64,000 nt of DNA from Gemmatimonadales bacterium (lineage in GTDB: Bacteria; Gemmatimonadota; Gemmatimonadetes; Gemmatimonadales; GWC2-71-9), in contig DASUJH010000056.1 of the NCBI GenBank assembly GCA_036279355.1, positions 1-64,000 on the forward strand. The letters run 5' to 3'. The translations under genes were made by a program, and so were the position numbers. Position 1 is the stretch's first letter. Each line of letters starts with the position of its first letter. Under the pieces are notes generated by a model. It saw nothing but the letters and a program-made list of their open reading frames with translations. It did not search any database and was not told where the DNA came from. Shown here in pieces: positions 1 to 64,000 of the stretch.

Positions 1-122
1 AGGTGGCGCGGCTGCACCTCGACAAACTGCGCGCCAAGCTCACCCAGCTCACGCCGGACCAGGCGGCGTACATCGGGGTACCGATGGAAGGGCCGTACAA
101 GCCCGATCACTATCGGTACTGA
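1..122 (+). CDS. ahcY: Adenosylhomocysteinase, C-terminal end (partial)
   Basis: Reading from base 3, the window opens with the last 39 codons of a gene ending in TGA at 120-122. The tail VARLHLDKL, then [12 protein letters not shown], then [10 protein letters not shown] is the strongly conserved C-terminus of S-adenosylhomocysteine hydrolase, whose terminal Lys-Pro-Asp-His-Tyr-Arg-Tyr contributes to NAD binding in the tetrameric cytosolic enzyme. The enzyme splits S-adenosylhomocysteine into adenosine and homocysteine and so keeps SAM-dependent methylation running. Upstream sequence and start are outside the window. The identity is confident despite the short piece. Confidence 0.93.
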
Positions 123-241
123 GCGCGGGCAGCGCCACGCCGCGCGGAGTTTCCAGCCTCGCCACGGCGCATTACTGTGGTACATCGGTACGTGGGCATC
201 GGCGGGCGAATCTCACCGCCCACTCGGGCGAGGGAGGATAG

Positions 242-922
242 ATGAGCGGATACGCAGCGGATTACGAGGACACTACCCCCCGGCGCCGTCGCGGCGCGAG
301 GGCCGCTGGCGGCGCGGGGGCATTGCTCGGCGCCATCGCGATGGGCGTGGCGATCGGCATGCTCACCGCGCCGGAGGAGGGCACCAAGACCCGCCGGCGG
401 CTCGGCAAGCGGCTGAGTGAGCTGGCGGACGATGGCGCGGAGCGGCTCTCGACGCTGAGCGGCGCCGGGCGGCGGGCCGGACGGCACGCCGGACGACAGC
501 TTCGCGGCCGGCTCGACGAGCTGGGCGAGGGGCTCTCCCGGCGCGCGCGGCGGCTCCAGGCCCGGAGTGAAAGCGCGATCGAGGAGCTCAAGGCGCGAAT
601 CGACTCGCTGGAGGAACAGTTCGAAGACGCCGCCGAAGAGGCGGGCGACGAGATCGAGGACACCGTCTCCTCCGGCCCCGGCGGTTGGCCCAAGGCGCTG
701 GGCTTCGCGCTCGGCGCAGGCGTCACCTATTTCCTGGTGAGCGAGCGGGCGGCTCCCGCGCGGGCGCGGGTCCAGGATGCGGCCGAGCGGGCGCGCGCCG
801 GTGCTTCGGACAGATGGGACCAATTCCAGCGAGAGGGCGGGTTCCGGCGGTTCAGTGGCGAGCACAATGGTGGGGAGCGGCGGACGAGCGGCGCCACGGA
901 AAATCCGCCGGCCGCGGAGTAG
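242..922 (+). CDS. YtxH-like membrane-associated stress protein
   Basis: The 226-aa protein has an Arg-rich N-terminus, a glycine-rich hydrophobic segment at about residues 22-40 followed by TAPEEGTKTRRRL, the usual signature of YtxH/gas-vesicle-P-like proteins. A long charged helical part (about 50-140) should form an amphipathic or coiled-coil rod. A second hydrophobic segment (GFALGAGVTYFL, about 160) precedes another charged helix. YtxH proteins are small general-stress proteins of unknown biochemistry. A good Shine-Dalgarno (GAGGGAGGA) lies just before ATG. It stands alone between ahcY and a tiny membrane protein gene. Confidence 0.7.
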   Translation: MSGYAADYEDTTPRRRRGARAAGGAGALLGAIAMGVAIGMLTAPEEGTKTRRRLGKRLSELADDGAERLSTLSGAGRRAGRHAGRQLRGRLDELGEGLSRRARRLQARSESAIEELKARIDSLEEQFEDAAEEAGDEIEDTVSSGPGGWPKALGFALGAGVTYFLVSERAAPARARVQDAAERARAGASDRWDQFQREGGFRRFSGEHNGGERRTSGATENPPAAE

Positions 923-989
923 CGCCGAGCGGTTGCCGGCCGACCGGCGGCCGATCTAACTTCTCCGCTTCACCCGAGCGGAGATGAAG

Positions 990-1115
990 ATGACCGAGCA
1001 CGAACCCATCACCCGTGGGACCGTCGCCTACTGGGCCGGGATGGTGCTGCTGATCGTCGCGATCGTCGCGATCGCCGCCATCATCTTCCGCGCGCCGGCA
1101 AAGCTGGGAATCTGA
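990..1115 (+). CDS. Small single-pass membrane protein (41 aa)
   Basis: This short gene encodes MTEHEPITRG followed by one strongly hydrophobic stretch of about 20 residues (VLLIVAIVAIAAIIF) and a short basic tail. I chose ATG at 990 because GGAG at 980-983 then lies 6 nt upstream; the in-frame ATG at 984 would abut it. A polar N-terminus plus one transmembrane helix resembles small subunits or regulators of membrane complexes, but I do not recognise a family. It follows the YtxH-like gene by 67 bp and may share its transcript. Confidence 0.5.
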   Translation: MTEHEPITRGTVAYWAGMVLLIVAIVAIAAIIFRAPAKLGI

Positions 1116-1154
1116 CGTGCCCCGCGGCGGCGGCTCGCGGGCCTTTCCGCACGC

Positions 1155-2003
1155 CTACAGATGAAACTCGATGAGGTCGTCCGCGGGCCGCTCCCGGCGC
1201 AGGTTGTCGCTGTGGGTCACGACCGAGTTGGGCGGCACGCTGTGGGTGAGCCAGACATTACCTCCGATGATGCTGTCCCTCCCCACGACGGTGTCGCCGC
1301 CCAGAATCGTAGCGTTGGCATAGATCACCACGCCGTCACCGATGGTCGGGTGGCGGCGGGTCTGTGAGAGGTTCTTCCGCACCGACGCCGCGCCGATCGT
1401 CACTCCCTGGTACAGCTTGACCCCGTCGCCCAGCGTGGCGGTCTCGCCGATCACGATGCCGGTCCCATGGTCGATGGCGAACCGCGCGCCCACCATGGCG
1501 GCGGGGTGGATGTCGATCCCCGTTTCCCGATGAGCGAACTCGGTGAGCAGCCTGGGGAAGAGCGGCGCCCCGAGCTCGTGCAGCACATGCGCGATGCGAT
1601 AGAGCGCGATGGCGAAGAACCCCGGATATGCCAGGATCACCTCGTCCGGGCTCCGCGCGGCCGGATCGCCGAGGAAGATGGCGCCCACGTCGGAGCGGAG
1701 CGCGTCGTAGATGGCGGGCAGGCGCCGGAAGAATGCGTCCACCGCCTCGGGCGAGGCACCGCCAGCCTCCGGCGTCCAGCCCAACGCGCGTGCGAGGAGC
1801 GCCCGGAGGCGGGCTTCCTCCGCGGCCACGTCGGCCGGCTCGCACCGGCGCGTACGGGCAAAGTGGGGAAAGAGGAATTCCAGCACGCCCCGCCCGAATT
1901 CCTCGGCCAGCTCGCGCAGCCCGAGCGGCAGACGGTGGGCCTGCCGAGCTTCGCAAAGGCGCTGGAGAAAAGGGTTGAGGCGCGCGTCGGGCGTAGCGCT
2001 CAT
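1155..2003 (-). CDS. cysE: Serine O-acetyltransferase
   Basis: The enzyme transfers acetyl from acetyl-CoA to L-serine, giving O-acetylserine for cysteine synthesis. The 282-aa protein has an N-terminal helical region and a left-handed beta-helix of hexapeptide repeats (about 185-265). Family motifs include HRETGIDIHPAA, FAIDHGTGIVIGETA and LYQGVTIGA, followed by HPTIGDGVVIYANATILGG. The length and N-terminal extension fit the EpsC/plant-like SAT class. The frame stays open far upstream, but MSATPDARL at 2003 is the natural start. There is no Shine-Dalgarno; instead TAGCTT lies 7 nt upstream, consistent with a leaderless mRNA. It is divergent from the DUF4870 gene. Confidence 0.92.
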   Translation of the reverse strand: MSATPDARLNPFLQRLCEARQAHRLPLGLRELAEEFGRGVLEFLFPHFARTRRCEPADVAAEEARLRALLARALGWTPEAGGASPEAVDAFFRRLPAIYDALRSDVGAIFLGDPAARSPDEVILAYPGFFAIALYRIAHVLHELGAPLFPRLLTEFAHRETGIDIHPAAMVGARFAIDHGTGIVIGETATLGDGVKLYQGVTIGAASVRKNLSQTRRHPTIGDGVVIYANATILGGDTVVGRDSIIGGNVWLTHSVPPNSVVTHSDNLRRERPADDLIEFHL

Positions 2004-2010
2004 GAGGCGG

Positions 2011-2016
2011 AAGCTA
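2011..2016 (-). promoter_or_regulatory. Candidate -10 box for leaderless cysE mRNA
   Basis: On the minus strand TAGCTT sits 7 nt before the cysE ATG, in a place where no ribosome binding site is visible. No convincing -35 is seen at the usual spacing. The same TAnnTT hexamer recurs before other starts in this window. Confidence 0.4.
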
Positions 2017-2090
2017 ATTGACAGCGGCCGTCCCGGGTTGCACCTTGGCCCATCGGTCCCACCCACCTGCACAACTCCGAGGAGGCCTCG

Positions 2091-2477
2091 ATGTCCGCTC
2101 CACAGCCCCAGCCCCAGCCGGCTCAGGGAACTGGCCTTGCGCCGAACGTCGCGGGGGCCCTGTCGTACCTCGTCGCGCCGTTCACCGGGATCCTCTTCTA
2201 CGTGATCGAGAAGCAGAATCCGTTCGTGCGCTTCCACGCCATGCAGTCCATCGTGTTTGGCGTCGCGTGGATCGTGCTCTGGGTTGCGCTGAGCGTCATC
2301 AGCGGCGTCGTCCCGGTGGTGGGCTGGATCGCGGGCTTTCTCGCCTCGATCGTGATCGGCATCGGCGGATTCATCGTCTGGCTGCTGCTCATGTGGCAGG
2401 CGTTTCAGGGCAAGGAGTGGGAGTTGCCGGTGATCGGCCAGTTCGCCCGCAAGCAGCTCGGTGGCGTATCGGTCTGA
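2091..2477 (+). CDS. DUF4870 / Tic20-like small membrane protein
   Basis: The 128-aa protein begins with a Pro/Gln-rich tail (PQPQPQPAQG) and then has the DUF4870 pattern: NVAGALSYLVAPFTGILFY, the conserved loop KQNPFVRFHAMQS, then two more hydrophobic helices and a short C-terminal amphipathic segment (QAFQGKEWELPVIG). Three to four membrane segments are expected in the inner membrane. The family is widespread but biochemically undefined. A strong Shine-Dalgarno (GAGGAGG) precedes ATG. It is transcribed away from cysE and ends 84 bp before the convergent M1 peptidase gene. Confidence 0.82.
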   Translation: MSAPQPQPQPAQGTGLAPNVAGALSYLVAPFTGILFYVIEKQNPFVRFHAMQSIVFGVAWIVLWVALSVISGVVPVVGWIAGFLASIVIGIGGFIVWLLLMWQAFQGKEWELPVIGQFARKQLGGVSV

Positions 2478-2561
2478 GCATCGGCGGGGCGATCGCCGCG
2501 GGCGGGCCATCTGCACCGCGGCGGCCTTCCCGCCAGACGCTGGCCGAAGCGCCGTTATCCC

Positions 2562-4634
2562 TCACTTCCCGATGGCGCGTCCCGCCCGGGGCCACACGTC
2601 ATTGCCCAGATCCACGTCGGGAAGCGCGTGCGCCGGATCGATTTCGACCCGGGTGATCTTCGGCGTCGCCGGGACCACCAGCGTATAGCGCTTCTGCTCG
2701 CCCCCGTTCGGGCCCCACCAGGCGCTCACCGGTACCGTCACGCTGTCGATCCTTCCGCCCTCGCGGGTGATCGCGAGCGGCACCGGCATCACCGCCTTCT
2801 CGCGATTCTCCAGTACGATCGCCGTGGAATCCGCACCCGCGCCGCCCGCCGCGCCGGCAGGCTCAACGCTCGCAACCGCCTGATCCAGCTTCCAGGTCTC
2901 GTAGAACCACTCGCGCCAGAACCAGTCGAGGTCGCGGCCGGCGACGTCGTTCACCGTATTGAAGAAGTCGGCGGGCATCGGGTGCTTGCCGAGCCAGCGC
3001 CGCCCGTACTCGCGGAAGGCGCGCTCGAACGTATCGCGGCCGAGAATCGTGCGCAGCGCCACCAGCACGGACGCCGGCTTGTAGTAGGTGCCGACGCCGA
3101 AGCCGAATTCGGTGTCGTATCGATCTCCCGGCTTCATCGACGGCTCTTCCCGGTCTGCCTCGGCCACCTGGAGATAGAAGTCGCGATTCCGCTTCTCGTC
3201 GTCGAAGTTCTTGAAGAAGGCATCCATTGACTGCGACTGATCGTACTGGGTGAAGCCTTCGTCCATCCAGCCGTACCGCTTCTCGTCCGAGCCCACCATC
3301 ATTGGGAACCACATGTGCCCGATCTCGTGGGTGACGACCTCGTACATCGCCGTGCTGTCGGGCCAGGTGCCGCCGATGCAGGTCATCATGGGGAACTCCA
3401 TCCCGCCGCAGCCGTCGGGCCCGTCCACCGCCGTCATGTGGGGGTAAGGATAGGGCCAGAGCAGATGCGAGTAGAACTCGATCGAGTAGCGCGCGTAGCG
3501 GGTAGCCTCATCCCAGTACGAGCGGCGGCCCTCGGTACGATATAACGCACCGATCATCGCGGTGTCCGGACGGCCCGCGGCGCCGCTGTCGGTAATGGCA
3601 TAGGTCGCGTCCCAGTTGTAGCGCGATGATGTAGCCCATGCGACGTCGCGGACGCTGTCGGCCTTGAAGTGCCAGGTGAGCCGGCCACCGCGGCTGCGCA
3701 CGGTGGCCAAGCTGTCGGCGCGGTCCTGGTCGGTGACGACGTGGACGACCCCGGCGCTCGTTCGCGCCGAATCGAGCCGTGCGCGGGTCTGCGGCGACAG
3801 CACCTCGCCCGGGTTCTGCAGGACGCCGGTGGCCTCGACCAGCCATCCCGCCGGTACGGTGAGCGACACGTCATAGTCGGCGTAGCCCATGTAGAACTCG
3901 CCGCGGCCCAGGTACTGGTCGATCTGCCAGCCGTTGACGTCGTCGTACACCGCCATTTGCGGATACCAGTACGAGAGGTACCAGACCTCGCCGTCCTGGC
4001 CGCCGCGCGGCGCGGTTTCGGAGGGAACGCGGAACTGCCACTGGAAGTCGAGCTCCGCGGTGCCGCCGGGCGGCAGAGGCGTGGGAAGCCGCAGTTCCAT
4101 GATCGTGCCGTCCACGCGATAGCCGGGCTCGTGCTCGCCCGGATCCGCCGCGAGCCGCCGCCCCCCGACCGCCACCCGCTGGAACTCGATCCCGCCGAGC
4201 CTCGGCGTCTGGATCACGCGACGGGCGTCGGGCTCGAAGATGTTGTTGTACGCTTGGACGTAGAGGACCGCGAGCGTGTCGGGCGAGTGATTGAAGTAGG
4301 TGACCCGCCCGTGCCCCGTGAGCTTCTTGGTGAGCGGGTGCAGCTCGGCCTCGAGCTGGTACCTGGCGTATTGCTGCCAGTACCGGGGTCCGGGCACGCC
4401 GGTAGTGGTGCGGGTGCCGCGCGACACCGCGCGAGTGAACGCCTCGCTGGGCTCCAGGCGGAACGCGGGCGGCGGCTCGGTCGTGCCGGCGTGCGCGGTG
4501 CCGGTGCGATTCGCCCCGGCGTTCGACGCCGGAGCTGGCGCCGGCGCCGGCGGCCGGGCGGAGCTGCACGCAACGCTCGCGGCGACTAACGTGAGGGCGA
4601 GCAGGCGGAGCCGGCGAAAGGTGCCAACCATCAT
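2562..4634 (-). CDS. M1-family zinc metallopeptidase lipoprotein
   Basis: The 690-aa protein is a gluzincin aminopeptidase. HEIGH at about 436-440 and GWMDEG with Glu459, 19 residues after the second His, supply the three zinc ligands and the catalytic Glu; GGMEFPMM is the upstream exopeptidase-type motif. The N-terminus (MMVGTFRRLRLLALTLVAASVACSS) looks like a lipoprotein signal, although the residue three before Cys is Ser, which is atypical. An N-terminal beta-sandwich domain precedes the peptidase. The start at 4634 is preferred because GGAG is close upstream; the open frame extends further only by chance. It is divergent from the sulfatase-modifying-factor-type gene. The substrate is unknown, probably periplasmic peptides. 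Confidence 0.88.
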   Translation of the reverse strand: MMVGTFRRLRLLALTLVAASVACSSARPPAPAPAPASNAGANRTGTAHAGTTEPPPAFRLEPSEAFTRAVSRGTRTTTGVPGPRYWQQYARYQLEAELHPLTKKLTGHGRVTYFNHSPDTLAVLYVQAYNNIFEPDARRVIQTPRLGGIEFQRVAVGGRRLAADPGEHEPGYRVDGTIMELRLPTPLPPGGTAELDFQWQFRVPSETAPRGGQDGEVWYLSYWYPQMAVYDDVNGWQIDQYLGRGEFYMGYADYDVSLTVPAGWLVEATGVLQNPGEVLSPQTRARLDSARTSAGVVHVVTDQDRADSLATVRSRGGRLTWHFKADSVRDVAWATSSRYNWDATYAITDSGAAGRPDTAMIGALYRTEGRRSYWDEATRYARYSIEFYSHLLWPYPYPHMTAVDGPDGCGGMEFPMMTCIGGTWPDSTAMYEVVTHEIGHMWFPMMVGSDEKRYGWMDEGFTQYDQSQSMDAFFKNFDDEKRNRDFYLQVAEADREEPSMKPGDRYDTEFGFGVGTYYKPASVLVALRTILGRDTFERAFREYGRRWLGKHPMPADFFNTVNDVAGRDLDWFWREWFYETWKLDQAVASVEPAGAAGGAGADSTAIVLENREKAVMPVPLAITREGGRIDSVTVPVSAWWGPNGGEQKRYTLVVPATPKITRVEIDPAHALPDVDLGNDVWPRAGRAIGK

Positions 4635-4790
4635 GATCTCCAACGCATGGGTACGGGCCAGCCGCGGCCCGGGCCGGATGATGGCCTGACTACGGAGTGG
4701 TGGCAAGCGACGTTTCGGCTCGGGCGGGAGATGCCCGCCGCCGCTCCGCGCGGCGGTGAGCCGACGCGGGCTCGCGGCGTCTCCTTCCAC

Positions 4791-5864
4791 ATGGGTCGCC
4801 GGATACAACACCTGTTTGCGGTCGCAATGAACGTTGTGGCGGCGCTTACCGCAGCATGCGGCGGCGCGCCGCGGCCCGCCTCCGACCCCGCGACTCGCCC
4901 CCACGTGAATGCCGACCGGCCGCCCGGCCCCGCCCCCGACGGCATGCAATGGATTCCGGGTGGCACGTTCTGGATGGGGTGCGGCGGCTGCAACCTGCCC
5001 GATGCGGTCCCCGTGCATCTCGTCACGGTCCGCGGATTCTGGATGGGGCGGCACCCGGTGACCAACGCCGAGTTCTCCCGCTTCGTGGCCGCCACGGGGT
5101 ACGTCACCGTGGCGGAGCGCGCGCCCGATCCGACGGCGTTCCCGGGTGTCCCGCGCGACCGGCTCGTCCCCGGCTCTGCCGTTTTCTCACCGCCCGAGCG
5201 CGCTCTCCCGATGCTCCGCTATCTCGACTGGTGGCGCTACGTGCCGGGCGCCAACTGGCGGCATCCAGACGGCCCGGCGAGCAACATCGACCGCCGCGCC
5301 GACCATCCGGTGGTTCACATCGCCTACGAGGACGCGCTGGCGTATGCGCGTTGGGCCGGCAAGCGGCTCCCGACCGAAGCGGAGTACGAGTTTGCCGCGC
5401 GCGGCGGCCTCGACCGGAAGCGATACGCATGGGGTGACACGCTCGAGCCGGGCGGCCGATGGGCGGCGAACATCTTCCAGGGGCGCTTTCCCGTGCGGAA
5501 CACCGCCGAGGACGGCTACGCCGGCACCTCGCCCGTCGGTGCGTTTCCGCCGAACGGGTTCGGCCTCTACGACATGGGCGGGAATGTGTGGCAGTGGACC
5601 AGCGACTGGTATCGCGCCGACTACTACGCCACGCTCGCCGCGGCGCCGGCCCCGGCCGTGGACCCGCGGGGCCCGGCCGCGAGCCTCGACCCGGACGAGC
5701 CAGCCGTGCCCGAGCGCGTGATCCGCGGCGGCAGCTTTCTCTGCAGCGATCAGTACTGCACGCGCTACCTCGTCGGGAGCCGAGGCAGGGGCGAGCCTTC
5801 GACCGGCGCCTCCAACCTGGGCTTCAGGCTCGCGGCGTCCGTGAAGGTCACGTCCACGCCGTAA
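4791..5864 (+). CDS. Formylglycine-generating-enzyme-type lipoprotein
   Basis: The 357-aa protein has a lipoprotein-like leader (VVAALTAACGG) and one FGE-sulfatase domain from about residue 60. Hallmarks are MQWIPGGTFWMG, HPVTNAEFSRFV, HPVVHIAYEDALAYARWAGKRLPTEAEYEFAARGG, NGFGLYDMGGNVWQWTSDWY, RVIRGGS and the terminal LGFRLA. Cys318 and Cys323 (CSDQYC) match the catalytic pair of genuine formylglycine-generating enzymes, which oxidise a sulfatase Cys; many paralogues lack them. No sulfatase gene is seen nearby. The start at 4791 gives a normal signal peptide but lacks a clear Shine-Dalgarno; an ATG at 4731 behind GGGAG is possible. Its last 100 bp overlap the convergent DUF4230 gene. Confidence 0.8.
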   Translation: MGRRIQHLFAVAMNVVAALTAACGGAPRPASDPATRPHVNADRPPGPAPDGMQWIPGGTFWMGCGGCNLPDAVPVHLVTVRGFWMGRHPVTNAEFSRFVAATGYVTVAERAPDPTAFPGVPRDRLVPGSAVFSPPERALPMLRYLDWWRYVPGANWRHPDGPASNIDRRADHPVVHIAYEDALAYARWAGKRLPTEAEYEFAARGGLDRKRYAWGDTLEPGGRWAANIFQGRFPVRNTAEDGYAGTSPVGAFPPNGFGLYDMGGNVWQWTSDWYRADYYATLAAAPAPAVDPRGPAASLDPDEPAVPERVIRGGSFLCSDQYCTRYLVGSRGRGEPSTGASNLGFRLAASVKVTSTP

Positions 5865-6469
5865 CCCTCGGTTCCGATCAGCGCGGTGAGCAGTTGCCGC
5901 GCGCTCGCCTCGGCGTGCTGCAACGTACCGAGCTCGCGGGCCGAAGTGGCGAGCTGGCTGCGCGCGAGCTGGTAAATCGAGTCCCGGTCGGCAGGATGAA
6001 AGGGGTTCCAGAGGCCCCGCTGCTCGTCATACGTCCTGAGATCGGTCACGTCCACCGCGAGCACGGTGGCGTGGGGCAGCACGATGTGGACGCGATGGGC
6101 CGCCGGATCCACGCGCACCTCGCTTCCAGCGTCGAGATCGACGCCGGCGAGCACCGTGCCGGTCACCACGACGAGCGACCGCTTGGTGGAGCCGAGCCAC
6201 CGGTTCCGGTAGACCACGACGTCGCGCGCCGTGGTCTCGCTGGTGAGGAGCTTGGCCACCGAACGCATTCGCTCAACGACCACCGACTGCGAGATGGTGG
6301 TCCGCCCAGCGCGCGGAAGGAGCCGGTGCATGACCGGCACCGCGAACGCGCCCCCCGCCGCACGCAGCGCGAGCTCGGCGGCGAAAAGCGCGGCGACGAG
6401 CAGCACGAGCGCCACGAGCAGCGTATGCGGGCGTCGCGTTCCGGCGGCTCCCGGTTCCGGATCGGCCAT
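5765..6469 (-). CDS. DUF4230 membrane-anchored protein
   Basis: This 234-aa protein has one N-terminal transmembrane helix (LLVALVLLVAALFAAELAL) after a short Pro/Arg tail, then the DUF4230 domain. Recognisable blocks are VVVERMRSVAKLLTSE, VVYRNRWLG, KRSLVVVTGTVLAGVDL, VHIVLPHATVLAVDV and YDEQRGLWNPFHPADRD, followed by helices ending in a conserved GYGVDVTF strand. The bulk should face the periplasm. Function is unknown. GAGGGG lies before ATG. Its 3-prime end overlaps the convergent lipoprotein gene by 100 bp, so part of each gene is antisense to the other. Confidence 0.75.
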   Translation of the reverse strand: MADPEPGAAGTRRPHTLLVALVLLVAALFAAELALRAAGGAFAVPVMHRLLPRAGRTTISQSVVVERMRSVAKLLTSETTARDVVVYRNRWLGSTKRSLVVVTGTVLAGVDLDAGSEVRVDPAAHRVHIVLPHATVLAVDVTDLRTYDEQRGLWNPFHPADRDSIYQLARSQLATSARELGTLQHAEASARQLLTALIGTEGYGVDVTFTDAASLKPRLEAPVEGSPLPRLPTR

Positions 6470-6588
6470 GCGGACCCCTCGAGCGTTGTGGAGGGCGCGC
6501 GAAAGCTATCATGGCATTAGCGTTGGTACACGCCGCCCGACACCGCGCGTCCCGCGCCGCGGTCCATCCACCCACCGAGGCGAAGCCG

Positions 6589-7242
6589 ATGCCGCGGATG
6601 CAGGCGTTACTGCTCGTGTTGGTGCTCGGCTCCGGCGGCGCGCGGCAGCTGCGGGCGCAAACCATCGAGCTGCAGCCGTTCGTAGGCTATCAGGGCGGCA
6701 AGGACGTGTCCGACGCGACGGGGCGGCCGTACGATCTCAGGAGCCACGCGAGCTTCGGGCTCGGGATCGGCATCGACCTGCACCACCCAGTCGAGATCCA
6801 GGCGCTGGTGAGCCGGCAGCCGACGGAGGCGCGGCCGAAGGGCTTCAGCGGACCCACCGTCGGCGTCGAGATCACCCACTGGATGATCGGCCCCGCCAAG
6901 ACACTCAGGCGCCGCTCGCGGCTCCGCCCGTCGGGCGCAGCGTTGATCGGATTCTCCCACTTCGCCACGGACGAACCCGGCGGGTTATCGGTTGACTGGC
7001 TCAGTGCCGCCGCCGACGCCGGGCTGGCGTACTTCCCCTGGTCGCACCTCGGGCTGCGCGTAGATGTGCGCGGCTTCTTCGTCTTCACCAACGGCGGTTC
7101 GCCGTTCGGGTGCATCGCGCCGGTAGGCTGCGCGCTCAAGTTCACCGGCGACGTGTTCATCCAGCCGGAGGCGGCGGTCTCCGCCGTGTTCGTGTTCGGC
7201 CGCACGGGCGCGGCCCTTCGCTCGCCCAACGGACGTCGATAA
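6589..7242 (+). CDS. Outer-membrane beta-barrel protein
   Basis: I place the start at MPRMQALLLVLVLG, which gives a signal peptide ending in LRAQ and a Shine-Dalgarno-like GAGGCGAAG at a suitable distance; an earlier ATG at 6511 would add an unlikely n-region. The 217-aa product then shows alternating beta strands (IELQPFVGYQGG, SFGLGIGIDL, GPTVGVEITHW, LGLRVDVRGFFVF) and ends with AAVSAVFVFGR, typical of an 8-stranded OmpA-like or OmpW-like barrel. Two Cys (CIAPVGCALKF) may form a loop disulfide. The exact family is unclear. Only 9 bp separate it from moxR. Confidence 0.65.
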   Translation: MPRMQALLLVLVLGSGGARQLRAQTIELQPFVGYQGGKDVSDATGRPYDLRSHASFGLGIGIDLHHPVEIQALVSRQPTEARPKGFSGPTVGVEITHWMIGPAKTLRRRSRLRPSGAALIGFSHFATDEPGGLSVDWLSAAADAGLAYFPWSHLGLRVDVRGFFVFTNGGSPFGCIAPVGCALKFTGDVFIQPEAAVSAVFVFGRTGAALRSPNGRR

Positions 7243-7245
7243 CTT
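7217..7245 (+). promoter_or_regulatory. Candidate promoter for leaderless moxR mRNA
   Basis: TTCGCT at 7217-7222 and TAACTT at 7240-7245 are 17 nt apart. The -10 box ends 6 nt before the moxR ATG, and no Shine-Dalgarno is present, so transcription would begin at or next to the start codon. The promoter lies in the 3-prime end of the barrel-protein gene. Confidence 0.45.
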
Positions 7246-7251
7246 TCACCC

Positions 7252-8271
7252 ATGAGCTACGCCCAATCGTCCACGCGCCCGCGCACCGACGCGGCGCCCG
7301 TCACCATTCCCGGCCTCGCCGAGGAGAGCCGGCTCGCCGCGCAGGTACAGGCGGAAATGAGCAAGGTGATCGTCGGGCAGCAGGCGCTGCTGGAGCGTCT
7401 GCTGATCGGCCTTCTCGCCGATGGGCACGTCCTGCTCGAGGGCGTGCCGGGGCTCGCGAAGACCCTCGCCGTGCGGACGCTCGCCGCCACCGTGGCGGGC
7501 GGGTTCCGGCGGGTGCAGTTCACTCCGGACCTGCTCCCCGCCGACCTCCTCGGCACCCAGATCTACAACCAGCGGAGCGGCGAGTTCACCCTCCAGCAGG
7601 GGCCGATCTTCACCAACATCCTCCTCGCCGACGAGATCAATCGCGCGCCGGCCAAGGTGCAGAGCGCGCTGCTCGAGGCGATGCAGGAGAAGCAGGTAAC
7701 GCTGGGCGGCGAGACGGTGCTCCTGCCCGAGCTTTTCCTCGTGCTCGCGACGCAGAACCCGATCGAGCACGAGGGCACCTATCCGCTGCCGGACGCGCAG
7801 GTCGACCGCTTCATGTTCAAGCTCGTGGTCACCTATCCCGCGCGGCGGGAGGAGCGGGAGGTGCTGGACCGGATGAGCACGGAGACCGAGCCCGTCGCGC
7901 GGCCCGTGCTCGAGCCGGGGCACGCGCTTGCGCTCCGCCGGCTGGTGCAGTTGGTGTACGTCGACGAGCGGGTCAAGGAATACGTGCTCGACCTGGTGGG
8001 CGCCACGCGCGACCCCGCCGCCGCTCGGCTGCCCGAGCTGGGTCCGCTCATCGAGTACGGCGCATCGCCGCGCGCGGGGCTGCTGCTGCTGCGTGCCGCC
8101 AAGGCGCATGCGTTTCTGCAGGGCCGCGCGTACGTGCTGCCGGAGGACGTGAAGGCGCTGGCGCTCGACGCGCTGCGCCACCGCCTGATTCGCACCTACC
8201 GCGCCGACGCCGAGGGCGTCGATGCCGATCAGATGCTCGGCCGCATCGTCGAGGCCGTACCGGTTCCGTGA
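7252..8271 (+). CDS. moxR: MoxR-family AAA+ ATPase
   Basis: The 339-aa ATPase has the MoxR layout: Walker A HVLLEGVPGLAKTLAVRTLA (about 62-80), RVQFTPDLLPADLLG, GPIFTNILLADEINRAPAKVQSALLEAMQE with Walker B, sensor 1 LFLVLATQNPIEHEGTYPLP and the DRFMFKL arginine region, then a helical lid. MoxR proteins act as chaperone-like ATPases for von Willebrand factor A (VWA) domain partners, here encoded in the same cluster. The stop codon overlaps the GTG of the DUF58 gene by 4 bases, implying translational coupling. The gene appears to start a leaderless transcript. Confidence 0.93.
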   Translation: MSYAQSSTRPRTDAAPVTIPGLAEESRLAAQVQAEMSKVIVGQQALLERLLIGLLADGHVLLEGVPGLAKTLAVRTLAATVAGGFRRVQFTPDLLPADLLGTQIYNQRSGEFTLQQGPIFTNILLADEINRAPAKVQSALLEAMQEKQVTLGGETVLLPELFLVLATQNPIEHEGTYPLPDAQVDRFMFKLVVTYPARREEREVLDRMSTETEPVARPVLEPGHALALRRLVQLVYVDERVKEYVLDLVGATRDPAAARLPELGPLIEYGASPRAGLLLLRAAKAHAFLQGRAYVLPEDVKALALDALRHRLIRTYRADAEGVDADQMLGRIVEAVPVP

Positions 8272-9149
8272 CGCCGGAGCAGGTCGCCGCCGAGGTGCGG
8301 CGCATCGAGATCACCACCCGCCAACTGGTCCGCGATCTTGTCGCCGGTGAGTACGCCAGCGCGTTCCGCGGGCGCGGGATCGAGTTCTCGGACGTGCGCG
8401 AATACCAGCCGGGCGATGACGTGCGCGCCATCGACTGGAAGGTCACCGCCCGCCTCGGCACCGCGTACGTCAAGCGGCACCTGGAGGAGCGCGAGCTGGG
8501 CGTGCTGCTCGTGGTGGATGCGAGCGCGTCGGGCGCGTTCGGCTCGCGGGTGCGCACCAAGCGCGAGCTGACGGTGGAAGCGGCCGCCGTGCTTGGCCTC
8601 GCGGCAGCGCGGAACAACGACCGGGTAGGGCTCGCGGTCTTCACCGACCGTATCGAGCGCTATGTGCCGCCGCGGAAAGGGCGGCGCCACACCCTGCGCG
8701 TAGTGAGCGAGCTGCTGGGATACGAACCCGCCGGTCGCGGCACCGACCTCGCCGCCAGCCTTCGCTTTCTCGAGCCGCTCCTCCGCCGCCGCGCCGTGCT
8801 CTTCGTGCTCTCCGACTTTCTCGCCGAGGGCTACCTCGATCCGCTCGCGCGGCTCTCGCGCCGGCACGACGTGATTGCCGTGCAGATCGTGGACCCGCGC
8901 GAGCGCGAGCTGCCCGACGCGGGGCTCGTGACCCTCCGCGACCCCGAGAGCGGCGCGTGGCGTACGGTCGACACGTCCGACCGCGCGCTTCGCGAAGGTT
9001 TTCGGCGCCGGATGCTGGATTGGGACCGCGCGCTCGAGCAGGGGCTGCGCGAGCGTGGCGCGGACCTGCTCAGGCTGGAGACGTCGCGATCCTACGCCGA
9101 AGCGATGATCGCGTTCTTCCGGCGGCGGGAGCGGCGCCTCGGGCGCTGA
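8268..9149 (+). CDS. DUF58 domain protein of the Bat operon
   Basis: Starting at a GTG that overlaps the moxR stop (GTGA), this 293-aa soluble protein carries the DUF58 signature GEYASAFRGRGIEFSDVREYQPGDDVRAIDWKVTAR written in pieces: SAFRGRGIEF, REYQPGDDVR and DWKVTARLG. A VWA-like fold follows, with VVDASASGAFG as a degenerate metal-site loop and ARNNDRVGLAVFTD. DUF58 proteins accompany MoxR in nearly all such clusters and are thought to be client or adaptor proteins. It ends 23 bp before the convergent TPR gene, which separates it from the rest of the Bat genes. Confidence 0.9.
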   Translation: MTPEQVAAEVRRIEITTRQLVRDLVAGEYASAFRGRGIEFSDVREYQPGDDVRAIDWKVTARLGTAYVKRHLEERELGVLLVVDASASGAFGSRVRTKRELTVEAAAVLGLAAARNNDRVGLAVFTDRIERYVPPRKGRRHTLRVVSELLGYEPAGRGTDLAASLRFLEPLLRRRAVLFVLSDFLAEGYLDPLARLSRRHDVIAVQIVDPRERELPDAGLVTLRDPESGAWRTVDTSDRALREGFRRRMLDWDRALEQGLRERGADLLRLETSRSYAEAMIAFFRRRERRLGR

Positions 9150-9172
9150 GGGGAAGTAGGCAACGCGTGGAG

Positions 9173-10828
9173 CTATCGCGCGGCGAGCGCCTCGCGCGCG
9201 GCGGCGAGCTCGGGCCGGTCACCATCGGCGTGTGCCATGAGCCGCTCGTATCGACGATAGAATGCGCGGGCGCCCGCGCTATCCCCCGCCGCCGCCGCGG
9301 CCCGCGCCGCGCCGAAGAGGCTCCGCGCTCGATTGGGCTGCCGCGCGAGCGCCGCTTCGAACGCGCGCCGCGCGTCCTGGGGCCGGCTCAACTCGAGCAG
9401 CATCTCGCCGTAGAGCTCGCGCGCCGGCAGCAATGCGCCGGGAGTGACGGGATGCTTCTCGGTGGCATCGTCGAGGTCCGCCGCCGCGCGGCTCTCCTGG
9501 AGCGCGCCGGCGGTGTCGCCGGTGGCGCGCGCGAGCCAGGCGGCCGCGGCCTCCCGCTGGATTCGCACCTGCATGCTCCAGTACGTCTGAGGTCCACCCG
9601 TCCGGGCGAGCGCCGCCTCGAGCTGCCCGAGAGTGTCGACCTCGGCGCGTGCGACCACGAGGTCGCCGGCTCGCGCCGCGCCGAGCGCGCGGGCAAATCG
9701 GGTGAGCGCCTCGGTGCCGGGCCATGCCGGCGCCGGGTGCACGCTGAGCTCCTCGGCATCGGCCCAGCGGCCCCGCTCGAGCGCATAGCGCGCCGGGATG
9801 GCCGCGCGGGCGTAGTCGTAACCGAGGGCCTCCGGTGCCGAGGCATCGGGCGCGGCGTCAGTCGAGTCGACGAGCGCCCCGGCCTCCCGATCCCGGCCCT
9901 CCTGCAGGTAGGCGTAGACCAGGTAATCGAAGGCGTGCGCGTGTTCCGGCCAGACGCCGGCAAGATGGTGGCTCCGCTCGTACTCGCCCGCCGCCGCCGC
10001 GGCGCGGAGGTTGGACGCAATGGACGCGTCCCACCTTCCCACGCGCGTAAAGATGTGCGAGGGCATGTGCTGCGCGTGCGGCACCGAGGGCGCAATCCGC
10101 GCGTAGCGCTCGGCCGCATTGATGGCGCGGGCGGCCAGCGCGGGCGAATCGCAGGCATGAATCAGGTAGTGCGCGAGGCCCGGATGGTCGGGATGGATGC
10201 GGAAAAGCGGTTCGAGAATGGCAACGGCCCGGCGCTGGAAGGCGTAGGTCGTGTCGCGGGCGGCGAGCTGACCTTCGGCAATCAGGGCGAGCGCGTAGAA
10301 GATGCGCCCCTCCTCGTCCCATGCGTGATGCCGGGCGAACGCTGCCATGGCGTGCTCGTACGCCGCGATCCGGGCTGCGAAGGCCGCGGGCGTGTACCCC
10401 CGATAGAACGTGGCGATCGCCTCGGCGTAGTCGCGCTCGCGGGTGTCCGGCCGGGTGAGCCGTACGGCCTGCTCCGCGGCCTCGAGCGCCGACGCGGCTG
10501 TCTCGAGCGTGGGCGGCTCCCAGAGCAGATGCAGCGCGCTCATTGCCTGGCCCCAGTAGCCCATCGCGCAGGTCGAGTCGGCGGCCACGACCTGCCGGAA
10601 CGCGGCGCCGGCCTCCTCGTACCAGAACGAGTGGAGCAGCGCGACCCCGCGGACAAAGAGGGGCCGCGCCTTCGGCGTGCAGGAGACGGGGAACACCACG
10701 CGCCCCAGCCGTTCGGGCGGCGCGCCCGCGTGCCCGTGCTCGCCCTGCGCGGCGGCGGCGCCGGGAGCGAGCAGGGCGGGCGCGGCCACGAGCGCGGCCG
10801 CGACCAGCAGCCGGCGTGCGGGATTCAT
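9173..10828 (-). CDS. Secreted TPR-repeat protein
   Basis: The 551-aa protein has a cleavable signal peptide (MNPARRLLVAAALVAAPALLAPGAAAAQG) and is otherwise alpha-helical with tetratricopeptide-like repeats: LFVRGVALLHSFWYEEAGAAFRQVVAADSTCAMGYWGQAMS written in pieces shows LLHSFWYEEAGAAF and CAMGYWGQAMS; later repeats include LAHYLIHACDSP and HAQHMPSHIFTRVGRW. This His/Cys-bearing family is common in soil bacteria and uncharacterised. The start is fixed by GAGGAGG 5-6 nt before ATG. It is transcribed against the flanking Bat genes, splitting the operon. It is probably periplasmic. Confidence 0.72.
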   Translation of the reverse strand: MNPARRLLVAAALVAAPALLAPGAAAAQGEHGHAGAPPERLGRVVFPVSCTPKARPLFVRGVALLHSFWYEEAGAAFRQVVAADSTCAMGYWGQAMSALHLLWEPPTLETAASALEAAEQAVRLTRPDTRERDYAEAIATFYRGYTPAAFAARIAAYEHAMAAFARHHAWDEEGRIFYALALIAEGQLAARDTTYAFQRRAVAILEPLFRIHPDHPGLAHYLIHACDSPALAARAINAAERYARIAPSVPHAQHMPSHIFTRVGRWDASIASNLRAAAAAGEYERSHHLAGVWPEHAHAFDYLVYAYLQEGRDREAGALVDSTDAAPDASAPEALGYDYARAAIPARYALERGRWADAEELSVHPAPAWPGTEALTRFARALGAARAGDLVVARAEVDTLGQLEAALARTGGPQTYWSMQVRIQREAAAAWLARATGDTAGALQESRAAADLDDATEKHPVTPGALLPARELYGEMLLELSRPQDARRAFEAALARQPNRARSLFGAARAAAAAGDSAGARAFYRRYERLMAHADGDRPELAAAREALAAR

Positions 10829-10900
10829 GGGAGCCTCCTCGACCGGTTCGCGATACGATGGCATACGGGCCCGCCGCACGCAATCCGGCGTGCACCGGCA

Positions 10901-10930
10901 TTGGACGGCGGCGGCGCGTGGGTCTACTCT
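10901..10930 (+). promoter_or_regulatory. Candidate promoter for the second Bat segment
   Basis: TTGGAC at 10901-10906 and TACTCT at 10925-10930 are separated by 18 nt. The -10 box ends 6 nt before the ATG of the BatD-like gene, which lacks a Shine-Dalgarno, so this would be a leaderless start. It gives the distal Bat genes their own promoter after the inverted TPR gene. Confidence 0.5.
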
Positions 10931-10936
10931 CCAGTG

Positions 10937-11968
10937 ATGGCGAACGAATCTCGCTGGTGGCGCGGCGGCGGCCGAACCGGCGCCGCCGCCGCGCTCGCGG
11001 GCGGCGCTCTCGCGGCCGGCCTGCTCGCGAGCTTTGCGCGCCCCGCCGCCGCGCAGCAGTGGACCGCACAGAGCTTCGAGGTGGCGCCCGAGCCGGCGCG
11101 CGCCACGGTGGGCGATACGGTGACCCTCCGCTTCCGCGTGCACCTCTACGAGCGCGACCTCCTGTCCGACAGCACCCCGCGCGCCGATGCCCTCCCCGAC
11201 GGCGTGCGCCTGCTTTCGGTCGAGCCGCTCAGGCGGACGGGGCCATTCGTCTACGACGGGCGGGCCCGCGTCGCCTTCTACCGCCCCGGTATCCGCCAGG
11301 CGCCGGTGTTCGCCGTGCCCTTCTCTCGCACCGTCGCGAACATCCACGGCTTCATCGTGAGCGACACGGCCACGATGGAGATCGTGCCGGTGCTGCCGCC
11401 CGGGGAGCCGGCGCTCAAGGACGTGAAGCCGATCGAGCGAGTGGGCGGCAACGTATGGTGGCCTTGGGCGCTTGCTGGCGCCGTGGCCGCGCTGCTCGCC
11501 GTGTGGTGGCGCCGCCGGCGCAGCACAGAGATATCCGCCGCCGCGCTCGACGCCGCATTGCCGGCTGACGACACGCCGCCGACCGTGCTCGGTCCCTACG
11601 AAGCGGCGCTCGCGCGGCTCGTGCAGATCGAGCGCGAGCACTGGCCCGCGCGCGGCGAGGTGGCGCGCCACTTCGAGGCGGCGGCCGATGCGCTGCGACG
11701 CTATCTCCACGATTCCGATCTCGTGCCCGCGCTCGAGCGCACCACGGCGGAGCTGGTCTGGGCGTTGCCTCCGCATCTCACCGCCGGCGGCCTGCGCGAG
11801 CGCTGCGCGGAATTCCTGGGCGAGGCCGACCTGGTGAAGTTCGCCCTCGTGCGGCCCGACGAAGCGGCGGCCGCCGCGTGCCTGCGCGAGGCGCGCGCCC
11901 TGCTCGCGGCCTGGCACCGGGCAGCGCGGCGATTGCCCGAGCTGGAGTCGAGCGATGCGATTCGCTGA
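10937..11968 (+). CDS. BatD-like membrane protein
   Basis: The 343-aa protein has an N-terminal signal sequence (after an Arg/Gly-rich n-region) ending near AAAQQW, an extracytoplasmic beta-sandwich domain (FEVAPEPARATVGDTVTLRFRVHLYERDLL, in pieces VGDTVTLRFRV and VRLLSVEPLRRTGP), one transmembrane helix (WWPWALAGAVAALLAVWWRRR, about 173-193) and a cytoplasmic helical domain ending ARRLPELESSD. This matches BatD or DUF4381-type subunits of MoxR/VWA complexes, which link the periplasmic and cytoplasmic sides. Its 3-prime end overlaps the next VWA gene by 14 bp. Identity is by context and topology more than by motif. Confidence 0.68.
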   Translation: MANESRWWRGGGRTGAAAALAGGALAAGLLASFARPAAAQQWTAQSFEVAPEPARATVGDTVTLRFRVHLYERDLLSDSTPRADALPDGVRLLSVEPLRRTGPFVYDGRARVAFYRPGIRQAPVFAVPFSRTVANIHGFIVSDTATMEIVPVLPPGEPALKDVKPIERVGGNVWWPWALAGAVAALLAVWWRRRRSTEISAAALDAALPADDTPPTVLGPYEAALARLVQIEREHWPARGEVARHFEAAADALRRYLHDSDLVPALERTTAELVWALPPHLTAGGLRERCAEFLGEADLVKFALVRPDEAAAAACLREARALLAAWHRAARRLPELESSDAIR

Positions 11969-12947
11969 TCCCGCCTTCCTCGTCCTCCTCCTGCTGCCGC
12001 TCGGCTGGATCTGGTGGCAGGTACGCGGGCGCCGCCGCCCGCCGGCGGCGCACATCGCCTTCCCTGCGTTCGCGTTCCTGCGCGACGCGCCGCGAACCCG
12101 GCGCGCGCGCTGGCGCTGGCTGCCCGACGCACTCCGCCCGCTCGCGCTCGCCTGCCTCGTCGTGGCGCTCGCGCGGCCGCAGGTGACGAGCCAGGTCGCA
12201 AAGATCCACTCCCGCTCGCGCAACCTCATGCTCGCGCTGGACATCTCGAGCAGCATGAAGGCCGAGGACTTCCACCCCGGAAACCGAATCGTGGTGGGGC
12301 GGCGGGTGCTGAGCGACTTCGTGAAGCGCCGCGACGGGGACCTCATGGGGCTCGTCATCTTTGCCGGCCGCGCGTTCCTCCAGGCGCCGCTTACGCCCGA
12401 CACCGACCTCATGCAGCAACTGCTGGCCCGGGTGGACATCGGCCAGCTCCCCGATGGCACCGCGATCGGCACCGCGCTCGCCATGTGCCTGAACCAGCTC
12501 AAGAACCTCCCGCCCAGGGCGAGCGCGATCATCCTCGTGACCGACGGCGCCAACAACACCGGGTCGCCCTCGCCCGCCCAGGCGGCGGAGATGGCGCGCG
12601 CGCTCGGCATCAGGATCTACAGCATCGGCCTGAGCGCCGCGGATACCACGAGCTACGCACTGAATGGAGTCTGGCGCGTCGGCAACACGGCGGCCCGCCT
12701 CTCGAGCTCCGACGAGCGGGTGCTCAAGCGCATCGCCGACCGGACGGGCGGCCGCTACTTCCGCGCGACCGATCCCGAAACGCTGGAGCAGATCATGCGC
12801 GAGATCGACCCGCTCGAGCGCACCGACGTGACGATTGGCGAGACGCGCGAATACCGGGAACTCTTTCCGCTCGCATTGGCGCCCGGACTCCTGCTGCTGG
12901 GCCTCGAGCTCACGCTCGGCGTGGGCTGGCTCAGGACGGTGCCGTGA
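11955..12947 (+). CDS. BatA-like VWA-domain membrane protein
   Basis: Two N-terminal helices (FLVLLLLPLGWIWWQVRG and LRPLALACLVVALARPQV) precede a cytoplasm- or periplasm-facing VWA domain. The metal-ion site is intact: LALDISSSMK (Asp-x-Ser-x-Ser) at about 95, GLVIFAGRAFLQAPLT with the second-site Thr and ILVTDGANNTG with the third Asp. A final hydrophobic helix (LALAPGLLLLGLELTLG) completes the Bat topology. The 330-aa length fits BatA/YfbK-type aerotolerance-operon proteins. The stop overlaps the following GTG start by 4 bases. Confidence 0.88.
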   Translation: MRFADPAFLVLLLLPLGWIWWQVRGRRRPPAAHIAFPAFAFLRDAPRTRRARWRWLPDALRPLALACLVVALARPQVTSQVAKIHSRSRNLMLALDISSSMKAEDFHPGNRIVVGRRVLSDFVKRRDGDLMGLVIFAGRAFLQAPLTPDTDLMQQLLARVDIGQLPDGTAIGTALAMCLNQLKNLPPRASAIILVTDGANNTGSPSPAQAAEMARALGIRIYSIGLSAADTTSYALNGVWRVGNTAARLSSSDERVLKRIADRTGGRYFRATDPETLEQIMREIDPLERTDVTIGETREYRELFPLALAPGLLLLGLELTLGVGWLRTVP

Positions 12948-14698
12948 CCGCCGCTGGACTCCGCGACCTTGCCTTCGGGGCCCCGCTCTGGTTGCTCGCG
13001 CTCGTCGTGGTGCTGCCGATCGTCGTCTGGTGGCTCGCCCGCGGCGAGCGGCGCCGCGCGGCGGAGCTCGCGGCATTCGGCGATGAGCCGGTGCTCGCCC
13101 GCTCGTCGGCGCTGCCCGACCGGGCCCGGCGCCTCGGTGCGCACCTGCTGCTCGCGTGCGCGCTTGGCGTCGGCATCTTTGCGCTCGCGCGCCCACAACT
13201 GGGCGAGCACCCCGCCTCGATCGTGCGCGACGGGCGCGACGTGCTCCTGCTGCTCGATCTCTCGCGCTCGATGAACGTGGCCGACGTGGCTCCGAGCCGG
13301 CTTGCCGCCGCGCGCACGGCGGCGCTGCAAGTGATGTCCGCGTCGCCCCACGACCGGGTGGGGCTCATCGTATTCGGCGGCAGTGCGTTTCTCCAGCTTC
13401 CGCTCACATCCGATCACGCGACGCTCAAGCTCTTCCTCGACCATGCCTCCACCGACGACCTGGGCGATCCCTCTACCGACCTTGCGAGCGCGCTCGCGGC
13501 CGCCGAGCGCACCTTTGCGCACGAGGGCGAGCGCGGATACCAGGCGGTGCTGGTCGCCTCCGACGGCGAGAGCGGCGAAGGCGACATCGACACGCCGCTG
13601 GCCGAGCTCAAGCGGCACGAAATCCCGGTCTTCACCATCGGCGTCGGCACGCTCGCGGGCGGGCCGGTGCCGGCCGACTCGAGCGAGGCACCCGAGCGCT
13701 TCCATCGCGACAATATCGGGCGAGTCGTCGTTTCGCACCTGGAGGAGGCCGACCTGCGCCGCGCCGCCGCGGAGACCGGCGGGCTCTACGCCCGCGCATC
13801 GGACCCGCAGGAGCTCCAGGCGCTCGCCACCGGGCTTTCGCGACTCGCGGTGCGCGCCCTCGCCGTGACCCGCAATCGCCGCCACACCGACCGGTACCAG
13901 TGGCCGCTCGGCGTCGCGCTTGTCGGGATCGTGCTGGAGCCATTCGTGCGCAGGCGGCGAAAGCGGTCGCGCGGCGCGGCGCTCGTGATGCCCGTGCTTG
14001 CGGCCGCGCTCTGCCTCGGTGCCATTGCCTGCGACACCGCGGCCCGCGCCGCCCGGAGGGGCGAGAGGCTCTACGATGCCGGCCGCTGGCCCGAAGCCTA
14101 CCAGGCGTTCCGCCGCGCGAGCGACGCGGCATCGAACCCGCGCCTCGAGAGCGCCGCCGCGTACGATGCGGCCACCGCGCTCTACCGCATGCGGCGCTTT
14201 CCCGCCGCGCTGAAGGAGTTTCACGAGTTGCCCGGCGGCTCGCCGCGGCTCAAGGCGCGCGCGCTCTACAATCGGGGCAATGCCGCGGTGCTCGCCTCCG
14301 AAGATGCCGATCCGGGCGATAAGGGCGAGCTGCTCGACCAGGCGGTCACCGCCTACGAGGAGGCGCTCCGGCTCGATCCGCATGATCGCGACGCCAAGTG
14401 GAACCTGGAGCTGGCGCTCCGGCGCCGGGGCGATCGGCCCACCGGCAGCTCGTCTGGCCGGGGCCGGCGCGGGGACTACGGCCGCGGACTGCAGAACACG
14501 CCGGGTTACGAGGGCAATCCGCAGGCGGCGACGGGCGCCATGGCGGGGGGCGGCTTCGGTTCCGGCGAAGGCGAATCGGCCCAGGAGCTGAGCCCCTCCG
14601 AGGCTCGCCAGCTCCTCGACGCGGTGCAGCGCCAACAGTTCTCGAGCCACGGCGGCCGCCCCGCGAGCCGGCCCACCCACGAGGCGAAGGACTGGTAG
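12944..14698 (+). CDS. BatB-like VWA protein fused to a BatC-like TPR domain
   Basis: From a GTG overlapping the preceding stop, the 584-aa protein repeats the Bat layout: two membrane helices, VWA domain with LLLLDLSRSMN metal site, GLIVFGGSAFLQLPLTSD and VLVASDGESGEGD, then a helix near residue 325. A second hydrophobic segment (VMPVLAAALCLGAIAC, about 347-362) leads into TPRs (RGERLYDAGRWPEAYQAF; KARALYNRGNAAVLA; ALRLDPHDRDAKWNLELALRRRG) and a Gly/Gln-rich tail. In other bacteria BatB and BatC are separate genes, so this is a natural fusion joining VWA and TPR functions on one chain. Confidence 0.85.
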   Translation: MTAAGLRDLAFGAPLWLLALVVVLPIVVWWLARGERRRAAELAAFGDEPVLARSSALPDRARRLGAHLLLACALGVGIFALARPQLGEHPASIVRDGRDVLLLLDLSRSMNVADVAPSRLAAARTAALQVMSASPHDRVGLIVFGGSAFLQLPLTSDHATLKLFLDHASTDDLGDPSTDLASALAAAERTFAHEGERGYQAVLVASDGESGEGDIDTPLAELKRHEIPVFTIGVGTLAGGPVPADSSEAPERFHRDNIGRVVVSHLEEADLRRAAAETGGLYARASDPQELQALATGLSRLAVRALAVTRNRRHTDRYQWPLGVALVGIVLEPFVRRRRKRSRGAALVMPVLAAALCLGAIACDTAARAARRGERLYDAGRWPEAYQAFRRASDAASNPRLESAAAYDAATALYRMRRFPAALKEFHELPGGSPRLKARALYNRGNAAVLASEDADPGDKGELLDQAVTAYEEALRLDPHDRDAKWNLELALRRRGDRPTGSSSGRGRRGDYGRGLQNTPGYEGNPQAATGAMAGGGFGSGEGESAQELSPSEARQLLDAVQRQQFSSHGGRPASRPTHEAKDW

Positions 14699-14763
14699 CC
14701 GGGGGTGCGCTTGCTTCTCGGTGCCAACGCGCGCAGGTTGCAATGACACAGGGAGTTCAGGAT

Positions 14764-15174
14764 ATGATGAAACAAGTGTTCTTCGGCGTACTCGCCGTGG
14801 CCATGTTGGCCGGGCCGGCCGCCGCTCAGCAGAAGGAGCCCTCCTTTCAGGGCCGATCGCTCAAAGCGCTGATCGCGGACCTCAAGTCCCCCTCACCCGA
14901 GACGCGGAATGCGGCCGCGTACTCCATCAGCGGCATCGGGCCGGCGGCCGCGCCGGCGGTGCCGGCGTTGATCCAGGCCTTGAGCGATCCGGCCGCCTCG
15001 GTCCGCTACCCGGTCTGCGTCGCGCTGCGCGAGATCGGCCCCGCAGCCATTGCCGCCGAGCCGGCGCTCAAGAAGGCGACCGACGATCCGAGCGAGGACG
15101 TGGCCTTCATGGCGAGGAAAGCGCTCGAGTCGATACATGGCCTGAGGCCGGCGTATCAGGCGTCGGCACGGTAG
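14764..15174 (+). CDS. Exported HEAT-repeat protein
   Basis: The 136-aa product begins MMKQVFFGVLAVAMLAGPAAAQQ, a clear signal peptide. It then has HEAT/PBS-lyase-type repeats: SLKALIADLKSPSPETRNAAA, IGPAAAPAVPALIQALSDP, VRYPVCVALREIGP and ALKKATDDPSEDVAFMARKALE. Such repeats form short alpha-solenoids for protein contacts; no enzyme motif is seen. I prefer ATG 14764 over 14743 because AGGGAG lies about 9 nt upstream and the signal peptide then starts cleanly. The last 68 bp overlap the 3-prime end of the convergent methyltransferase gene. Confidence 0.7.
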   Translation: MMKQVFFGVLAVAMLAGPAAAQQKEPSFQGRSLKALIADLKSPSPETRNAAAYSISGIGPAAAPAVPALIQALSDPAASVRYPVCVALREIGPAAIAAEPALKKATDDPSEDVAFMARKALESIHGLRPAYQASAR

Positions 15175-16309
15175 CCGTAACGAGTCGCACGCGCACGCCG
15201 CCGTTCGAGGTTTCCCACCTCCGCTCGAACCTGAGCCCGACCGCGCCCTCCAGCTCGCGGCTTGAGGACAGCATCGCCACGCGCCAGCCGCCCGCGCGGC
15301 GCCGGAGCACGTTGCCGAACTGCGCGTAGAGATTGCGCAGCTCGGCGCGGTCGCCGATGCGCACGCCATAGGGCGGATTGGTGACGACCCAACCGCCGCC
15401 GGCCTCAGCCGGGGCGTCGAGCGCCGAGATGGCGGCGCGCCGAAACGCGACGTCTTCGGCCACGCCTGCGCGCTCGGCGTTGGCAGTCGCGGCCGCGACG
15501 GCGCCGGCATCGCGGTCCGAGCCCACGATCGGCGCGGGCGCGCGGGGCAGGATGCTTTCGCGGGCGGCGTCCACCAGCCGAGCCCACTTGTCCGCGTCGA
15601 AGTCGGGCCAGCGCTCGAATGCGAAGCTGCGCCCGAGCCCCGGGGCCATGCGCCTCGCGATCAGCGCGGCTTCGATCGGGATCGTGCCCGAGCCGCACAT
15701 CGGGTCAATGAGCGGCGCGCGGCCGTTCCAGCCCGTCGAGAGCAGCATTGCGGCGGCGAGGGTTTCCCGGAGCGGCGCCTTGCCGCTCGCGAGCCGATAG
15801 CCGCGCCGGTGCAGGTGTGCGCCCGAGCTGTCGGCGCTCACCATGCATTCGTCGTGTGCCAGGCGCACGACGAAGAGCTGGGCCGCGTGATCCGCTGACT
15901 CGCCCGCGGCGTTGCCCGCATCGTCCGCCAGCGCGGCATGCACGGCGCCCGGTACCATTCGCGCGACCGCATCCACGAGTCGCGCCGCGACGGCGCGCTG
16001 GTGGTACAGCTTCGACTTGCGTGATGTGACCCGGAACTCCACGGCCGCGCCCGGCGCCACGAATTTTTCCCACGGCACCCGCTTCGCCCGGCGCTCGAGC
16101 TCGTGAAAGCTCGAGGCATGGAACGTTGCAATGCGTACGAGCACGCGGCTCGCGGTATGGAGATGGAGGTTGGCGGCGCAAAGGCCCCCGCGGTCTGCCC
16201 GGAAGGACACACCGCCCGGCTCGACCGGTCCCGGGTCGATGCCGAGGCGGGCAAGTTCCTCAGCGGCCAGAGGTTCGAGGCCGGGCGGGACGACCGCGTA
16301 GCAGTCCAT
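15107..16309 (-). CDS. THUMP-domain RNA methyltransferase (RlmL-like)
   Basis: The 400-aa enzyme has an N-terminal ferredoxin-like/THUMP part (MDCYAVVPPGLEPLAAEEL ... VEFRVTSRKSKLYHQRAVAARL, in pieces) for RNA binding and a Rossmann methyltransferase domain. The SAM site is DPMCGSGTIPIEAALIA, followed by VGSDRDAGAVAAATANA, and the catalytic motif is TNPPYGVRIGD. This is the architecture of 23S rRNA guanine-N2 methyltransferase RlmL and its relatives; tRNA targets are possible. The start at 16309 is supported by TACCTT 5 nt upstream, a leaderless pattern. The alternative start at 16339 adds MMMPGGVPWA. It overlaps the HEAT gene at its 3-prime end. Confidence 0.85.
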   Translation of the reverse strand: MDCYAVVPPGLEPLAAEELARLGIDPGPVEPGGVSFRADRGGLCAANLHLHTASRVLVRIATFHASSFHELERRAKRVPWEKFVAPGAAVEFRVTSRKSKLYHQRAVAARLVDAVARMVPGAVHAALADDAGNAAGESADHAAQLFVVRLAHDECMVSADSSGAHLHRRGYRLASGKAPLRETLAAAMLLSTGWNGRAPLIDPMCGSGTIPIEAALIARRMAPGLGRSFAFERWPDFDADKWARLVDAARESILPRAPAPIVGSDRDAGAVAAATANAERAGVAEDVAFRRAAISALDAPAEAGGGWVVTNPPYGVRIGDRAELRNLYAQFGNVLRRRAGGWRVAMLSSSRELEGAVGLRFERRWETSNGGVRVRLVTATVPTPDTPASGHVSTRALSSP

Positions 16310-16439
16310 TGCCCAAGGTACACCGCCCGGCATCATCATTGCCCTGAACCATCGCAACGCTCTGAGCCGCCCTCGCTCGTTGCAGAATGCGATCCGCCCG
16401 CGCGGTCGCTGGGGGCTCATCCTCGACCGTAGGAGTCCC

Positions 16440-19232
16440 GTGAGCCCGTCTCTGCGGCACGCCAGTGGGAGCGCCGGACGCGTGGCCCGGGAGGAGACCT
16501 CCTCGCTGGGAGCTGACCGGCCCGGTCCCGCCACGCTCGCCGCCGCGGGCTACGCCCTGCTCTACCTCGCCTGGGAGCGCACCGGCTGGGGTGGCGCCGC
16601 CCGCGACGTGATCAGCAACATCGCCTTCATGCCACTCAATCTCGCGGCCGCCGTGCTCTTCATGCTCGGCGCCCGGCACGAGACCGTGGACGACGGCGTG
16701 CGCCAGGCGCTCAGGCTCCTTGGCATCGCGTTCCTCTGCGTCTTGGCCGGCAACTCGATCTCGACCTACTATATCGTCGGGCTCGCCTCCAATCCGCCGG
16801 TCTCCTGGGCCGACGCGTTCTATCTCACCAACAGCCTCCTGCTGCTCTCGGCGCTGCTCGCCTACCCGCGCGCCCGGCGGACCCGGCTCGAGCACTGGAA
16901 GTTCGTGCTCGACGCCGCCATGGTGCTGGTGGGCGGCGGGGTCGCCATCTGGTACTTCGCGATCCGGCCCACCGCTGCATCGGATGCGGGCAGCGTCGCC
17001 GTCACCCTGCTCGCGTTTGCCTTCCCGCTCGCGAGCCTGCTCGTCCTGCTGGGCGCCACGACGGTGCTGCTCGGCGGACCGCTCGATCCCAATCGCCGCG
17101 CCTTTCGGCTGGTCGTCGCCAGCATCGTCCTGAGCATCGTCGCCGACCTCACGTTCGATCTCGCGGTGGTGGAAACGGGCGGCCGGCGGGCGAGCCTCAT
17201 CGACGCCATTTACCTGCTGGTGTACCTGCTCCTCATCGCGGGCGGCGAGATCTACGCACGGCACCCCGTGGCGCGGCCCGTGGTGGCGCGGGAGCGGGAG
17301 CCGCGCACGCAGGAGATGAGCCCGCTCCCCTATCTCGCGGTCGCCACCACCTACGCCCTGCTGCTCTGGAGCGCACTCGACCCGTGGATCCAGCCGGTGA
17401 GCGGCATCGCGGCTGGCGCTGTGCTGATTACCGTGCTGGTGGTGACGCGCCAAGTGCTCGCCGTGCGGGAAAACGTCCGCCTCCTCGCCGAGACGTCGGA
17501 GCGCCAGAACGAAGCCCGCTTCCGCTCGCTGGTGCAGCACTCGTCCGATGTGATCATCGTGGTGCGACCCGACGGCACCATCCGGTTCGTGAGCCCGTCG
17601 GCCACGCGCGTGCTGCGCTATGATCCGCACGCGCTGATCGGCCGCCCACTCACCGATCTCCTCCATAGCGACGACCAGGAGCGCGCCCGCGCCTTCGTCC
17701 ACGACGCGGCGCTCACACCCGGCGTCACGGCGCCGGAGGAGTGGCGCTTCCGCCAGCCGGACGGCTCCATGCTCCACGCCGAGACGATTGGCACCAATCT
17801 GCTCGACGAGCCCACCGTCCGTGGCATCGTGCTCAACACTCGGGACGTGAGCGACCGCAAGCAACTCGAGCAGGAGCTCGTGCATCAGGCCTTTCACGAT
17901 CCACTCACCGGCCTCGCCAACCGCGCGCTCTTCCGCGACCGGGTGAGCCACGCGCTCGATCTCGCCCGCCGCCAGGGCCGCGCGATCACGGTGCTCTTCC
18001 TCGACCTCGACGACTTCAAGAAGGTGAACGACAGCCTGGGTCACGCCGAGGGCGACCGCCTGCTCATCGCGGCGGCGGAGCGGTTCCGCACCTGCGCCCG
18101 GGTGACCGACACCGTGGCACGGCTTGGCGGCGACGAGTTCGCCATCCTGCTCGAGGACGGCACCGGCTGCGACGGCGCCGATGGACTCACCGAGCGCCTT
18201 GCCGCGGCCATGCAGGCGCCCTTCCTGCTGGGCGGCAACCCCGTCCCGGTCAACGCGAGCATCGGTATCGCAACCGCGGCGGGCGACGAATCGGCCGACG
18301 ATCTGCTGCGCAATGCCGACGTCGCGATGTACGCGGCCAAGCGGGGCGGCCGCGGCCGCTCGGCCACGTACCAGACGGAGATGTACGACGACGTGCGCGA
18401 ACGGCTCGAGCGGGAGTCGGCGCTGCGCGCGGCGGTCGAGCGCGAGGAGCTGGTGCTGCATTACCAGCCGATCGTCTGCCTCCGGAGCGGCACCGTGCGG
18501 GGCGTCGAGGCGCTGGTGCGCTGGAACCACCCGCGCTACGGCCTTCTCCTCGCCGAGCACTTCGTGCCGCTGGCCGAGGAGACCGGGCTCATCCTCAAGC
18601 TCGGGGACTGGGTGCTGCGCGAGGGGTGCGCGCAGCTCCGCCGCTGGCAGTTCGCCCATTCCGATCTCGAGCTCACGATGGCGATCAACATTTCCGGTCG
18701 CCAGCTCCATGAACGCGAAATTGTGGAGAGCATCCGCGGCGCGCTCACCACATCGGGCGTGAACCCGGCCATGCTGACGCTCGAGATCACCGAGAGCGTT
18801 CTGATGCAGAACACGCCGGCGGTCCTCCAGCGCCTCCGCGAGCTCAAGAAACTTGGGGTTCGGCTCGCGATCGATGACTTTGGCGTCGGCTACTCGTCGC
18901 TCAGCTACCTGCGGCAGTTCCCGATCGACATCCTCAAGATCGCGAAACCGTTCGTGGACGACGTGGGCGAGGGGATCGAAAAGGTAGCCCTGGCCCGCGC
19001 GATCATCGGGCTGGGTCAGACGCTCAAGCTCAGGACCGTGGCCGAAGGCATCGAGCGCGCCGAGCAGCGGGCGGCGCTGACCGTGCTCGGTTGCGAGCTG
19101 GGCCAGGGGCACTACTTCGCGCCGGCGATGGAGCCCGAGCGGCTCGAGTCGTACTTCGCCGAATCGCCCCGGGTGCCCGAAGCGGACGTTCAGCCGGGCG
19201 ACCCGTGGCTGGTGAGCGCGGTCGTGCTATGA
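16440..19232 (+). CDS. Membrane-anchored PAS-GGDEF-EAL cyclic-di-GMP enzyme
   Basis: I use GTG 16440, with AGGAG 4 nt upstream, giving 930 aa; an earlier ATG at 16380 has no ribosome site. About 9-10 hydrophobic helices occupy residues 30-335. A PAS domain follows (RFRSLVQHSSDVIIVVRPDG, about 360-480). The GGDEF domain is intact (RLGGDEFAILLEDG, motif at 563-567), with an inhibitory-site RVTD at 554-557. The EAL domain is also intact (GVEALVRWNHP, Glu690; NISGRQL; LEITESVLM; IDDFGVGYSSL; EGIE). Both cyclase and phosphodiesterase activity are therefore possible. It is divergent from the methyltransferase gene. Confidence 0.93.
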   Translation: MSPSLRHASGSAGRVAREETSSLGADRPGPATLAAAGYALLYLAWERTGWGGAARDVISNIAFMPLNLAAAVLFMLGARHETVDDGVRQALRLLGIAFLCVLAGNSISTYYIVGLASNPPVSWADAFYLTNSLLLLSALLAYPRARRTRLEHWKFVLDAAMVLVGGGVAIWYFAIRPTAASDAGSVAVTLLAFAFPLASLLVLLGATTVLLGGPLDPNRRAFRLVVASIVLSIVADLTFDLAVVETGGRRASLIDAIYLLVYLLLIAGGEIYARHPVARPVVAREREPRTQEMSPLPYLAVATTYALLLWSALDPWIQPVSGIAAGAVLITVLVVTRQVLAVRENVRLLAETSERQNEARFRSLVQHSSDVIIVVRPDGTIRFVSPSATRVLRYDPHALIGRPLTDLLHSDDQERARAFVHDAALTPGVTAPEEWRFRQPDGSMLHAETIGTNLLDEPTVRGIVLNTRDVSDRKQLEQELVHQAFHDPLTGLANRALFRDRVSHALDLARRQGRAITVLFLDLDDFKKVNDSLGHAEGDRLLIAAAERFRTCARVTDTVARLGGDEFAILLEDGTGCDGADGLTERLAAAMQAPFLLGGNPVPVNASIGIATAAGDESADDLLRNADVAMYAAKRGGRGRSATYQTEMYDDVRERLERESALRAAVEREELVLHYQPIVCLRSGTVRGVEALVRWNHPRYGLLLAEHFVPLAEETGLILKLGDWVLREGCAQLRRWQFAHSDLELTMAINISGRQLHEREIVESIRGALTTSGVNPAMLTLEITESVLMQNTPAVLQRLRELKKLGVRLAIDDFGVGYSSLSYLRQFPIDILKIAKPFVDDVGEGIEKVALARAIIGLGQTLKLRTVAEGIERAEQRAALTVLGCELGQGHYFAPAMEPERLESYFAESPRVPEADVQPGDPWLVSAVVL

Positions 19233-19262
19233 GCCGCTCCGCGGCCGCAGTCTCCTGCGCCC

Positions 19263-19529
19263 CTACCGGAACATCGCCGGACTGATTTCGAGCGTGACTT
19301 CCGAGATCCGGTCGACCGGGATCCCTGCGCGCCGCGCGTGCTCCCGGACCGAGTCGGGGCTCGGTGCGTCGTATTCGCAATAGATCTTTCCGTCCGTATC
19401 GGAGACGTAGCTCCGGATCCAGACCACCTCGGGCATGGTGTCCAGCACGTCCAGCGAGCGGTGCGCGGCCGCCTCGAGCTCGTCCTTCTCGAGGTGTCCG
19501 ACCGTGCGTTCGATGAGGTATCTCGGCAT
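19263..19529 (-). CDS. DUF4242 (nickel-binding-like) small protein
   Basis: The 88-aa protein starts MPRYLIERTVG and continues with EVVWIRSYVSDTDGKIYCEYDAPSPDSVREHARRAGIPVDRISEV (shown here in pieces: VVWIRSYVSDTDGKIYC and AGIPVDRISEV). This is the DUF4242 or SCO4226-like ferredoxin-fold family, members of which bind nickel. GGAGGAAG lies 3-4 nt before ATG. It follows the giant kinase gene by 26 bp on the same strand and so probably belongs to the sigma-kinase transcript, suggesting a sensor or effector role there. The metal is not predictable from sequence. Confidence 0.8.
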   Translation of the reverse strand: MPRYLIERTVGHLEKDELEAAAHRSLDVLDTMPEVVWIRSYVSDTDGKIYCEYDAPSPDSVREHARRAGIPVDRISEVTLEISPAMFR

Positions 19530-19555
19530 CTCTTCCTCCTGGTACCAAGTTTCGA

Positions 19556-22500
19556 CTACAGCCTGAACCTTGCGCAACGCTCTCGCAACGCCAGGTCGCC
19601 GCACTCGACGGCGATGGCCGCCGCCTCCGCGGCGAGGGTGCGCGCCCGGTCGGTGAAGCCGCGCGCGAGCTCGACCCGCGCGAGCTGCGCCAGCATCCAG
19701 CCCTGGCCTCCTCGGTCGCCCAGCTCGCGGCGGATCTCGAGCGAGCGAGCGTAGCAGTCCTCCGCCTCCGCGGCCTCGGCCGACTCGAGGTGGATGTCGC
19801 CCAGGGCCGCGAGCGCGTGCCCCTCGAGCAGGCGTTGGCCGGTCGCGCGGTGGCGCAGAACCGCCGCTTCCAGCCGCCGCCGCGCTTCCGCGCGGCGTCC
19901 CAGTGCCTTGAGCGTCACCCCGATGCTGTTGAGCATGAGCCCGTGGCTCGGCACATCGCCCAGCGCCTCGAACAACGCGAGCGCACGCTCGTACTCGGCC
20001 AGTGCGCCCTCGTGCGCTCCGCGCTCCCACTCCAGAATCCCGATCGTGTTTCGCACCCGGCCCTCCACCGGCCCGTCACCCAGCTCATGAGCGAGCTGCG
20101 CCGCCTCGCGGTAGTGCACCAGCGCGAGGGAGGATTCGGTGGCGTGGCGGCGGGTGGAACGCGCGAGTCCCTCGAGCGCGATGAGCGCTCCGGCGCGATC
20201 GCCGGCATCGCGCCTGAGCGCGAGCGCGCGGCTCCACGCCCCTACGGCGTCGGGGATCCGGTCCGCGCGCTCGTGGATCTCCGCTATCCGGGTCCACATC
20301 GCCCCCTCGCCATCGCGGTCCTGAAGCTGCGCGAACAGGATCGCCGCCTCCTCCAGGTGCGGCAGGGCGGCGGCACGGCGCCCGAGGCTCAGCTCGACCT
20401 CACCCAGGAAGCGAAGTGATTGCGACAGGCCGGGGGCATATCGCGCCTTCCGGGTGAGCTCGACCGCGTCCTGGTAGTACCGTACGGCGTCGTCGATCGC
20501 ACCGTTCTGCAGCGTGAGGTGCGCGACGGCGGTGTAATGGTACGAAAGCTGGATCGGCAGGCGCTTCGCGACCGCGAGCGCGGCGGCGCGCTCCAGATAC
20601 TTGAGCGCAAGGGCAGGATCGCCGAGCTCGCGGTGGATGTTCGCGAGGTTCTGCAGGATGTACGACTGCTTGAGCGGGAGGTCGCCGGTGTCGGCGGAGG
20701 CACCTGAGTCGGAACGTCCGGCGGACTCGACCAGAGCCAACGCCTCCTCCAGCGCGCGCCGCGCCTCGGAATACCGGCCCAGGCCCTTGAGCACCGGCCC
20801 AAGGTTCGACAGGTCGCCGACCGTCGCCTCAAGGTTGCCGTCGGCGCGATCGATGGCGAGGGCCTCATTCATGTAGGGCAACGCCTCCTCGCTTCGGCCC
20901 GCGTGCCAGCGGAGCAGGCCGAGGCTGCGCAGCGTGTTGCGCTGGCCAATGGTGTCGCCGAGCTCCCGCCGCATCCGGAGCGATGCCTGCAACGCCTCCT
21001 CGGCCTCGTCGAATCGCCGGAGCAAGGTGCACACGTCGCCGCGCCGAAGATACACCTCGGCCAATGCCGCGGGGTCCCCGCCTGGTGAGAGCAGCGCCAC
21101 GAGCTGATCGACGATCCGCTGCTGGCGTCCGCGTAGCCCGAGTGTCTCGCACATCCGCTCCTGCCGGAGCAGAATCTCGCACAGGGTCCGGCGGCGCTCC
21201 GGGTCGTCGGGCAGTCGCGCGAGCCATGCCTCAGCGCGTTCGAGCATCTCGAGCGCCTCGGCGAACTGGCTCAGCGCCGCAGCGCGCTCGGCCGACTGGA
21301 TCCCGTAGCGTACCGCCTTGTCCCACTCCTCCGCCCGCCCGAAGTGATGCGCAAGCCGGTCGAGGTGCTCGCGCATGCGCTCGCGGGGAAGCTGCTCGAT
21401 GGCGACCCCGACCCGGCCGTGCAGCTCCTTCCGCTGGTGCTCCAGCAGACTCGCGTAGGCGACCTCCTGCGTCAGCACGTGCTTGAACCGGTAGGCCGGC
21501 TCGGGCACGATCTGGATCTGCTGGATCAGCCCGGTGGTCTTGAGCGTCTGGAGCGCGTTGGAGAGCCGGCCGCCGCCCGCAAGTGAGTGCTCCAGCAGGC
21601 TCCGGGTGAACTCGCGGCCGACCACCGACGCGAGGCGAAGCACCCCGCGCGCATCCTGATCGAGGCGATCCAGCCGCGTGCGGATCACCGCCTGCACGGT
21701 GTCGGGGAGCTGGAGGGACTCGGCCGCGCCCGTCAGCATCACCTCGCGGCCGGAGACGCGGATCACGCCCTCCTCGAGCAGCGCATGGCAGATCTCCTCC
21801 AGGAAGAAGGGATTGCCGCCGGTCCGCTCGTGCAGCCGCGCGCCAAGCTCGTCGGGCACCCGGTCAACCCGCAGGACGGCCCGCGCTACGGCGAGCGACG
21901 CAGACTGATCGAGTGGCCGGAGCTCGAGTGCCGTGAGGCGGCCCAGGTCCCCCCACTCCGGTAGATGATCGGGCCGGCAGGTCACCACCACCAGCACGGA
22001 ATGGGCGGACAGGAGCTCGGCCATCTGGCGCAGCACCGAATCGGAGGCGTCGTCGGCCCAGTGCCAATCCTCGAGGAGTATCACCGCAGGCCGACGAACG
22101 GCTGCGATGGTAATGAGCGCGGCGAGCGCCTCCTGCATCGCGAGGCGGAACTGCTCGCCCTGCAGGTGCCGCGGCATCGGGTGGCGCTCGCTCGTGAGCG
22201 AAAGAAGGTGAAGGTAAAATGGGATGAATTCCTCCAGCTCGGCCCCGATTCCGCGGATGGCCTGAACCACGGCGTCCGGCTCCGCCTCGGGTGCGTGCAC
22301 CTGCTCCAGACGAAGCATGCCGCGCAGCACCTCGACGAATGGCAGGTACGCGGTGCCACCGCCGTACGCCTGGCACCGGCCCTGGAGCAGGGTGACGCCG
22401 TCGCGGTCGACCTCCTGGCGAAACTCGTGCAGCAGGCGACTCTTGCCGAGCCCCGCTTCACCCGCCACGATCACGCAGCGGCCGGCGCCATGGCTCGCCG

Positions 22501-24364
22501 CATCGAAGAAGCCGCGCAGCGCCGCCAGCTCTCCATCGCGCCCGGCATAGGCCGTGAGGCCCCCGCGCTCGGCCGCCTCGAGGCGACTCTGGAAGCCGGT
22601 CGGCCGAGCCACCTCAAACGCGGGTGCGGCATCGGTCCGCCCCGGTATCGCCACCGGTGCGCGCGGCGCGCTCTCGAAGTAGGGCCGGATCAGCCGCTCG
22701 CACTCAGCGCTGATCCAGGTGGTGCCCGGCGCCGCGTGGGCAGCCAGGATCGCCGCCGCCTGGGCGGGTGCTCCCGCCAACCGGAATTCCTCGAGTGGGC
22801 CTCCGGCCGGGCGCACGATGCTCGCGCCGGCGTCAAGGCCGATCTGAAGCCGAAGCACCTGCCGGTCGCGGCTTGCGAACCTTTCGCTCAACTGCTCGAT
22901 CCGCTGGTGCAACTCGACCGCCGCGCGCACGGCGCGAAGCGGATCGTCCTCGTGTGCCACCGGCACGCCGAACAGCAGCACCAGCGCGTCGGCCGAGCAC
23001 CGGTTGAGGACGCCTTCGTGCCGGTCCGCCACGGCCCGTGCCTCGGTTTCGATGTGGCGCAACACATCGTCGGCCTCGCGGGGTGCGAGCCGCTCGATCA
23101 GGTCGGCGTGCCCCGCGACCGTGGCCACGGCCACCGCGATCCGGCGCCGCTCGCCTTCGACCGGCACCGCGCCGGCAGGGGCCGCCCGCGCGGTGCGCGT
23201 GGAGAGGCCATCGGCGCGCGCACTCTCCAGGTCTTGGGCGAATTCGCGCGCGCTGCCATAGCGATCCTCGCGGCGCCTGGCGAGCGCTCGTCGCACGATG
23301 CGCTCGAGCTCGCGTGAGACGCCGGGGTGCCGAGTGTGGAGCGGCGCGGGGTCGAGCCGAACGATGGCGTGCATCAATGCCTGCTCGTGATCGCCCCGGA
23401 ACGGGCGTTCGCCGGCTAGCATCTCGAACAGGACGACGCCGAGCGACCAGATGTCGGAGCGGCCATCCACCGGCTCACCCAGCGCCTGCTCGGGACTCAT
23501 GTAGGCGATCGTGCCGGGCGCCATGCCCGGCCTGGTGAGCGCCACGTCGGTGCGCTTGGCCACGCCGAAATCGAGAATCTTGAGCACGCCGTCCGCCGTG
23601 AGCATCAGGTTCGCCGGCTTGATATCGCGGTGGACGATCCCGCGGTCGTGCGCCTGGGCGAGCCCATGCGCCGCCTGCACGGCCACGCTGATGGCCTCGG
23701 GTGGCGGGAGCGCGCCTTCCGCGCACCGCGCCTTGAGGGTCGTGCCCTCGTAGAACGGCATCGCGATGAAGAGCTGGCCATCGGCGGTTTCGCCGATTTC
23801 GTGGATGGTGCAGATGTTCGGGTGGTCGAGCGCGGCAGCCGCCTGCGCCTCGACGCGGAAGCGCTCCTTGGCCTGCTCGTCATCGACAAGAAACGGATGC
23901 AGGAACTTGAGGGCGACGGTGCGGCCGAGGCGCTCGTCGCGGGCTCGATAGACTACGCCCATGCCGCCGACGCCGAGCTTCTCGAGCACCCGGTAGTGGG
24001 AGACGACGCCCGTTGAGGGAAAAGGCGCCGGCACCGTGGCCGTCACATTGCCGGGCGCGTGGTCGAGGATGCCGGGCGTCTCGTGTGCGGCGAGCATCGC
24101 GGTGACTTCCTGCCGGAGTGCCGCGTCGCCCGCGCACTCGCGGTCCAGATAGGCTCCGCGCGCGCCCGATGGCAGCTCGATGGCGGCGATGAGCAGGTCC
24201 TGCACCCGCTCCCAGCGCGCCGAGGCGGACGCCCCGCTCGGCGGGGCTGCCGGGCTCGCAGATGCCGCATTCGGCGATCCCGCAGTGGCGGATGCCGCAC
24301 TGGTCGTTTGCGCGACGCGGCGCCGGAACACGTTGAACAGATCGCCCAGGCGACGGCCGCTCAC
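19556..24364 (-). CDS. Giant Ser/Thr kinase with cyclase-like, ATPase and TPR domains
   Basis: The 1602-aa soluble protein starts at a GTG overlapping the ECF sigma stop (GTGA). Residues 122-385 are a Hanks-type kinase: glycine loop LGVGGMGVVYRA, Lys153, HRDIKPAN (Asp247), DFG at 265-267, SPEQAL. Residues 405-560 resemble a class III nucleotide cyclase (NRCSADALVLLFGVPVAHEDDP), but the first metal Asp seems lost (IAVAVATVAG), so it is probably degenerate. An AAA-type NTPase follows, Walker A GEAGLGKS at 635-642 and Walker B VILLEDWHWADDAS. The C-terminal half is about a dozen TPRs. No membrane helix is seen. It probably acts as a signalling hub controlling the coupled sigma factor; that is inference. 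Confidence 0.9.
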   Translation of the reverse strand: MSGRRLGDLFNVFRRRVAQTTSAASATAGSPNAASASPAAPPSGASASARWERVQDLLIAAIELPSGARGAYLDRECAGDAALRQEVTAMLAAHETPGILDHAPGNVTATVPAPFPSTGVVSHYRVLEKLGVGGMGVVYRARDERLGRTVALKFLHPFLVDDEQAKERFRVEAQAAAALDHPNICTIHEIGETADGQLFIAMPFYEGTTLKARCAEGALPPPEAISVAVQAAHGLAQAHDRGIVHRDIKPANLMLTADGVLKILDFGVAKRTDVALTRPGMAPGTIAYMSPEQALGEPVDGRSDIWSLGVVLFEMLAGERPFRGDHEQALMHAIVRLDPAPLHTRHPGVSRELERIVRRALARRREDRYGSAREFAQDLESARADGLSTRTARAAPAGAVPVEGERRRIAVAVATVAGHADLIERLAPREADDVLRHIETEARAVADRHEGVLNRCSADALVLLFGVPVAHEDDPLRAVRAAVELHQRIEQLSERFASRDRQVLRLQIGLDAGASIVRPAGGPLEEFRLAGAPAQAAAILAAHAAPGTTWISAECERLIRPYFESAPRAPVAIPGRTDAAPAFEVARPTGFQSRLEAAERGGLTAYAGRDGELAALRGFFDAASHGAGRCVIVAGEAGLGKSRLLHEFRQEVDRDGVTLLQGRCQAYGGGTAYLPFVEVLRGMLRLEQVHAPEAEPDAVVQAIRGIGAELEEFIPFYLHLLSLTSERHPMPRHLQGEQFRLAMQEALAALITIAAVRRPAVILLEDWHWADDASDSVLRQMAELLSAHSVLVVVTCRPDHLPEWGDLGRLTALELRPLDQSASLAVARAVLRVDRVPDELGARLHERTGGNPFFLEEICHALLEEGVIRVSGREVMLTGAAESLQLPDTVQAVIRTRLDRLDQDARGVLRLASVVGREFTRSLLEHSLAGGGRLSNALQTLKTTGLIQQIQIVPEPAYRFKHVLTQEVAYASLLEHQRKELHGRVGVAIEQLPRERMREHLDRLAHHFGRAEEWDKAVRYGIQSAERAAALSQFAEALEMLERAEAWLARLPDDPERRRTLCEILLRQERMCETLGLRGRQQRIVDQLVALLSPGGDPAALAEVYLRRGDVCTLLRRFDEAEEALQASLRMRRELGDTIGQRNTLRSLGLLRWHAGRSEEALPYMNEALAIDRADGNLEATVGDLSNLGPVLKGLGRYSEARRALEEALALVESAGRSDSGASADTGDLPLKQSYILQNLANIHRELGDPALALKYLERAAALAVAKRLPIQLSYHYTAVAHLTLQNGAIDDAVRYYQDAVELTRKARYAPGLSQSLRFLGEVELSLGRRAAALPHLEEAAILFAQLQDRDGEGAMWTRIAEIHERADRIPDAVGAWSRALALRRDAGDRAGALIALEGLARSTRRHATESSLALVHYREAAQLAHELGDGPVEGRVRNTIGILEWERGAHEGALAEYERALALFEALGDVPSHGLMLNSIGVTLKALGRRAEARRRLEAAVLRHRATGQRLLEGHALAALGDIHLESAEAAEAEDCYARSLEIRRELGDRGGQGWMLAQLARVELARGFTDRARTLAAEAAAIAVECGDLALRERCARFRL

Positions 24365-24951
24365 GCGCTGAGCTCCCGGTGCAGCCACGCGCGAGCCACC
24401 GTCCAGTCGCGCTTTATCGTCGCGGGTGCCACGCCGAGTGCCTCCGCCGTTTCCTCGACGCTCATGCCCGCGAAGAAGCGGCACTCTATTACGCGGCTCT
24501 GCCGCGGGCTCAGGGCGGCGAGCCGCTCCAGTGCCTCGTCGAGCGCGAGGAGTTCTTCGGGCCGCGCGGCGGCGAGCGGCACCGCGTCGCGCGGCACCGC
24601 GTCGCGCGGCATCACGTCGTCGAGCGGAAGAGTGCGCCGCCCGCCGCCGCGCTTCTGCGCATTCCGGCCGGCCGCCTGATCCACCAGGATCCGCCGCATG
24701 GCGCCCGCCGCGACCCCAAAGAAGTGGGCCCGATCGCGCCACTGGAGGCGGTCGAGGCGCACCAGCTTGAGGTAAGCTTCGTGGACCAGGGCCGTCGTGC
24801 CGAGCGTGTGTCCGGTCCGCTCTCCCCGAAGCTCGCGGTGTGCCATCCGGCGCAACTGTGCGTACACAATGGGAGCGAGCCGGTTGAGCGCCGACCCGTC
24901 ACCATCGCTCAGCGCGGCCAGTAGACGGGTCACTTCTCCGGTATCGTTCAT
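24361..24951 (-). CDS. ECF-family RNA polymerase sigma factor
   Basis: The 196-aa protein has region 2 (IVYAQLRRMAHRELRGERTGHTLGTTALVHEAYLKL in pieces: IVYAQLRRMAHREL, LGTTALVHEAYLKLV; WRDRAHFFGVAAGAMRRILVDQA in pieces) and region 4 (LSPRQSRVIECRFFAGMSVEETAEALGVAPATIKRDW, seen as MSVEETAEALGVAPATIKRDW in parts). This is the TIGR02999-type group often linked to Ser/Thr kinases in Planctomycetes and Acidobacteria, where phosphorylation may replace an anti-sigma factor. The linker carries an in-frame repeat (VPRDAVPRDAVP). It is translationally coupled to the giant kinase and divergent from the acyl-CoA dehydrogenase gene. Confidence 0.9.
   Translation of the reverse strand: MNDTGEVTRLLAALSDGDGSALNRLAPIVYAQLRRMAHRELRGERTGHTLGTTALVHEAYLKLVRLDRLQWRDRAHFFGVAAGAMRRILVDQAAGRNAQKRGGGRRTLPLDDVMPRDAVPRDAVPLAAARPEELLALDEALERLAALSPRQSRVIECRFFAGMSVEETAEALGVAPATIKRDWTVARAWLHRELSA
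24576..24620 (-). repeat. 15-bp tandem repeat in the sigma-factor linker
   Basis: The unit GCGGCACCGCGTCGC occurs exactly twice (24576-24590, 24591-24605) and a third, diverged copy follows (24606-24620). Because the unit is 15 bp it adds five residues without a frameshift, giving the repeated peptide DAVPR between sigma regions 2 and 4. Confidence 0.8.
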
Positions 24952-25133
24952 AACCACGCCTCGACGTCGGTTCGAGGCAGCCGCCGGTGGATGGGAAGTT
25001 CGCCCGCAAGGTACCGTGCGGTCAGCGGGCGAGCAAACGCCGGAAAGCCATGAGCCGTCCGGCTGCGGTTTCCCGCCTTTCTCCATATGGTAGAGCCTGA
25101 GCCCAGCGATAGAGCCTCAACCAGGAGGATCCG

Positions 25134-26384
25134 ATGACCGCGACCGCCGAAGCACGCCCGGGCGCGATGCCGCCGAAGGGACGGGCCGATGCGTCCGCGC
25201 CGGCGCCGCAGGAGACCGGCAAGTCCGTTCTATCCGACGCACTCCTCGCCCGCTGTCTCGAGCGCGCGCCGGTCTACGACCGCGAGAACCGCTTCTTCAC
25301 GGAGGATTTCGAGGAGCTGCGGGACGCGGGCTATCTCACGATCGCCGTGCCGGAGGAGCTCGGCGGACAGGGCATGTCGCTGGCGCACGTGGCCCGGGAG
25401 CAGCGCCGGCTCGCCTACTACGCACCCGCCACTGCCCTCGCCGTCAACATGCATATCTACTGGACGGGGCTTGTCGCCGACCTCTGGCGCGCCGGCGACC
25501 GCTCGCTCGAGTGGCTCCTGCGCGAGACCGCGAATGGCGCGGTGCTCGCCGCGGGGCACGCGGAATCGGGCAACGATATCCCCGTCCTGCTCTCCACCAC
25601 GCGGGCCGAGCGGGTGGATGGCGGGTATCGGTATCACGGCCGAAAGTCCTTCGGCAGCCTGACGCCGGTCTGGACCTATCTCGGCGTCCATGGGATGGAT
25701 ATGAGCGACCCGGCCGCGCCCAAGATCGTCCATGCCTTCATGCCGCGCGATACCGCGGGGTGCTCCATCATGGAGACGTGGGACGTAATGGGCATGCGGG
25801 CCACCCAGAGCGACGACACCGTGCTCGACGGCGCTTTCGTGCCGGAGCGCTTCATCGCGCGGATCCTGCCCCCGGGCGCGGCCGGGGTCGACGCCTTTAT
25901 CCTCGGGATCTTCGCGTGGGCGCTGCTCGGCTTCGGCAACGTGTACTACGGGATGGCGCAGCGGGCCTTCGACCTCACGCTGGACTCGGTCAAGCGGAAG
26001 CGCTCGATCGCCGTGTCACGCCCGATGGCGTACCACCCGGAAGTGCAACACCGCGTGGCCGACATGGCACTCGAGCTCGAGGCGATCGGGCCGCACCTGG
26101 ACCGGGTCGCAGAGGAGTGGTCGGCGGGCGTCAATTACGGCGCGGGGTGGATCGTCAAGATCTTCGCCGCCAAGCACCACGCGGTCGAGGGCGCGTGGCG
26201 GGTGGTCGACCAGGCATTCGACCTCGCGGGTGGATTCGGGATTTTCCGGAAGGGACCGTTCGAGCAGCTGTTCCGCGACGCGCGATTGGGTCGGATTCAC
26301 CCAGCCAACTCGCTGCTCACCCACGAGATAGTGGGGAAGCTCTCGCTGGGCATCAGCCCCGACGAGCAGCCGCGCTGGGGTTGA
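25134..26384 (+). CDS. Acyl-CoA dehydrogenase family protein
   Basis: The 416-aa flavoprotein has the family's three parts: N-terminal helices (FEELRDAGYLTIAVPEELGGQGMSL in pieces: ELRDAGYLTIAVPEELGG), a central beta domain (AGHAESGNDIPVL, KSFGSLTPVWTYLGVHG, WDVMGMRATQSDD) and a C-terminal helical bundle (VVDQAFDLAGGFGIFRKGPFEQLFRDARLGRIHPAN in pieces). The arginine-poor early part and missing obvious catalytic Glu mean the substrate cannot be named; a monooxygenase-like role as in DszC relatives is possible. AGGAGG precedes ATG. Its last 32 bp overlap the convergent regulator gene. Confidence 0.85.
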   Translation: MTATAEARPGAMPPKGRADASAPAPQETGKSVLSDALLARCLERAPVYDRENRFFTEDFEELRDAGYLTIAVPEELGGQGMSLAHVAREQRRLAYYAPATALAVNMHIYWTGLVADLWRAGDRSLEWLLRETANGAVLAAGHAESGNDIPVLLSTTRAERVDGGYRYHGRKSFGSLTPVWTYLGVHGMDMSDPAAPKIVHAFMPRDTAGCSIMETWDVMGMRATQSDDTVLDGAFVPERFIARILPPGAAGVDAFILGIFAWALLGFGNVYYGMAQRAFDLTLDSVKRKRSIAVSRPMAYHPEVQHRVADMALELEAIGPHLDRVAEEWSAGVNYGAGWIVKIFAAKHHAVEGAWRVVDQAFDLAGGFGIFRKGPFEQLFRDARLGRIHPANSLLTHEIVGKLSLGISPDEQPRWG

Positions 26385-27030
26385 CGGCCGGACCCTGATC
26401 GGGTGGCGCCCCCAGCTCGAACCTGCACTTCGGCCGCTCGCCCTTTTCGCATCGCTCACGCACGGGCACCCCGACCAGCTCGGCCACCATGCTCTCGGTG
26501 GCCTGGCAGGTCGCGGGGTGTGACCGCACGGCGTCGGCCAGCGGGCAGCTCCGGCTCCGGAGCGCCAGACCGTCCGCCGTCTCTTCGACCTCGACGACGC
26601 CGCCGAGCTGATTGAGCACCGCCGCCGCGGCCTCGGCCTTCGCGCGCACGTCGCCCGGGGCCGAGCGGTGTAGGGCGGCCAGCCGCCTGCCCACTTCACG
26701 CAGCACGTTCTTCAACCCCTCTGCCGTCAGCCGCTCCTCCAGCACGCCCACCAACTGGGTAAGTACCGGGATGTACGCCTTGGTTAGCAGGCGCTCTGCC
26801 TCGACGGTGACCTCGTAGGCGTAGGCGGGCTTGCCGCCGGTGGGCCGCAGGCCGCGCTGCTCCACCAAGCCATCCCGCTCGAGCAAGGCAATGTGAGTGC
26901 GGACGGCGTTGTCGGTGAGGCCGAGCTCGGCCGCCAGTTCATCGACCGTGCGGCTACCCCGCCGGAGGAGCGCGAGGACGCGTCCTCTGGTACTCTCGAA
27001 AAATCTGCTATCCCAAGGTGTTACAGACAC
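26353..27030 (-). CDS. SufR-like Fe-S-sensing transcriptional regulator
   Basis: This 225-aa protein starts at GTG behind a strong GAGGAGG. Residues 10-75 form a winged helix-turn-helix (TRGRVLALLRRGSRTVDELAAELGLTDNAVRTHIALLERDGLV in pieces: VDELAAELGLTDNAVRTHI). The C-terminal part has the SufR-type cysteine pattern: CPLADAVRSHPATCQATESMV and then VRERCEKGERPKCRFEL, giving four Cys likely to hold an Fe-S cluster. SufR-type proteins repress Fe-S biogenesis or related genes when holo. The promoter region on its 5-prime side contains a perfect inverted repeat that could be its operator. The suf genes themselves are not in the window. Confidence 0.78.
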   Translation of the reverse strand: MSVTPWDSRFFESTRGRVLALLRRGSRTVDELAAELGLTDNAVRTHIALLERDGLVEQRGLRPTGGKPAYAYEVTVEAERLLTKAYIPVLTQLVGVLEERLTAEGLKNVLREVGRRLAALHRSAPGDVRAKAEAAAAVLNQLGGVVEVEETADGLALRSRSCPLADAVRSHPATCQATESMVAELVGVPVRERCEKGERPKCRFELGAPPDQGPAVNPSAAARRG

Positions 27031-27086
27031 GGTGTCCTCCTCGGCATGCCCTGCATCATAGCATGACCGGTTCAGCCTTGCAACGA

Positions 27087-27130
27087 TTGTCAATGAAATA
27101 CTTGACAAATACGGAACCGCTCCTTACCGT
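27087..27130 (+). promoter_or_regulatory. Candidate promoter with overlapping inverted-repeat operator
   Basis: A perfect 7-bp inverted repeat TTGTCAA-N8-TTGACAA spans 27087-27108. Its right arm contains a consensus -35 TTGACA (27102-27107), followed 17 nt later by TACCGT (27125-27130), giving a rightward promoter. A protein bound to the repeat would block polymerase at the -35. The adjacent divergent SufR-like gene, whose start is 57 bp away, is the obvious candidate binder. Confidence 0.55.
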
Positions 27131-27156
27131 GCGGCTCGACCCCATGGAGCGAGCCC

Positions 27157-27393
27157 ATGTCAAACCCCCACGAGAGCAGCGGCGCCACCTCGCTAACGGA
27201 GACCCCCACGCCGGCAACCGCGCGGCGGCTGCCCTCACCCAGTCCAGTCAGTCTCACGAGCCGCGTGATCGAAGCCCCGATTCGCGAGACACACCCGTCG
27301 AGGTGTTCGCCCGGTGCCCCCAGGTGCAGGCGCGCCTCACCGAGCAGGTGGCTCAGGGATGAGTTCCTGAGATTGGCACATCGCGACGGTTGA
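27157..27393 (+). CDS. Possible small Pro/Ser/Thr-rich ORF downstream of the operator promoter
   Basis: This 78-codon frame begins MSNPHESSGATSLTETP behind GGAG 10 nt upstream and about 20 nt after the predicted transcript start. Its composition (Pro, Ser, Thr, Arg) is not that of a clear folded domain, and the other two frames are also open for long stretches, so it may be leader RNA rather than a gene. The whole 27031-27442 interval otherwise contains only the promoter and a weak 6-bp hairpin (27406-27423) just before the cytochrome gene. I do not recognise a family. Confidence 0.25.
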   Translation: MSNPHESSGATSLTETPTPATARRLPSPSPVSLTSRVIEAPIRETHPSRCSPGAPRCRRASPSRWLRDEFLRLAHRDG

Positions 27394-27442
27394 GTTCGGC
27401 CGCTGACCGCCGCCCCAGGCGGTTCTTCCAGGAGACTAGCTC

Positions 27443-28654
27443 ATGAATGCGATTCGACGCACGCTCACGGGGCTCGCGTTTTCCGGAGCGGTCGCGGCCC
27501 TTGCGGCATGCAACGGCAACGAGGGCCCGACGGCGCCGTCGCCCGACGCCCTGGCGCAGGGCAAGGACATCTTCCGGTTCGACACCTTCGGCGACGAGAG
27601 CTTCTGGACCGACACGCTCCGCATGCACGAGGTGATCGAGCAAGGCGTGGACCCGACCACCGCGCTCGCGGTCGGCTTGAAGGTCGATGCCGCTGCATTG
27701 CCCGCGGCGGTGGTGCAGGGCATTGAGGCCGGATCGATCAGCCTCACGAGTCCCGCGACGACGGTGGCGTTGCTCAAGCTCAACGCGGTGGTGGGCGTCA
27801 AGGGCACCGTGGAGACGGTGAACGGGAAGGACACGCTGACACACGTCGGGATCACCTGCGCGCTCTGCCACTCGAACGTCGACAACTCGTTCGCGCCGGG
27901 CATCGGCCAGCGGCTCGACGGGTGGCCGAATCACGATCTCAACGTCGGTGCGATCGTGGCGCTCTCGCCGGCGCTCACGGCCGCGCAGAGGGCGGTGTAC
28001 AACTCGTGGGGACCGGGAAAGTACGACCCGCGTTTCAACTTCGACGGCAAGAACGGGCCGCAGGTCATCCCTCCGGCCTACGGTCTCGCCGGGATCAATC
28101 GGATCACCGTCACCGGCGACGGTACCGACGTCGCGTACTGGAACCGCTACGTGGCGGTGACCCAGATGCACGGGCACGGCACGTTCAGCGATTCGCGGAT
28201 CGGCGTCAACGTCAACAACACGCCGCCCGATCTCGTCTCGGCCAAGCTCGCCGCCTTGCAGGCGTACCAATTGAGCCTTGCCGCGCCACCGCCGCCCGCC
28301 GGAAGCTTCGACGCCGCGGCGGCCGCGCGAGGCGCGGTGGTCTTCAACGGCCCCGGCGGCTGCGGGGGCTGCCATACCGGATCACTGCTCACCGACGCCA
28401 ACGTCCGGCTGCATCCGCCATCCGACGTCGTGAGCGAGCCCGAGCCGAACGGCGCGCCGAGCTACGCGTCGCGCAGCGCGACGAAGATGTACCGCACGGC
28501 GCCGCTCCACGGGCTCTGGCAGCACGCGCCGTACTTCCATAACGGCGTCGCGCCGACGCTCGAGGCGGTGGTGGAGCGGTACAATGAGCGGAAGGGACTC
28601 AACCTGACGAGCCAGCAGCAGGCGGATCTGGTGGAGTATCTCAAGTCGCTCTGA
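27443..28654 (+). CDS. Di-haem c-type cytochrome lipoprotein
   Basis: The 403-aa protein has a lipoprotein signal peptide (GAVAALAACNG) and two CxxCH haem-binding sites: CALCHS near residue 142 and CGGCHT near residue 311. The C-terminal block YRTAPLHGLWQHAPYFHNGVAPTLEAVVERYNER (in pieces: TAPLHGLWQHAPYFHNG, LEAVVERYN) is typical of the cytochrome c peroxidase/MauG-related and thiosulfate-type di-haem families, with the distal Met or His candidate in that region. It should be anchored in the periplasm and transfer electrons; the substrate is not clear. AGGAG precedes ATG. It lies downstream of the SufR-like operator and may be regulated by it. Confidence 0.82.
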   Translation: MNAIRRTLTGLAFSGAVAALAACNGNEGPTAPSPDALAQGKDIFRFDTFGDESFWTDTLRMHEVIEQGVDPTTALAVGLKVDAAALPAAVVQGIEAGSISLTSPATTVALLKLNAVVGVKGTVETVNGKDTLTHVGITCALCHSNVDNSFAPGIGQRLDGWPNHDLNVGAIVALSPALTAAQRAVYNSWGPGKYDPRFNFDGKNGPQVIPPAYGLAGINRITVTGDGTDVAYWNRYVAVTQMHGHGTFSDSRIGVNVNNTPPDLVSAKLAALQAYQLSLAAPPPPAGSFDAAAAARGAVVFNGPGGCGGCHTGSLLTDANVRLHPPSDVVSEPEPNGAPSYASRSATKMYRTAPLHGLWQHAPYFHNGVAPTLEAVVERYNERKGLNLTSQQQADLVEYLKSL

Positions 28655-28704
28655 CGGGGGCCGAGCGCACGCGCGGTTCGCGGCACGGATCATCGGAGAT
28701 GCAG

Positions 28705-28777
<73 letters not shown>

Positions 28778-28798
28778 CGGGGTGCCAAGGGAGAGCGA

Positions 28799-28826
28799 AT
28801 AAATAGCGCCGCCGGGGCTTTGGCAA
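28799..28826 (-). promoter_or_regulatory. Candidate tRNA-Phe promoter
   Basis: Reading leftwards, TTGCCA (28826-28821) is followed by the AT-only run TATTTAT (28805-28799), about 22 nt before the mature tRNA 5-prime end. The exact -10 hexamer and spacing (15-17 nt) are ambiguous. It is the only AT-rich spot near this gene. Confidence 0.45.
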
Positions 28827-28874
28827 GCGCGGCGAACCCGACGCGGAGACGAAGCGGCACCGACCGCGTCAGCG

Positions 28875-30371
28875 TTAGAAAATGAAGATCCGCGGCACGC
28901 CCGCCACGAGCTGCACGCCGTCCAATGTCGTCCCGTCGAACCTCGGATACGCCGTGCCGGTGCCGTCAAGCGCGTACTCGGTGGCAACGGCGCGCCCGGC
29001 CCCGCCGCCCGCCGAGTCAGTGCCCCGCCGCGCACTGCTCGCGACGCGCAATTGCACGGTCGGGCGCCCGCTCTCATCCCACACGAGGAGCACCCGCCGG
29101 CCGTCCGGCCGCACGAAGAGGTGCGCATGCAGGCGGCCCGCCGCACCCGCTATCACCGTCGCGGTCACCGCGTCGTCCACCACGCCGATCCTGCCCACGT
29201 TGAGCAGCTGCAGGAGCAATCGCACGGTGTGAAACGCGAGCTTGGGCGTGCCGTCGAGCCGCACGAGGCCCAGGTGCCGGTTCTCCGACTCCCCGATCAC
29301 CTCGGCGCTCGGCCGCTGGTCGTGAAGTTGGTAGATGCCGATCTCTTCTACCGCCGAATCGGCCAGGAAAGTGGCAATGGCCCGCGCCCACCACGCGGCC
29401 TGGTCGCGCTCGCTGTGGTCCCGTGAAGTGGCATAGCCTACCTCGTTGAGCCACACCGGCGCGCCGTCGCAGCTCGACCGCACGACGGGCAGAAAGCGAT
29501 TCCGGTAGCCTGCATCGAGGTAACGTTCCACCGTCACCGACTCGGGTGTCCACGTCTCGGGGTAGGCATGGAGCGGCACCGCCACGACGGGCGCGCCATT
29601 GTTCGCGTAGCCGCCAGGCGGATTGCTGCGCCCGTCGTGCAGCGAATCGCTCAGCGCGCCGCGCAGCGCATCGCAGCTCGCCTCGGCCCAATCAGCATCC
29701 GGTGTGACGAGCCCGCCCGCGAAGACCCGCGCCCGCGGGTTCGCGGCGCGCACCGCCCGCGCCGCCCGCTCGAGCACCGCTGCATACCGTTCGAGCGTCC
29801 CGTCCCACCAGAGCGAGGCGTTCTCCTCGTTGTAGATCTCGTAGGAGACGACGTTGCGGTGGCGCCCGAGCTCGCCCGCCAGGCGGAACATGAACCGATA
29901 CCAGTCGTCGAGGCTCCGCGGCGGGTCATTCCAGTCCCGTCTGTCGCCGCTGCCGCCGTTGGCCGCCCACGCCGGCGTGTAATCGATGTAGGGGCGAAGC
30001 GTGATGCCCGCGCGCCCGCCCGTGTCGGCGAACCGGTGCAGCCACGCAAAATCGAAACTGTCGCGCGCGGGCTCGTAGTCGTCCCAGCCAAAGCTGCCGC
30101 GCCAGGTGTCGGCACCGAGCGTGCGGATGAGCGCGAAGTCGCGCGCGACCGAGTCGAGGCTCGTGCCCTTGTCGTAGTCCTGCAGGATGGCGAAGGAGAC
30201 CGGCTTGAACGTAACGGGTTGCGTGGTGGTGACGCTCGGCAGCGGGGGAGCCGCGCGAGGGGGACCGCAGGCCGTAGCGCAAACGGCAATGGCACCCGCG
30301 CCGCTGGCCCACACGACGAGCCGCCCGCTCAGAGCTCGCGCACGGGCAGAAGCAGCAGAAGCATTGGCCAT
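28875..30371 (-). CDS. Clan GH-A glycoside hydrolase lipoprotein
   Basis: The 498-aa protein has a lipoprotein-type leader (AGAIAVCATACGPP) and a TIM-barrel glycosidase domain. Motifs along the barrel include TLGADTWRGSFGWDDYEPARD, ITLRPYIDYTPAW, SYEIYNEENASLWW with the acid/base Glu after Asn, and PVWLNEVGYATS with the nucleophile Glu late in the barrel; both catalytic residues of clan GH-A are thus present. It resembles GH39/GH5-type xylosidase or cellulase folds, but the substrate is uncertain. A C-terminal beta domain follows. There is no Shine-Dalgarno; TATCTT ends 6 nt before ATG, suggesting a leaderless mRNA starting inside the small upstream frame. Confidence 0.75.
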   Translation of the reverse strand: MANASAASARARALSGRLVVWASGAGAIAVCATACGPPRAAPPLPSVTTTQPVTFKPVSFAILQDYDKGTSLDSVARDFALIRTLGADTWRGSFGWDDYEPARDSFDFAWLHRFADTGGRAGITLRPYIDYTPAWAANGGSGDRRDWNDPPRSLDDWYRFMFRLAGELGRHRNVVSYEIYNEENASLWWDGTLERYAAVLERAARAVRAANPRARVFAGGLVTPDADWAEASCDALRGALSDSLHDGRSNPPGGYANNGAPVVAVPLHAYPETWTPESVTVERYLDAGYRNRFLPVVRSSCDGAPVWLNEVGYATSRDHSERDQAAWWARAIATFLADSAVEEIGIYQLHDQRPSAEVIGESENRHLGLVRLDGTPKLAFHTVRLLLQLLNVGRIGVVDDAVTATVIAGAAGRLHAHLFVRPDGRRVLLVWDESGRPTVQLRVASSARRGTDSAGGGAGRAVATEYALDGTGTAYPRFDGTTLDGVQLVAGVPRIFIF

Positions 30372-30377
30372 CGGCGC

Positions 30378-30383
30378 AAGATA
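30378..30383 (-). promoter_or_regulatory. Candidate -10 box for the glycosidase gene
   Basis: TATCTT on the minus strand ends 6 nt before the glycosidase ATG, the same geometry as before upp, moxR and other genes here. A matching -35 is not evident. Confidence 0.4.
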
Positions 30384-30400
30384 GCGCGCCGGCCCGCGGG

Positions 30401-30658
30401 CTACGGCGCGAGCGCTCCGAGCGTGCCTTCGTCCCCCGCGAGCGCGAGCGGCTGCGCATCCGGCGCGGACCGCTCCGACGCAGATCGCTCGCGCGCGGAT
30501 TTCTCCGCGTCCGATTGCTCCGGCGCGGCCGAGCCGGACGGCGCGGCTGGCGTCGTTGGCGAAGCCGGCGCGCGCACGCGATCGCTCGACGCGGCGAGGG
30601 CCAGCGCGTCGGCGACCGAGGGAGGCACCGCGTACCACCAATGCAGGACGTAGGGCAT
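30401..30658 (-). CDS. Hypothetical small protein, Ala/Ser/Glu-rich
   Basis: The 85-aa frame begins MPYVLHWWYAVPPSVADALALAAS behind GCGGAG 6 nt upstream, then becomes low-complexity with near-repeats (SARERSASERSAP). The aromatic N-terminus looks selected, while the rest does not. It precedes the glycosidase gene by 29 bp on the same strand. I do not recognise a family, and the glycosidase seems to have its own promoter just inside or after this frame, so the coding status is uncertain. Confidence 0.4.
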   Translation of the reverse strand: MPYVLHWWYAVPPSVADALALAASSDRVRAPASPTTPAAPSGSAAPEQSDAEKSARERSASERSAPDAQPLALAGDEGTLGALAP

Positions 30659-30753
30659 GGGAGTCTCCGCCCTACATTACCCCGCAATGGCGATTCCGCT
30701 AGGGCTGGCCTGAGAGTTGCTTTATTTCCGCCCATCCTCCGCCTCGAGCCTCG

Positions 30754-32040
30754 ATGCCTCCAAGAAACATTCTCTTCGTCTCACTCGACGGCCTTATCGG
30801 CGACATCGCGTGGCAGACGGTGAAGGAGGGGCACAACGTCCGGTACTGCATCGCGAGCCCCGACGAGCAGGAGATCACCGACGGCTTCGTGCCCAAGGTC
30901 GACGATTGGGAGGCGGAGGTCGACTGGGCCGATCTGATCGTCTTCGACGACGTGCTGGGCCAGGGCACCCACGCCCAGCGACTCCGACAGCAGGGCAAGC
31001 TCGTGGTGGGCGGCACGCCCTACACCGACCGGCTGGAGGACGACCGAGCGTTCGGCCAGCAGGAGCTCAAGAGCTCCGGCGTCTCGATCATCCCGCAGGA
31101 GAACTTCACTTCGTTCGACACCGCCATCGACTATGTGCGCACCAACCCGACCCGCTATGTGATCAAGCCCAGCGGCGAGGCGCAGAACATGAAGCAGTTG
31201 CTCTTCGTGGGCGAGGACGAGGACGGCAAGGACGTGATCCAGGTGCTGGAGGACTACAAGCGCGCCTGGGCCGAGCGGATCAAGGAGTTCCAGCTCCAGC
31301 GGCGGATCGTGGGCGTGGAAGTGGCGACGGGCGCGTTCTTCAACGGTGACGAGTTCGTCTATCCCATCTGCGTCAACTTCGAGCACAAGAAGCTCTTCCC
31401 CGGTGACATCGGCCCCTCCACCGGCGAGATGGGCACCTCGATGTTCTGGTCCGAATCCAACAAGATCTTCCAGGCCACGCTGTTCAAAATGGAGGCGAAG
31501 CTCCGGAAGGAGCGCTACGTCGGCTACATCGACGTGAACTGCATCGTGAACAGCAACGGCATCTATCCGCTCGAGTTCACCTCGCGCTTCGGCTATCCCA
31601 CGATCAGCATCCAGCAGGAAGGGATGAGCACGCCGATCGGGGACTTTCTCTACCAGCTCGCCGAGGGCTCGATCAACCGCTTCAAGACCCGGAGCGGATT
31701 TTATGTGGGCGTGCGGGTGGTCGTGCCGCCTTTTCCATTCAAGGACAACGAGACCTTCGAGCGGAGCTCGAAGGATGCCTTGATCATCTTCAAGAAGCCG
31801 AACCGCGAGGGGGTCCACATCGAGGATGTGAAGTGCGTGGACAACGAGTGGCTGGTGACGGGCACGTCGGGCGTCGTGCTCATCGTGGTGGGCCAGGGAC
31901 CCACGATGAAGCAGGCGCAGCGGCAGGCGTACGCGCGCATCGACAACGTGATGATCCCGAACATGTACTACCGGAAAGACATCGGCGACCGCTGGCTGGA
32001 AGACAGCGATCGCCTGCACAACTGGGGATACCTGCGCTGA
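30754..32040 (+). CDS. GARS-like ATP-grasp ligase (PurD-related)
   Basis: The 428-aa protein aligns by pattern with phosphoribosylamine-glycine ligase: an N-terminal Rossmann-like part ([19 protein letters not shown]), an ATP-grasp core ([25 protein letters not shown] in pieces: [43 protein letters not shown] in pieces; [26 protein letters not shown] in pieces) and a C-terminal small domain ending [21 protein letters not shown]. The canonical PurD opening (Gly-Gly-Arg-Glu-His) is absent, so it may be a paralogue acting on another carboxylate-amine pair. It is unusually rich in Lys, Asn and Ile for this genome. No clear Shine-Dalgarno is seen. Confidence 0.7.
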
Positions 32041-32095
32041 CCGCGCGCGGCCCCGTTCGCCGTAACGGTGGTCGCCGTGGCGGCGTTCGCGCCAA

Positions 32096-32476
32096 CTACA
32101 CCCGCGCACTCCGCCCGAACAACTGGCCCACCAGTCCGCCAAGCCCGCCCGCCAGCCCGGAGCTCACCGCCGCGATGCCCAGCGTGCTCGCCGGCACGTC
32201 ACCCAAGCCGATCGACACGAGTACGCCCAGCACCGCCGAGATCCCGCCGACCGCAGCCCCGCCGCCCGCTGCGGCGCCCATCGGCGCCCCGCGGCTCCAG
32301 AGTGCGCTCAGGAGTCCCGCGACTCCCGCGATGCCGGTGCCGAGCACGGGAAAGAGCCGCGCGATCGACGGATTCGTGTGGCCGGCGACGACCATGATGA
32401 CCTGCAGGATGGTGCCGACCGCGGTGGCGCGAACGAACGGATTCGAGAAACCGTTGAGACCGGCGGACTCGGCCAT
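32096..32476 (-). CDS. Small Gly/Ala-rich integral membrane protein
   Basis: The 126-aa product starts [21 protein letters not shown] with GGGAGAG 4 nt before ATG and contains three to four hydrophobic segments ([68 protein letters not shown]). The dense Gly/Ala pattern resembles glycine-zipper helices that pack tightly in membranes. No family is recognised. It is divergent from the cold-shock gene and convergent with the ATP-grasp gene. Confidence 0.55.
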
Positions 32477-32566
32477 ATGCTCTCCCGGGCATGGAATGTG
32501 GTACGACGGGGTACGGATGCCGTCCTCGACGGTACCGCGCGCCCGGGGAGTCCGCCAGGGCGCCCA

Positions 32567-32595
32567 TTGCCAAGCGGGGGGGCCGTACTTAGCTT
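32567..32595 (+). promoter_or_regulatory. Candidate cold-shock gene promoter with long leader
   Basis: TTGCCA (32567-32572) and TAGCTT (32590-32595) are 17 nt apart. Transcription would start near 32602, leaving a 5-prime leader of about 134 nt before the csp ATG. Long structured leaders are a known hallmark of cspA-type mRNAs. Confidence 0.5.
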
Positions 32596-32644
32596 CGGTC
32601 TGCGATTCACGCGCCGTCCGGCGCGGACGGGTTCCGGAACGTAC

Positions 32645-32675
32645 GAGGGGCTGGCATTCGCGCCGCCCCTCTTTT
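32645..32675 (+). terminator. Terminator-like hairpin inside the csp leader
   Basis: GAGGGGC (32645-32651) pairs with GCCCCTC (32665-32671), and GGC/GCC inside extends the stem past one bulged T, leaving a 6-nt loop. TTTT follows at once (32672-32675). This is an intrinsic-terminator shape located about 60 nt upstream of the csp start and downstream of its predicted promoter, hence a possible attenuator. Confidence 0.5.
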
Positions 32676-32735
32676 CGTTCTCCACGGGAACCGAGCCCAC
32701 GTGCGGGCGGCAGGCACGAACAGGAGAGCATGGCA

Positions 32736-32948
32736 ATGCGTACGACCGGTACCGTGAAGTGGTTCAACGACGCCAAGGGGTTCGGTTTCATCACCCCGGA
32801 GAACGGCCAGAAGGACTGCTTCGTGCATCACTCTGCGATTCGGGGCGAGGGCTTCAAGTCGCTGGCCGAAGGCGAGCGCGTGGAGTTCGATATCGTTCAG
32901 GGCACCAAGGGCCCTGCCGCCGAAAACGTCGTCAAGCTGGGCCGTTAG
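32736..32948 (+). CDS. Cold-shock protein (CspA family)
   Basis: The 70-aa protein is a single cold-shock domain: [19 protein letters not shown] contains RNP1 (KGFGFI), CFVHHSAI is RNP2, then [23 protein letters not shown]. It binds single-stranded RNA or DNA and acts as an RNA chaperone. ATG 32736 is preferred over ATG 32730 because AGGAG at 32722-32726 then has a 9-nt spacer. The leader carries a terminator-like hairpin. bS21 follows 22 bp later, a pairing that suggests joint control of translation at low temperature. Confidence 0.95.
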
Positions 32949-32970
32949 GCCCGGCAGCGGCAACGTCACC

Positions 32971-33162
32971 ATGATCGAAGTCACGCTGAGTGAGACCGAT
33001 CGCCTCGAGTTCGCCCTCAAGGCGTTCAAGCGGAAGGTGCAGAAGTCGGGAATCCTCCAGGATCTCCGGCGGAAGCGTCACTACGTGAAACCGAGTGAGG
33101 CACGCCAGCTCAAGGCCGCGGCCGCGGCCCGACGCCGGCGCGGGCGGGGGCGGCGCCGCTAA
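32971..33162 (+). CDS. rpsU: 30S ribosomal protein bS21
   Basis: The 63-aa basic protein shows the S21 pattern: IEVTLSETDRLEFALKAFKRK (in pieces), VQKSGILQDLRRKRHYVKPSE and an Arg-rich tail (ARRRRGRGRRR). bS21 sits at the 30S platform near the anti-Shine-Dalgarno and aids initiation. It lies 22 bp behind the cold-shock gene with no intervening terminator, and a perfect hairpin terminator follows 10 bp after its stop. No strong Shine-Dalgarno is visible, so translation may depend on the upstream gene. Confidence 0.94.
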   Translation: MIEVTLSETDRLEFALKAFKRKVQKSGILQDLRRKRHYVKPSEARQLKAAAAARRRRGRGRRR

Positions 33163-33172
33163 GCGCAATCCG

Positions 33173-33221
33173 GAATCGAAAGGGCCCGCTCGTGCCATGC
33201 GCGAGCGGGCCCTTTCGATTC
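33173..33221. terminator. Perfect 20-bp bidirectional hairpin terminator
   Basis: The arms 33173-33192 and 33202-33221 are exact reverse complements of 20 nt around a 9-nt loop. Each arm has a GC core (GGGCCCGCTCG) flanked by AT-richer GAATCGAAA or TTTCGATTC, so the structure can stop transcription from both directions. It lies between rpsU and the convergent 80-aa protein gene, and its right edge overlaps that gene's stop codon by two bases. Confidence 0.85.
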
Positions 33222-33462
33222 ACGATACCCGCTTCCAGCGGATGTCGGCGCCCTCGCGCCCCGCGAGCGCCGAGCGCAGCAGAGCCACCAGCGATGCGTC
33301 GGCGCCATCCTCTTCCATCATGTCCACCGTATCGCCGCTCAGATAGTAGTCCCGGTCCTCCGGCGACTCCTCCTCCAGCTCATCCGCCAATTCCTGAAAC
33401 TGCTGATCGGAGAGGGTGCCGAGGCTGCGGCCGGTTTCGGAGTCGAAGAGTTGCACTGGCAT
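33220..33462 (-). CDS. Conserved acidic hypothetical protein (80 aa)
   Basis: The product starts MPVQLFDSETGRSLGTLSDQQ and continues QFQELADELEEESPEDRDYYL, then GDTVDMMEEDGADASLVALLR and a short basic end. It is acidic and mainly helical with no signal peptide or membrane helix. Proteins of this look (a short strand, then an acidic helix with EEES-x-D-x-DYY) occur in several phyla without known function. A weak GGGAG precedes ATG. It converges on rpsU with the shared hairpin terminator between them. Confidence 0.65.
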   Translation of the reverse strand: MPVQLFDSETGRSLGTLSDQQFQELADELEEESPEDRDYYLSGDTVDMMEEDGADASLVALLRSALAGREGADIRWKRVS

Positions 33463-33655
33463 GGGGGCTCCCGGAGGGACGTCGAAGAGGATGGCTCAAG
33501 GGACTGCCGCGCGGGAGGGTTGTCAACCGCCGCGGGCGATTTGGCGGTTCCGTGACATGAGACACCGCCATCCAGGCCGGCAGGCTCGACGATGCACGGG
33601 AGCGGTGCCTTGGCTGCAATCAACCCCGCCGAGAGAGAGCGAGCGAGCCTGATCC

Positions 33656-34492
33656 ATGGCGGATGAACCGAAGGGCCCGAGGTGGTGGAACACGCTGCCG
33701 GGAATGATCACGGCGGTGGCCGCGCTTGCGGCGGCGCTGTCCGGTCTGCTCGGCGGGTTGAACCAGCTCGGCGTGCTCGAGCGGTTCAAGCAGCCGGCGC
33801 CCGCATCGGAGCGGGTGACGGCCGCAGCGCGCGATACTGTGGGTCCGAGCGCCGTCCCCCCGTCCGCGGCCGCCCGGCCGGAGGTCACTCGGCGCGAACC
33901 GACCAAGCCGGCGCGGCGCGGTGGCACGCACCCGGCGGGGGCGCCGCCGGCGCGGCCGCCCGACACCGCCTCGGCCAAGGCTCCGGCACCGGCTGGTGCG
34001 CAGCCGAGTGAGTCGACATCGGCCGGCGCGACCACGCCTGAGTCAACCGCTTCCGGCTCGACCTCACCGGCGCCGCCGCCGAGCGCGCCGGCGCCCACCC
34101 CGACCGGTGGCGTGCTGCCGAGCGGTACCGCCGTCGAGCTCGCCGCGAGCTCACGCGTCTGCAGCACCACCAGTCAGCCGGGCGACCACTTTACCGCGAA
34201 CGTGGTTGTGCCGGTGGCGCAGGGCGCCGCCGTGGTGCTGCCGGCCGGCGCCACGGCAATTCTCGAGGTGACCCGCCTCCCGGCGCCGAGTTTCATCGGC
34301 GCGCGCGCGGACTCGCTCGTGCTGGCGGGCAAAGCATCCCCGGTCAGCGGCGCCAGCGTTCGCATCCAGCGCGAGCTCACCGCGGGATTTAGCGAAGGCG
34401 GCATTCCCAAGCCCGCGGTGGGCGCGTGCATTCCGGAGGGCGGGCGGATCACCGTGACGCTCACCTCGGCGGTGACCGTCGGCGCGTCGTAG
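33656..34492 (+). CDS. Membrane-anchored protein with Pro/Ala linker and C-terminal beta domain
   Basis: The 278-aa protein has one membrane helix (GMITAVAALAAALSGLLGGL, about 16-35), then about 100 residues of Pro/Ala/Ser/Thr-rich linker, and a C-terminal beta domain from about 160 (LPSGTAVELAASSRVCSTTSQPGDHFTANVVVPV in pieces: LPSGTAVELAA, PGDHFTANVVVPV, VLPAGATAILEVT). That last pattern, a 'barrel-like' domain with PAGA turns, is common in exported bacterial proteins and may scaffold envelope complexes. No enzyme motif is seen. The linker suggests it spans the periplasm. Confidence 0.6.
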   Translation: MADEPKGPRWWNTLPGMITAVAALAAALSGLLGGLNQLGVLERFKQPAPASERVTAAARDTVGPSAVPPSAAARPEVTRREPTKPARRGGTHPAGAPPARPPDTASAKAPAPAGAQPSESTSAGATTPESTASGSTSPAPPPSAPAPTPTGGVLPSGTAVELAASSRVCSTTSQPGDHFTANVVVPVAQGAAVVLPAGATAILEVTRLPAPSFIGARADSLVLAGKASPVSGASVRIQRELTAGFSEGGIPKPAVGACIPEGGRITVTLTSAVTVGAS

Positions 34493-34553
34493 GCGCGGAG
34501 AATCCGATTCCCCGGTTCCGGCGTTAGCTTTGAGCCTCGAGCCGGAGCCCACC

Positions 34554-35144
34554 ATGATGAAGCCCGTCGTTCTCCTCGCCTTCTCGACCGCTTTTGCCGG
34601 CATGGGCGCGCTGGCATTCCAGTCGTCACCGTGGGCCAGCGCTCAGGGCATGGCGCCTTCGCCCGGCGTCGCCTCCGCCGCACCGCGCCCCGCGCCGTCC
34701 TGGCACAACTCGAGTTGGCTCAACACCGAGCAGCCGCTCACGCTCGAATCGCTCAAGGGCCGCGTGGTGCTGCTCAACTTCTGGGTGTACACCTGCTACA
34801 ACTGCACCAACACCGTGCCGTCGCTGGTGGATTTCGACCGGGAGTATCGCGACAGGGGGCTCACGCTGATCGGTATTCACACGCCGGAGTTTCCGCCCTA
34901 CTCGGGCGAGCACGACAAGGGGAACGTCGAGCGCGCCCTGCGCCAGTACCACATCGAATATCCGGTGGCCCAGGACAACGACGACAGGACCTGGAATCTC
35001 TACGGCATTCGCTTTTGGCCGAGCTTCGTCCTCATCGACAAGAAGGGCCGCATCCGCTACGAGGGCGCCGGCGAGTTCCACGTCGGCGACGGCAACTACC
35101 AGCTCTGGCAGCACCGGATCGAGGAGCTGCTGGCCGAATCGTGA
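34554..35144 (+). CDS. TlpA/DipZ-type periplasmic thioredoxin
   Basis: The 196-aa protein has an N-terminal signal or anchor (VVLLAFSTAFAGMGALAF) and a thioredoxin fold: LKGRVVLLNFWVYTCYNCTN holds the redox pair Cys-Tyr-Asn-Cys, followed by LTLIGIHTPEFPPYSGEHD, the PVAQDNDDRTWNLYGIRFWPSFVLIDKKGRIRY stretch (in pieces: NLYGIRFWPSFVLIDKKG) with the cis-Pro before Ser. The WVYTCYNC context is that of DipZ/TlpA-like proteins that reduce disulfides in the envelope. GGAG precedes ATG, and TAGCTT lies further upstream as a likely -10. It overlaps the next gene by 4 bases. Confidence 0.85.
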   Translation: MMKPVVLLAFSTAFAGMGALAFQSSPWASAQGMAPSPGVASAAPRPAPSWHNSSWLNTEQPLTLESLKGRVVLLNFWVYTCYNCTNTVPSLVDFDREYRDRGLTLIGIHTPEFPPYSGEHDKGNVERALRQYHIEYPVAQDNDDRTWNLYGIRFWPSFVLIDKKGRIRYEGAGEFHVGDGNYQLWQHRIEELLAES

Positions 35145-35533
35145 CGGGAACGGCGGCGGTGCGCTGGGCGGCGCTCGGCTTGACCCTCGCCGCGGCCTGT
35201 CGCGCGGCGCCCGCGCGGAAGCCCGGCGCCCCCGAGCCGCTCGCGATGCAGATCGAGCCGCGCTCAGAGGAGATGCGCCTCACGCTCGTCGCCGCTCCGG
35301 GCTACGAGATCAACGCCCGCCTCAAGCCCGCGCTCGAGCTGCCGGAGGGCAAGTTGCTGCGGTTCGACACCGCCCGCCTGACCCCCGATTCCGCCTACTT
35401 CGCCGAGCCGCCGGCCGCCACGCTGCCGGGGCATCGGCGGGTGGTGCGCGGCACGCTCCGCGCGAGCGTCTGCGCGCCGGGCGAGCAGGTCTGCCGCTCC
35501 GTCGCGCTTGCCGTGGTGGCCGAGGTGCCCTGA
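35141..35533 (+). CDS. Small lipoprotein with DsbD-alpha-like domain
   Basis: A GTG start overlaps the thioredoxin stop (GTGA). The 130-aa product has a lipoprotein-like leader (LGLTLAAACRAAP) and a beta-rich domain ending TLRASVCAPGEQVCRSVALAVV. The spaced Cys pair in that strand (Cys-x6-Cys) resembles the periplasmic N-terminal domain of DsbD (ACNEKVC type), which relays electrons to partner thioredoxins. Coupling to the TlpA-type protein makes a redox partnership plausible; this is inference from pattern and position. Confidence 0.6.
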   Translation: MTGTAAVRWAALGLTLAAACRAAPARKPGAPEPLAMQIEPRSEEMRLTLVAAPGYEINARLKPALELPEGKLLRFDTARLTPDSAYFAEPPAATLPGHRRVVRGTLRASVCAPGEQVCRSVALAVVAEVP

Positions 35534-35567
35534 GCGCTGCAGCCTGAGCGCGCGAGGCGTCCGCGAT

Positions 35568-35573
35568 TATCTT
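35568..35573 (+). promoter_or_regulatory. Candidate -10 box for leaderless upp mRNA
   Basis: TATCTT ends 5 nt before the upp ATG, and no Shine-Dalgarno is present. A -35 hexamer is not obvious. Confidence 0.4.
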
Positions 35574-35578
35574 GCTGC

Positions 35579-36229
35579 ATGCCGGCGACCGGGTCCGACC
35601 ATCCCAATCTGACCGTCCTCGCCCATCCGCTGATCCAGCACAAGCTCACACTGCTCCGCGACCGTCACACCAGCACCCGTGACTTCAAGCAGCTGGTGAG
35701 CGAGATCGCGATGCTGATGGCGTACGAGGTCACCAAGGATCTCCCGACGGAGCCCGTGGAAATCGACACGCCGCTCGAGCGGATGACGGGGCGGCAGGTG
35801 GCGGGCAAGAAGCTCACCCTGGTCCCGATTCTCCGCGCGGGGCTCGGCATGGTGGACGGGATCGCGCAGCTCATTCCGTCGGCGCGGGTTGGCCACATCG
35901 GGCTCGCGCGGGATCACGAGACACTCAAACCGATGGACTACTACTTCAAGGTGCCCGCCGCGGAGGAGGAGCGGGACTTCTTCGTCCTCGACCCGATGCT
36001 GGCGACAGGCGGCTCGGGCGTGGCCGCCGTGACCGCGCTCAAGCAGGCGGGCGTGCGACGCATCCGGTTCCTCTGCCTGGTCGCGGCACCCGAAGGCGTG
36101 CGCGAAATGGCCAAGGCCCACCCCGACGTGCCGGTCTTCGCGGCGGCGCTCGACCGGCAGCTCGATGCCAGGGGCTACATCCTCCCCGGTCTGGGCGACG
36201 CCGGCGACCGACTCTTCGGGACCCGCTGA
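35579..36229 (+). CDS. upp: Uracil phosphoribosyltransferase
   Basis: The enzyme makes UMP from uracil and PRPP in pyrimidine salvage. The 216-aa protein shows [51 protein letters not shown], the PRPP-binding block [17 protein letters not shown] and the uracil-binding C-terminal [20 protein letters not shown]. All expected motifs are present. Its stop codon overlaps the ATG of the beta-CASP gene by one base (TGATG), implying a joint transcript that continues to ydcF. Confidence 0.97.
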
Positions 36230-37620
36230 TGGGCGGCATCCGCCTCACCTGCTGGGGCGCCGCGGGCCAGGTGACCGGCTCGATGCACTACCTCGAGGCG
36301 GCCGGCGCGCGCGTGCTGCTCGATGCGGGCCTATTCCAGGGCCACCGCGCCGAGGCCCATGCGCTGAATGGGGCGCTCGACTTCGATCCCCGGCGGGTGG
36401 ACGCGGTGGTGGTGAGCCACGCCCACATCGATCACACCGGCCGGCTGCCGCTGCTCGTGCATCGCGGCTTTCACGGGCCGATCTACGCCACGCCCGCCAC
36501 GCGGGACCTCAGCGCCGTCATGCTCCCCGACGCCGCGCACATCCAGGAAAAGGACGCCGAGTACCTCGCGAAGCGCGGCAAGGCGGGCCCGCCGTGCGCG
36601 CCGCTGTACAACATCGCCGACGCCGTCGCCGTGCAGGACCTCATGATCGGCGTGCCCTACTGCCGGATCGTCCACCTGCGCAAGAATCTCGCGATCGAGT
36701 TCACCGACGCCGGCCACATCCTGGGCTCGGCCTCGGTGGACCTGCGGCTGAGCGAGCCGGCCGCGCACCGCCTCGTGTTCTCGGGCGACATCGGGCGCTC
36801 GGGCCTTCCGATCGTGCGCGACCCCGAGCCGCCCGCGGGGCCGATCGACACGCTCATCGTGGAGTCGACCTACGCCGACCGGGATCACGAGTCGGTGGGC
36901 GACGCCAGCCGACGTTTGGGCGAGATCGTGCGGCGGGTGGCGGGGCGCGGCGGCAAGATCATCGTTCCGGCTTTCGCGCTCGGGCGCGCGCAGGAAATCG
37001 TTTACGCCTTGCACGAGCTCTGGCGCGCACAGGAAACGCCCGAGCTGCCGATTTACATCGACAGCCCGCTCGCGGTCGACGTGACATCGATTTTCCGGCT
37101 GCACCCCGAGGTGTTCGACCGCCGCGAGCGGCTGGTGGGCACCGGCGCGCCGCTGTTCGATTTTCCATTGGTGCACTATGTGCGCGACGTCGCCGAGTCC
37201 AAGCGTCTCAACACGCTCGCGGGCCCCGCGGTGATCATCTCCGCGAGCGGCATGGCCGAATCGGGGCGGATTCTTCACCACCTGGCCAACCACATCGGCG
37301 ACCGTCGGAACTGCGTGCTCCTGGTCGGCTTCCAGGCGGAGCATACGCTCGGCCGGCGCCTGCAGGAGGGGGCGCGCACCGTGAAGATTTTCGGCGAGGA
37401 GTACGAGCGCCGTGCGGAGGTGGAGACCATCGGCGGATACTCGGCCCACGCCGACCGGACCGAGCTGCGCGCGTGGGTGCGCCGCCTGGGCGGGCCGGTC
37501 CGGCGCGCGTTTGCGGTGCACGGGGAGCCGCCTGCGCTCGAAGCCATGGCGGAGATTCTGCGCGAGGAGGGCGTGCGCGAGGTCATCATTCCGCGCCATG
37601 GCGAGACGTTCGATCTCTAG
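36229..37620 (+). CDS. Beta-CASP metallo-beta-lactamase-fold ribonuclease
   Basis: The 463-aa protein carries the metallo-beta-lactamase core (VVVSHAHIDHTGRLP with the HxHxDH metal site, DAGHILGSASV, FSGDIGRSG) and the beta-CASP and RNA-metabolising motifs (IVESTYADRDH, PAFALGRAQEIVYAL, IISASGMAESGRILHHL, GYSAHADRTEL, FAVHGEP). This is the CPSF73/YSH1-like or TTHA0252-type endo/exoribonuclease class. It probably takes part in RNA processing or decay in the cytosol. It is tightly packed after upp and before ydcF. Confidence 0.9.
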   Translation: MGGIRLTCWGAAGQVTGSMHYLEAAGARVLLDAGLFQGHRAEAHALNGALDFDPRRVDAVVVSHAHIDHTGRLPLLVHRGFHGPIYATPATRDLSAVMLPDAAHIQEKDAEYLAKRGKAGPPCAPLYNIADAVAVQDLMIGVPYCRIVHLRKNLAIEFTDAGHILGSASVDLRLSEPAAHRLVFSGDIGRSGLPIVRDPEPPAGPIDTLIVESTYADRDHESVGDASRRLGEIVRRVAGRGGKIIVPAFALGRAQEIVYALHELWRAQETPELPIYIDSPLAVDVTSIFRLHPEVFDRRERLVGTGAPLFDFPLVHYVRDVAESKRLNTLAGPAVIISASGMAESGRILHHLANHIGDRRNCVLLVGFQAEHTLGRRLQEGARTVKIFGEEYERRAEVETIGGYSAHADRTELRAWVRRLGGPVRRAFAVHGEPPALEAMAEILREEGVREVIIPRHGETFDL

Positions 37621-37621
37621 C

Positions 37622-38251
37622 ATGCGTAGCGCCGCCGGCCGGCTGCGCCGGGCGGTGCGCGCGCTGGGCCTCGGGCTCGGCGTCGCGGCGCTTGCCTACA
37701 CCGTCAGTTTCGTCCTGGTGCTCGTGGTGGCGCAGCTCGACAATCCGCAGCCGGCCGATGCGATTGTGGTCCTCGGCGCGGCGCAGTACAACGGGCGCCC
37801 CTCACCGGTGCTCCGCGCCCGACTGGATCACGCGCGCGAGCTCTGGAGCGACGGTCTGGCCCCGGCGATCATCGTGACAGGTGGCGTGGGCCGCGGCGAC
37901 ACCGAAAGCGAAGCCGACGTGGGCCGCCGCTACCTGCTGGCGCGCCGCGTGCCCGCCACCGCCGTCGTCTCGGAACCGGAAGGCCGGACGACCGCGGCGT
38001 CGATGACCGCAGTGGCCGACCGCCTGGGCGACGACCAGCGGGTGATCCTCGTGAGCGACCCGTTTCATATGCTGCGCTTGCGCCTCGAGGCCCGTCGTAC
38101 CGGGCTCGTGGCCTATACGTCGCCCACCGATACGAGCCCGATCTCGGACAACCCCGTGCTGGAGCTCGAGTATCTGGCCGTCGAGGCCTGCAAGGTTCCC
38201 GTCGCGTGGCTGCACAGCGTGTTCGATGGGGCCTCCGCCCGGAGATCATGA
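37622..38251 (+). CDS. YdcF/SanA-family DUF218 envelope protein
   Basis: The 209-aa protein has one N-terminal membrane helix (LGLGLGVAALAYTVSFVLVLVV) and the DUF218 domain: ADAIVVLGAAQYNGRPSPVLRARLDHARELW (in pieces: ADAIVVLGAAQYNG, RLDHARELW), IIVTGGVGRGD, TTAASMTAVADRL and ILVSDPFHMLRLRLEARRTGL with the conserved HxxR. SanA/YdcF proteins affect envelope barrier function and may bind SAM-like ligands; mechanism is unknown. The ATG is 1 base after the nuclease stop, and its own stop overlaps the M16 start region (ATGATG). Confidence 0.85.
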   Translation: MRSAAGRLRRAVRALGLGLGVAALAYTVSFVLVLVVAQLDNPQPADAIVVLGAAQYNGRPSPVLRARLDHARELWSDGLAPAIIVTGGVGRGDTESEADVGRRYLLARRVPATAVVSEPEGRTTAASMTAVADRLGDDQRVILVSDPFHMLRLRLEARRTGLVAYTSPTDTSPISDNPVLELEYLAVEACKVPVAWLHSVFDGASARRS

Positions 38252-39645
38252 TGTCCGCTCGACCCGCTGCCGGTCTGCGCCGGCTTGGCGCCGTGCTCCT
38301 TGGCGCTCCGCTCGCGTTGCTCGCCCCCATTTCTGCACAGAGCCAGGCGCCGCCGCTCCACGTTCCCTACACCGCCGACACGCTGGCGAACGGCCTCGTG
38401 CTGCTGGTGCACGAGGATCACTCGGTGCCGATCGTGGCCGTGAGCACGCTCCGGCGCGTCGGCTCGGCCGACGAGCGGCCGGGCCGCACCGGCTTCGCTC
38501 ATTTGTACGAGCATCTCATGTTCACCGGCTCGGAGCACGCGCCCTACCCGGCGTTCGACCGGCTGCTCGAGGCCGCCGGCGCCGACAACAACGCGTACAC
38601 CACCGAGGACCGCACCGTCTTCTATGAGTCGGGCCCTTCCAACGCGCTGCCGCTCATGCTCTGGCTCGAGGCCGATCGTACCGGCTGGTTTCTGCCGACG
38701 CTCGACTTCACCAAGCTCGACGTGCAGCGGGACGTGGTGAAGAACGAGCGGCGGCAGAGCTACGAGAACCAGCCCTACGGGCTCGCGAACGAGACCCTGC
38801 TGCGCATGCTGTATCCGCCGGGCCACCCGTACTCGTGGCCCGTCATCGGCTCCATGGTCGATCTCGACGCCGCGACGCTTGGCGACGTGAAGGACTTCTT
38901 CCGCCGTTACTACGCGCCGAACAACACGACGATCGCCGTAGCCGGCGACGTCGCGACCGCGGAGGTCGACCGGCTGGTGGCGCACTACTTCGGCCCGATC
39001 CCGCGCGGCGACAGTGTGGCGAGGCCCACGGTGGCGCCGTTCTCGCTTGCACACGACACGAGCGCCGTACTGGAGGACCGGGTACAGCTTCCGCGGCTCT
39101 ACTACTTCTGGCACGCGGTGCCGCGGAACGACCCCGACCAGGCCCCGCTCGAGGTGCTGGCGTACGTGCTCGCCGGGGCCAAGAACAGCGCGCTCACCGA
39201 GCCGCTGGTCTACATGCGGCAGCTCGCGAGCGACGTGAGCGCGGCCCCCGACCTCAAGCACCTGGACGGCGACTTCACCGTGAGTGTGACCGCGCGTCCC
39301 GGGCACGCGCTGCCGGAGCTGCAAGCGGTGATCGACCCATTGCTCGCGCAGCTCGCGGCCGAGGGGCCGGCGCCCCACGATCTGCAACAGGCAAAGAACG
39401 CGCTCGAGTCGCAGTTTCTCGATGTGCTGGAGCGGGTGAGCTCCAAGGCCGATCTACTCAACAACTCGCTCTTCTTCACGGGGGAACCCGACGTGGTGCA
39501 GCGCCGGATCGATCAGTTGCGCGCCGTCACCGCGGACGATGTGAAGCGTGTCGCCCGGCAGTACCTCGGCGCGCCGAAAGCGGTGCTGAGCGTGGTGCCC
39601 GAGGGCAAGCGCGAGCTTGCCGCGAAGGATGGAGGTGCCCGATGA
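38251..39645 (+). CDS. M16-family zinc peptidase, catalytic subunit
   Basis: The 464-aa exported protein (signal peptide ending near SAQSQA) has an intact inverted zinc motif HLYEH: His84, Glu87 and His88, with downstream ENQPYGLANETLLR supplying the third ligand Glu. ATG 38251 has GGAG 6 nt upstream; ATG 38248 is equally in frame. The two-lobe M16 fold continues (RRYYAPNNTTIAVAGDV, FWHAVPRNDPDQAPL). It should act in the periplasm on peptides. The next gene is a non-catalytic M16 partner, as in heterodimeric M16B peptidases. Confidence 0.92.
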   Translation: MSARPAAGLRRLGAVLLGAPLALLAPISAQSQAPPLHVPYTADTLANGLVLLVHEDHSVPIVAVSTLRRVGSADERPGRTGFAHLYEHLMFTGSEHAPYPAFDRLLEAAGADNNAYTTEDRTVFYESGPSNALPLMLWLEADRTGWFLPTLDFTKLDVQRDVVKNERRQSYENQPYGLANETLLRMLYPPGHPYSWPVIGSMVDLDAATLGDVKDFFRRYYAPNNTTIAVAGDVATAEVDRLVAHYFGPIPRGDSVARPTVAPFSLAHDTSAVLEDRVQLPRLYYFWHAVPRNDPDQAPLEVLAYVLAGAKNSALTEPLVYMRQLASDVSAAPDLKHLDGDFTVSVTARPGHALPELQAVIDPLLAQLAAEGPAPHDLQQAKNALESQFLDVLERVSSKADLLNNSLFFTGEPDVVQRRIDQLRAVTADDVKRVARQYLGAPKAVLSVVPEGKRELAAKDGGAR

Positions 39646-41162
39646 TGCGGCGCGTCCATCACGCGCTGGCGGTCGCCTGCGCCGCTGGCGCGCTCGTCGC
39701 CTCGCCCTTGGCGGGACAGGCGCCGGCGATCACCCATCCGCCGGTGTTGAGCCCGCCCGCGCCCCTGCACGTTCCGGCGGTACACAGGGGACGGCTGCCC
39801 AACGGCATCGGACTGTACGTGGTCGAGCAGCACGAGGTGCCCCTGGTGGAGCTCACACTGCTGGTGAAGGGCGGCGGCCGGAGCGACGGCGCACGGGGGG
39901 GTCTCGCCTCGTTCACGGCCGGCATGCTCGACGAAGGCGCCGACACGCTCGACGCATTCGGCATCGCCGCCGCCGCGGATTACCTCGGCGCCGACCTCGC
40001 GACCGGCGCGGACTGGGATCGAAGTTACGTGAGCCTCAAGGTGCCGCGCCGGAATCTCGCGGGCGCGCTCGACCTCATGGCGGCCGTCACACTGCGGCCC
40101 ACATTCCACTCGGCTGACGTGGCCCGCCAACGCGCGCTCCGCCTTGCCGGCATCACCCAGGAGCGCGACGATCCGGAAGTCGTGGCCGGTGAGACGCTCG
40201 CCTCGATTCTCTACCCGCGCGGTCACCCCTACCATCGCCCGCTGCACGGCGACTCGGCGGCGGTATCCGGCTTCGACTCCGCCGCCGTGCGCGGCTTCTG
40301 GCGGGAGCACTATCGTCCGAACCGCGCCACGATGGTCGTGGCCGGCGACATCACGCTCGCCGAGGCAACGCGGATGGTGGGGCAGGCGTTCGGCAGTTGG
40401 GAGGCGGGCGGCGAGTGCGCGCCGAACGGCCGCCGAGGAGCGGCGCAGAAGGGGTCGGGGGCGGAGCCGACTGTGTGCTTGTCGGGGGAGCCCCCGGTCC
40501 CTTCTGCGCCGCGACACCGCAGCGATCCCGTCAGGCCACCCGCCCGCCTGACGATCTATCTGGTCGACAAGCCCTCCGCCCCACAGTCCGTCATCGCCGT
40601 CGGCGGCGCAGGCGTTGATCGCCGAAATCCCGACTATTACGCCTTGCGCGTGATGAACACCGTGCTCGGCGGCTCCTTCTCCTCCCGCCTCAACCAGACC
40701 CTGCGCGAGGTGAAGGGCTACAGCTACGGCGCCGGCTCGAGCTTCGAGTTCCGTCCGCTCCCCGGGCCGTTCGTCGCGGGCACCGCGGTGCGCACGGACG
40801 TGACCGACAGTTCGCTCGTCTATCTGCTCAAGGAGCTGCGCGGCATCCGCGAGTCGCCGGTAAACCCGGCCGAGCTCGGGCGCGCCAAGTCCTACATCAC
40901 GCTCGGCCTCCCGGGCGACTTCGAGACCACGAGTGAGCTCGCCAGCCGCATCGCCGGTCTGCTGCTCTTCGGGCTGCCGCTCGACTACTACGATCACTTT
41001 GCCCCACGGATCGACGCGGTCACCGCGGCCGACGTACAGCGCGTCGCGCGCCGCTACATCCAGCCCGATCACCTGGCCGTCGTCATCGTGGGCGACGTGA
41101 CCCGTATCCGGCCGCGCGTCGAGGCGCTCGGGCTTGGACCCGTCGTAGTGCCGGCGCCATGA
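39642..41162 (+). CDS. M16-family peptidase-like partner subunit
   Basis: This 506-aa protein overlaps the catalytic subunit gene (ATGA) and starts with a signal peptide (LAVACAAGALVASPLAGQ). The HxxEH site is replaced by SFTAGMLDEG, so it is probably the inactive, arginine/tyrosine-providing subunit; MNTVLGGSFSSRLNQTLREVKGYSYGAGS (in pieces: VLGGSFSSRLNQTLRE, KGYSYGAGS) is the typical R/Y-pair block. Residues 267-291 are encoded by a palindromic DNA insert that looks foreign to the fold. GGAGG lies 6 nt before ATG. Its stop overlaps the Nudix ATG by 4 bases. Confidence 0.88.
   Translation: MMRRVHHALAVACAAGALVASPLAGQAPAITHPPVLSPPAPLHVPAVHRGRLPNGIGLYVVEQHEVPLVELTLLVKGGGRSDGARGGLASFTAGMLDEGADTLDAFGIAAAADYLGADLATGADWDRSYVSLKVPRRNLAGALDLMAAVTLRPTFHSADVARQRALRLAGITQERDDPEVVAGETLASILYPRGHPYHRPLHGDSAAVSGFDSAAVRGFWREHYRPNRATMVVAGDITLAEATRMVGQAFGSWEAGGECAPNGRRGAAQKGSGAEPTVCLSGEPPVPSAPRHRSDPVRPPARLTIYLVDKPSAPQSVIAVGGAGVDRRNPDYYALRVMNTVLGGSFSSRLNQTLREVKGYSYGAGSSFEFRPLPGPFVAGTAVRTDVTDSSLVYLLKELRGIRESPVNPAELGRAKSYITLGLPGDFETTSELASRIAGLLLFGLPLDYYDHFAPRIDAVTAADVQRVARRYIQPDHLAVVIVGDVTRIRPRVEALGLGPVVVPAP
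40440..40512. repeat. 73-bp palindromic element inserted in frame in the M16 gene
   Basis: The arms 40440-40462 and 40490-40512 are 23-nt reverse complements with two mismatches (core GCGGCGCAGAAGGG ... CCCTTCTGCGCCGC). CCGAC/GTCGG in the 27-nt centre extends the stem. The element encodes a low-complexity, Gly/Pro-rich peptide within a region joining the two M16 lobes. It resembles palindromic elements that insert in protein genes elsewhere; no second copy was noticed in this window. Confidence 0.6.
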
Positions 41163-41695
41163 CGCTTCTTTCCGCGGCCCGGCTCTACACGGGCCACGTG
41201 CTCAACCTCGACGTCGACACCGTGCGCTTTCCCGACGGCTCGACCGGCGAGCTCGAGATGATCCGCCATCCCGGTGCCGCGGGGGTCGTGCCGCTGTTCG
41301 GCAGCCTGCACGAGCCCGATCCCGAGGTGGTGCTCATCCGTCAGTTCCGCCACGCGGCCGGCGGATTCATCTGGGAAATTCCGGCCGGCCGGCTCGATCC
41401 GGGCGAAGCACCCGAGGCGTGCGCGCGCCGCGAACTGGAGGAGGAGGCGGGCTTCGTGGCCGGCGAGCTCACGCCGCTCACCACGATCTACACGACGCCC
41501 GGCTTCACCGACGAGCGCATCCATCTCTTTCGGGCCACCGGCCTGAGTGGGGCCGAGCACCATCGCGAAGCGGACGAGTTCATGGAGGTGCACCGGGTCA
41601 GGTGGTCGGCCGTGCTTGACCTCATCCGGCGAGGGGAAATCACGGACGGCAAGACGCTGGTCGCCCTCATGTTCGTTCACTGTTTTGGGCGATAA
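41159..41695 (+). CDS. Nudix hydrolase (ADP-ribose pyrophosphatase type)
   Basis: The 178-aa enzyme carries a full Nudix box, GRLDPGEAPEACARRELEEEAG (written here as GRLDPGEAPEAC and RRELEEEAGF), preceded by VVLIRQFRHAAGGFIWEIPAG, the pattern of ADP-ribose pyrophosphatases. They hydrolyse ADP-ribose or related nucleoside diphosphate sugars. The conserved Glu's of REL-EE are present for metal binding. It is coupled to the M16 partner gene by an ATGA overlap; the -10 of the following holA gene seems to overlap its stop codon. Confidence 0.92.
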   Translation: MTLLSAARLYTGHVLNLDVDTVRFPDGSTGELEMIRHPGAAGVVPLFGSLHEPDPEVVLIRQFRHAAGGFIWEIPAGRLDPGEAPEACARRELEEEAGFVAGELTPLTTIYTTPGFTDERIHLFRATGLSGAEHHREADEFMEVHRVRWSAVLDLIRRGEITDGKTLVALMFVHCFGR

Positions 41696-41698
41696 GTT
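41693..41698 (+). promoter_or_regulatory. Candidate -10 box for leaderless holA mRNA
   Basis: TAAGTT overlaps the Nudix stop codon and ends 6 nt before the holA ATG. No Shine-Dalgarno is present; the -35 is unclear. Confidence 0.35.
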
Positions 41699-41704
41699 TC
41701 CCGC

Positions 41705-42760
41705 ATGGCATCGCAGAAGATCGAGGCGCTCTCCCGTGCCGTTCGGGCGGGGACGCTCGCGCCGCTCTACTATCTCCACGGCCCGGAGCAGCTCCTCAAG
41801 GAGGAGGCGATCCGCGCGATCCTCGACGCGGCGCTGGACCCCGGGTTGAGGGAGTTCAACCTCGACCAGCGCTCCGCCGCGGAGCTGGATCCCGAAACGC
41901 TCCACGGTCTCTGCCACACGCCTCCGATGATGTCCGAACGCCGGGCCCTCGTCATTCGCGACGTCGAAGCCTGGAAGCGGAAGCCCAAGGTCCGCGAGGC
42001 ATACCTGCGCTACGCCGAGCGGCCGGCGGCTGACGTCGTGGTCATTCTGGTCCAGGGCGCGGGCGATGACACCGAGGACCGAGAGCTCGCGCGTGGCGCG
42101 GTGTCGGCCGCGTGCGAGCCGTTCACTCCCGAACGCGCCGCACGCTGGGTCGTGCGCCGGGCCGAGCAGCGCGGCATTGCGATCGAGCCGGCGGCGGCCG
42201 AGCATCTGGTGCGGGTCGCGGGCACGGAGCTGGGCGGGCTCGCGGTCGAGATCGAGAAATTGGCCGGGCTCCCCAAGGGCGCGCCGATTACTGCGGCGCG
42301 GGTGGGCGAGGTGGTCGGCGTACGGCACGGCGAAACGATGCAGGATTGGCGCGACGCCATCCTCGCCGGCGACACGGCGCGCGCGAGCCGGCTGCTCGGC
42401 CCCGTGCTGGCCCAAGCGGGCGTCTCCGGCGTTCGCGTGCTCACGGTCCTCGGCACGGCGCTGGTCGGCGTGAGCGCCGCGCGCGACGCCTACGACCGCG
42501 GCCTTCGCGACGCGGCGCTCGAGCGCGCGGTGTTCGATCTGCTGCGCCGCGTGAAGCCGCAGGGAATATTCGGCTACAAGGAGGAAGCCGAGCGCTGGGC
42601 GCGGGCGGCGCCCGCGTGGCCACCGGAACGGCTTCGCGCCGGCCTCCGCGCCACCGTCGCCGCCGACGTCGCGCTCAAGGGCACCACGATCTCCGGCGAG
42701 CTCGGCATCCTGCAGGACCTCACCTTCGAGCTCGCCCCCGGGGCAGCGGTGGCGGCATGA
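41705..42760 (+). CDS. holA: DNA polymerase III delta subunit
   Basis: HolA is the clamp-loader subunit that opens the beta clamp encoded by dnaN, 15 kb downstream here. The 351-aa protein begins with the family pattern LAPLYYLHGPEQLLKEEAIRAILDAAL (in pieces: YYLHGPEQLLKEEAIRAI) and has SERRALVIRDVEAWK, then LVRVAGTELGGLAVEIEKLAGL and VGVRHGETMQDWRDAILAGD in the collar domain region. There is no P-loop, as expected for delta. The length fits. The stop overlaps the next start (ATGA). Confidence 0.88.
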   Translation: MASQKIEALSRAVRAGTLAPLYYLHGPEQLLKEEAIRAILDAALDPGLREFNLDQRSAAELDPETLHGLCHTPPMMSERRALVIRDVEAWKRKPKVREAYLRYAERPAADVVVILVQGAGDDTEDRELARGAVSAACEPFTPERAARWVVRRAEQRGIAIEPAAAEHLVRVAGTELGGLAVEIEKLAGLPKGAPITAARVGEVVGVRHGETMQDWRDAILAGDTARASRLLGPVLAQAGVSGVRVLTVLGTALVGVSAARDAYDRGLRDAALERAVFDLLRRVKPQGIFGYKEEAERWARAAPAWPPERLRAGLRATVAADVALKGTTISGELGILQDLTFELAPGAAVAA

Positions 42761-43683
42761 CGCGGTCCATCGCGGTCCGCGTCGCGTGCGCGTTCGGGCT
42801 CCTGCTTGCCTGTCCGGCCGCATGCCTGTCCGCCCAATCCGAGCCCCGCCTTGCCGGCGCCGTGCGGCTCGCGCAGGAGGGCCTGGGCGACTCCGCGCGT
42901 GCCGTCGTCCAGGGCGTGCTCGACGCCACGCCGCCCGGCGATACGCTCTACCCCCAGATCCTGTACGCCGCCGCCGCCGTCGCGGGCGATCCCGACGTCA
43001 TGCGCAGCGACCTCCGGCGGATCGCGATCGAGTACGCCTACTCCGGTTGGGCCGACGACGCGTTGCTCCGCCTGGCGCAGCTCGATTTTGCCGACGGCAA
43101 CCGCCAGGGCGCCATCAAGAGCCTGGAGCAGATCCGGCTCGACTATCCCGGCTCACCGCTCTTTGCGACGGCCGCGCTCTGGGCCGGCCGCGCCTACTTC
43201 GACGAGAATGAACCGCGCTCGGCCTGTAGTTGGCTCGACGATGGATTGGCGCGCCTGGGCGACGACGACGTCGAGCTCAGAAACCGGCTCGACTTCTACC
43301 ATCAGCGCTGCGCGAACCTCGCACCGGCCGGTCTGGCAGGGGCCGACTCGTCCCGGGCCGCCGGAACGGGCGCCGACTCGACCCGGCCCGACTTGACGAA
43401 GCCGGACTCGACCCGGCCCGCGCCCGTACGATCCGATTCTACGGCGACGGTCCCCGCGAGCGCGCGCTTCCGAATCCAGATCGCCGCCGTCGCCACCCAG
43501 GCCATGGCGGACGCGGTCGCGAGCCGGGCCAAGGCAGGCGGCTACGACCCGGTGGTCGCGCGCGAGAAGGGACTGCTCAAGGTCCGCCTAGGCGCATACC
43601 AGAGTCGCGCCGCCGCGGCGGCCGACCTTGCCGCGGTGCAAGCCAAGTTCGGCGGCAAGCCGTTCGTGGTGGCCGGCCCGTGA
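42757..43683 (+). CDS. Exported TPR and SPOR-domain protein
   Basis: The 308-aa protein starts with a signal peptide (FGLLLACPAACLSAQ), has helical TPR-like repeats (LRLAQLDFADGNRQGAIKSLEQIRLDYPGSPLFATAALW in pieces: DFADGNRQGAIKSLEQIRLDYPG is 23 so read as DFADGNRQGAIKSLEQI), then an Asp-Ser-Thr-Arg-Pro repeated linker, and a C-terminal SPOR domain (RFRIQIAAVATQAMADAV, LLKVRLGAYQSRAAA). SPOR domains bind denuded septal peptidoglycan. It overlaps holA upstream and mutS downstream by 4 bases each. Confidence 0.82.
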   Translation: MTRSIAVRVACAFGLLLACPAACLSAQSEPRLAGAVRLAQEGLGDSARAVVQGVLDATPPGDTLYPQILYAAAAVAGDPDVMRSDLRRIAIEYAYSGWADDALLRLAQLDFADGNRQGAIKSLEQIRLDYPGSPLFATAALWAGRAYFDENEPRSACSWLDDGLARLGDDDVELRNRLDFYHQRCANLAPAGLAGADSSRAAGTGADSTRPDLTKPDSTRPAPVRSDSTATVPASARFRIQIAAVATQAMADAVASRAKAGGYDPVVAREKGLLKVRLGAYQSRAAAAADLAAVQAKFGGKPFVVAGP

Positions 43684-46400
43684 GCGGAAACGCGGCCCGC
43701 ATGGAACCCCGCGCCTCGGAGGCGACCACACCGCTCATGCAGCAATATCGGGAGATCAAGGCGCGCCACCCCGACGCGATCCTCTTCTTCCGCATGGGCG
43801 ACTTCTACGAGATGTTCTTCGACGACGCCCGCCTGGGCGCCCGCCTGCTCAACATCGCGCTCACTTCCCGCGGCGACGGCGTGCCGCTCGCCGGCGTGCC
43901 GGTAAAGGCGGCAACCGACTACCTGCGCCAGCTCGTGGCGAGCGGCCACCGCGTCGCCATCTGCGAGCAGGTGGAGGACCCGCGCCTCGCACGCGGTATC
44001 GTGCGCCGGGAGGTCGTGGAGACGGTGACGCCGGGCGCGCTGCTCGCCGACGGCTGGATCCCCGGGGCGCGGAACAATTGGATGGTGGCAGTAGGCGGGC
44101 GGACGGATGGACGGAACGGTCCGCACGCGGGCAGGCGCACCGACCCCGAGGCCGCCAGCACGCGCGAGGCGGTCGTGCGCGGGGCCATCGGCCTCGCCGC
44201 CATCGATCTGAGCACCGGTGAGTTCGTCCTCGAAGTGCTCGACGAGCGCGGGCTCGACGAAGCGCTCTCACGCTTGAATCCTGCCGAGGTGGTGCTGCCC
44301 GTGGCCGACGGCGCCGACCGCTTCTCCGCCAACCCGTCTGACCGCCTCCTCATCACCCGCCGCGATCCGTGGGAATTCGACCTGTCGCTCGCCGGTGAGG
44401 AGCTAGCCCGCCGCTTCGGCCTCGCCTCGCTCGATGGGCTCGGCCTCGGCGCGGACGATGCACCCGCCGTCGGCGCGGCCGGCGCCCTGCTTCGCTATCT
44501 CGCTGACCTCCAGCCCGCGGGGCTCGCGCACCTCGCGCGTCCGACGGTGCGCCGCAGCGACGCGCACCTCTGGCTCGACGAGATGACCCGGCGCAACCTC
44601 GAGCTCACCGAGCCGCTCAGCGCCGGTGCGAGGAACTCGACCCTGCTCGAGGCGATCGACGGCACCGTGACGCCCATGGGCGCCCGCCTCCTCCGCGCCT
44701 GGCTCCTCTCGCCGCTCCGCGCGACCGAGGCCATCGCGCGGCGCCTCGATGCGGTCGAAGTGTTCGTGGGCGAGGGCACCGGCCGCGCGCGACTTCGCGA
44801 AGCGCTCGACGGCGTGCGCGATCTCGAACGCCTCGCCGGCCGGGCGGCCGCGGGCCGCGCCACCCCGCGTGAGCTCGGCGCGCTCCGCGATTCGTTCGGC
44901 CGGCTTCCCGGCCTCTGCTCGGCGCTTGCCGGTCTCGCGCGCCGCGCACGCAGCGCCGCGCTCGAGACGATCGCGCGCGACTTCGACCCGCTTGCCGACC
45001 TCACCGCCGAGCTCTCCGCCGCACTCGAGGAGCGGCCCCCTGCCCTGCTCGCCGACGGCGACGTTATCCGTCGTGGCTACGACGCCGAGCTGGACGAGCT
45101 GCGCGCGCTCCGCGACGGCGGCAGGCAGTACATCGCCACCTTGCAGCAGCGGGAGCGGGAGCGCACCGGCATCGGCTCGCTCAAGGTCGGATTCAACAAG
45201 GTGTTCGGCTACTACCTCGAGGTCACCAACGCGCACGCTGCGCGCGTCCCGGCCGACTACGAACGCCGCCAGACGCTCGCGGGCGCCGAGCGCTACGTCA
45301 CCCCCGAGCTCAAGGACTACGAGGCCCGAGTGCTTGGCGCCGAGGAGCGGATCGGCGCGCGGGAGGCGGAGCTGTTCGGCGCACTTCGCGGAAGCGTGGG
45401 CAACGCGATCGGCCGCATCCAGGCCACGTCGCGCGCCGTCGCCGCGCTCGACGTGTGGAGCGCGCTCGGCGAGCTGGCCGCCGCGCATGAGTACGTGCGC
45501 CCTGAGGTGGACGACGGCTTCGACCTCTCACTCGCAGGGAGCCGGCACGCGGTGATCGAGCGGCTCCTGCCGCGCGGCACGTTCATCCCGAATGACGTCC
45601 GCTTCAGCGAGGCGGAACGGGTCCTGCTCGTCACCGGCCCCAACATGGCGGGCAAGTCGACCATCCTGCGTCAGATCGGCCTCTGCGTCGTGCTGGCGCA
45701 GATGGGAAGCTTCGTGCCGGCCGCCTCGGCGCGCATCGGCGTCGTGGACCGGCTCTTCACTCGCGTCGGCGCGAGCGACAACCTCGCACGCGGGCAGAGC
45801 ACGTTCATGGTGGAGATGAGCGAGACCAGCGCGATCCTCCACAACGCGACCGCGCGCAGTCTCGTGCTGCTCGACGAAATCGGCCGCGGCACCTCGACGT
45901 ATGACGGCGTGGCGATCGCGTGGGCGGTGACCGAGCACCTGCATGACCGGATCGGGTGCAAGACGATGTTCGCCACCCACTATCATGAGTTGATGCAGCT
46001 TCCCGAACGGCTGGCGCACGCGCGAAACGTCAACGTCGCCGTGCGCGAGGCCGGCGGCACGGTGGTGTTCCTCCACCGGCTGGAGCCGGGTGGCACCGAC
46101 CGCTCGTACGGCATCCACGTGGCGCAACTCGCCGGGCTGCCCGCCGCCGTCGTGCGGCGCGCGAACGAAATGCTGGGGACGCTGGAGGGCGGCCATCGCG
46201 TGGTGCCGGGCGCGCCGCCCGTGCCGAACGATCCGGGGCAGTTCGCCCTCTTCGGCGCCGACCCGGAGCGGGGACCAAACGCCGCGGTCGAGCCGCACCC
46301 GGTCGTCGAGGAGATCCGCGCATTGGATCTCGATGCGCTCACCCCGCTCGAGGCGCTCAACCGTCTTGCGGACCTGCAGCGGCGGGCGGGCGGCGCGTGA
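43680..46400 (+). CDS. mutS: DNA mismatch repair protein MutS
   Basis: From a GTG overlapping the SPOR-protein stop, MutS runs 906 aa (ATG 43701 is an alternative start). It has the mismatch-reading Phe-x-Glu (GDFYEMFF, Phe42-Glu44), connector, lever (KVGFNKVFGYYLEVTNAH), and ABC ATPase domain: Walker A TGPNMAGKSTILRQ from about 653, SFVPAASARIGVVDRLFTRVGA, signature STFMVEMSE, Walker B LVLLDEIGRGTSTYDG and ATHYHELMQL. Residues about 140-165 (GGRTDGRNGPHAGRRTDPEA) are an extra low-complexity loop in domain II. No mutL gene is present in the window. Confidence 0.97.
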   Translation: MSGNAARMEPRASEATTPLMQQYREIKARHPDAILFFRMGDFYEMFFDDARLGARLLNIALTSRGDGVPLAGVPVKAATDYLRQLVASGHRVAICEQVEDPRLARGIVRREVVETVTPGALLADGWIPGARNNWMVAVGGRTDGRNGPHAGRRTDPEAASTREAVVRGAIGLAAIDLSTGEFVLEVLDERGLDEALSRLNPAEVVLPVADGADRFSANPSDRLLITRRDPWEFDLSLAGEELARRFGLASLDGLGLGADDAPAVGAAGALLRYLADLQPAGLAHLARPTVRRSDAHLWLDEMTRRNLELTEPLSAGARNSTLLEAIDGTVTPMGARLLRAWLLSPLRATEAIARRLDAVEVFVGEGTGRARLREALDGVRDLERLAGRAAAGRATPRELGALRDSFGRLPGLCSALAGLARRARSAALETIARDFDPLADLTAELSAALEERPPALLADGDVIRRGYDAELDELRALRDGGRQYIATLQQRERERTGIGSLKVGFNKVFGYYLEVTNAHAARVPADYERRQTLAGAERYVTPELKDYEARVLGAEERIGAREAELFGALRGSVGNAIGRIQATSRAVAALDVWSALGELAAAHEYVRPEVDDGFDLSLAGSRHAVIERLLPRGTFIPNDVRFSEAERVLLVTGPNMAGKSTILRQIGLCVVLAQMGSFVPAASARIGVVDRLFTRVGASDNLARGQSTFMVEMSETSAILHNATARSLVLLDEIGRGTSTYDGVAIAWAVTEHLHDRIGCKTMFATHYHELMQLPERLAHARNVNVAVREAGGTVVFLHRLEPGGTDRSYGIHVAQLAGLPAAVVRRANEMLGTLEGGHRVVPGAPPVPNDPGQFALFGADPERGPNAAVEPHPVVEEIRALDLDALTPLEALNRLADLQRRAGGA

Positions 46401-46456
46401 GGCGCGGATCGCCCGAGCGCCAGATGGTCGCAGTGTCGCCCCTCCCACCGGGCGGA

Positions 46457-46462
46457 TAGTTT
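46457..46462 (+). promoter_or_regulatory. Candidate -10 box for the TonB-domain lipoprotein
   Basis: TAGTTT ends 6 nt before the ATG, which has no Shine-Dalgarno. The -35 is weak. Confidence 0.35.
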
Positions 46463-46468
46463 ACGCGG

Positions 46469-46891
46469 ATGATCCGCGCCATTCCGGCGGCGGGGCTCGC
46501 GCTACCGCTCGCCGCGCTCACCTTCGCCGCCGCCTGCACCCGCCGCGACGACGGCACTATGCGCCTGCCGTTCGACCGGCCGGCACGCGCGCAGCTCGTG
46601 GATGGGCCGCCCGTGGCGCTCAACGCCGAGTCGCCCGTGGTATATCCGCCGGCAATGCTGCAGCAGGGCGTCGATGCCACCGTGGTGCTCCGGCTGTACG
46701 CTACCGCAGAGGGTGCGCTCGTGCCGGAGTCCACCCGTGTCGCCGAGTCGAGCGGATATCCGGCGCTCGACTCTGCCGCCGTCGCCGCGGCACCCGCCCT
46801 CCGGTTCGCGCCCGCGCTCCGCAACGGCGACTCGGTGGCGGCGACGTTCCTGCAGCCCGTCCGTTTCCGTCACGCCCAGGGGGGAAGGTAG
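46469..46891 (+). CDS. Lipoprotein with TonB-type C-terminal domain
   Basis: The 140-aa product has a lipoprotein leader (PLAALTFAAACTR) and a small alpha/beta domain with the TonB C-terminal look: NAESPVVYPPAMLQQGVDATVVLRLYATAEGALVPESTRVAESSGYPALDSAAVAAAPALRFAPA (seen as VYPPAMLQQGVDATVVL, VAESSGYPALDSAAVAA). Unlike true TonB it is lipid-anchored and lacks a Pro-rich spacer, so it may be an energiser-independent partner or a periplasmic binding domain. It lies between mutS and the CBS-type gene, with 6 bp to the latter. Confidence 0.75.
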   Translation: MIRAIPAAGLALPLAALTFAAACTRRDDGTMRLPFDRPARAQLVDGPPVALNAESPVVYPPAMLQQGVDATVVLRLYATAEGALVPESTRVAESSGYPALDSAAVAAAPALRFAPALRNGDSVAATFLQPVRFRHAQGGR

Positions 46892-46897
46892 CGCCAC

Positions 46898-48289
46898 ATG
46901 CGAGAGCCGCAGCATCGCGGTCCGTACGAGTCGGTGCTCGACACCATCGGCTGGACGCCGCTCATCCGGCTGCAACGGGTGGCCGCCGGCATTCGGACGC
47001 CGGTGTACGGCAAGGCGGAGTACGCCAACCCGGGTGGCTCGGTCAAGGACCGGATCGGGCTCGCGATCATCGAGGCGGCCGAGGCGCGCGGCGCGCTCAA
47101 GCCCGGCGGCACGATCGTCGAGGCGACGAGCGGCAACACCGGCGTCGGCCTCGCCATGGCCGGCGCGATCCGCGGCTACCGCTGCATCTTCGCGATGCCC
47201 GACAAGATGTCGCAGGAAAAGGTGCGGCTGCTCAAGGCGTATGGCGCCGAAGTAGTCGTGACCCCCACTGCGGTCCCGCCTGACCACCCAGATCACTACC
47301 GTAACAAGGCCCGGCAGATCGTGCGCGAGACGCCGGGCGCCATCCTCGCCGATCAGTACTTCAATCCGGTGAACCCCGAGGTGCACTACCGCACTACGGG
47401 CCCCGAGATCTGGGAGCAGACCGGCGGACGAATCACGCATTTCGTGGCCGCGGCCGGCACCGGCGGCACCGTGAGCGGCGCCGCGCGCTTCCTCAAGGAA
47501 AAGAATCCCGCGATCCGTGTCATCTCCGGCGACCCGGTGGGCTCGGTCTATGCCTCCGTCGCCAGGGAGGGCGCGCCGGGTCCGTCCGCACCCTACAAGG
47601 TGGAGGGGATCGGCGGCGACGAAGTGCCGGGCAACGTCTGGTTTCAGTACATCGATGAGTTCCGCTCGCTCAACGACCGCACCGCGCTCACCATGGCGCG
47701 CCGGCTCGCCCGCGAGGACGGCATTCTCGCCGGCGGGTCGTCCGGCCTCAACGTGGCGCTGGCACTCGATGTGGCGCGCGAGCTGGGCGACCCGGACGCG
47801 CTGGTGGTCACCATCCTCTGCGACAGCGGCGAGCGCTATCTCTCCAAGGTGTTCAACGACGAGTGGATGCAGGAGAATCAGATGCTCGATTCGCCCCGCG
47901 TGGTGGTCGAGCAGCTTCTCGCCAAGCGGCGCCCCGGGGCGCCCGCGCTCGTGAGCGTGGCGCCCAATGCGATGGTGCGCCAGGCACTCAACCTCATGAA
48001 CACCTGGGACGTGAGTCAGATTCCGGTGGTGGAGGAGGGTGACGCCGTGGGCACCCTGATCGAAGCCACCCTCATGACCCGCGCACTCTCCCAGCCTTCC
48101 CTGCTCGATCGCCCCGTGCGCGAGGTGATGGAGCCGCCGCTCCCCGTGATCGAGTCGCACTTCCCCACCGATCGGCTGGGCCAGATGCTCACCCGTGAGA
48201 GCCCGGCCGCGCTGGTGCGGAAAGACGGGCAACTCGTCGGCATCGTGAGCCGGTACGACGTCCTGCAGCAACTGATCGCGACGCGATGA
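46898..48289 (+). CDS. PLP-dependent cystathionine beta-synthase-type enzyme with CBS domains
   Basis: The 463-aa protein has the fold-type II PLP core: NPGGSVKDRIGLAII with the Schiff-base Lys, EATSGNTGVGLAMAGA, the phosphate-binding GTGGTVSGAARFLK and the GGDEVPGNVWFQYIDE region. A pair of CBS domains follows from about residue 330 (VAPNAMVRQALNLMNTWDVSQIPVVEE; VREVMEPPLPVIE; LVGIVSRYDVLQQLI). Serine plus homocysteine to cystathionine is the likely reaction; cysteine synthase activity is an alternative. GGGGAAGG precedes ATG. With ahcY and cysE in the window, a transsulfuration route is plausible. Confidence 0.85.
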   Translation: MREPQHRGPYESVLDTIGWTPLIRLQRVAAGIRTPVYGKAEYANPGGSVKDRIGLAIIEAAEARGALKPGGTIVEATSGNTGVGLAMAGAIRGYRCIFAMPDKMSQEKVRLLKAYGAEVVVTPTAVPPDHPDHYRNKARQIVRETPGAILADQYFNPVNPEVHYRTTGPEIWEQTGGRITHFVAAAGTGGTVSGAARFLKEKNPAIRVISGDPVGSVYASVAREGAPGPSAPYKVEGIGGDEVPGNVWFQYIDEFRSLNDRTALTMARRLAREDGILAGGSSGLNVALALDVARELGDPDALVVTILCDSGERYLSKVFNDEWMQENQMLDSPRVVVEQLLAKRRPGAPALVSVAPNAMVRQALNLMNTWDVSQIPVVEEGDAVGTLIEATLMTRALSQPSLLDRPVREVMEPPLPVIESHFPTDRLGQMLTRESPAALVRKDGQLVGIVSRYDVLQQLIATR

Positions 48290-48308
48290 GCCGGCCGGCG
48301 GCGGTTGG

Positions 48309-49340
48309 ATGCGCGTAACCGTTCTCACCGGCGGCACCTCGGCTGAGCGGGACGTGGCCCTCGCGTCGGCCGTGCAGGTCGTGGCCGCCCTCCGCGCCCG
48401 CGGCCACGACGTGGCCGTGGTGGATACGGCCCGCGGCTACATCCCGGAGGCGGACGAAGCCTCGCTCCGCGGGACCGTGGGCGTCGAGCCCCCGCCGGTC
48501 GAGCAGCTCCGGGCACTCGAGCGGGGGGTACTGTTGTCCGGACTCGGCAACATGCCGGTGGTACGCGACGCCGATGTCCTCTTTCTCGCCCTCCACGGAG
48601 GCCGGGGTGAGGATGGCTCGATCCAGGCGCTGCTCGAGATGGTGGGGGTGCCCTACACCGGCAGCGGCCGCCTCGGCAGCGCCATCGCAATGGACAAGGA
48701 TGTCTCGAAGCATCTATTCCGGGCCGCCGGCGTGCCCACGCCCGACTGGCGCATGGCGCCCGTCACAGCGCGCGAGGCGGGCGAGCAGCTAGGGTGGCCC
48801 CTGGTGGTGAAGCCGTCGAAGCAGGGCTCCACGGTCGGGCTCACAGTGGTGAAGCATCCGGCCGACCTCGACGCCGCCGTGTCCGTGGCGCTCCGGTACG
48901 ACGACGAGGTCATGCTCGAGCGCTTCGTGGCCGGGCGGGAGCTTACCATGGGGATTCTGGAGGGTCGCCCGCTCGCGGTGGGAGAGATTATTCCACGGCA
49001 TGAAATTTTCGACTATGAGTGCAAGTACACGCCCGGCATGTCGCAAGAGATCTTCCCGGCCGAGGTTTCGGCGGCGGTCGCAGCCGAAACCAGCCGGCTG
49101 GCGCTCCTGGCCCACGACGGCCTGAAGCTCGGAGGCTACTCCCGGGTGGACTTTCGCTTGACACCACAGGGCGAACTCTTCTGTTTAGAAGTGAACACGC
49201 TGCCCGGTCTCACCGCGACGAGTCTGCTGCCGCAGGCGGCCCGGGCGGTCGGCATCGAGTTCCCCGAGCTGTGTGAGCGGATCTGCCGGATCGCGCACCC
49301 GCCGGGGCCTCACCGAACCAGCCCGGCATCGGCGGCGTAG
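48309..49340 (+). CDS. ddl: D-alanine-D-alanine ligase
   Basis: Ddl joins two D-Ala residues for peptidoglycan. The 343-aa ATP-grasp enzyme has TVLTGGTSAERDVALASAVQV, the FLALHGGRGEDGSIQALLEMVGVPYTGSG block (in pieces: VLFLALHGGRGEDGSIQAL), AMDKDVSKHLFRAAGVPTPDW, LVVKPSKQGSTVGLT, MSQEIFPAEVSA and the metal-binding YSRVDFRLTPQGELFCLEVNTLPGLTATSLLP (in pieces: LFCLEVNTLPGLTATS). All catalytic residues seem present. It is closely followed by the rhomboid gene (5-bp gap). Confidence 0.96.
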   Translation: MRVTVLTGGTSAERDVALASAVQVVAALRARGHDVAVVDTARGYIPEADEASLRGTVGVEPPPVEQLRALERGVLLSGLGNMPVVRDADVLFLALHGGRGEDGSIQALLEMVGVPYTGSGRLGSAIAMDKDVSKHLFRAAGVPTPDWRMAPVTAREAGEQLGWPLVVKPSKQGSTVGLTVVKHPADLDAAVSVALRYDDEVMLERFVAGRELTMGILEGRPLAVGEIIPRHEIFDYECKYTPGMSQEIFPAEVSAAVAAETSRLALLAHDGLKLGGYSRVDFRLTPQGELFCLEVNTLPGLTATSLLPQAARAVGIEFPELCERICRIAHPPGPHRTSPASAA

Positions 49341-49344
49341 GAAC

Positions 49345-50214
49345 ATGAGCGTCGGGCAGTCAGCGAGCGTCAGGGCCATGAATTCCACGCCGTATTCGCG
49401 TGTCACTCCCTGGGTGGGCCGGCTCATCATCGCCAATGCGGTGGTGCTGCTGCTGCTGCTCACGCTGCTCACCTCGCCGGAAATCGTCGCCCAGCTCGAG
49501 TTCTCGCCGGCCAACGCGCTCGCGCGGCCGTGGACCTTCATCACCTACATGTTCGTCCACGGCGGCCTCCTACACCTCGCCGGCAACATGCTCATGCTCT
49601 TCATCTTCGGCTCGGCCGTCGAGCACCGGATGGGGAGCCGCGCGTTCATCCTCTATTATCTCTACTGCGGCGTCGGAGCGGCGGTCTTCGCGCTTGGCCT
49701 GTCGGGCTTCATGCCGGTGGCGCCGTTCATCGGCGCATCGGGCGCCATCCTGGGTCTGGGGCTCGCGTTCGCGATGTTCTGGCCCGACGCCGAGCTCATC
49801 CTCTTCCCGATCCCCATTCCCGTCCGCGCCCGGACCTTCGTGGCCCTGCTCGCATTGCTCGACGTGGCCGGCGCGCTCTACTTCAACGATGGCATCGCGC
49901 ACCTGGCGCACCTGGGCGGGCTCGCCTTCGGTTATGCGTTCTTCCGCCTGCAGTTCCTCTCGCGCCGCGGCACGGCGCCGTCGCCCCAGCCGGTCGAGCG
50001 AGTGGTCGTGGTGCAGTCGGGCGCGCCGGAGGCGATGCGGTCGGCCGCCGCGCCCGAGCCGCGCTACCCGCGCCGCCATTCGGCCGGCGATGCCGTCGCC
50101 GCCGAACTCGATCGCGTCCTCGACAAGATCAGCGCCCAGGGCCTCGACAGCCTCACCCCCGCTGAGCGCCGGTTCCTCGACGAAGTCGCCCGCCGGAAGA
50201 AGCAGGAGCACTGA
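49345..50214 (+). CDS. Rhomboid-family intramembrane serine protease
   Basis: The 289-aa protein has six membrane helices with rhomboid motifs: FVHGGLLHLAGNMLMLFIFG (His-x-N oxyanion region), the catalytic Ser132 in FIGASGAILGLGLAFAMFWP (shown in parts as FIGASGAILGLG), and the catalytic His in GIAHLAHLGGLAFGYAFFR (in parts). An alanine/arginine-rich cytoplasmic tail ends in a helical segment (LDSLTPAERRFLDEVARRK) also seen in other GlpG-like rhomboids. ATG 49345 has AGGA nearby; ATG 49378 is an alternative. Substrates are membrane proteins, unidentified. Confidence 0.9.
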   Translation: MSVGQSASVRAMNSTPYSRVTPWVGRLIIANAVVLLLLLTLLTSPEIVAQLEFSPANALARPWTFITYMFVHGGLLHLAGNMLMLFIFGSAVEHRMGSRAFILYYLYCGVGAAVFALGLSGFMPVAPFIGASGAILGLGLAFAMFWPDAELILFPIPIPVRARTFVALLALLDVAGALYFNDGIAHLAHLGGLAFGYAFFRLQFLSRRGTAPSPQPVERVVVVQSGAPEAMRSAAAPEPRYPRRHSAGDAVAAELDRVLDKISAQGLDSLTPAERRFLDEVARRKKQEH

Positions 50215-50251
50215 TCCGCCCGCAGTGAATCGCGTCGCGCATGGGCCTCAC

Positions 50252-50281
50252 TTGCGTGGCCGATGCGCGATCTCTTATAGT
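50252..50281 (+). promoter_or_regulatory. Candidate promoter for a leaderless HExxH-protein mRNA
   Basis: TTGCGT (50252-50257), an 18-nt spacer and TATAGT (50276-50281) form the best-looking leaderless promoter in the window. Only 5 nt separate the -10 from the GTG start at 50287, so transcription should begin on the start codon. Confidence 0.6.
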
Positions 50282-50286
50282 GGCGC

Positions 50287-51231
50287 GTGCTGATCAATCT
50301 GCTGCCGGATTTCCTCGCGGTACTCGACGCCGCGGACCCCGAAGCCGCCTATCAACGCTATCACGACGCGCACCGAGCGGTGCTCGACGCGTACTGGCGC
50401 AACTATGTGCTCGACCCCGACGGCGCGCACGCTGACGAGGTGATCGCGCACGCCTTGCGCGCCCGGCGCGACGACCTGCGCGAGCTGGCCGCGTCGGTCA
50501 ACCTGGTGTCGCTCGCCGAGGAGGCCCTCGCGCAGGCGGAGGCGGTGCTGCGCATCGATCGGCCCTGCGACTGCTATCTGATGGTCGGAATGGGCGGCGC
50601 CAACGCCGGTGAGCTGGTCGTGAACGGCCGCGGCATTGCGTTCGTCTGCCTCGAGCACTTTACCGGCCGCGCCAACGCCGAATCGTACGGCATGGGGCTT
50701 CCGCCCGATCTCATTCCGCTCTGGCTGGCGCACGAGCTGGCGCACGTGGTGCGCTACACCTCGCCGGAGAGCGGGAGCGAGATGCGGCGGCTCGTGTCCG
50801 ACGCGGCCGGTACGTACGACTACTGGCAGACCGGCAGTCGCGCAACGCTGCGCGAGCTTCTCGTCAACGAGGGCCTCGCGGTGCACGCCTCACGCGCCCT
50901 TGCTCCCGGCTTCGATGCCGCCGACTACTTCGGCTACCCTCGGCGCCAGTATCATCGCCTGCGCGAACTGGACGCCTTTCTCCGCCGCGCCGTCGAGCCC
51001 GACCTCGACCGCGCCGCGCTCGGGCTCCGGCTGCGTTATCTCTCCGGCGGCATGAGCCCGGCGGCCCGGCTCGTGAGTGGACGCGTGGTGCCCGAGCGGT
51101 CGGGCTATTACCTGGGATACCGCATGGCCGAGGCGCTGGTGTCGGAGCGCGGCCTTGCCGCTGCCCTCCGGGCGCCGGTCGGCGAGTTCCAGGCGGCCGA
51201 GGATGCCGCGCGAGGCATGCAGACGGCATGA
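50287..51231 (+). CDS. Soluble zinc-protease-like protein with HExxH motif
   Basis: The 314-aa protein starts at GTG (no Shine-Dalgarno; likely leaderless). It carries LWLAHELAHVVRYTSP, an HExxH zincin motif near residues 155-160, and LRELLVNEGLAVHASRAL, where the Glu is a plausible third zinc ligand; the arrangement resembles DUF2268-type putative zinc proteases. No signal peptide or membrane helix is present. CLMVGMG and RGIAFVCLEH form conserved strands. The substrate is unknown. It overlaps the CDGSH gene by 4 bases. Confidence 0.75.
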   Translation: MLINLLPDFLAVLDAADPEAAYQRYHDAHRAVLDAYWRNYVLDPDGAHADEVIAHALRARRDDLRELAASVNLVSLAEEALAQAEAVLRIDRPCDCYLMVGMGGANAGELVVNGRGIAFVCLEHFTGRANAESYGMGLPPDLIPLWLAHELAHVVRYTSPESGSEMRRLVSDAAGTYDYWQTGSRATLRELLVNEGLAVHASRALAPGFDAADYFGYPRRQYHRLRELDAFLRRAVEPDLDRAALGLRLRYLSGGMSPAARLVSGRVVPERSGYYLGYRMAEALVSERGLAAALRAPVGEFQAAEDAARGMQTA

Positions 51232-51467
51232 TCGGAGATGGCGCAATCGAGCGCGCGAGCGATTCCTGCGAGCCCACCGAACCCCGTCCCGTCACCGCCA
51301 CCTGGAAGCCGGCGGGGCCGGTCGTGATCGAAGGCGTGATCGTGGTGCGCAACAACGAAGGCACCGTGCTGACGCCGCCGCCGACCAAGGTACCGGGCCA
51401 GGTGAAGTTCTGCGGGTGCGGCCGCTCCCAGACGAAGCCGTTCTGCGATGGGAGCCACAAGCGATAG
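51228..51467 (+). CDS. CDGSH iron-sulfur domain protein
   Basis: The 79-aa protein ends with FCGCGRSQTKPFCDGSHKR, the CDGSH (mitoNEET-type) signature: three Cys (Cys-x-Cys-x8-9-Cys) and one His bind a labile [2Fe-2S] cluster. The N-terminal part (VVIEGVIVVRNNEGTVL) forms the beta cradle. It probably serves in electron or cluster transfer. The ATG overlaps the preceding stop (ATGA), so it is translated with the HExxH protein. Confidence 0.92.
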   Translation: MIGDGAIERASDSCEPTEPRPVTATWKPAGPVVIEGVIVVRNNEGTVLTPPPTKVPGQVKFCGCGRSQTKPFCDGSHKR

Positions 51468-51494
51468 CGTACGAGCGCGTTGCGCGCCCCCGCC

Positions 51495-52823
51495 TCACTT
51501 GCCCACGCAGAAGCCCGCGAAGACTGCCCCCAGCACTTCCTCCACATCCACCGTTCCGATCAACTCGTCAAGCGCCGAGACCGCCTGGCGCACGTGATGG
51601 GCGGCGAGCACCGGGTCGCCCTCCTGCCGTGCGAGGTGCGGGCGCGCCTCGGCGAGCGCGGTGCGGGCTCGGTCGAGCGCCACGCGGTGACGCTCGCGGG
51701 TGAGCGCGGGCTCGAGGTCGGCGAGGGCGAGTCGATTGCCGAAGATGCGCTCCGCCGCGCGGTGGCGCACGTCGTCGAGGCCCACACCGGTCGGCGCCGA
51801 CACCGCGAGCTCGCCCGCGCCGGCAGGCGCGAGATCCGCCTTGGTGCGCACCACGAGCACGGGCCGCTCGGCCGCGATCGCCGCCTCGTCCGGCGCGAGT
51901 GGGCGGCCCGCTTCGGCGCAGAGGAGCACCAGATCGGCGGCGGCGAGGTAGCGGCGGCTCACTTCGACGCCCAAGCGCTCCACCCCGTCGGACGCATCCC
52001 GGAGACCGGCCGTGTCGGCCAGGCGCACGGGCCAGCCGAGGAAGTCAGTGTGGGCCTCGACGGCGTCACGGGTGGTGCCGGGCACTTCGGTCACAAGAGC
52101 CCGCTCGACGCCGAGCAGCGCGTTGAAGAGCGAGGATTTGCCGACGTTCGGGCGCCCCGCAAAGACCAGCAGCGCGCCTTCGCGGACCCGCTCGCCCGCG
52201 GGCGCGGTGGCAAGCAGGCGGTCGATGTGCCCGGACGCGCCGTCGAGCGCCGCGGCGATTCGCTCGGCCGGCACGGTGCCGTCGTCCTCGCCGGGAAAGT
52301 CGATGTCGTAGCTCAGGAGCGCCTGGACGCCGACGAGGCTCTCGCGGAGTGCCGCAAGCCGGCGGGAGAGGCCGCCCTCGAGTTGGCCGATCGCGGCGCT
52401 GGCCTGTGCCGGCGCGGTCGCGTCGATGAGATCGGCCACCCCTTCGGCTTGGAGGAGGTCGAGCTTGCCGTTCAGGACCGCACGCCGGGTGAATTCGCCG
52501 GCGTGGGCTGGGCGCGCCCCCGCGGAGACGAGGGCCGCCACGAGCTGCGCCGGCGCGGCAAGGCCGCCATGGCACGAAAGCTCGACGAGGTCGTCGCCGG
52601 TATAGCTCGCGGGGCCGGGAAAGACGGTGTAAAGCCCGCGGTCAATGGTGGTTCCATCGGCCGCACGAAAGTCGGCGAGCGTGGCCCGTCGCGCCGGAGC
52701 AACGCGAAACCCATCGATCACGCGCGCGGCAACGTCGAGGGCGCCCCGACCGCTCAGCCGCACGACCGCGAGCGCAGAGCGGCCGGGCGGCGTCGCGAGT
52801 GCCACGATCGGATCGTGAAGCAT
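51495..52823 (-). CDS. mnmE: tRNA modification GTPase MnmE
   Basis: MnmE with MnmG installs carboxymethylaminomethyl groups at wobble U34. The 442-aa protein has the formyl-tetrahydrofolate-binding N domain (DPIVALATPPGRSALAVVRLSG in pieces), a helical domain (GEFTRRAVLNGKLDLLQAEGVADLIDA in pieces), an inserted G domain (FAGRPNVGKSSLFNALLG; TTRDAVE; DTAGLRDASDGVE; TKAD) and the C-terminal FCVGK, where Cys is the catalytic residue. It closes the leftward rpmH operon, 32 bp after yidC. No mnmG is in the window. Confidence 0.96.
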   Translation of the reverse strand: MLHDPIVALATPPGRSALAVVRLSGRGALDVAARVIDGFRVAPARRATLADFRAADGTTIDRGLYTVFPGPASYTGDDLVELSCHGGLAAPAQLVAALVSAGARPAHAGEFTRRAVLNGKLDLLQAEGVADLIDATAPAQASAAIGQLEGGLSRRLAALRESLVGVQALLSYDIDFPGEDDGTVPAERIAAALDGASGHIDRLLATAPAGERVREGALLVFAGRPNVGKSSLFNALLGVERALVTEVPGTTRDAVEAHTDFLGWPVRLADTAGLRDASDGVERLGVEVSRRYLAAADLVLLCAEAGRPLAPDEAAIAAERPVLVVRTKADLAPAGAGELAVSAPTGVGLDDVRHRAAERIFGNRLALADLEPALTRERHRVALDRARTALAEARPHLARQEGDPVLAAHHVRQAVSALDELIGTVDVEEVLGAVFAGFCVGK

Positions 52824-52855
52824 GCCCGTCGCCGGCGTCCCGGGGCCGCGCGCCG

Positions 52856-54661
52856 TCAGCCTCGTCCGCGCGCGCCGCCCGGCTTGGTGCGCACCACCGG
52901 CGCCGGCGCGGGCGGCGGTGTCCGCCGCATCCGCTCGCGGGCGATCAGATACTGCTGGGGAATGCTGGCGATGTTGCTGACGGCGTAGTACAGATTGAGC
53001 CCTGCCGCGAAGTTGACGAACAGCACCGTCATCATCACCGGCATCACGTAGAGCATCGTCTTCATCTGGGGATTCGACTCGATCCCCATCTGCCCCATCT
53101 TGCTCAGCGCGAACATCGAGAGCCCCATCAATAGCGGGATGATGTACAGCGGGTCGGGGCGCGCGAGGTCGGGCAGCCAGAGGAACGGGACGCCGCGCAG
53201 CTCGATCGTGTTCTGGAAGACGAAGTAGAGCGCGAAGAGAATCGGCATCGGGATGAGCATCGGCCAGCAGCCGCCGAGCGGATTCACCCCGTGCTCCTTG
53301 TAGAGCCGGAACATCTCCTGTTGCAAGCGCTGCGGGTCTTCCTTGTACCGCTCCTGCATCTCCTTCACCAGCGGCTGGATGGCCTGCATGGCCATGCTGG
53401 CGCGCATCGCCTTCTGGTTGAGCGGCCAGAGGAGCACGCGCACCAGGATGCCGAAAATGATGATGACGAGCCCGTAGGCGAGCCCCAGGTGCTCGTGCAT
53501 CCAGACCAACAGCCAGCGCACCGGAATTTCGAAGAAGCGGATCAGCGTGCGCACCCCCGGCCAGCCGTAGGGGTTCACGTCGTCGAAGTCGTGGCCGATC
53601 GCGCGGAGGCGGGCATACTCCAGCGGGCCGGTATAGAGCGAGAAGTTGAAGGCGCCGCCCGGCCCTACGGGCAGACTCAACCGGATCGCGGCCGACGTGG
53701 GGTGCTTGCCGGCATCGGGCGGCGCGAGGGCGGTGACACCACTCACGCCCGTGGCACCCGCGGTGCTGTCGAAGGCGAGCACCGCGGTGGTGAAGTACTT
53801 CGATTTCACCGCCACCCACTCGAACGGGCCGCTCAATGTGGTGGGCTCGCCCGGCTTCAGGCTCGAGAAGTTGGTGCGATGCGCCTCGTTCTCCTTGGTG
53901 ACGAGTGCCAGGGCGCGGTGGTTCTCGTTGCTGTCGGCTTCGGTGTTCGTGAGCCCCGGGCCCATGGCGACGAGCAGCATGGCGCCGTTCGGGCCGACCC
54001 CGCTGATGTGCCCCGCGATGTGTACCCGGTAGCTGTCGGGAACGAACGTGTAGGTGAGCTCCACGCCAATGCCTTCGCGGCTCGCGGTGAGCGCGAGGGG
54101 CGTGGGGCCGTTCACGGTGAGTTCCGGCGCGGAGGGGCTGAAGCTCCAGTTGTAGATCGGCAGCGTGTCCCTGCCCTCGACGAGCATCATGCCGAGGAGG
54201 CCGCTCCTGCCCGGCAGGAGCTGCACCGGCTGGCCACGGTCGCCCGGCGCGGTCGAGTTGTAGCGCTTGAGCGTGGCCGTTACGAATCGCGCGCCGCGGG
54301 TGCTGATGCCGTAGGTGTAGAGCGGCGAGCTGACGCGCACGGTGTCGGCCGCGAGGGTGTCCGCCGCGACGGCAGCCGCGGCGGCGCCGGTGTGGGAGGG
54401 TGCGCGCCCGGGCGGCGGGGCAGCGGCCGCGCGTCCCGCGCTCTCGCCTTGCGCGCGCGCGGAGCCGGCGGCCTCCGGCGCGAGGGGCAACGCTCCGGGT
54501 GCCGCGGCCGCGGTGTCTGCCGCCCGCCGAGCCGTGTCGGCCGACGTGGCGCCCGCGGCTGCGTTTGCCGCGGGCTTTTGAGCCGGCCGGCGGAGCAGGA
54601 TGGCCGGCGCGATTGCGATGACCATCATGAGCACGATGGCCCAGACTGCACGACGTTCCAT
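52856..54661 (-). CDS. yidC: Membrane protein insertase YidC
   Basis: The 601-aa protein matches Gram-negative YidC: an N-terminal helix (VWAIVLMMVIAIAPAILLRRP in pieces), a long Ala/Pro-rich linker, a periplasmic beta-supersandwich P1 domain, and a C-terminal 5-helix core with VIIIFGILVRVLLWPLNQKAMRASMAMQAIQP (in parts: RVLLWPLNQKAMRA, the key Arg region), MFRLYKEHGVNPLGGCWPMLIPMPILFALYFVF and LFVNFAAGLNLYYAVSNIASI. It inserts proteins into the inner membrane with or without Sec. It lies 16 bp after yidD. Confidence 0.96.
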   Translation of the reverse strand: MERRAVWAIVLMMVIAIAPAILLRRPAQKPAANAAAGATSADTARRAADTAAAAPGALPLAPEAAGSARAQGESAGRAAAAPPPGRAPSHTGAAAAAVAADTLAADTVRVSSPLYTYGISTRGARFVTATLKRYNSTAPGDRGQPVQLLPGRSGLLGMMLVEGRDTLPIYNWSFSPSAPELTVNGPTPLALTASREGIGVELTYTFVPDSYRVHIAGHISGVGPNGAMLLVAMGPGLTNTEADSNENHRALALVTKENEAHRTNFSSLKPGEPTTLSGPFEWVAVKSKYFTTAVLAFDSTAGATGVSGVTALAPPDAGKHPTSAAIRLSLPVGPGGAFNFSLYTGPLEYARLRAIGHDFDDVNPYGWPGVRTLIRFFEIPVRWLLVWMHEHLGLAYGLVIIIFGILVRVLLWPLNQKAMRASMAMQAIQPLVKEMQERYKEDPQRLQQEMFRLYKEHGVNPLGGCWPMLIPMPILFALYFVFQNTIELRGVPFLWLPDLARPDPLYIIPLLMGLSMFALSKMGQMGIESNPQMKTMLYVMPVMMTVLFVNFAAGLNLYYAVSNIASIPQQYLIARERMRRTPPPAPAPVVRTKPGGARGRG

Positions 54662-54677
54662 CGGTCAGGGCATGGGG

Positions 54678-54953
54678 TCAGGGAACGGGATCATACCCGC
54701 CCGGGTGAAACGGATGGCACCGGGCCACGCGCCGGGCCGCGAGCCACGCACCCTTGATGGCGCCATGGCGCGCGAGGGCCTCGAGCGCGTACTGCGAGCA
54801 GCTCGGCGTGAACCGGCACGCGGGCGGCAAGAGCGGCGAAAGGGTGAGCTGATAGCCACGGATCAATCCCAGGAGCGCCGCGCGGGGCCACTGCCCCACC
54901 CGGTCGAGCCGCCACTCGACGTCGACGCGTGCGGCCCGACGATTGGCGCTCAT
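54678..54953 (-). CDS. yidD: Membrane protein insertion efficiency factor
   Basis: The 91-aa protein has the YidD core: [34 protein letters not shown] with the invariant Cys-x5-Cys ([11 protein letters not shown]), [19 protein letters not shown] and the end HPGGYDPVP. The family assists YidC-dependent insertion and binds the membrane through an amphipathic helix. Its ATG overlaps the rnpA stop (ATGA). The N-terminal 20 residues are Arg-rich and could be shorter in reality. Confidence 0.93.
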
Positions 54954-55351
54954 TGGCGATCGCCCGGCGCGCGCCGGTCCGCGGCTCGCGCGGCGGCGCG
55001 CAGCGCGCCGCGGGCCGCGGCGCTCCACGCCAGCAGCTCCGCGCGAAGCTCGGCGAAGCTCGCCCCATAGGCCTCGCGCCGCACACGGATCACGAGATCG
55101 CACGGCCCGAGCGTCTGCTGCAGCTCGCGGCGCCAGATCTCCCGGAGCCGGCGCCGCAGACGATTGCGGGCCACTGCGGTCGACCGATGCTTGGCAACGA
55201 TCAGTCCGATCCGCGCGTGGCCCGTCGCATTGTCCATCCAGATCATGTCGAGGTGCTCGCTTCGGCGGCGCCGCCCCTCCGCAAGGCACCGGCGAAGGTC
55301 TGCCGCCCGCGCGAGCCGCCTGGCCCGCGGAAGGCGAGCGTCGGCCGTCAG
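54950..55351 (-). CDS. rnpA: Ribonuclease P protein component
   Basis: RnpA binds RNase P RNA (also encoded in this window) to process pre-tRNA 5-prime ends. The 133-aa product has [21 protein letters not shown], the central helix with [24 protein letters not shown] (RNR motif, in pieces) and [21 protein letters not shown]. No ATG, GTG or TTG lies at a sensible place in frame; I put the start at CTG 55351, overlapping the rpmH stop as CTGA with GGGAG just upstream. The frame remains open across all of rpmH to a GTG at 55552, but that GTG lies within the predicted promoter. Confidence 0.85.
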
Positions 55352-55509
55352 GCGCTCCCGTGCTTTGAGGGAATGCGCACGGTGAGCCGCTTGCGGCCCT
55401 TCTTGCGCCGGCGCGACAGCACCGCCCGCCCCCAGCGCGTGGCCATGCGGGCGCGGAAACCGTGCCGGTTGATCCGGCGCTTGTTCCGAGGGCGATACGA
55501 TGGTTTCAT
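55348..55509 (-). CDS. rpmH: 50S ribosomal protein bL34
   Basis: The 53-aa basic protein begins [21 protein letters not shown] and continues [18 protein letters not shown], the universal L34 pattern. It is the first gene of the leftward rpmH-rnpA-yidD-yidC-mnmE operon that flanks dnaA in many bacteria. GGGAGGAC lies upstream of ATG. The stop overlaps the proposed CTG start of rnpA. The C-terminus carries a short extra tail (PSKHGSA). Confidence 0.97.
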
Positions 55510-55539
55510 GTCCTGCGCCGTCCTCCCAGTGAGCCCGAA

Positions 55540-55569
55540 AACGTAGCGCCACGAGCAGGGGCGAGTCAA
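55540..55569 (-). promoter_or_regulatory. Candidate rpmH operon promoter
   Basis: Reading leftwards, TTGACT (55569-55564), an 18-nt spacer and TACGTT (55545-55540) place the transcript start near 55533, about 24 nt before the rpmH ATG with its Shine-Dalgarno in between. The GTG at 55552 in the rnpA frame lies inside this promoter and so would not be on the transcript. Confidence 0.55.
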
Positions 55570-55649
55570 GGCGATCAAAAGGCGATTGACTCGCGATTGC
55601 GCGCGTGTGCGGACGCGCATACGGCCCATCGACTCGAAAAAAGGCGTGG

Positions 55650-55678
55650 TTGACTTTTCCACAACCGGCCCGTAGAAT
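55650..55678 (+). promoter_or_regulatory. dnaA promoter with overlapping DnaA box
   Basis: TTGACT (55650-55655), exactly 17 nt and TAGAAT (55673-55678) form a near-consensus promoter about 40 nt before dnaA. TTTTCCACA (55655-55663), one mismatch from the DnaA box TTATCCACA, begins at the last base of the -35 and fills the spacer, so DnaA could repress its own gene. Confidence 0.7.
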
Positions 55679-55718
55679 CGGCTGCCCTTGAAAAATCTCC
55701 TACCATTGCCGAGCATCG

Positions 55719-57104
55719 ATGCAGCTGTCCGCGAAGGAAGCCTGGAAGCGCATCCTCGACGAGGCGCAGCGCGAACTTCCGGCCGATATCATACGTAACT
55801 GGCTCGAGCCCACTGAAGCGATCGCCCTTGAAGAGGGGAACCTGATCGTCGGCGCGCCCGATCAGTTTGCCGCGGAGTGGAACGAAACCAAGCACGCATC
55901 CGTCCTCTCCCGGCTCGCCGAGCCGGTGGTCGGGCGTCCGACCACGATCGTCTTCCGGGTGAACGAAGAGCGCCGCCGCCGCCCCCAGATGGACTTCTTC
56001 GTGCAGACCACCGCCGCCGCGCCCGCCGCCGCGGCCGCCAACACCAGCACGCAGCCGCTCAACGAGCGCTACACCTTCGAGACGTTCGTCATAGGCAAGT
56101 CGAACGAGCTCGCCGCCGCCGCCGCCCACGCCATCGCCGAAGCCCCGGGCAAGACCTACAACCCGCTCTTCATCTACGGCGCCACCGGTCTCGGCAAGAC
56201 CCACTTGATGCAGGCGATCGCCCACGCGCGGCTCACGAAGGCCTCCGATGTCCGCGTGCTCTACGTGGGCGCCGAGCAGTTCCTCAACGAAGTGATTGAG
56301 AGCATCCACAGCCGGACCATGCCCGACTTCCGGCGCCGCTACCGAAGCGAGGTGGATCTCTTCCTGGTGGACGACGTCCACTTCCTCGAGGGCAAGGAGC
56401 AGACGCAGGAAGAGTTCTTTCACACGTTCAACGCATTGCACCAGGCCAACAAGCAGATCGTGCTCACCTCCGACCGCCCGCCCAAGGAGATCCCCGGTCT
56501 CGAGGCCCGGCTGGTGAGCCGCTTCGAGTCCGGCATGGTGGCCGACATCGGCCAGCCCGACCTGGAACACCGCATCGCCATTCTGCGCAAGAAGCAGGAG
56601 CAGGACCACCTGGAATTGACGATCCCGGACGACGTGCTCCGCTTCATCGCCGAACACGTGCGGTCGAACGTCCGGGAGCTCGAGGGGTGCATCATCAAGT
56701 TGCTGCTCTACGCCTCGCTCAAGCACAAGGAGATCGCCATCGAGCTCGCCCGCGAGGCGCTCTCGGACAAAATCCGGCCGGGTGAGGACGGCGCCGACGC
56801 ACGGGCGCGGCCGCTGCCCACGATCCACCGGGTCCAGGAAGTGGTGGCGCGCCGGTGGGGCGTGACCCCGGAAGGCCTCCGCTCCAAGGCGCGGATCAAG
56901 ACGCTCACCGTGCCCCGGCAGATCGCGATGTACCTGGCGCGCGAGCTCTTGCAGATGCAGCTGGTGGAAATCGGGCAAGCCTTCGGCGGGCGGGATCACT
57001 CGACGGTCATTCACAGCGTCGACAAGGTGCAGCGCCAGATGTCGCGCGACCGGAGCTTCCGCGAAAAGATCGAATACGCGCGCCAGGAGTTGTGCGCAGA
57101 GTAA
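55719..57104 (+). CDS. dnaA: Chromosomal replication initiator DnaA
   Basis: The 461-aa AAA+ initiator has domain I ([22 protein letters not shown] in pieces), a short Ala-rich linker (about 93-107), the ATPase with Walker [39 protein letters not shown], Walker [15 protein letters not shown], sensor and arginine-finger region ([13 protein letters not shown]), and domain IV with the DnaA-box reader [15 protein letters not shown]. The linker is shorter than in E. coli. Start at ATG 55719 has only a weak GAG upstream. It is divergent from rpmH; dnaN follows after a 217-bp gap. Confidence 0.98.
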
Positions 57105-57321
57105 TCCCCGTGTGGATGCGCGCGGTGTGGGCGCTCTGGAAGGCGCGGACAACGGCCGCGGCTCTCCGCGCCATACACACCGGATCGACAGCGGGTGAAC
57201 GATGGAGTGGCATGTGCCGCGCGAGCTTGGACCGCGCATCCACATCTCCAGGCCCTCTACTACTGCTGCTAGATATTTCTATTGGTCACGTAGTCTTGTT
57301 TTATAGCGCGCCGAGGAGTGG
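57105..57321. other. oriC: Candidate origin of replication (oriC) between dnaA and dnaN
   Basis: This 217-bp gap holds two inverted DnaA-box-like sequences, TGTGGATGC (57111-57119) and GCATCCACA (57236-57244). After the second come a GC block (57250-57255), the trinucleotide run CTA-CTA-CTG-CTG-CTA (57257-57271; 3-prime-GAT-type trios on the complement) and an AT-rich stretch to about 57305 (GATATTTCTATT, TTGTTTTATA). That order equals the basal unwinding module of bacterial origins. The AT run is striking in a genome this GC-rich. Confidence 0.65.
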
Positions 57322-58455
57322 ATGAAGCTCACCATTACGCGGGAGCAGTTGCAGGAAGGGTTGGTCGCGGTCGCGGCAAGCGTGCCGGCCAAGACGACGC
57401 TGCCCGTGCTGGCCAACATTCTGCTCGAGGCCTCGAAGGACGGGCTCAGGCTGTCGGGCACCGATCTCGACATCGCCGTGAGCACGACAGTGCCGGCGGC
57501 GGTGGATCAGGAAGGCTCCATCACCCTTCCGGCCCGCAAGCTGGTCGAGATCGTGCGCGAGCTGCCGAGCGCCCCCATCCGCCTCGTGGCGAGCGGCGAG
57601 CAGCGGGTCACGATCGAGTGCGGGCGCTCCAAGTTCCGCCTGCTCGGTCTGCCTCGGGAGGAGTTTCCCGCATTCCCCGCGGTCAAGTTCGACGGCGGCT
57701 GGAAGGTGTCGGCGGGCGACCTGCAGAAGCTCATCAGCCACGTCGCCTTTGCTGCGAGCACGGAGGAAAGTCGGCCGATCCTGAACGGCGTGCTCTGGGA
57801 GCTCCGGCCGGAGCGGATGCGGATGGTGGCGACCAACGGCCATCGGCTGGCGCGCATGGACGTACCCGCCGTGACCCAGGTGGGAACCGCGCAGCCGGCG
57901 GCCGGCCAGCAGGCCGATCTCATCGTGCCGCCCAAGGCACTGGAGCAGATCCGGCGTCTCTTCGGGCCCGAGGACGAGGTCGAGATCGCCCGAAGCGACA
58001 ATCATCTCGGCTTCCGCTCCGCGCGCACCCAGATCTTCACCCGGCTCATCGAGGGGCCCTACCCCAATTACGAGCAGGTCATCCCGCGGGAGAACGACAA
58101 GGCCGCCACCGCCGATCGCGCAGCGCTCTCGGCCGCGCTTCGCCGCATGAGCATCGTGGCGAGCGACCAGACCCACCGCATCCGCATGGCCTTCGCGAGC
58201 GGCGCGTGCAAGCTGTCGGTGCAGACGCCGGACCTGGGCGAGGCGCAGGAGGAAGTCACGGTCACCTACGACGGCGATCCGCTCGAGATCGGCTTCAACG
58301 CTTCCTACCTGCTCGAGATCCTGAAGTTCATCCCGACCGACGAAGTGCGGCTCACGTTCAAGGCGCCGGAACGGGCGGCCACCTGCGAACCGGTCGGCTG
58401 GAATGATTCGGCGAGTTTTCTCACCCTCGTGATGCCGCTTCGACTGGTGGACTGA
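57322..58455 (+). CDS. dnaN: DNA polymerase III beta subunit (sliding clamp)
   Basis: The 377-aa protein has three clamp domains, with MKLTITREQLQEGLVAVAAS, TLPVLANILLEAS, GLRLSGTDLDIAVS, the LPAREFPAFP-like PREEFPAFPA block, ESRPILNGVLWEL, VATNGHRLA and the C-terminal SFLTLVMPLRLVD. It forms a ring that tethers polymerase to DNA and binds HolA and MutS through its pocket. GAGGAG precedes ATG. It ends only 3 bp from the convergent lipoprotein gene, leaving no room for a terminator. Confidence 0.97.
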   Translation: MKLTITREQLQEGLVAVAASVPAKTTLPVLANILLEASKDGLRLSGTDLDIAVSTTVPAAVDQEGSITLPARKLVEIVRELPSAPIRLVASGEQRVTIECGRSKFRLLGLPREEFPAFPAVKFDGGWKVSAGDLQKLISHVAFAASTEESRPILNGVLWELRPERMRMVATNGHRLARMDVPAVTQVGTAQPAAGQQADLIVPPKALEQIRRLFGPEDEVEIARSDNHLGFRSARTQIFTRLIEGPYPNYEQVIPRENDKAATADRAALSAALRRMSIVASDQTHRIRMAFASGACKLSVQTPDLGEAQEEVTVTYDGDPLEIGFNASYLLEILKFIPTDEVRLTFKAPERAATCEPVGWNDSASFLTLVMPLRLVD

Positions 58456-58458
58456 CGC

Positions 58459-59379
58459 TTACTGCCGGAGTGTAAACCGCCAGTTCGCGCGCTGGCTCAC
58501 CGGCACCGATTGCCCCACGGCCGGTATTGAGATCGTCATCTCCGCCGAATCCACGCCCGCGGCGTCGAGCACGAGCCCGGGGGCGCCGAACTTGTAGCTG
58601 CCCTGCCGTGCGCCGTGCGACGCCATCTGCATCGGCTGCGCCGAATCGGCCCGCTCACCGGTCCGCTCGAATGTCGTGCTGCTGGTGATCGCGAGTGCGT
58701 TCCCGCCGGTCTTCGTCGCGTGATAGGTCGTCACCGCGCGCTCGACAGCATCGAAAGCGTCAGCCCGGAGCGTGCGCTGCGTCGTGTCGCTCCACGTGGC
58801 GTCGTCGACCACGCCGCCGGGCGGGAGCGCCGGAAAGAGGGCGATGAGGCCGGCGCCGATCTGGTCACCGACGCCGGTCGTGCGATCCGGGGCGAGGCCG
58901 GTGAGCCTCCCATCGGGAGTGAGGGAGCCGGTCCAGCGCGTGCCCTGGGCAAGGAGCAGCGAGTCCGGTGGAACCGTGCCGCCCGCGTCCTGGCGGAGCG
59001 AGTCGAGTCGGATCGTGACGGCATAGGCGGCGGGCGCCGGCGCGGGGGTCACGGCGGGCACGACGCTCACCGTGAGAAATGCCGTCCGGGTCGACTGCTG
59101 GACCTGCGTGGCACCGCCCGGAAGCTGCAGCGCGAGGCTATCACGCCGCTCGTAAGCGTAGGCGGCGCCGCCGGTCGGCAGGTACACGAATGCGCCGGCG
59201 CGGGTTGGCGTCGGGATCGGCGCACCCGGACTCGGCGGAACGCCGGCGGCGGGCGGCGCCCCTGGGCGCGGAGCGGGCGCTGGTGACGGCGCCGGCTGGA
59301 CCCCGCTCGACGAACTGCACGCCACGGCAAATGCCAGGGCAAGTACCAATGGGACGCAGTCTCGGCGCGCGCCGCTCAA
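58459..59379 (-). CDS. Hypothetical lipoprotein, beta-rich
   Basis: The start is TTG at 59379, overlapping the upstream stop as TTGA. The 306-aa protein has a lipoprotein leader (VLALAFAVACSSSSG), a Pro/Ala linker (about 28-60) and a beta-rich domain (GGAAYAYERRDSLALQLPGG; YAVTIRLDSLRQDAGG; GDQIGAGLIALFPALPPGGVVDDATWSDT in pieces). It is similar in layout to its upstream neighbour, including the LFPxLPPGG/GDGW region, so the two are likely paralogues or partners. I do not recognise the family. Confidence 0.65.
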   Translation of the reverse strand: MSGARRDCVPLVLALAFAVACSSSSGVQPAPSPAPAPRPGAPPAAGVPPSPGAPIPTPTRAGAFVYLPTGGAAYAYERRDSLALQLPGGATQVQQSTRTAFLTVSVVPAVTPAPAPAAYAVTIRLDSLRQDAGGTVPPDSLLLAQGTRWTGSLTPDGRLTGLAPDRTTGVGDQIGAGLIALFPALPPGGVVDDATWSDTTQRTLRADAFDAVERAVTTYHATKTGGNALAITSSTTFERTGERADSAQPMQMASHGARQGSYKFGAPGLVLDAAGVDSAEMTISIPAVGQSVPVSQRANWRFTLRQ

Positions 59380-60215
59380 CGGAGTGCGCTCGCCGCGAAT
59401 GTTTCCGTCAATTGCACCGGCAGGGGCTTGGGAGCGAATGCTCCCGAAATCGTGAGCCTCGAGATCTGCGTCGAATTGCCGTCCAGGTAATGCCCATCCG
59501 GCGCGATGTAGTACGTCTCCTTCCCAGTTCCACTGCCCTCGACGTTGGCGGTGCCTTCACCCATCTGCTGGGTGCCGGTCACCGAGGCGGTGAACGCCGT
59601 CTCGATCTTGACCGCCCTCATACCTCCGTGCGATTCCGCGCCCGTCGCGCGATACCTGGTGACCCGCCGGATGGTCACAGTGCCGCCGCCCGCCGCGTTG
59701 CTGCTTTCGGTCGTGTCGGCCCATCCATCGCCCACCTTGATACCTTGCCGCACCGGCGGAAAGAGCTGACGCACCACGGCGGTGAGCTGTGCCGCGAGCG
59801 GTGTCGGGGTAAGCGGCTGCACGCCCACGAGCTTCCCGCTCCGGGTCACGAACCCATGCAGCGCGACGCCGCGCGCGCTGTCGAGCACGGTGCGCGGCAC
59901 CGGCGTGGTGCTGTCACCCCGCATCGAATCGACGACCGCGTGCACCGTCCGGCCGCCCGCTGAGTCGGTGAGCGTCAGCGCGAGAAAGGTGGACACGGAG
60001 AAACGCTGCCGCTCCTCGCCACCGCCGAGCGCAGATGCGTCGACGATCTGCTCGACGGTCTGGTCGATGCGATAGTGGGCCGCGACCGGCGCCGCCGCAG
60101 GCGCACGGTGCGGGGTGCCCGGACGTGCGCCATCCGACGCCGCCGCCGCGCCTGGCGTGCCCGAGGTAAGCGCGCCCAACGCAAGCGCTCCCCAACCGAA
60201 TGCCTGGTACCGCAT
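59376..60215 (-). CDS. Hypothetical exported beta-rich protein
   Basis: The 279-aa product begins with a signal peptide (WGALALGALTSGTPGAAAA). It is beta-rich: AAHYRIDQTVEQIVDA, FLALTLTDSAGGRTVHAVVD, the LFPPVRQGIKVGDGWADT block and repeated strands to the end (HYLDGNSTQISRLTISGAF). The layout matches the downstream lipoprotein: an N-terminal strand pair, conversion of a scaled property and a DGW-type turn. GAGGGATCC precedes ATG. Function is unknown; it is probably periplasmic. The pair lies between dnaN and rnpB, both on the minus strand. Confidence 0.62.
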   Translation of the reverse strand: MRYQAFGWGALALGALTSGTPGAAAASDGARPGTPHRAPAAAPVAAHYRIDQTVEQIVDASALGGGEERQRFSVSTFLALTLTDSAGGRTVHAVVDSMRGDSTTPVPRTVLDSARGVALHGFVTRSGKLVGVQPLTPTPLAAQLTAVVRQLFPPVRQGIKVGDGWADTTESSNAAGGGTVTIRRVTRYRATGAESHGGMRAVKIETAFTASVTGTQQMGEGTANVEGSGTGKETYYIAPDGHYLDGNSTQISRLTISGAFAPKPLPVQLTETFAASALR

Positions 60216-60296
60216 GGATCCCTCGTGTAGACGACGTTGAGACCGGGGTCCGCGAAGCATACCGCGCCGCCCCGCGGCTGAAAAGCGGCCGGATGT

Positions 60297-60331
60297 GCGC
60301 TGCCCTCCGAGGGGCACCCGGAGGGCAGCGC
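60297..60331 (-). terminator. Hairpin after RNase P RNA
   Basis: Arms 60297-60309 and 60319-60331 are perfect 13-bp reverse complements (core CTGCCCTCCG) around a 9-nt loop. It lies immediately beyond the rnpB 3-prime end on the minus strand. A TTTT run appears only about 12 nt after the stem, so termination strength is uncertain. Confidence 0.55.
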
Positions 60332-60332
60332 G

Positions 60333-60737
60333 GCGGGTCGGGCCGTAAGCCGAGTTCTGTTCTTCCTCTTGCGAGGAGGATGGTCATCTGTCTGGGACGG
60401 CCGTCGCCAGCCGCCTCGAGCAGCCTACCCGCGGCTCGCCGGCGCCGCGTGAGCGGACATCCGGCGTGGGCGGTGCGGGTCGCACCTCGCCGCCTATTTG
60501 GCCTTGCTCCGACTGGGGGTTGCCGTGCCACCGTCCGTTGCCGGCGGTGCGGTGGGCTCTTACCCCACCGTTTCACCCTTACCCCGGCTCGGCCTTTCGG
60601 CGTTGCGGGGGCGGTCTGTTTTCTGTGGCCCTGTCCGTCGCCTCGCGGCGCCCAGGTGTTACCTGGCAGTCTACCCTGTGGAGCTCGGACTTTCCTCGAG
60701 CACCCGAAAGTGCCCGCGACCATCGCGCCCGGCCCGC
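60333..60737 (-). ncRNA. rnpB: RNase P RNA (bacterial type A)
   Basis: The minus strand has the conserved RNase P core: GAGGAAAGTCCGAGCTCC and ACAGGGTAG near the 5-prime end, GGTAAGGGTGAAACGGTGGGGTAAGAGCCCACCGC (seen in pieces as GGGTGAAACGGTG and GGTAAGAGCCCACCG), and ACAGAACTCGGCTTACG near the 3-prime end. Ends are set by the P1 helix, where GCGGG-x-CGGGC at the 5-prime end pairs with GCCCG-x-CCCGC. The 405-nt length fits type A. It is the catalytic RNA partner of the rnpA product encoded 5 kb away. Confidence 0.97.
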
Positions 60738-60744
60738 GCCTCGA

Positions 60745-60750
60745 AATATA
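60745..60750 (-). promoter_or_regulatory. Candidate -10 box of rnpB
   Basis: On the minus strand TATATT (60750-60745) lies 7 nt before the inferred RNase P RNA 5-prime end and is the only AT-rich hexamer nearby. The -35 is not clear. Confidence 0.5.
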
Positions 60751-60936
60751 ACGGCCGCTGCTGCGCGGCGATTACCGGGGCAGAAGGGCCGCCGCGCGGC
60801 CCGAGCCGTACCCTGCCCCGTGCAGCCCGCGTTCCGCGGCGCCGGCGCATGCGCTCGCACCAGCGAGCACCCGGTCACGGTTGAGTGCGGGTTGAGCCAC
60901 GCCGCGTAGCTTGGCGCCCATTACCGGAGCGCCACC

Positions 60937-61794
60937 ATGCCACTGCTCGCCGCGCCTCGCGACCTCGCCCTGCCGCCCACCGTGGCCGCCGTTCTGCTGC
61001 CGGCCGAGCGCTCGCGTGTGGACGCTGCGGGCAGTGGATGCTTCGCGGTGCTGCACCGGGAGTCCGTACGCGACGCGGTGCGCGTGGTGCGCGAGCGCAG
61101 CGTCGATGCGGTGCTCGTGTCGGTGCATCGCTGCGCGCCCGAGCAGGTCGAGGCCTTGAGTCTTCTGGTGCGCGAGTTTCCCGCGGTGCCCACGGTGGCG
61201 CTGCTCTCCCAGCATGATGCCGACAGCGGAGAGATGCTGCTCCGGCTTGGCGCCACGGGGGTCCGCCAGGTCGTCGATGTGACCTCGCCCGCCGGCTGGG
61301 CGCGCCTCCGCCGACTAGTGGGCGAACCGGCGAGCCGCTCGGTGGCGCGCATCCAGGCACCGCTCTTCGAGGCGCTTCCCGATCTGCCGCCCGATGCGCG
61401 GCTCTTCCTCGAGGCGCTGGTCCGGCTCGCACCCGAAACGCCGACCGTGCGTCGCCTGGCCGTTCGCCTCGCAGTGCGGCCGAGCACGCTCATGTCGCGG
61501 TTCGTGAGAGCGGGTCTCCCATCGCCCAAGAATTACCTGGCGGCGGTGCGCCTGCTCCATGCGGCGCTCCTGTTCGAGGCGAGCGGACTCTCGGTGTCGG
61601 ACGTTGCGTATCGGCTGGAGTATTCCTCCCCGCAGAGCTTCGGCCGGCACCTCAGGGCCATGCTGGGCATCACGGCGTCGGAATTTCGGCGCCGGCTTCC
61701 CTTCCCCCTCGCCTGTGAGCGATTCGTCGAGCGAATGGTGCGTCCGTACGCGCGGACGTGGTGCGGGTTCCGTCCGCTAACCTACGGCAGCTAG
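60937..61794 (+). CDS. AraC-family regulator with a pseudo-receiver domain
   Basis: The 285-aa protein has an N-terminal receiver-like alpha/beta domain (residues about 15-125: VAAVLLPAERSRV, VRERSVDAVLVSVHRC, VPTVALLSQHDADSGEMLLRLGATGV in pieces), but the phosphoacceptor Asp position is Ser (AVLVSVH), so it cannot be a normal response regulator. An AraC-type DNA-binding domain occupies about 175-260: LAVRLAVRPSTLMSRFVRAG, then SVSDVAYRLEYSSPQSFGRHLRAMLGITASEFRRR (in pieces). CCGGAG lies 8 nt before ATG. It overlaps pyrE at their 3-prime ends by 4 bases. Confidence 0.82.
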   Translation: MPLLAAPRDLALPPTVAAVLLPAERSRVDAAGSGCFAVLHRESVRDAVRVVRERSVDAVLVSVHRCAPEQVEALSLLVREFPAVPTVALLSQHDADSGEMLLRLGATGVRQVVDVTSPAGWARLRRLVGEPASRSVARIQAPLFEALPDLPPDARLFLEALVRLAPETPTVRRLAVRLAVRPSTLMSRFVRAGLPSPKNYLAAVRLLHAALLFEASGLSVSDVAYRLEYSSPQSFGRHLRAMLGITASEFRRRLPFPLACERFVERMVRPYARTWCGFRPLTYGS

Positions 61795-62357
61795 CTGGAT
61801 TCGGTCTGTCCGTGATTAGTGAGACCCAGCGAGCGTGCAGTAGTGAGTGCTACCACCTCGTAGCCTGCCTCTTCCAGTGCCTGCTTGCCGCCCTGCTCTC
61901 TGTCCACGATGGCCAGCACGCCGACCACGCTCCCGCCCTCTGCCTCAACGGCAGCGATCGCCCGCCGAGCCGACGTGCCGGAGGTGATGACGTCCTCGAC
62001 GACCACGGCGACGGCGCCGCTGGTAAAGTTTCCCTCGATCAGGCGCTTCGTCCCGTGCTCCTTGGGTTCCTTGCGCACGGTGAACGCGTCGATCGGCGCA
62101 CCGTCCAGGTAGCTCGCGGCCGCGATTGCGTAGGCTACCGGATCGGCACCCAGCGTGAGCCCGCCGATCGCACTGGCCCGCCACCCCGCGCGCCGGATCG
62201 CCGCAAGACCAGCTCGCCCTACCACGACCATCCCTTCGGCGGACATGGTGGTGAGTCGGCAATCGATGTAGTAGGAGGAGCGTTGCCCTGAGGCGAGGAG
62301 GAAGGCGCCACGTCGCACCGAGCGCTCGAGGAGCAACTCCTCGAGGCGCGCGCTCAT
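61791..62357 (-). CDS. pyrE: Orotate phosphoribosyltransferase
   Basis: PyrE converts orotate and PRPP to OMP in pyrimidine synthesis, feeding the same UMP pool as upp. The 188-aa protein has FLLASGQRSSYYIDCR near the N-terminus, AIGGLTLGADPVA, the flexible-loop block VRKEPKEHGTKRLIEG and the PRPP-binding site VVVEDVITSGTSA. The ATG overlaps the stop of the kinase gene (ATGA), so the two are translationally coupled on the minus strand. Confidence 0.96.
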   Translation of the reverse strand: MSARLEELLLERSVRRGAFLLASGQRSSYYIDCRLTTMSAEGMVVVGRAGLAAIRRAGWRASAIGGLTLGADPVAYAIAAASYLDGAPIDAFTVRKEPKEHGTKRLIEGNFTSGAVAVVVEDVITSGTSARRAIAAVEAEGGSVVGVLAIVDREQGGKQALEEAGYEVVALTTARSLGLTNHGQTESS

Positions 62358-63253
62358 CGCGGGCTCTTACGAAAAAGGCTCGAGAGAAAGCCTCCGCGTG
62401 CGGCGCTCTCGTTGCGCACCGCCCCGCAGAACTCGGCCGCAAACTCCTCTACCGTCCGGCTCCGCTTGGAGAGATCCCGCTGCAAGCCATGGAGGACCGC
62501 CTCCTCCACCGCCGGCGCAAACCGAAGCCCCTTCTTGGCTTGCCCGAGCGGCACCGGCTCCTGAGATAGAAGTTGCTGAAACAACTCCCTGGGGTTCTTG
62601 CCGGTGAAGGGCAGGCACTCGGTGAGCAGATAGTAGGTGATCGTAGCCAGGCTGTAGACGTCCGCCTGCTCACCCACCAATTCGCCGCTCAGTGTCTCCG
62701 GCGCCACGTATTGGAGCGTGCCCACGAAGAACCCCGCGCGGGTGAGCCGGTCCTCAGCGTTGAGCTCCGCGTCGCGCGCGATACCGAAATCGAGCAGCTT
62801 CGCGCACTGCGTGGCCGGGTCATACATGATGTTCGCCGGCTTCAGGTCGCGGTGGATGATGCCCGCGCGATGTGCCGCGGCGAGTGCGGCGCCGAGCTGC
62901 TCGACGATGGTGGCGACGAGCGCGGGCGCCAAATGGCCGGAGCGCTCGACGAAGTTGGCGAGCGGCTCGCCCGCGGCCCACTCGAGTGCGAGATAGTCGA
63001 GCCCGTCGGCCTCGCCGTATTCGTAGGTGCGGACGATGTTGGGGTGGTTCAGCCGGCGCCCGTATTCGGCCTCGCGCAGGAAACGCTTGACCGCGACGGG
63101 ATCCTTGCTGAGCCGGGGCAGCAGAATCTTGACGGCCGCCGCGCCGTGGGTCGGGTGATCGGCGCGATACACCGACGCCGTGCCCCCCTCGCCGACGTGG
63201 TGTGTGAGGCGGTAACCCGCCACGGTGCGACCGACGAGGCTCTCTGGGTTCAT
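62354..63253 (-). CDS. Soluble Hanks-type Ser/Thr protein kinase
   Basis: The 299-aa protein is essentially one kinase domain: GYRLTHHVGEGGTASVYRA glycine loop, AAAVKILLP with the catalytic Lys, GIIHRDLKPANIMYD, LLDFGIARD, GTLQYVAPETL and ADVYSLATITYYLLTE. A short basic C-terminal tail ends FRKSPR. There is no membrane helix or extracellular domain. All catalytic residues are present. It is coupled to pyrE and has a promoter of the TAGCTT class, TSS about 3 nt before ATG. Confidence 0.9.
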   Translation of the reverse strand: MNPESLVGRTVAGYRLTHHVGEGGTASVYRADHPTHGAAAVKILLPRLSKDPVAVKRFLREAEYGRRLNHPNIVRTYEYGEADGLDYLALEWAAGEPLANFVERSGHLAPALVATIVEQLGAALAAAHRAGIIHRDLKPANIMYDPATQCAKLLDFGIARDAELNAEDRLTRAGFFVGTLQYVAPETLSGELVGEQADVYSLATITYYLLTECLPFTGKNPRELFQQLLSQEPVPLGQAKKGLRFAPAVEEAVLHGLQRDLSKRSRTVEEFAAEFCGAVRNESAARGGFLSSLFRKSPR

Positions 63254-63263
63254 TGCTGGGGCC

Positions 63264-63292
63264 AAGCTACTCCATCCAGGTTGGCCCGGCAA
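63264..63292 (-). promoter_or_regulatory. Candidate promoter of the kinase-pyrE unit
   Basis: Reading leftwards, TTGCCG (63292-63287), 17 nt and TAGCTT (63269-63264) are followed 10 nt later by ATG. The predicted transcript has a leader of 3-4 nt at most, with no Shine-Dalgarno. Confidence 0.5.
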
Positions 63293-63297
63293 GCTGC

Positions 63298-63327
63298 TTG
63301 ACGCTCTTCCTCCGGCGCCGCTAACCT
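63298..63327 (+). promoter_or_regulatory. Candidate promoter of the terminal lipoprotein gene
   Basis: TTGACG (63298-63303), an 18-nt spacer and TAACCT (63322-63327) give a rightward start near 63334. It sits back-to-back with the leftward kinase promoter, 5 bp apart, forming a divergent promoter pair. Confidence 0.55.
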
Positions 63328-63365
63328 TCGCGGGACTTGCAAGTGCCATTCATGGAGACATCGCG

Positions 63366-64000
63366 ATGCGGCGCCTGGCGCTGAGCGCACTGATTGCGGC
63401 CGCCGCGCTCGGGTGCGCTGGTGGCGGGAGCAGGGAACTGCGCGGCCCTGATCCGGCGCCGGACGACGCGCCCAGACTGGCGTCGGCCACGGCGACGTTC
63501 CGCCGCATCGGCCGGTTGGCGTCGGGCGATCCGTTGCCGTTCGTCGGCACCATGGCCTTTGCCGGAGGCCCTGGTGATACCGTGCTCGCCATCCTCGGTC
63601 TCTCCCTCGACAACAGGTCGCTCACCTTCGTCCGCGAACCCGCCGGGTACGGCGCCCATTATCGCGTCTCGATCACGCTCCGTTCCGGGGCCGCATCGCC
63701 GCTCGAGCTTACCCGCGAAGAAGTCGTGCGGGTGGCCACGCTCGCCGAAACCGGCCGCACCGACGAGAGCGTGCTCTTCCAGCAGACTTTCAAGCTGCTG
63801 CCGGGCCAGCAGCACGTGATCGTGGCACTCCGAGACCTGACCTCCGGCGTCGAAAGCCGGGCGGAAGGAGACTATGATGCTCCGGAGCTCGGGCCCGGCA
63901 GGACGAGCCAGCCGATCCTTGCATACCAGGCGAAGGGCAGGGGCGAGCGGAGCGATCCGCTGCAGCTCGTGCTCAATCCACGCGGCGTCCTCGGGTTCAG
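63366..64000 (+). CDS. Lipoprotein, N-terminal part (runs off the window)
   Basis: From ATG 63366 (GGAG 9 nt upstream) the frame is open to the window end, 211 codons. It starts with a lipoprotein signal (LSALIAAAALGCAGG) and continues with beta-rich sequence: LPFVGTMAFAGGPGDTVLAILGLSL, HYRVSITLRSGA, ESVLFQQTFKLLPGQQHVIVALRDL (in pieces) and SQPILAYQAKGRG near the cut. The pattern of paired strands with a 'LRDLTSG' turn resembles the N-terminal domain of GWxTD-type proteins of this phylum, but the diagnostic motif is beyond the window. Function unknown. Confidence 0.6.
   Translation, partial: MRRLALSALIAAAALGCAGGGSRELRGPDPAPDDAPRLASATATFRRIGRLASGDPLPFVGTMAFAGGPGDTVLAILGLSLDNRSLTFVREPAGYGAHYRVSITLRSGAASPLELTREEVVRVATLAETGRTDESVLFQQTFKLLPGQQHVIVALRDLTSGVESRAEGDYDAPELGPGRTSQPILAYQAKGRGERSDPLQLVLNPRGVLGF

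Follow-up and report, generated by a model that had tools for sequence, protein, structure and literature searches.

We read the 217 bp between dnaA and dnaN (exactly 57105-57321) as the chromosome origin (oriC) of a Gemmatimonadales soil bacterium, carrying a basal unwinding system (BUS), with a probability that we put at roughly 93%. The gap adjoins dnaA and contains clustered DnaA boxes and a candidate AT-rich unwinding element, which are among the features by which an oriC is recognised, and the interpretation offered in a preliminary description of this DNA, that the gap is an oriC of the DnaA-trio design, is supported. The reading is carried by the sequence anatomy of the gap, its uniqueness and its evolutionary constraint, together with the residues of DnaA and the presence of DciA, all of which the analysis establishes.

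Genome setting and GC skew

The window, i.e. the whole 64,000-nucleotide stretch that was analysed, is part of a contig of 76,388 bases (C56) in a 3.25-Mb assembly of 60 contigs. The dnaN identity reaches 87% against the nearest named relatives, which are Gemmatimonadales/Gemmatimonadetes MAGs. Upstream of dnaA, on the opposite strand, lie yidC and mnmE with rnpA- and rpmH-like ORFs between (mnmE, rnpA and rpmH were named by eye from the ORFs), giving the neighbourhood order mnmE-yidC-rnpA-rpmH/dnaA-dnaN (Table 1). An Rfam scan of the window returned one tRNA and an RNase P RNA (RF00010, 262 bits) and nothing else; the latter is found near the origin, at 60330-60736 on the minus strand, ∼2 kb past dnaN.

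Table 1. Features of the dnaA-dnaN region, in window coordinates.
Feature	Position	Strand	Remarks
dnaA	55719..57104	+	TIGR00362, 516.6 bits; DnaA_N, AAA+ and helix-turn-helix domains
Upstream inverted DnaA-box-like site	57111..57119	-	Minus strand reads GCATCCACA, plus strand TGTGGATGC
Ladder-proximal DnaA box GCATCCACA	57236..57244	+	2 mismatches to TTATCCACA; 12 bp before the ladder
Degenerate second tandem box ATCTCCAGG	57244..57252	+	Putative, from the aligned gaps of relatives
DnaA-trio ladder CTACTACTGCTGCTA, CTA-CTA-CTG-CTG-CTA	57257..57271	+	Unique in the assembly; conserved in relatives
AT-rich stretch, candidate DNA unwinding element	57270..57305		Contains the lowest-GC 35-mer of the window
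GTAGTC, candidate inverted-trio remnant	57290..57295	+	Offset of 33 bp to the ladder start, equal to the relatives' median; one triplet only
dnaN, sliding clamp	57322..58455	+	TIGR00663, 322.4 bits

The 76-kb contig itself, from an assembly in 60 pieces, showed no clear switch in GC skew at dnaA, and the skew was followed in four relatives, three of which agree with an origin at dnaA. The lowest cumulative skew adjoins dnaA on the contigs of HRbin33 (G017) and of a second genome (G057), both sampled at 20 kb, and a third (G031) has its minimum near dnaA at a coarse sampling of 0.23 Mb. The exception is the MAG chromosome CP070716 (G142, L192-L211), in which the sampled minimum falls near 0/2.87 Mb and dnaN at 2.085 Mb, ∼0.8 Mb apart, a mismatch that misassembly or rearrangement might explain. 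Among the other relatives, one single-contig genome (G019) has a split dnaN whose two parts lie on opposite strands and 3.2 Mb from each other (L045 and L046; C1:2009566-2009979 + and 5232635-5233243 -), through either an inversion that broke dnaN or a faulty assembly.

Boxes, triplet ladder and AT-rich tract

The published BUS rule (PMC8287927) combines a box with at most two mismatches, a spacer no longer than 16 bp and three or more NTN triplets, and box-to-trio spacers in published origins peak at 10-13 bp. In the gap the box GCATCCACA at 57236 has exactly two mismatches to TTATCCACA and is followed, across a 12 bp spacer, by five triplets of the 3'-NAN-5' form; the minus strand of the ladder reads 3'-GAT-GAT-GAC-GAC-GAT-5' and is the predicted DnaA-binding strand. 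Applied to both strands of the 64 kb, the published rule with at least three NTN triplets picks out two places, and the same box and spacer limits with at least five triplets pick out one, the oriC gap. The five-step ladder pattern CTNCTNCTNCTNCTA has a single occurrence in the 3.25-Mb assembly, at oriC, against 16 for the reversed control pattern. At the end of the ladder lies the AT-rich tract, in which 57270-57304 has 28.6% GC, with none lower among the 63,965 35-mers of the window. Box, ladder and AT-rich tract lie where the preliminary description had placed them and in the order it gave, the tract holding the window's lowest-GC 35-mer.

The two box-like words, TGTGGATGC (57111-57119) and GCATCCACA (57236-57244), were found in the dnaA-dnaN gap with 116 bp between them, as described. 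Taken singly, such words occur at chance frequency in the 64-kb window (36 sites within two mismatches of TTATCCACA vs 34.9 expected, and 14 within one mismatch of GCATCCACA vs 12.2 expected). In the gaps of relatives the upstream inverted site is less conserved than the ladder-proximal box, and sites of the TGTGG type are common near the dnaA stop. Positions 1-3 of the ladder-proximal box are free to vary in relatives and TCCACA is the retained core, at the same spacing to the ladder. The box ending in GC rather than AA, to which the design was said to extend, is present in the window but is a local variant, since relatives keep TCCACA.

The 'GC block' described between box and ladder is a weak point, as TCTCCAGGCCCT has 8 of 12 positions GC (67%) vs ∼70% for the window and so is not richer than its surroundings. 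The corresponding stretch of relatives looks like a degenerate second DnaA box with CCCT after it. From the aligned gaps, this putative second box sits inside the so-called block and overlaps the first in an 8 bp register; the box-like stretch is kept in relatives (counterparts ATTTCCAGA, ATTTCCCCG, GAATCCACA and GTTTCCACG), with 5 of 9 positions matching in the window.

Conservation of the ladder and competing readings

We gathered the dnaA-dnaN gaps of relatives from the family, order and class and retained 143 distinct ones, in which no other stretch is conserved as well as the five triplets. Dinucleotide shuffles predict CTACTA in 9.2 of these gaps, (CTN)4 in 0.5 and (CTN)5 in 0.1; the observed counts are 128, 84 and 71 of the 143. 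The middle T, which is A on the other strand, is kept at triplets 1-5 in 98, 97, 84, 90 and 79% of relatives, percentages that are anchored on the ladder and so partly circular, a circularity that does not affect the whole-gap shuffle test. The full CTA triplet is found at these steps in 129, 116, 90, 100 and 84 of the 143, i.e. 3'-GAT-5' is strongest beside the box, as in a BUS. Mean survival of six-letter words, computed over 76 less redundant gaps from Gemmatimonadales, is 0.30-0.64 within the ladder and 0.11-0.18 for the box pair, and drops to ∼0.01 across most of the upstream flank. The expectation that boxes, spacing and triplets would be conserved in relatives while other bases drift was strongly borne out. 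Against the reading, the exact ladder is absent from some relatives (e.g. L040, L152, L154), and a box within two mismatches of TTATCCACA beside at least three CTR triplets is found in only 48 of the 143. At each of triplets 3-5, 10-12 of the 143 relatives have CGA instead of CTA (3'-GCT-5'), breaking the central-adenine rule with the flanking bases kept.

On a FastTree tree of the DnaA and DnaN ends, triplets 1-5 changed at least 11, 23, 42, 33 and 49 times, and 68 forms of the ladder occur among 141 rows. Because the triplets change repeatedly on the tree yet keep the middle T, their similarity reflects constraint and not recent common descent: the ladder persists although its letters turn over, and constraint is strongest on the triplets nearest the box. 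In the B. subtilis literature (PMC10201434, PMC8287927) it is also the box-proximal trio steps that matter most.

Could this constraint serve transcription? The ladder and AT-rich stretch lie ∼15-65 bp upstream of dnaN and might be mainly its promoter and leader, with replication starting elsewhere, and the enrichment of TTCTAT past the ladder in relatives (27 vs 2.5 expected) would fit such a role. We consider this improbable, as 57000-57400 holds no sigma-70-like promoter, the skew minimum lies at dnaA in three of four relatives, and a promoter leaves unexplained the triplet periodicity over 15 bp, the gradient of constraint away from the box and the fixed spacing of box and ladder. A reading of the region as promoter or terminator was rejected, with no consensus match in 57000-57400. 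It is still less probable that the ladder is one arm of a hairpin formed with the downstream GTAG/GCAG words and acting as RNA or cruciform. Many relatives do show partial complementarity between the ladder and the inverted triplets downstream of it, but the two do not covary (5.93 complementary bases with a genome's own ladder vs 5.90 with the ladders of other genomes, difference 0.03 ± 0.11), and the window's strand has no folding advantage over shuffled sequence (z = +1.27); the hairpin was rejected on both tests. A run of triplets arisen by chance between the genes of a codon-biased genome, in keeping with the chance frequency of box-like words alone, is refuted by a ladder that is unique in 3.25 Mb and conserved across the class relative to shuffles, and its probability is negligible.

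Proposed mechanism, known systems and a candidate second trio

DnaA contains all three conserved Pfam domains and aligns over its full length with B. subtilis DnaA (8btg), whose I190, R264 and R379 correspond in the alignment to I193, R268 and R392 here. I193 is the isoleucine of the single-strand-binding ISM and R268 the arginine finger, so that both residues looked for in a BUS are present. R392 we take to be a box-binding residue, by the E. coli equivalent of R379. The helicase operator DciA is encoded in the genome (71.8 bits), and a search of the genome for PF07261 (DnaD/DnaB_2) gave no match. Access to the second strand by way of a DnaD recognition element consequently seems to be closed. 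We also observed a 637-aa protein with two DnaA-type AAA+ stretches (PF00308, 292 bits; L048:1033-2946, G000:C60:200532-202445), without match to DnaA_C or DnaA_N and encoded directly downstream of an ORF for an MglA-like small GTPase; it is possibly an Hda-like or polarity-linked ATPase.

By analogy with B. subtilis, and with experiments on H. pylori and T. maritima as a further guide to how it works, we infer how binding, strand choice and unwinding would proceed. DnaA would dock on the putative tandem boxes (57236-57252), and its AAA+ domains would polymerise from there onto the minus strand, each triplet of the ladder (57257-57271) taking up one protomer. The duplex would thereby be stretched and opened into the adjoining AT-rich tract, where the helicase would be loaded; the genome encodes DciA and has no DnaD match.

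The arrangement resembles the BUS of B. subtilis oriC (DnaA-boxes 6/7 and DnaA-trios; PMC6669920, PMC8287927, PMC10721633) in its putative tandem boxes in direct orientation, short spacer, trios of the 3'-GAT-5' type on one strand, AT-rich tract beyond and dnaA-dnaN location, and the ISM isoleucine and arginine finger of DnaA are kept as well. It differs in that the boxes are more degenerate at positions 1-3 and the second box appears to overlap the first in an 8-bp register, and in that the genome encodes DciA and gives no match to DnaD. Tandem DnaA boxes are the most frequent form of BUS but are not obligatory. Runs of TAG trios with an occasional CAG are shared with H. pylori oriC2 and the T. 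maritima eTrio (PMC10316083, PMC8235120), the former having 5'-...TAA-CAG-TAG-TAG-3' (PMC10316083) where the window has 5'-TAG-CAG-CAG-TAG-TAG-3'; the box consensus of T. maritima is different, and the layout of H. pylori oriC2 is bipartite.

The sequence beyond the ladder offers a lead that lies outside the established system. The opposite strand of Gemmatimonadales gaps repeatedly carries a short inverted trio (TAGTAG/GCAGTA) ∼33 bp past the ladder start, although it is weak in the window. The word G[TC]AG[TC]A is present in 42 of 87 gaps of two Gemmatimonadales families (f1 and f3) vs 6.3 expected, whereas the forward word CTRCTR is at chance there beyond the ladder; these sequences are related, and the AT-rich tract also holds other conserved words such as TTCTAT. 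Scored with the ladder's own profile, a three-step ladder on the opposite strand reached p ≤ 0.05 in 18 of 58 non-redundant f1/f3 gaps vs ∼3 expected, and in 4 of 58 for the forward-strand control; the same triplet test was not significant in family f2 and in other orders. The inverted element lies 31.7 ± 4.4 bp from the ladder start, is less regularly placed from dnaN (40.9 ± 7.6), and was gained or lost at least 24 times along the tree.

These counts suggest, tentatively, that Gemmatimonadales origins carry two opposed DnaA-trio sites, the minus-strand ladder and a short inverted run on the plus strand ∼33 bp further on, across the AT-rich tract; we regard this as rather unlikely. In other orders the arrangement would include an inverted box-like GTGGAA/GGGGAA site. 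A full mirrored module, of inverted trio and inverted box in every order, is unsupported, the triplet test being significant only in f1/f3. In place of the triplets, an inverted box-like word, [GT][GT]GGA[AT][AT], follows the AT-rich tract in 15 of 38 gaps from other orders of the class (L153-L190, downstream of the ladder; 1.8 expected), and in Gemmatimonadaceae the tract is followed by a direct TCCACA in 11 of 17 (0.5 expected). Our literature search found no paper describing an opposed second trio.

The BUS itself is already known, and is found here in a lineage for which we located no published origin description: the search returned no paper describing a Gemmatimonadota origin, and the supplementary tables of PMC8287927 may hold a Gemmatimonas entry. 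The suggestion that the system now extends to a high-GC lineage was overdrawn in that a further lineage was to be expected, because a BUS is predicted in 1755 of 2070 bacterial origins (85%; PMC8287927). The analysis yields many aligned dnaA-dnaN origins, densely sampled, from a lineage of which most members are uncultured, and their evolution shows which trio steps matter: constraint weakens the further a triplet lies from the box, as work in B. subtilis predicts. The inverted trio, if functional, would bear on how the second helicase reaches the opposite strand where DnaD is absent; if the opposed arrangement is true, DnaA could form another filament on that strand and so allow a symmetric placing of the second helicase in bacteria without DnaD.
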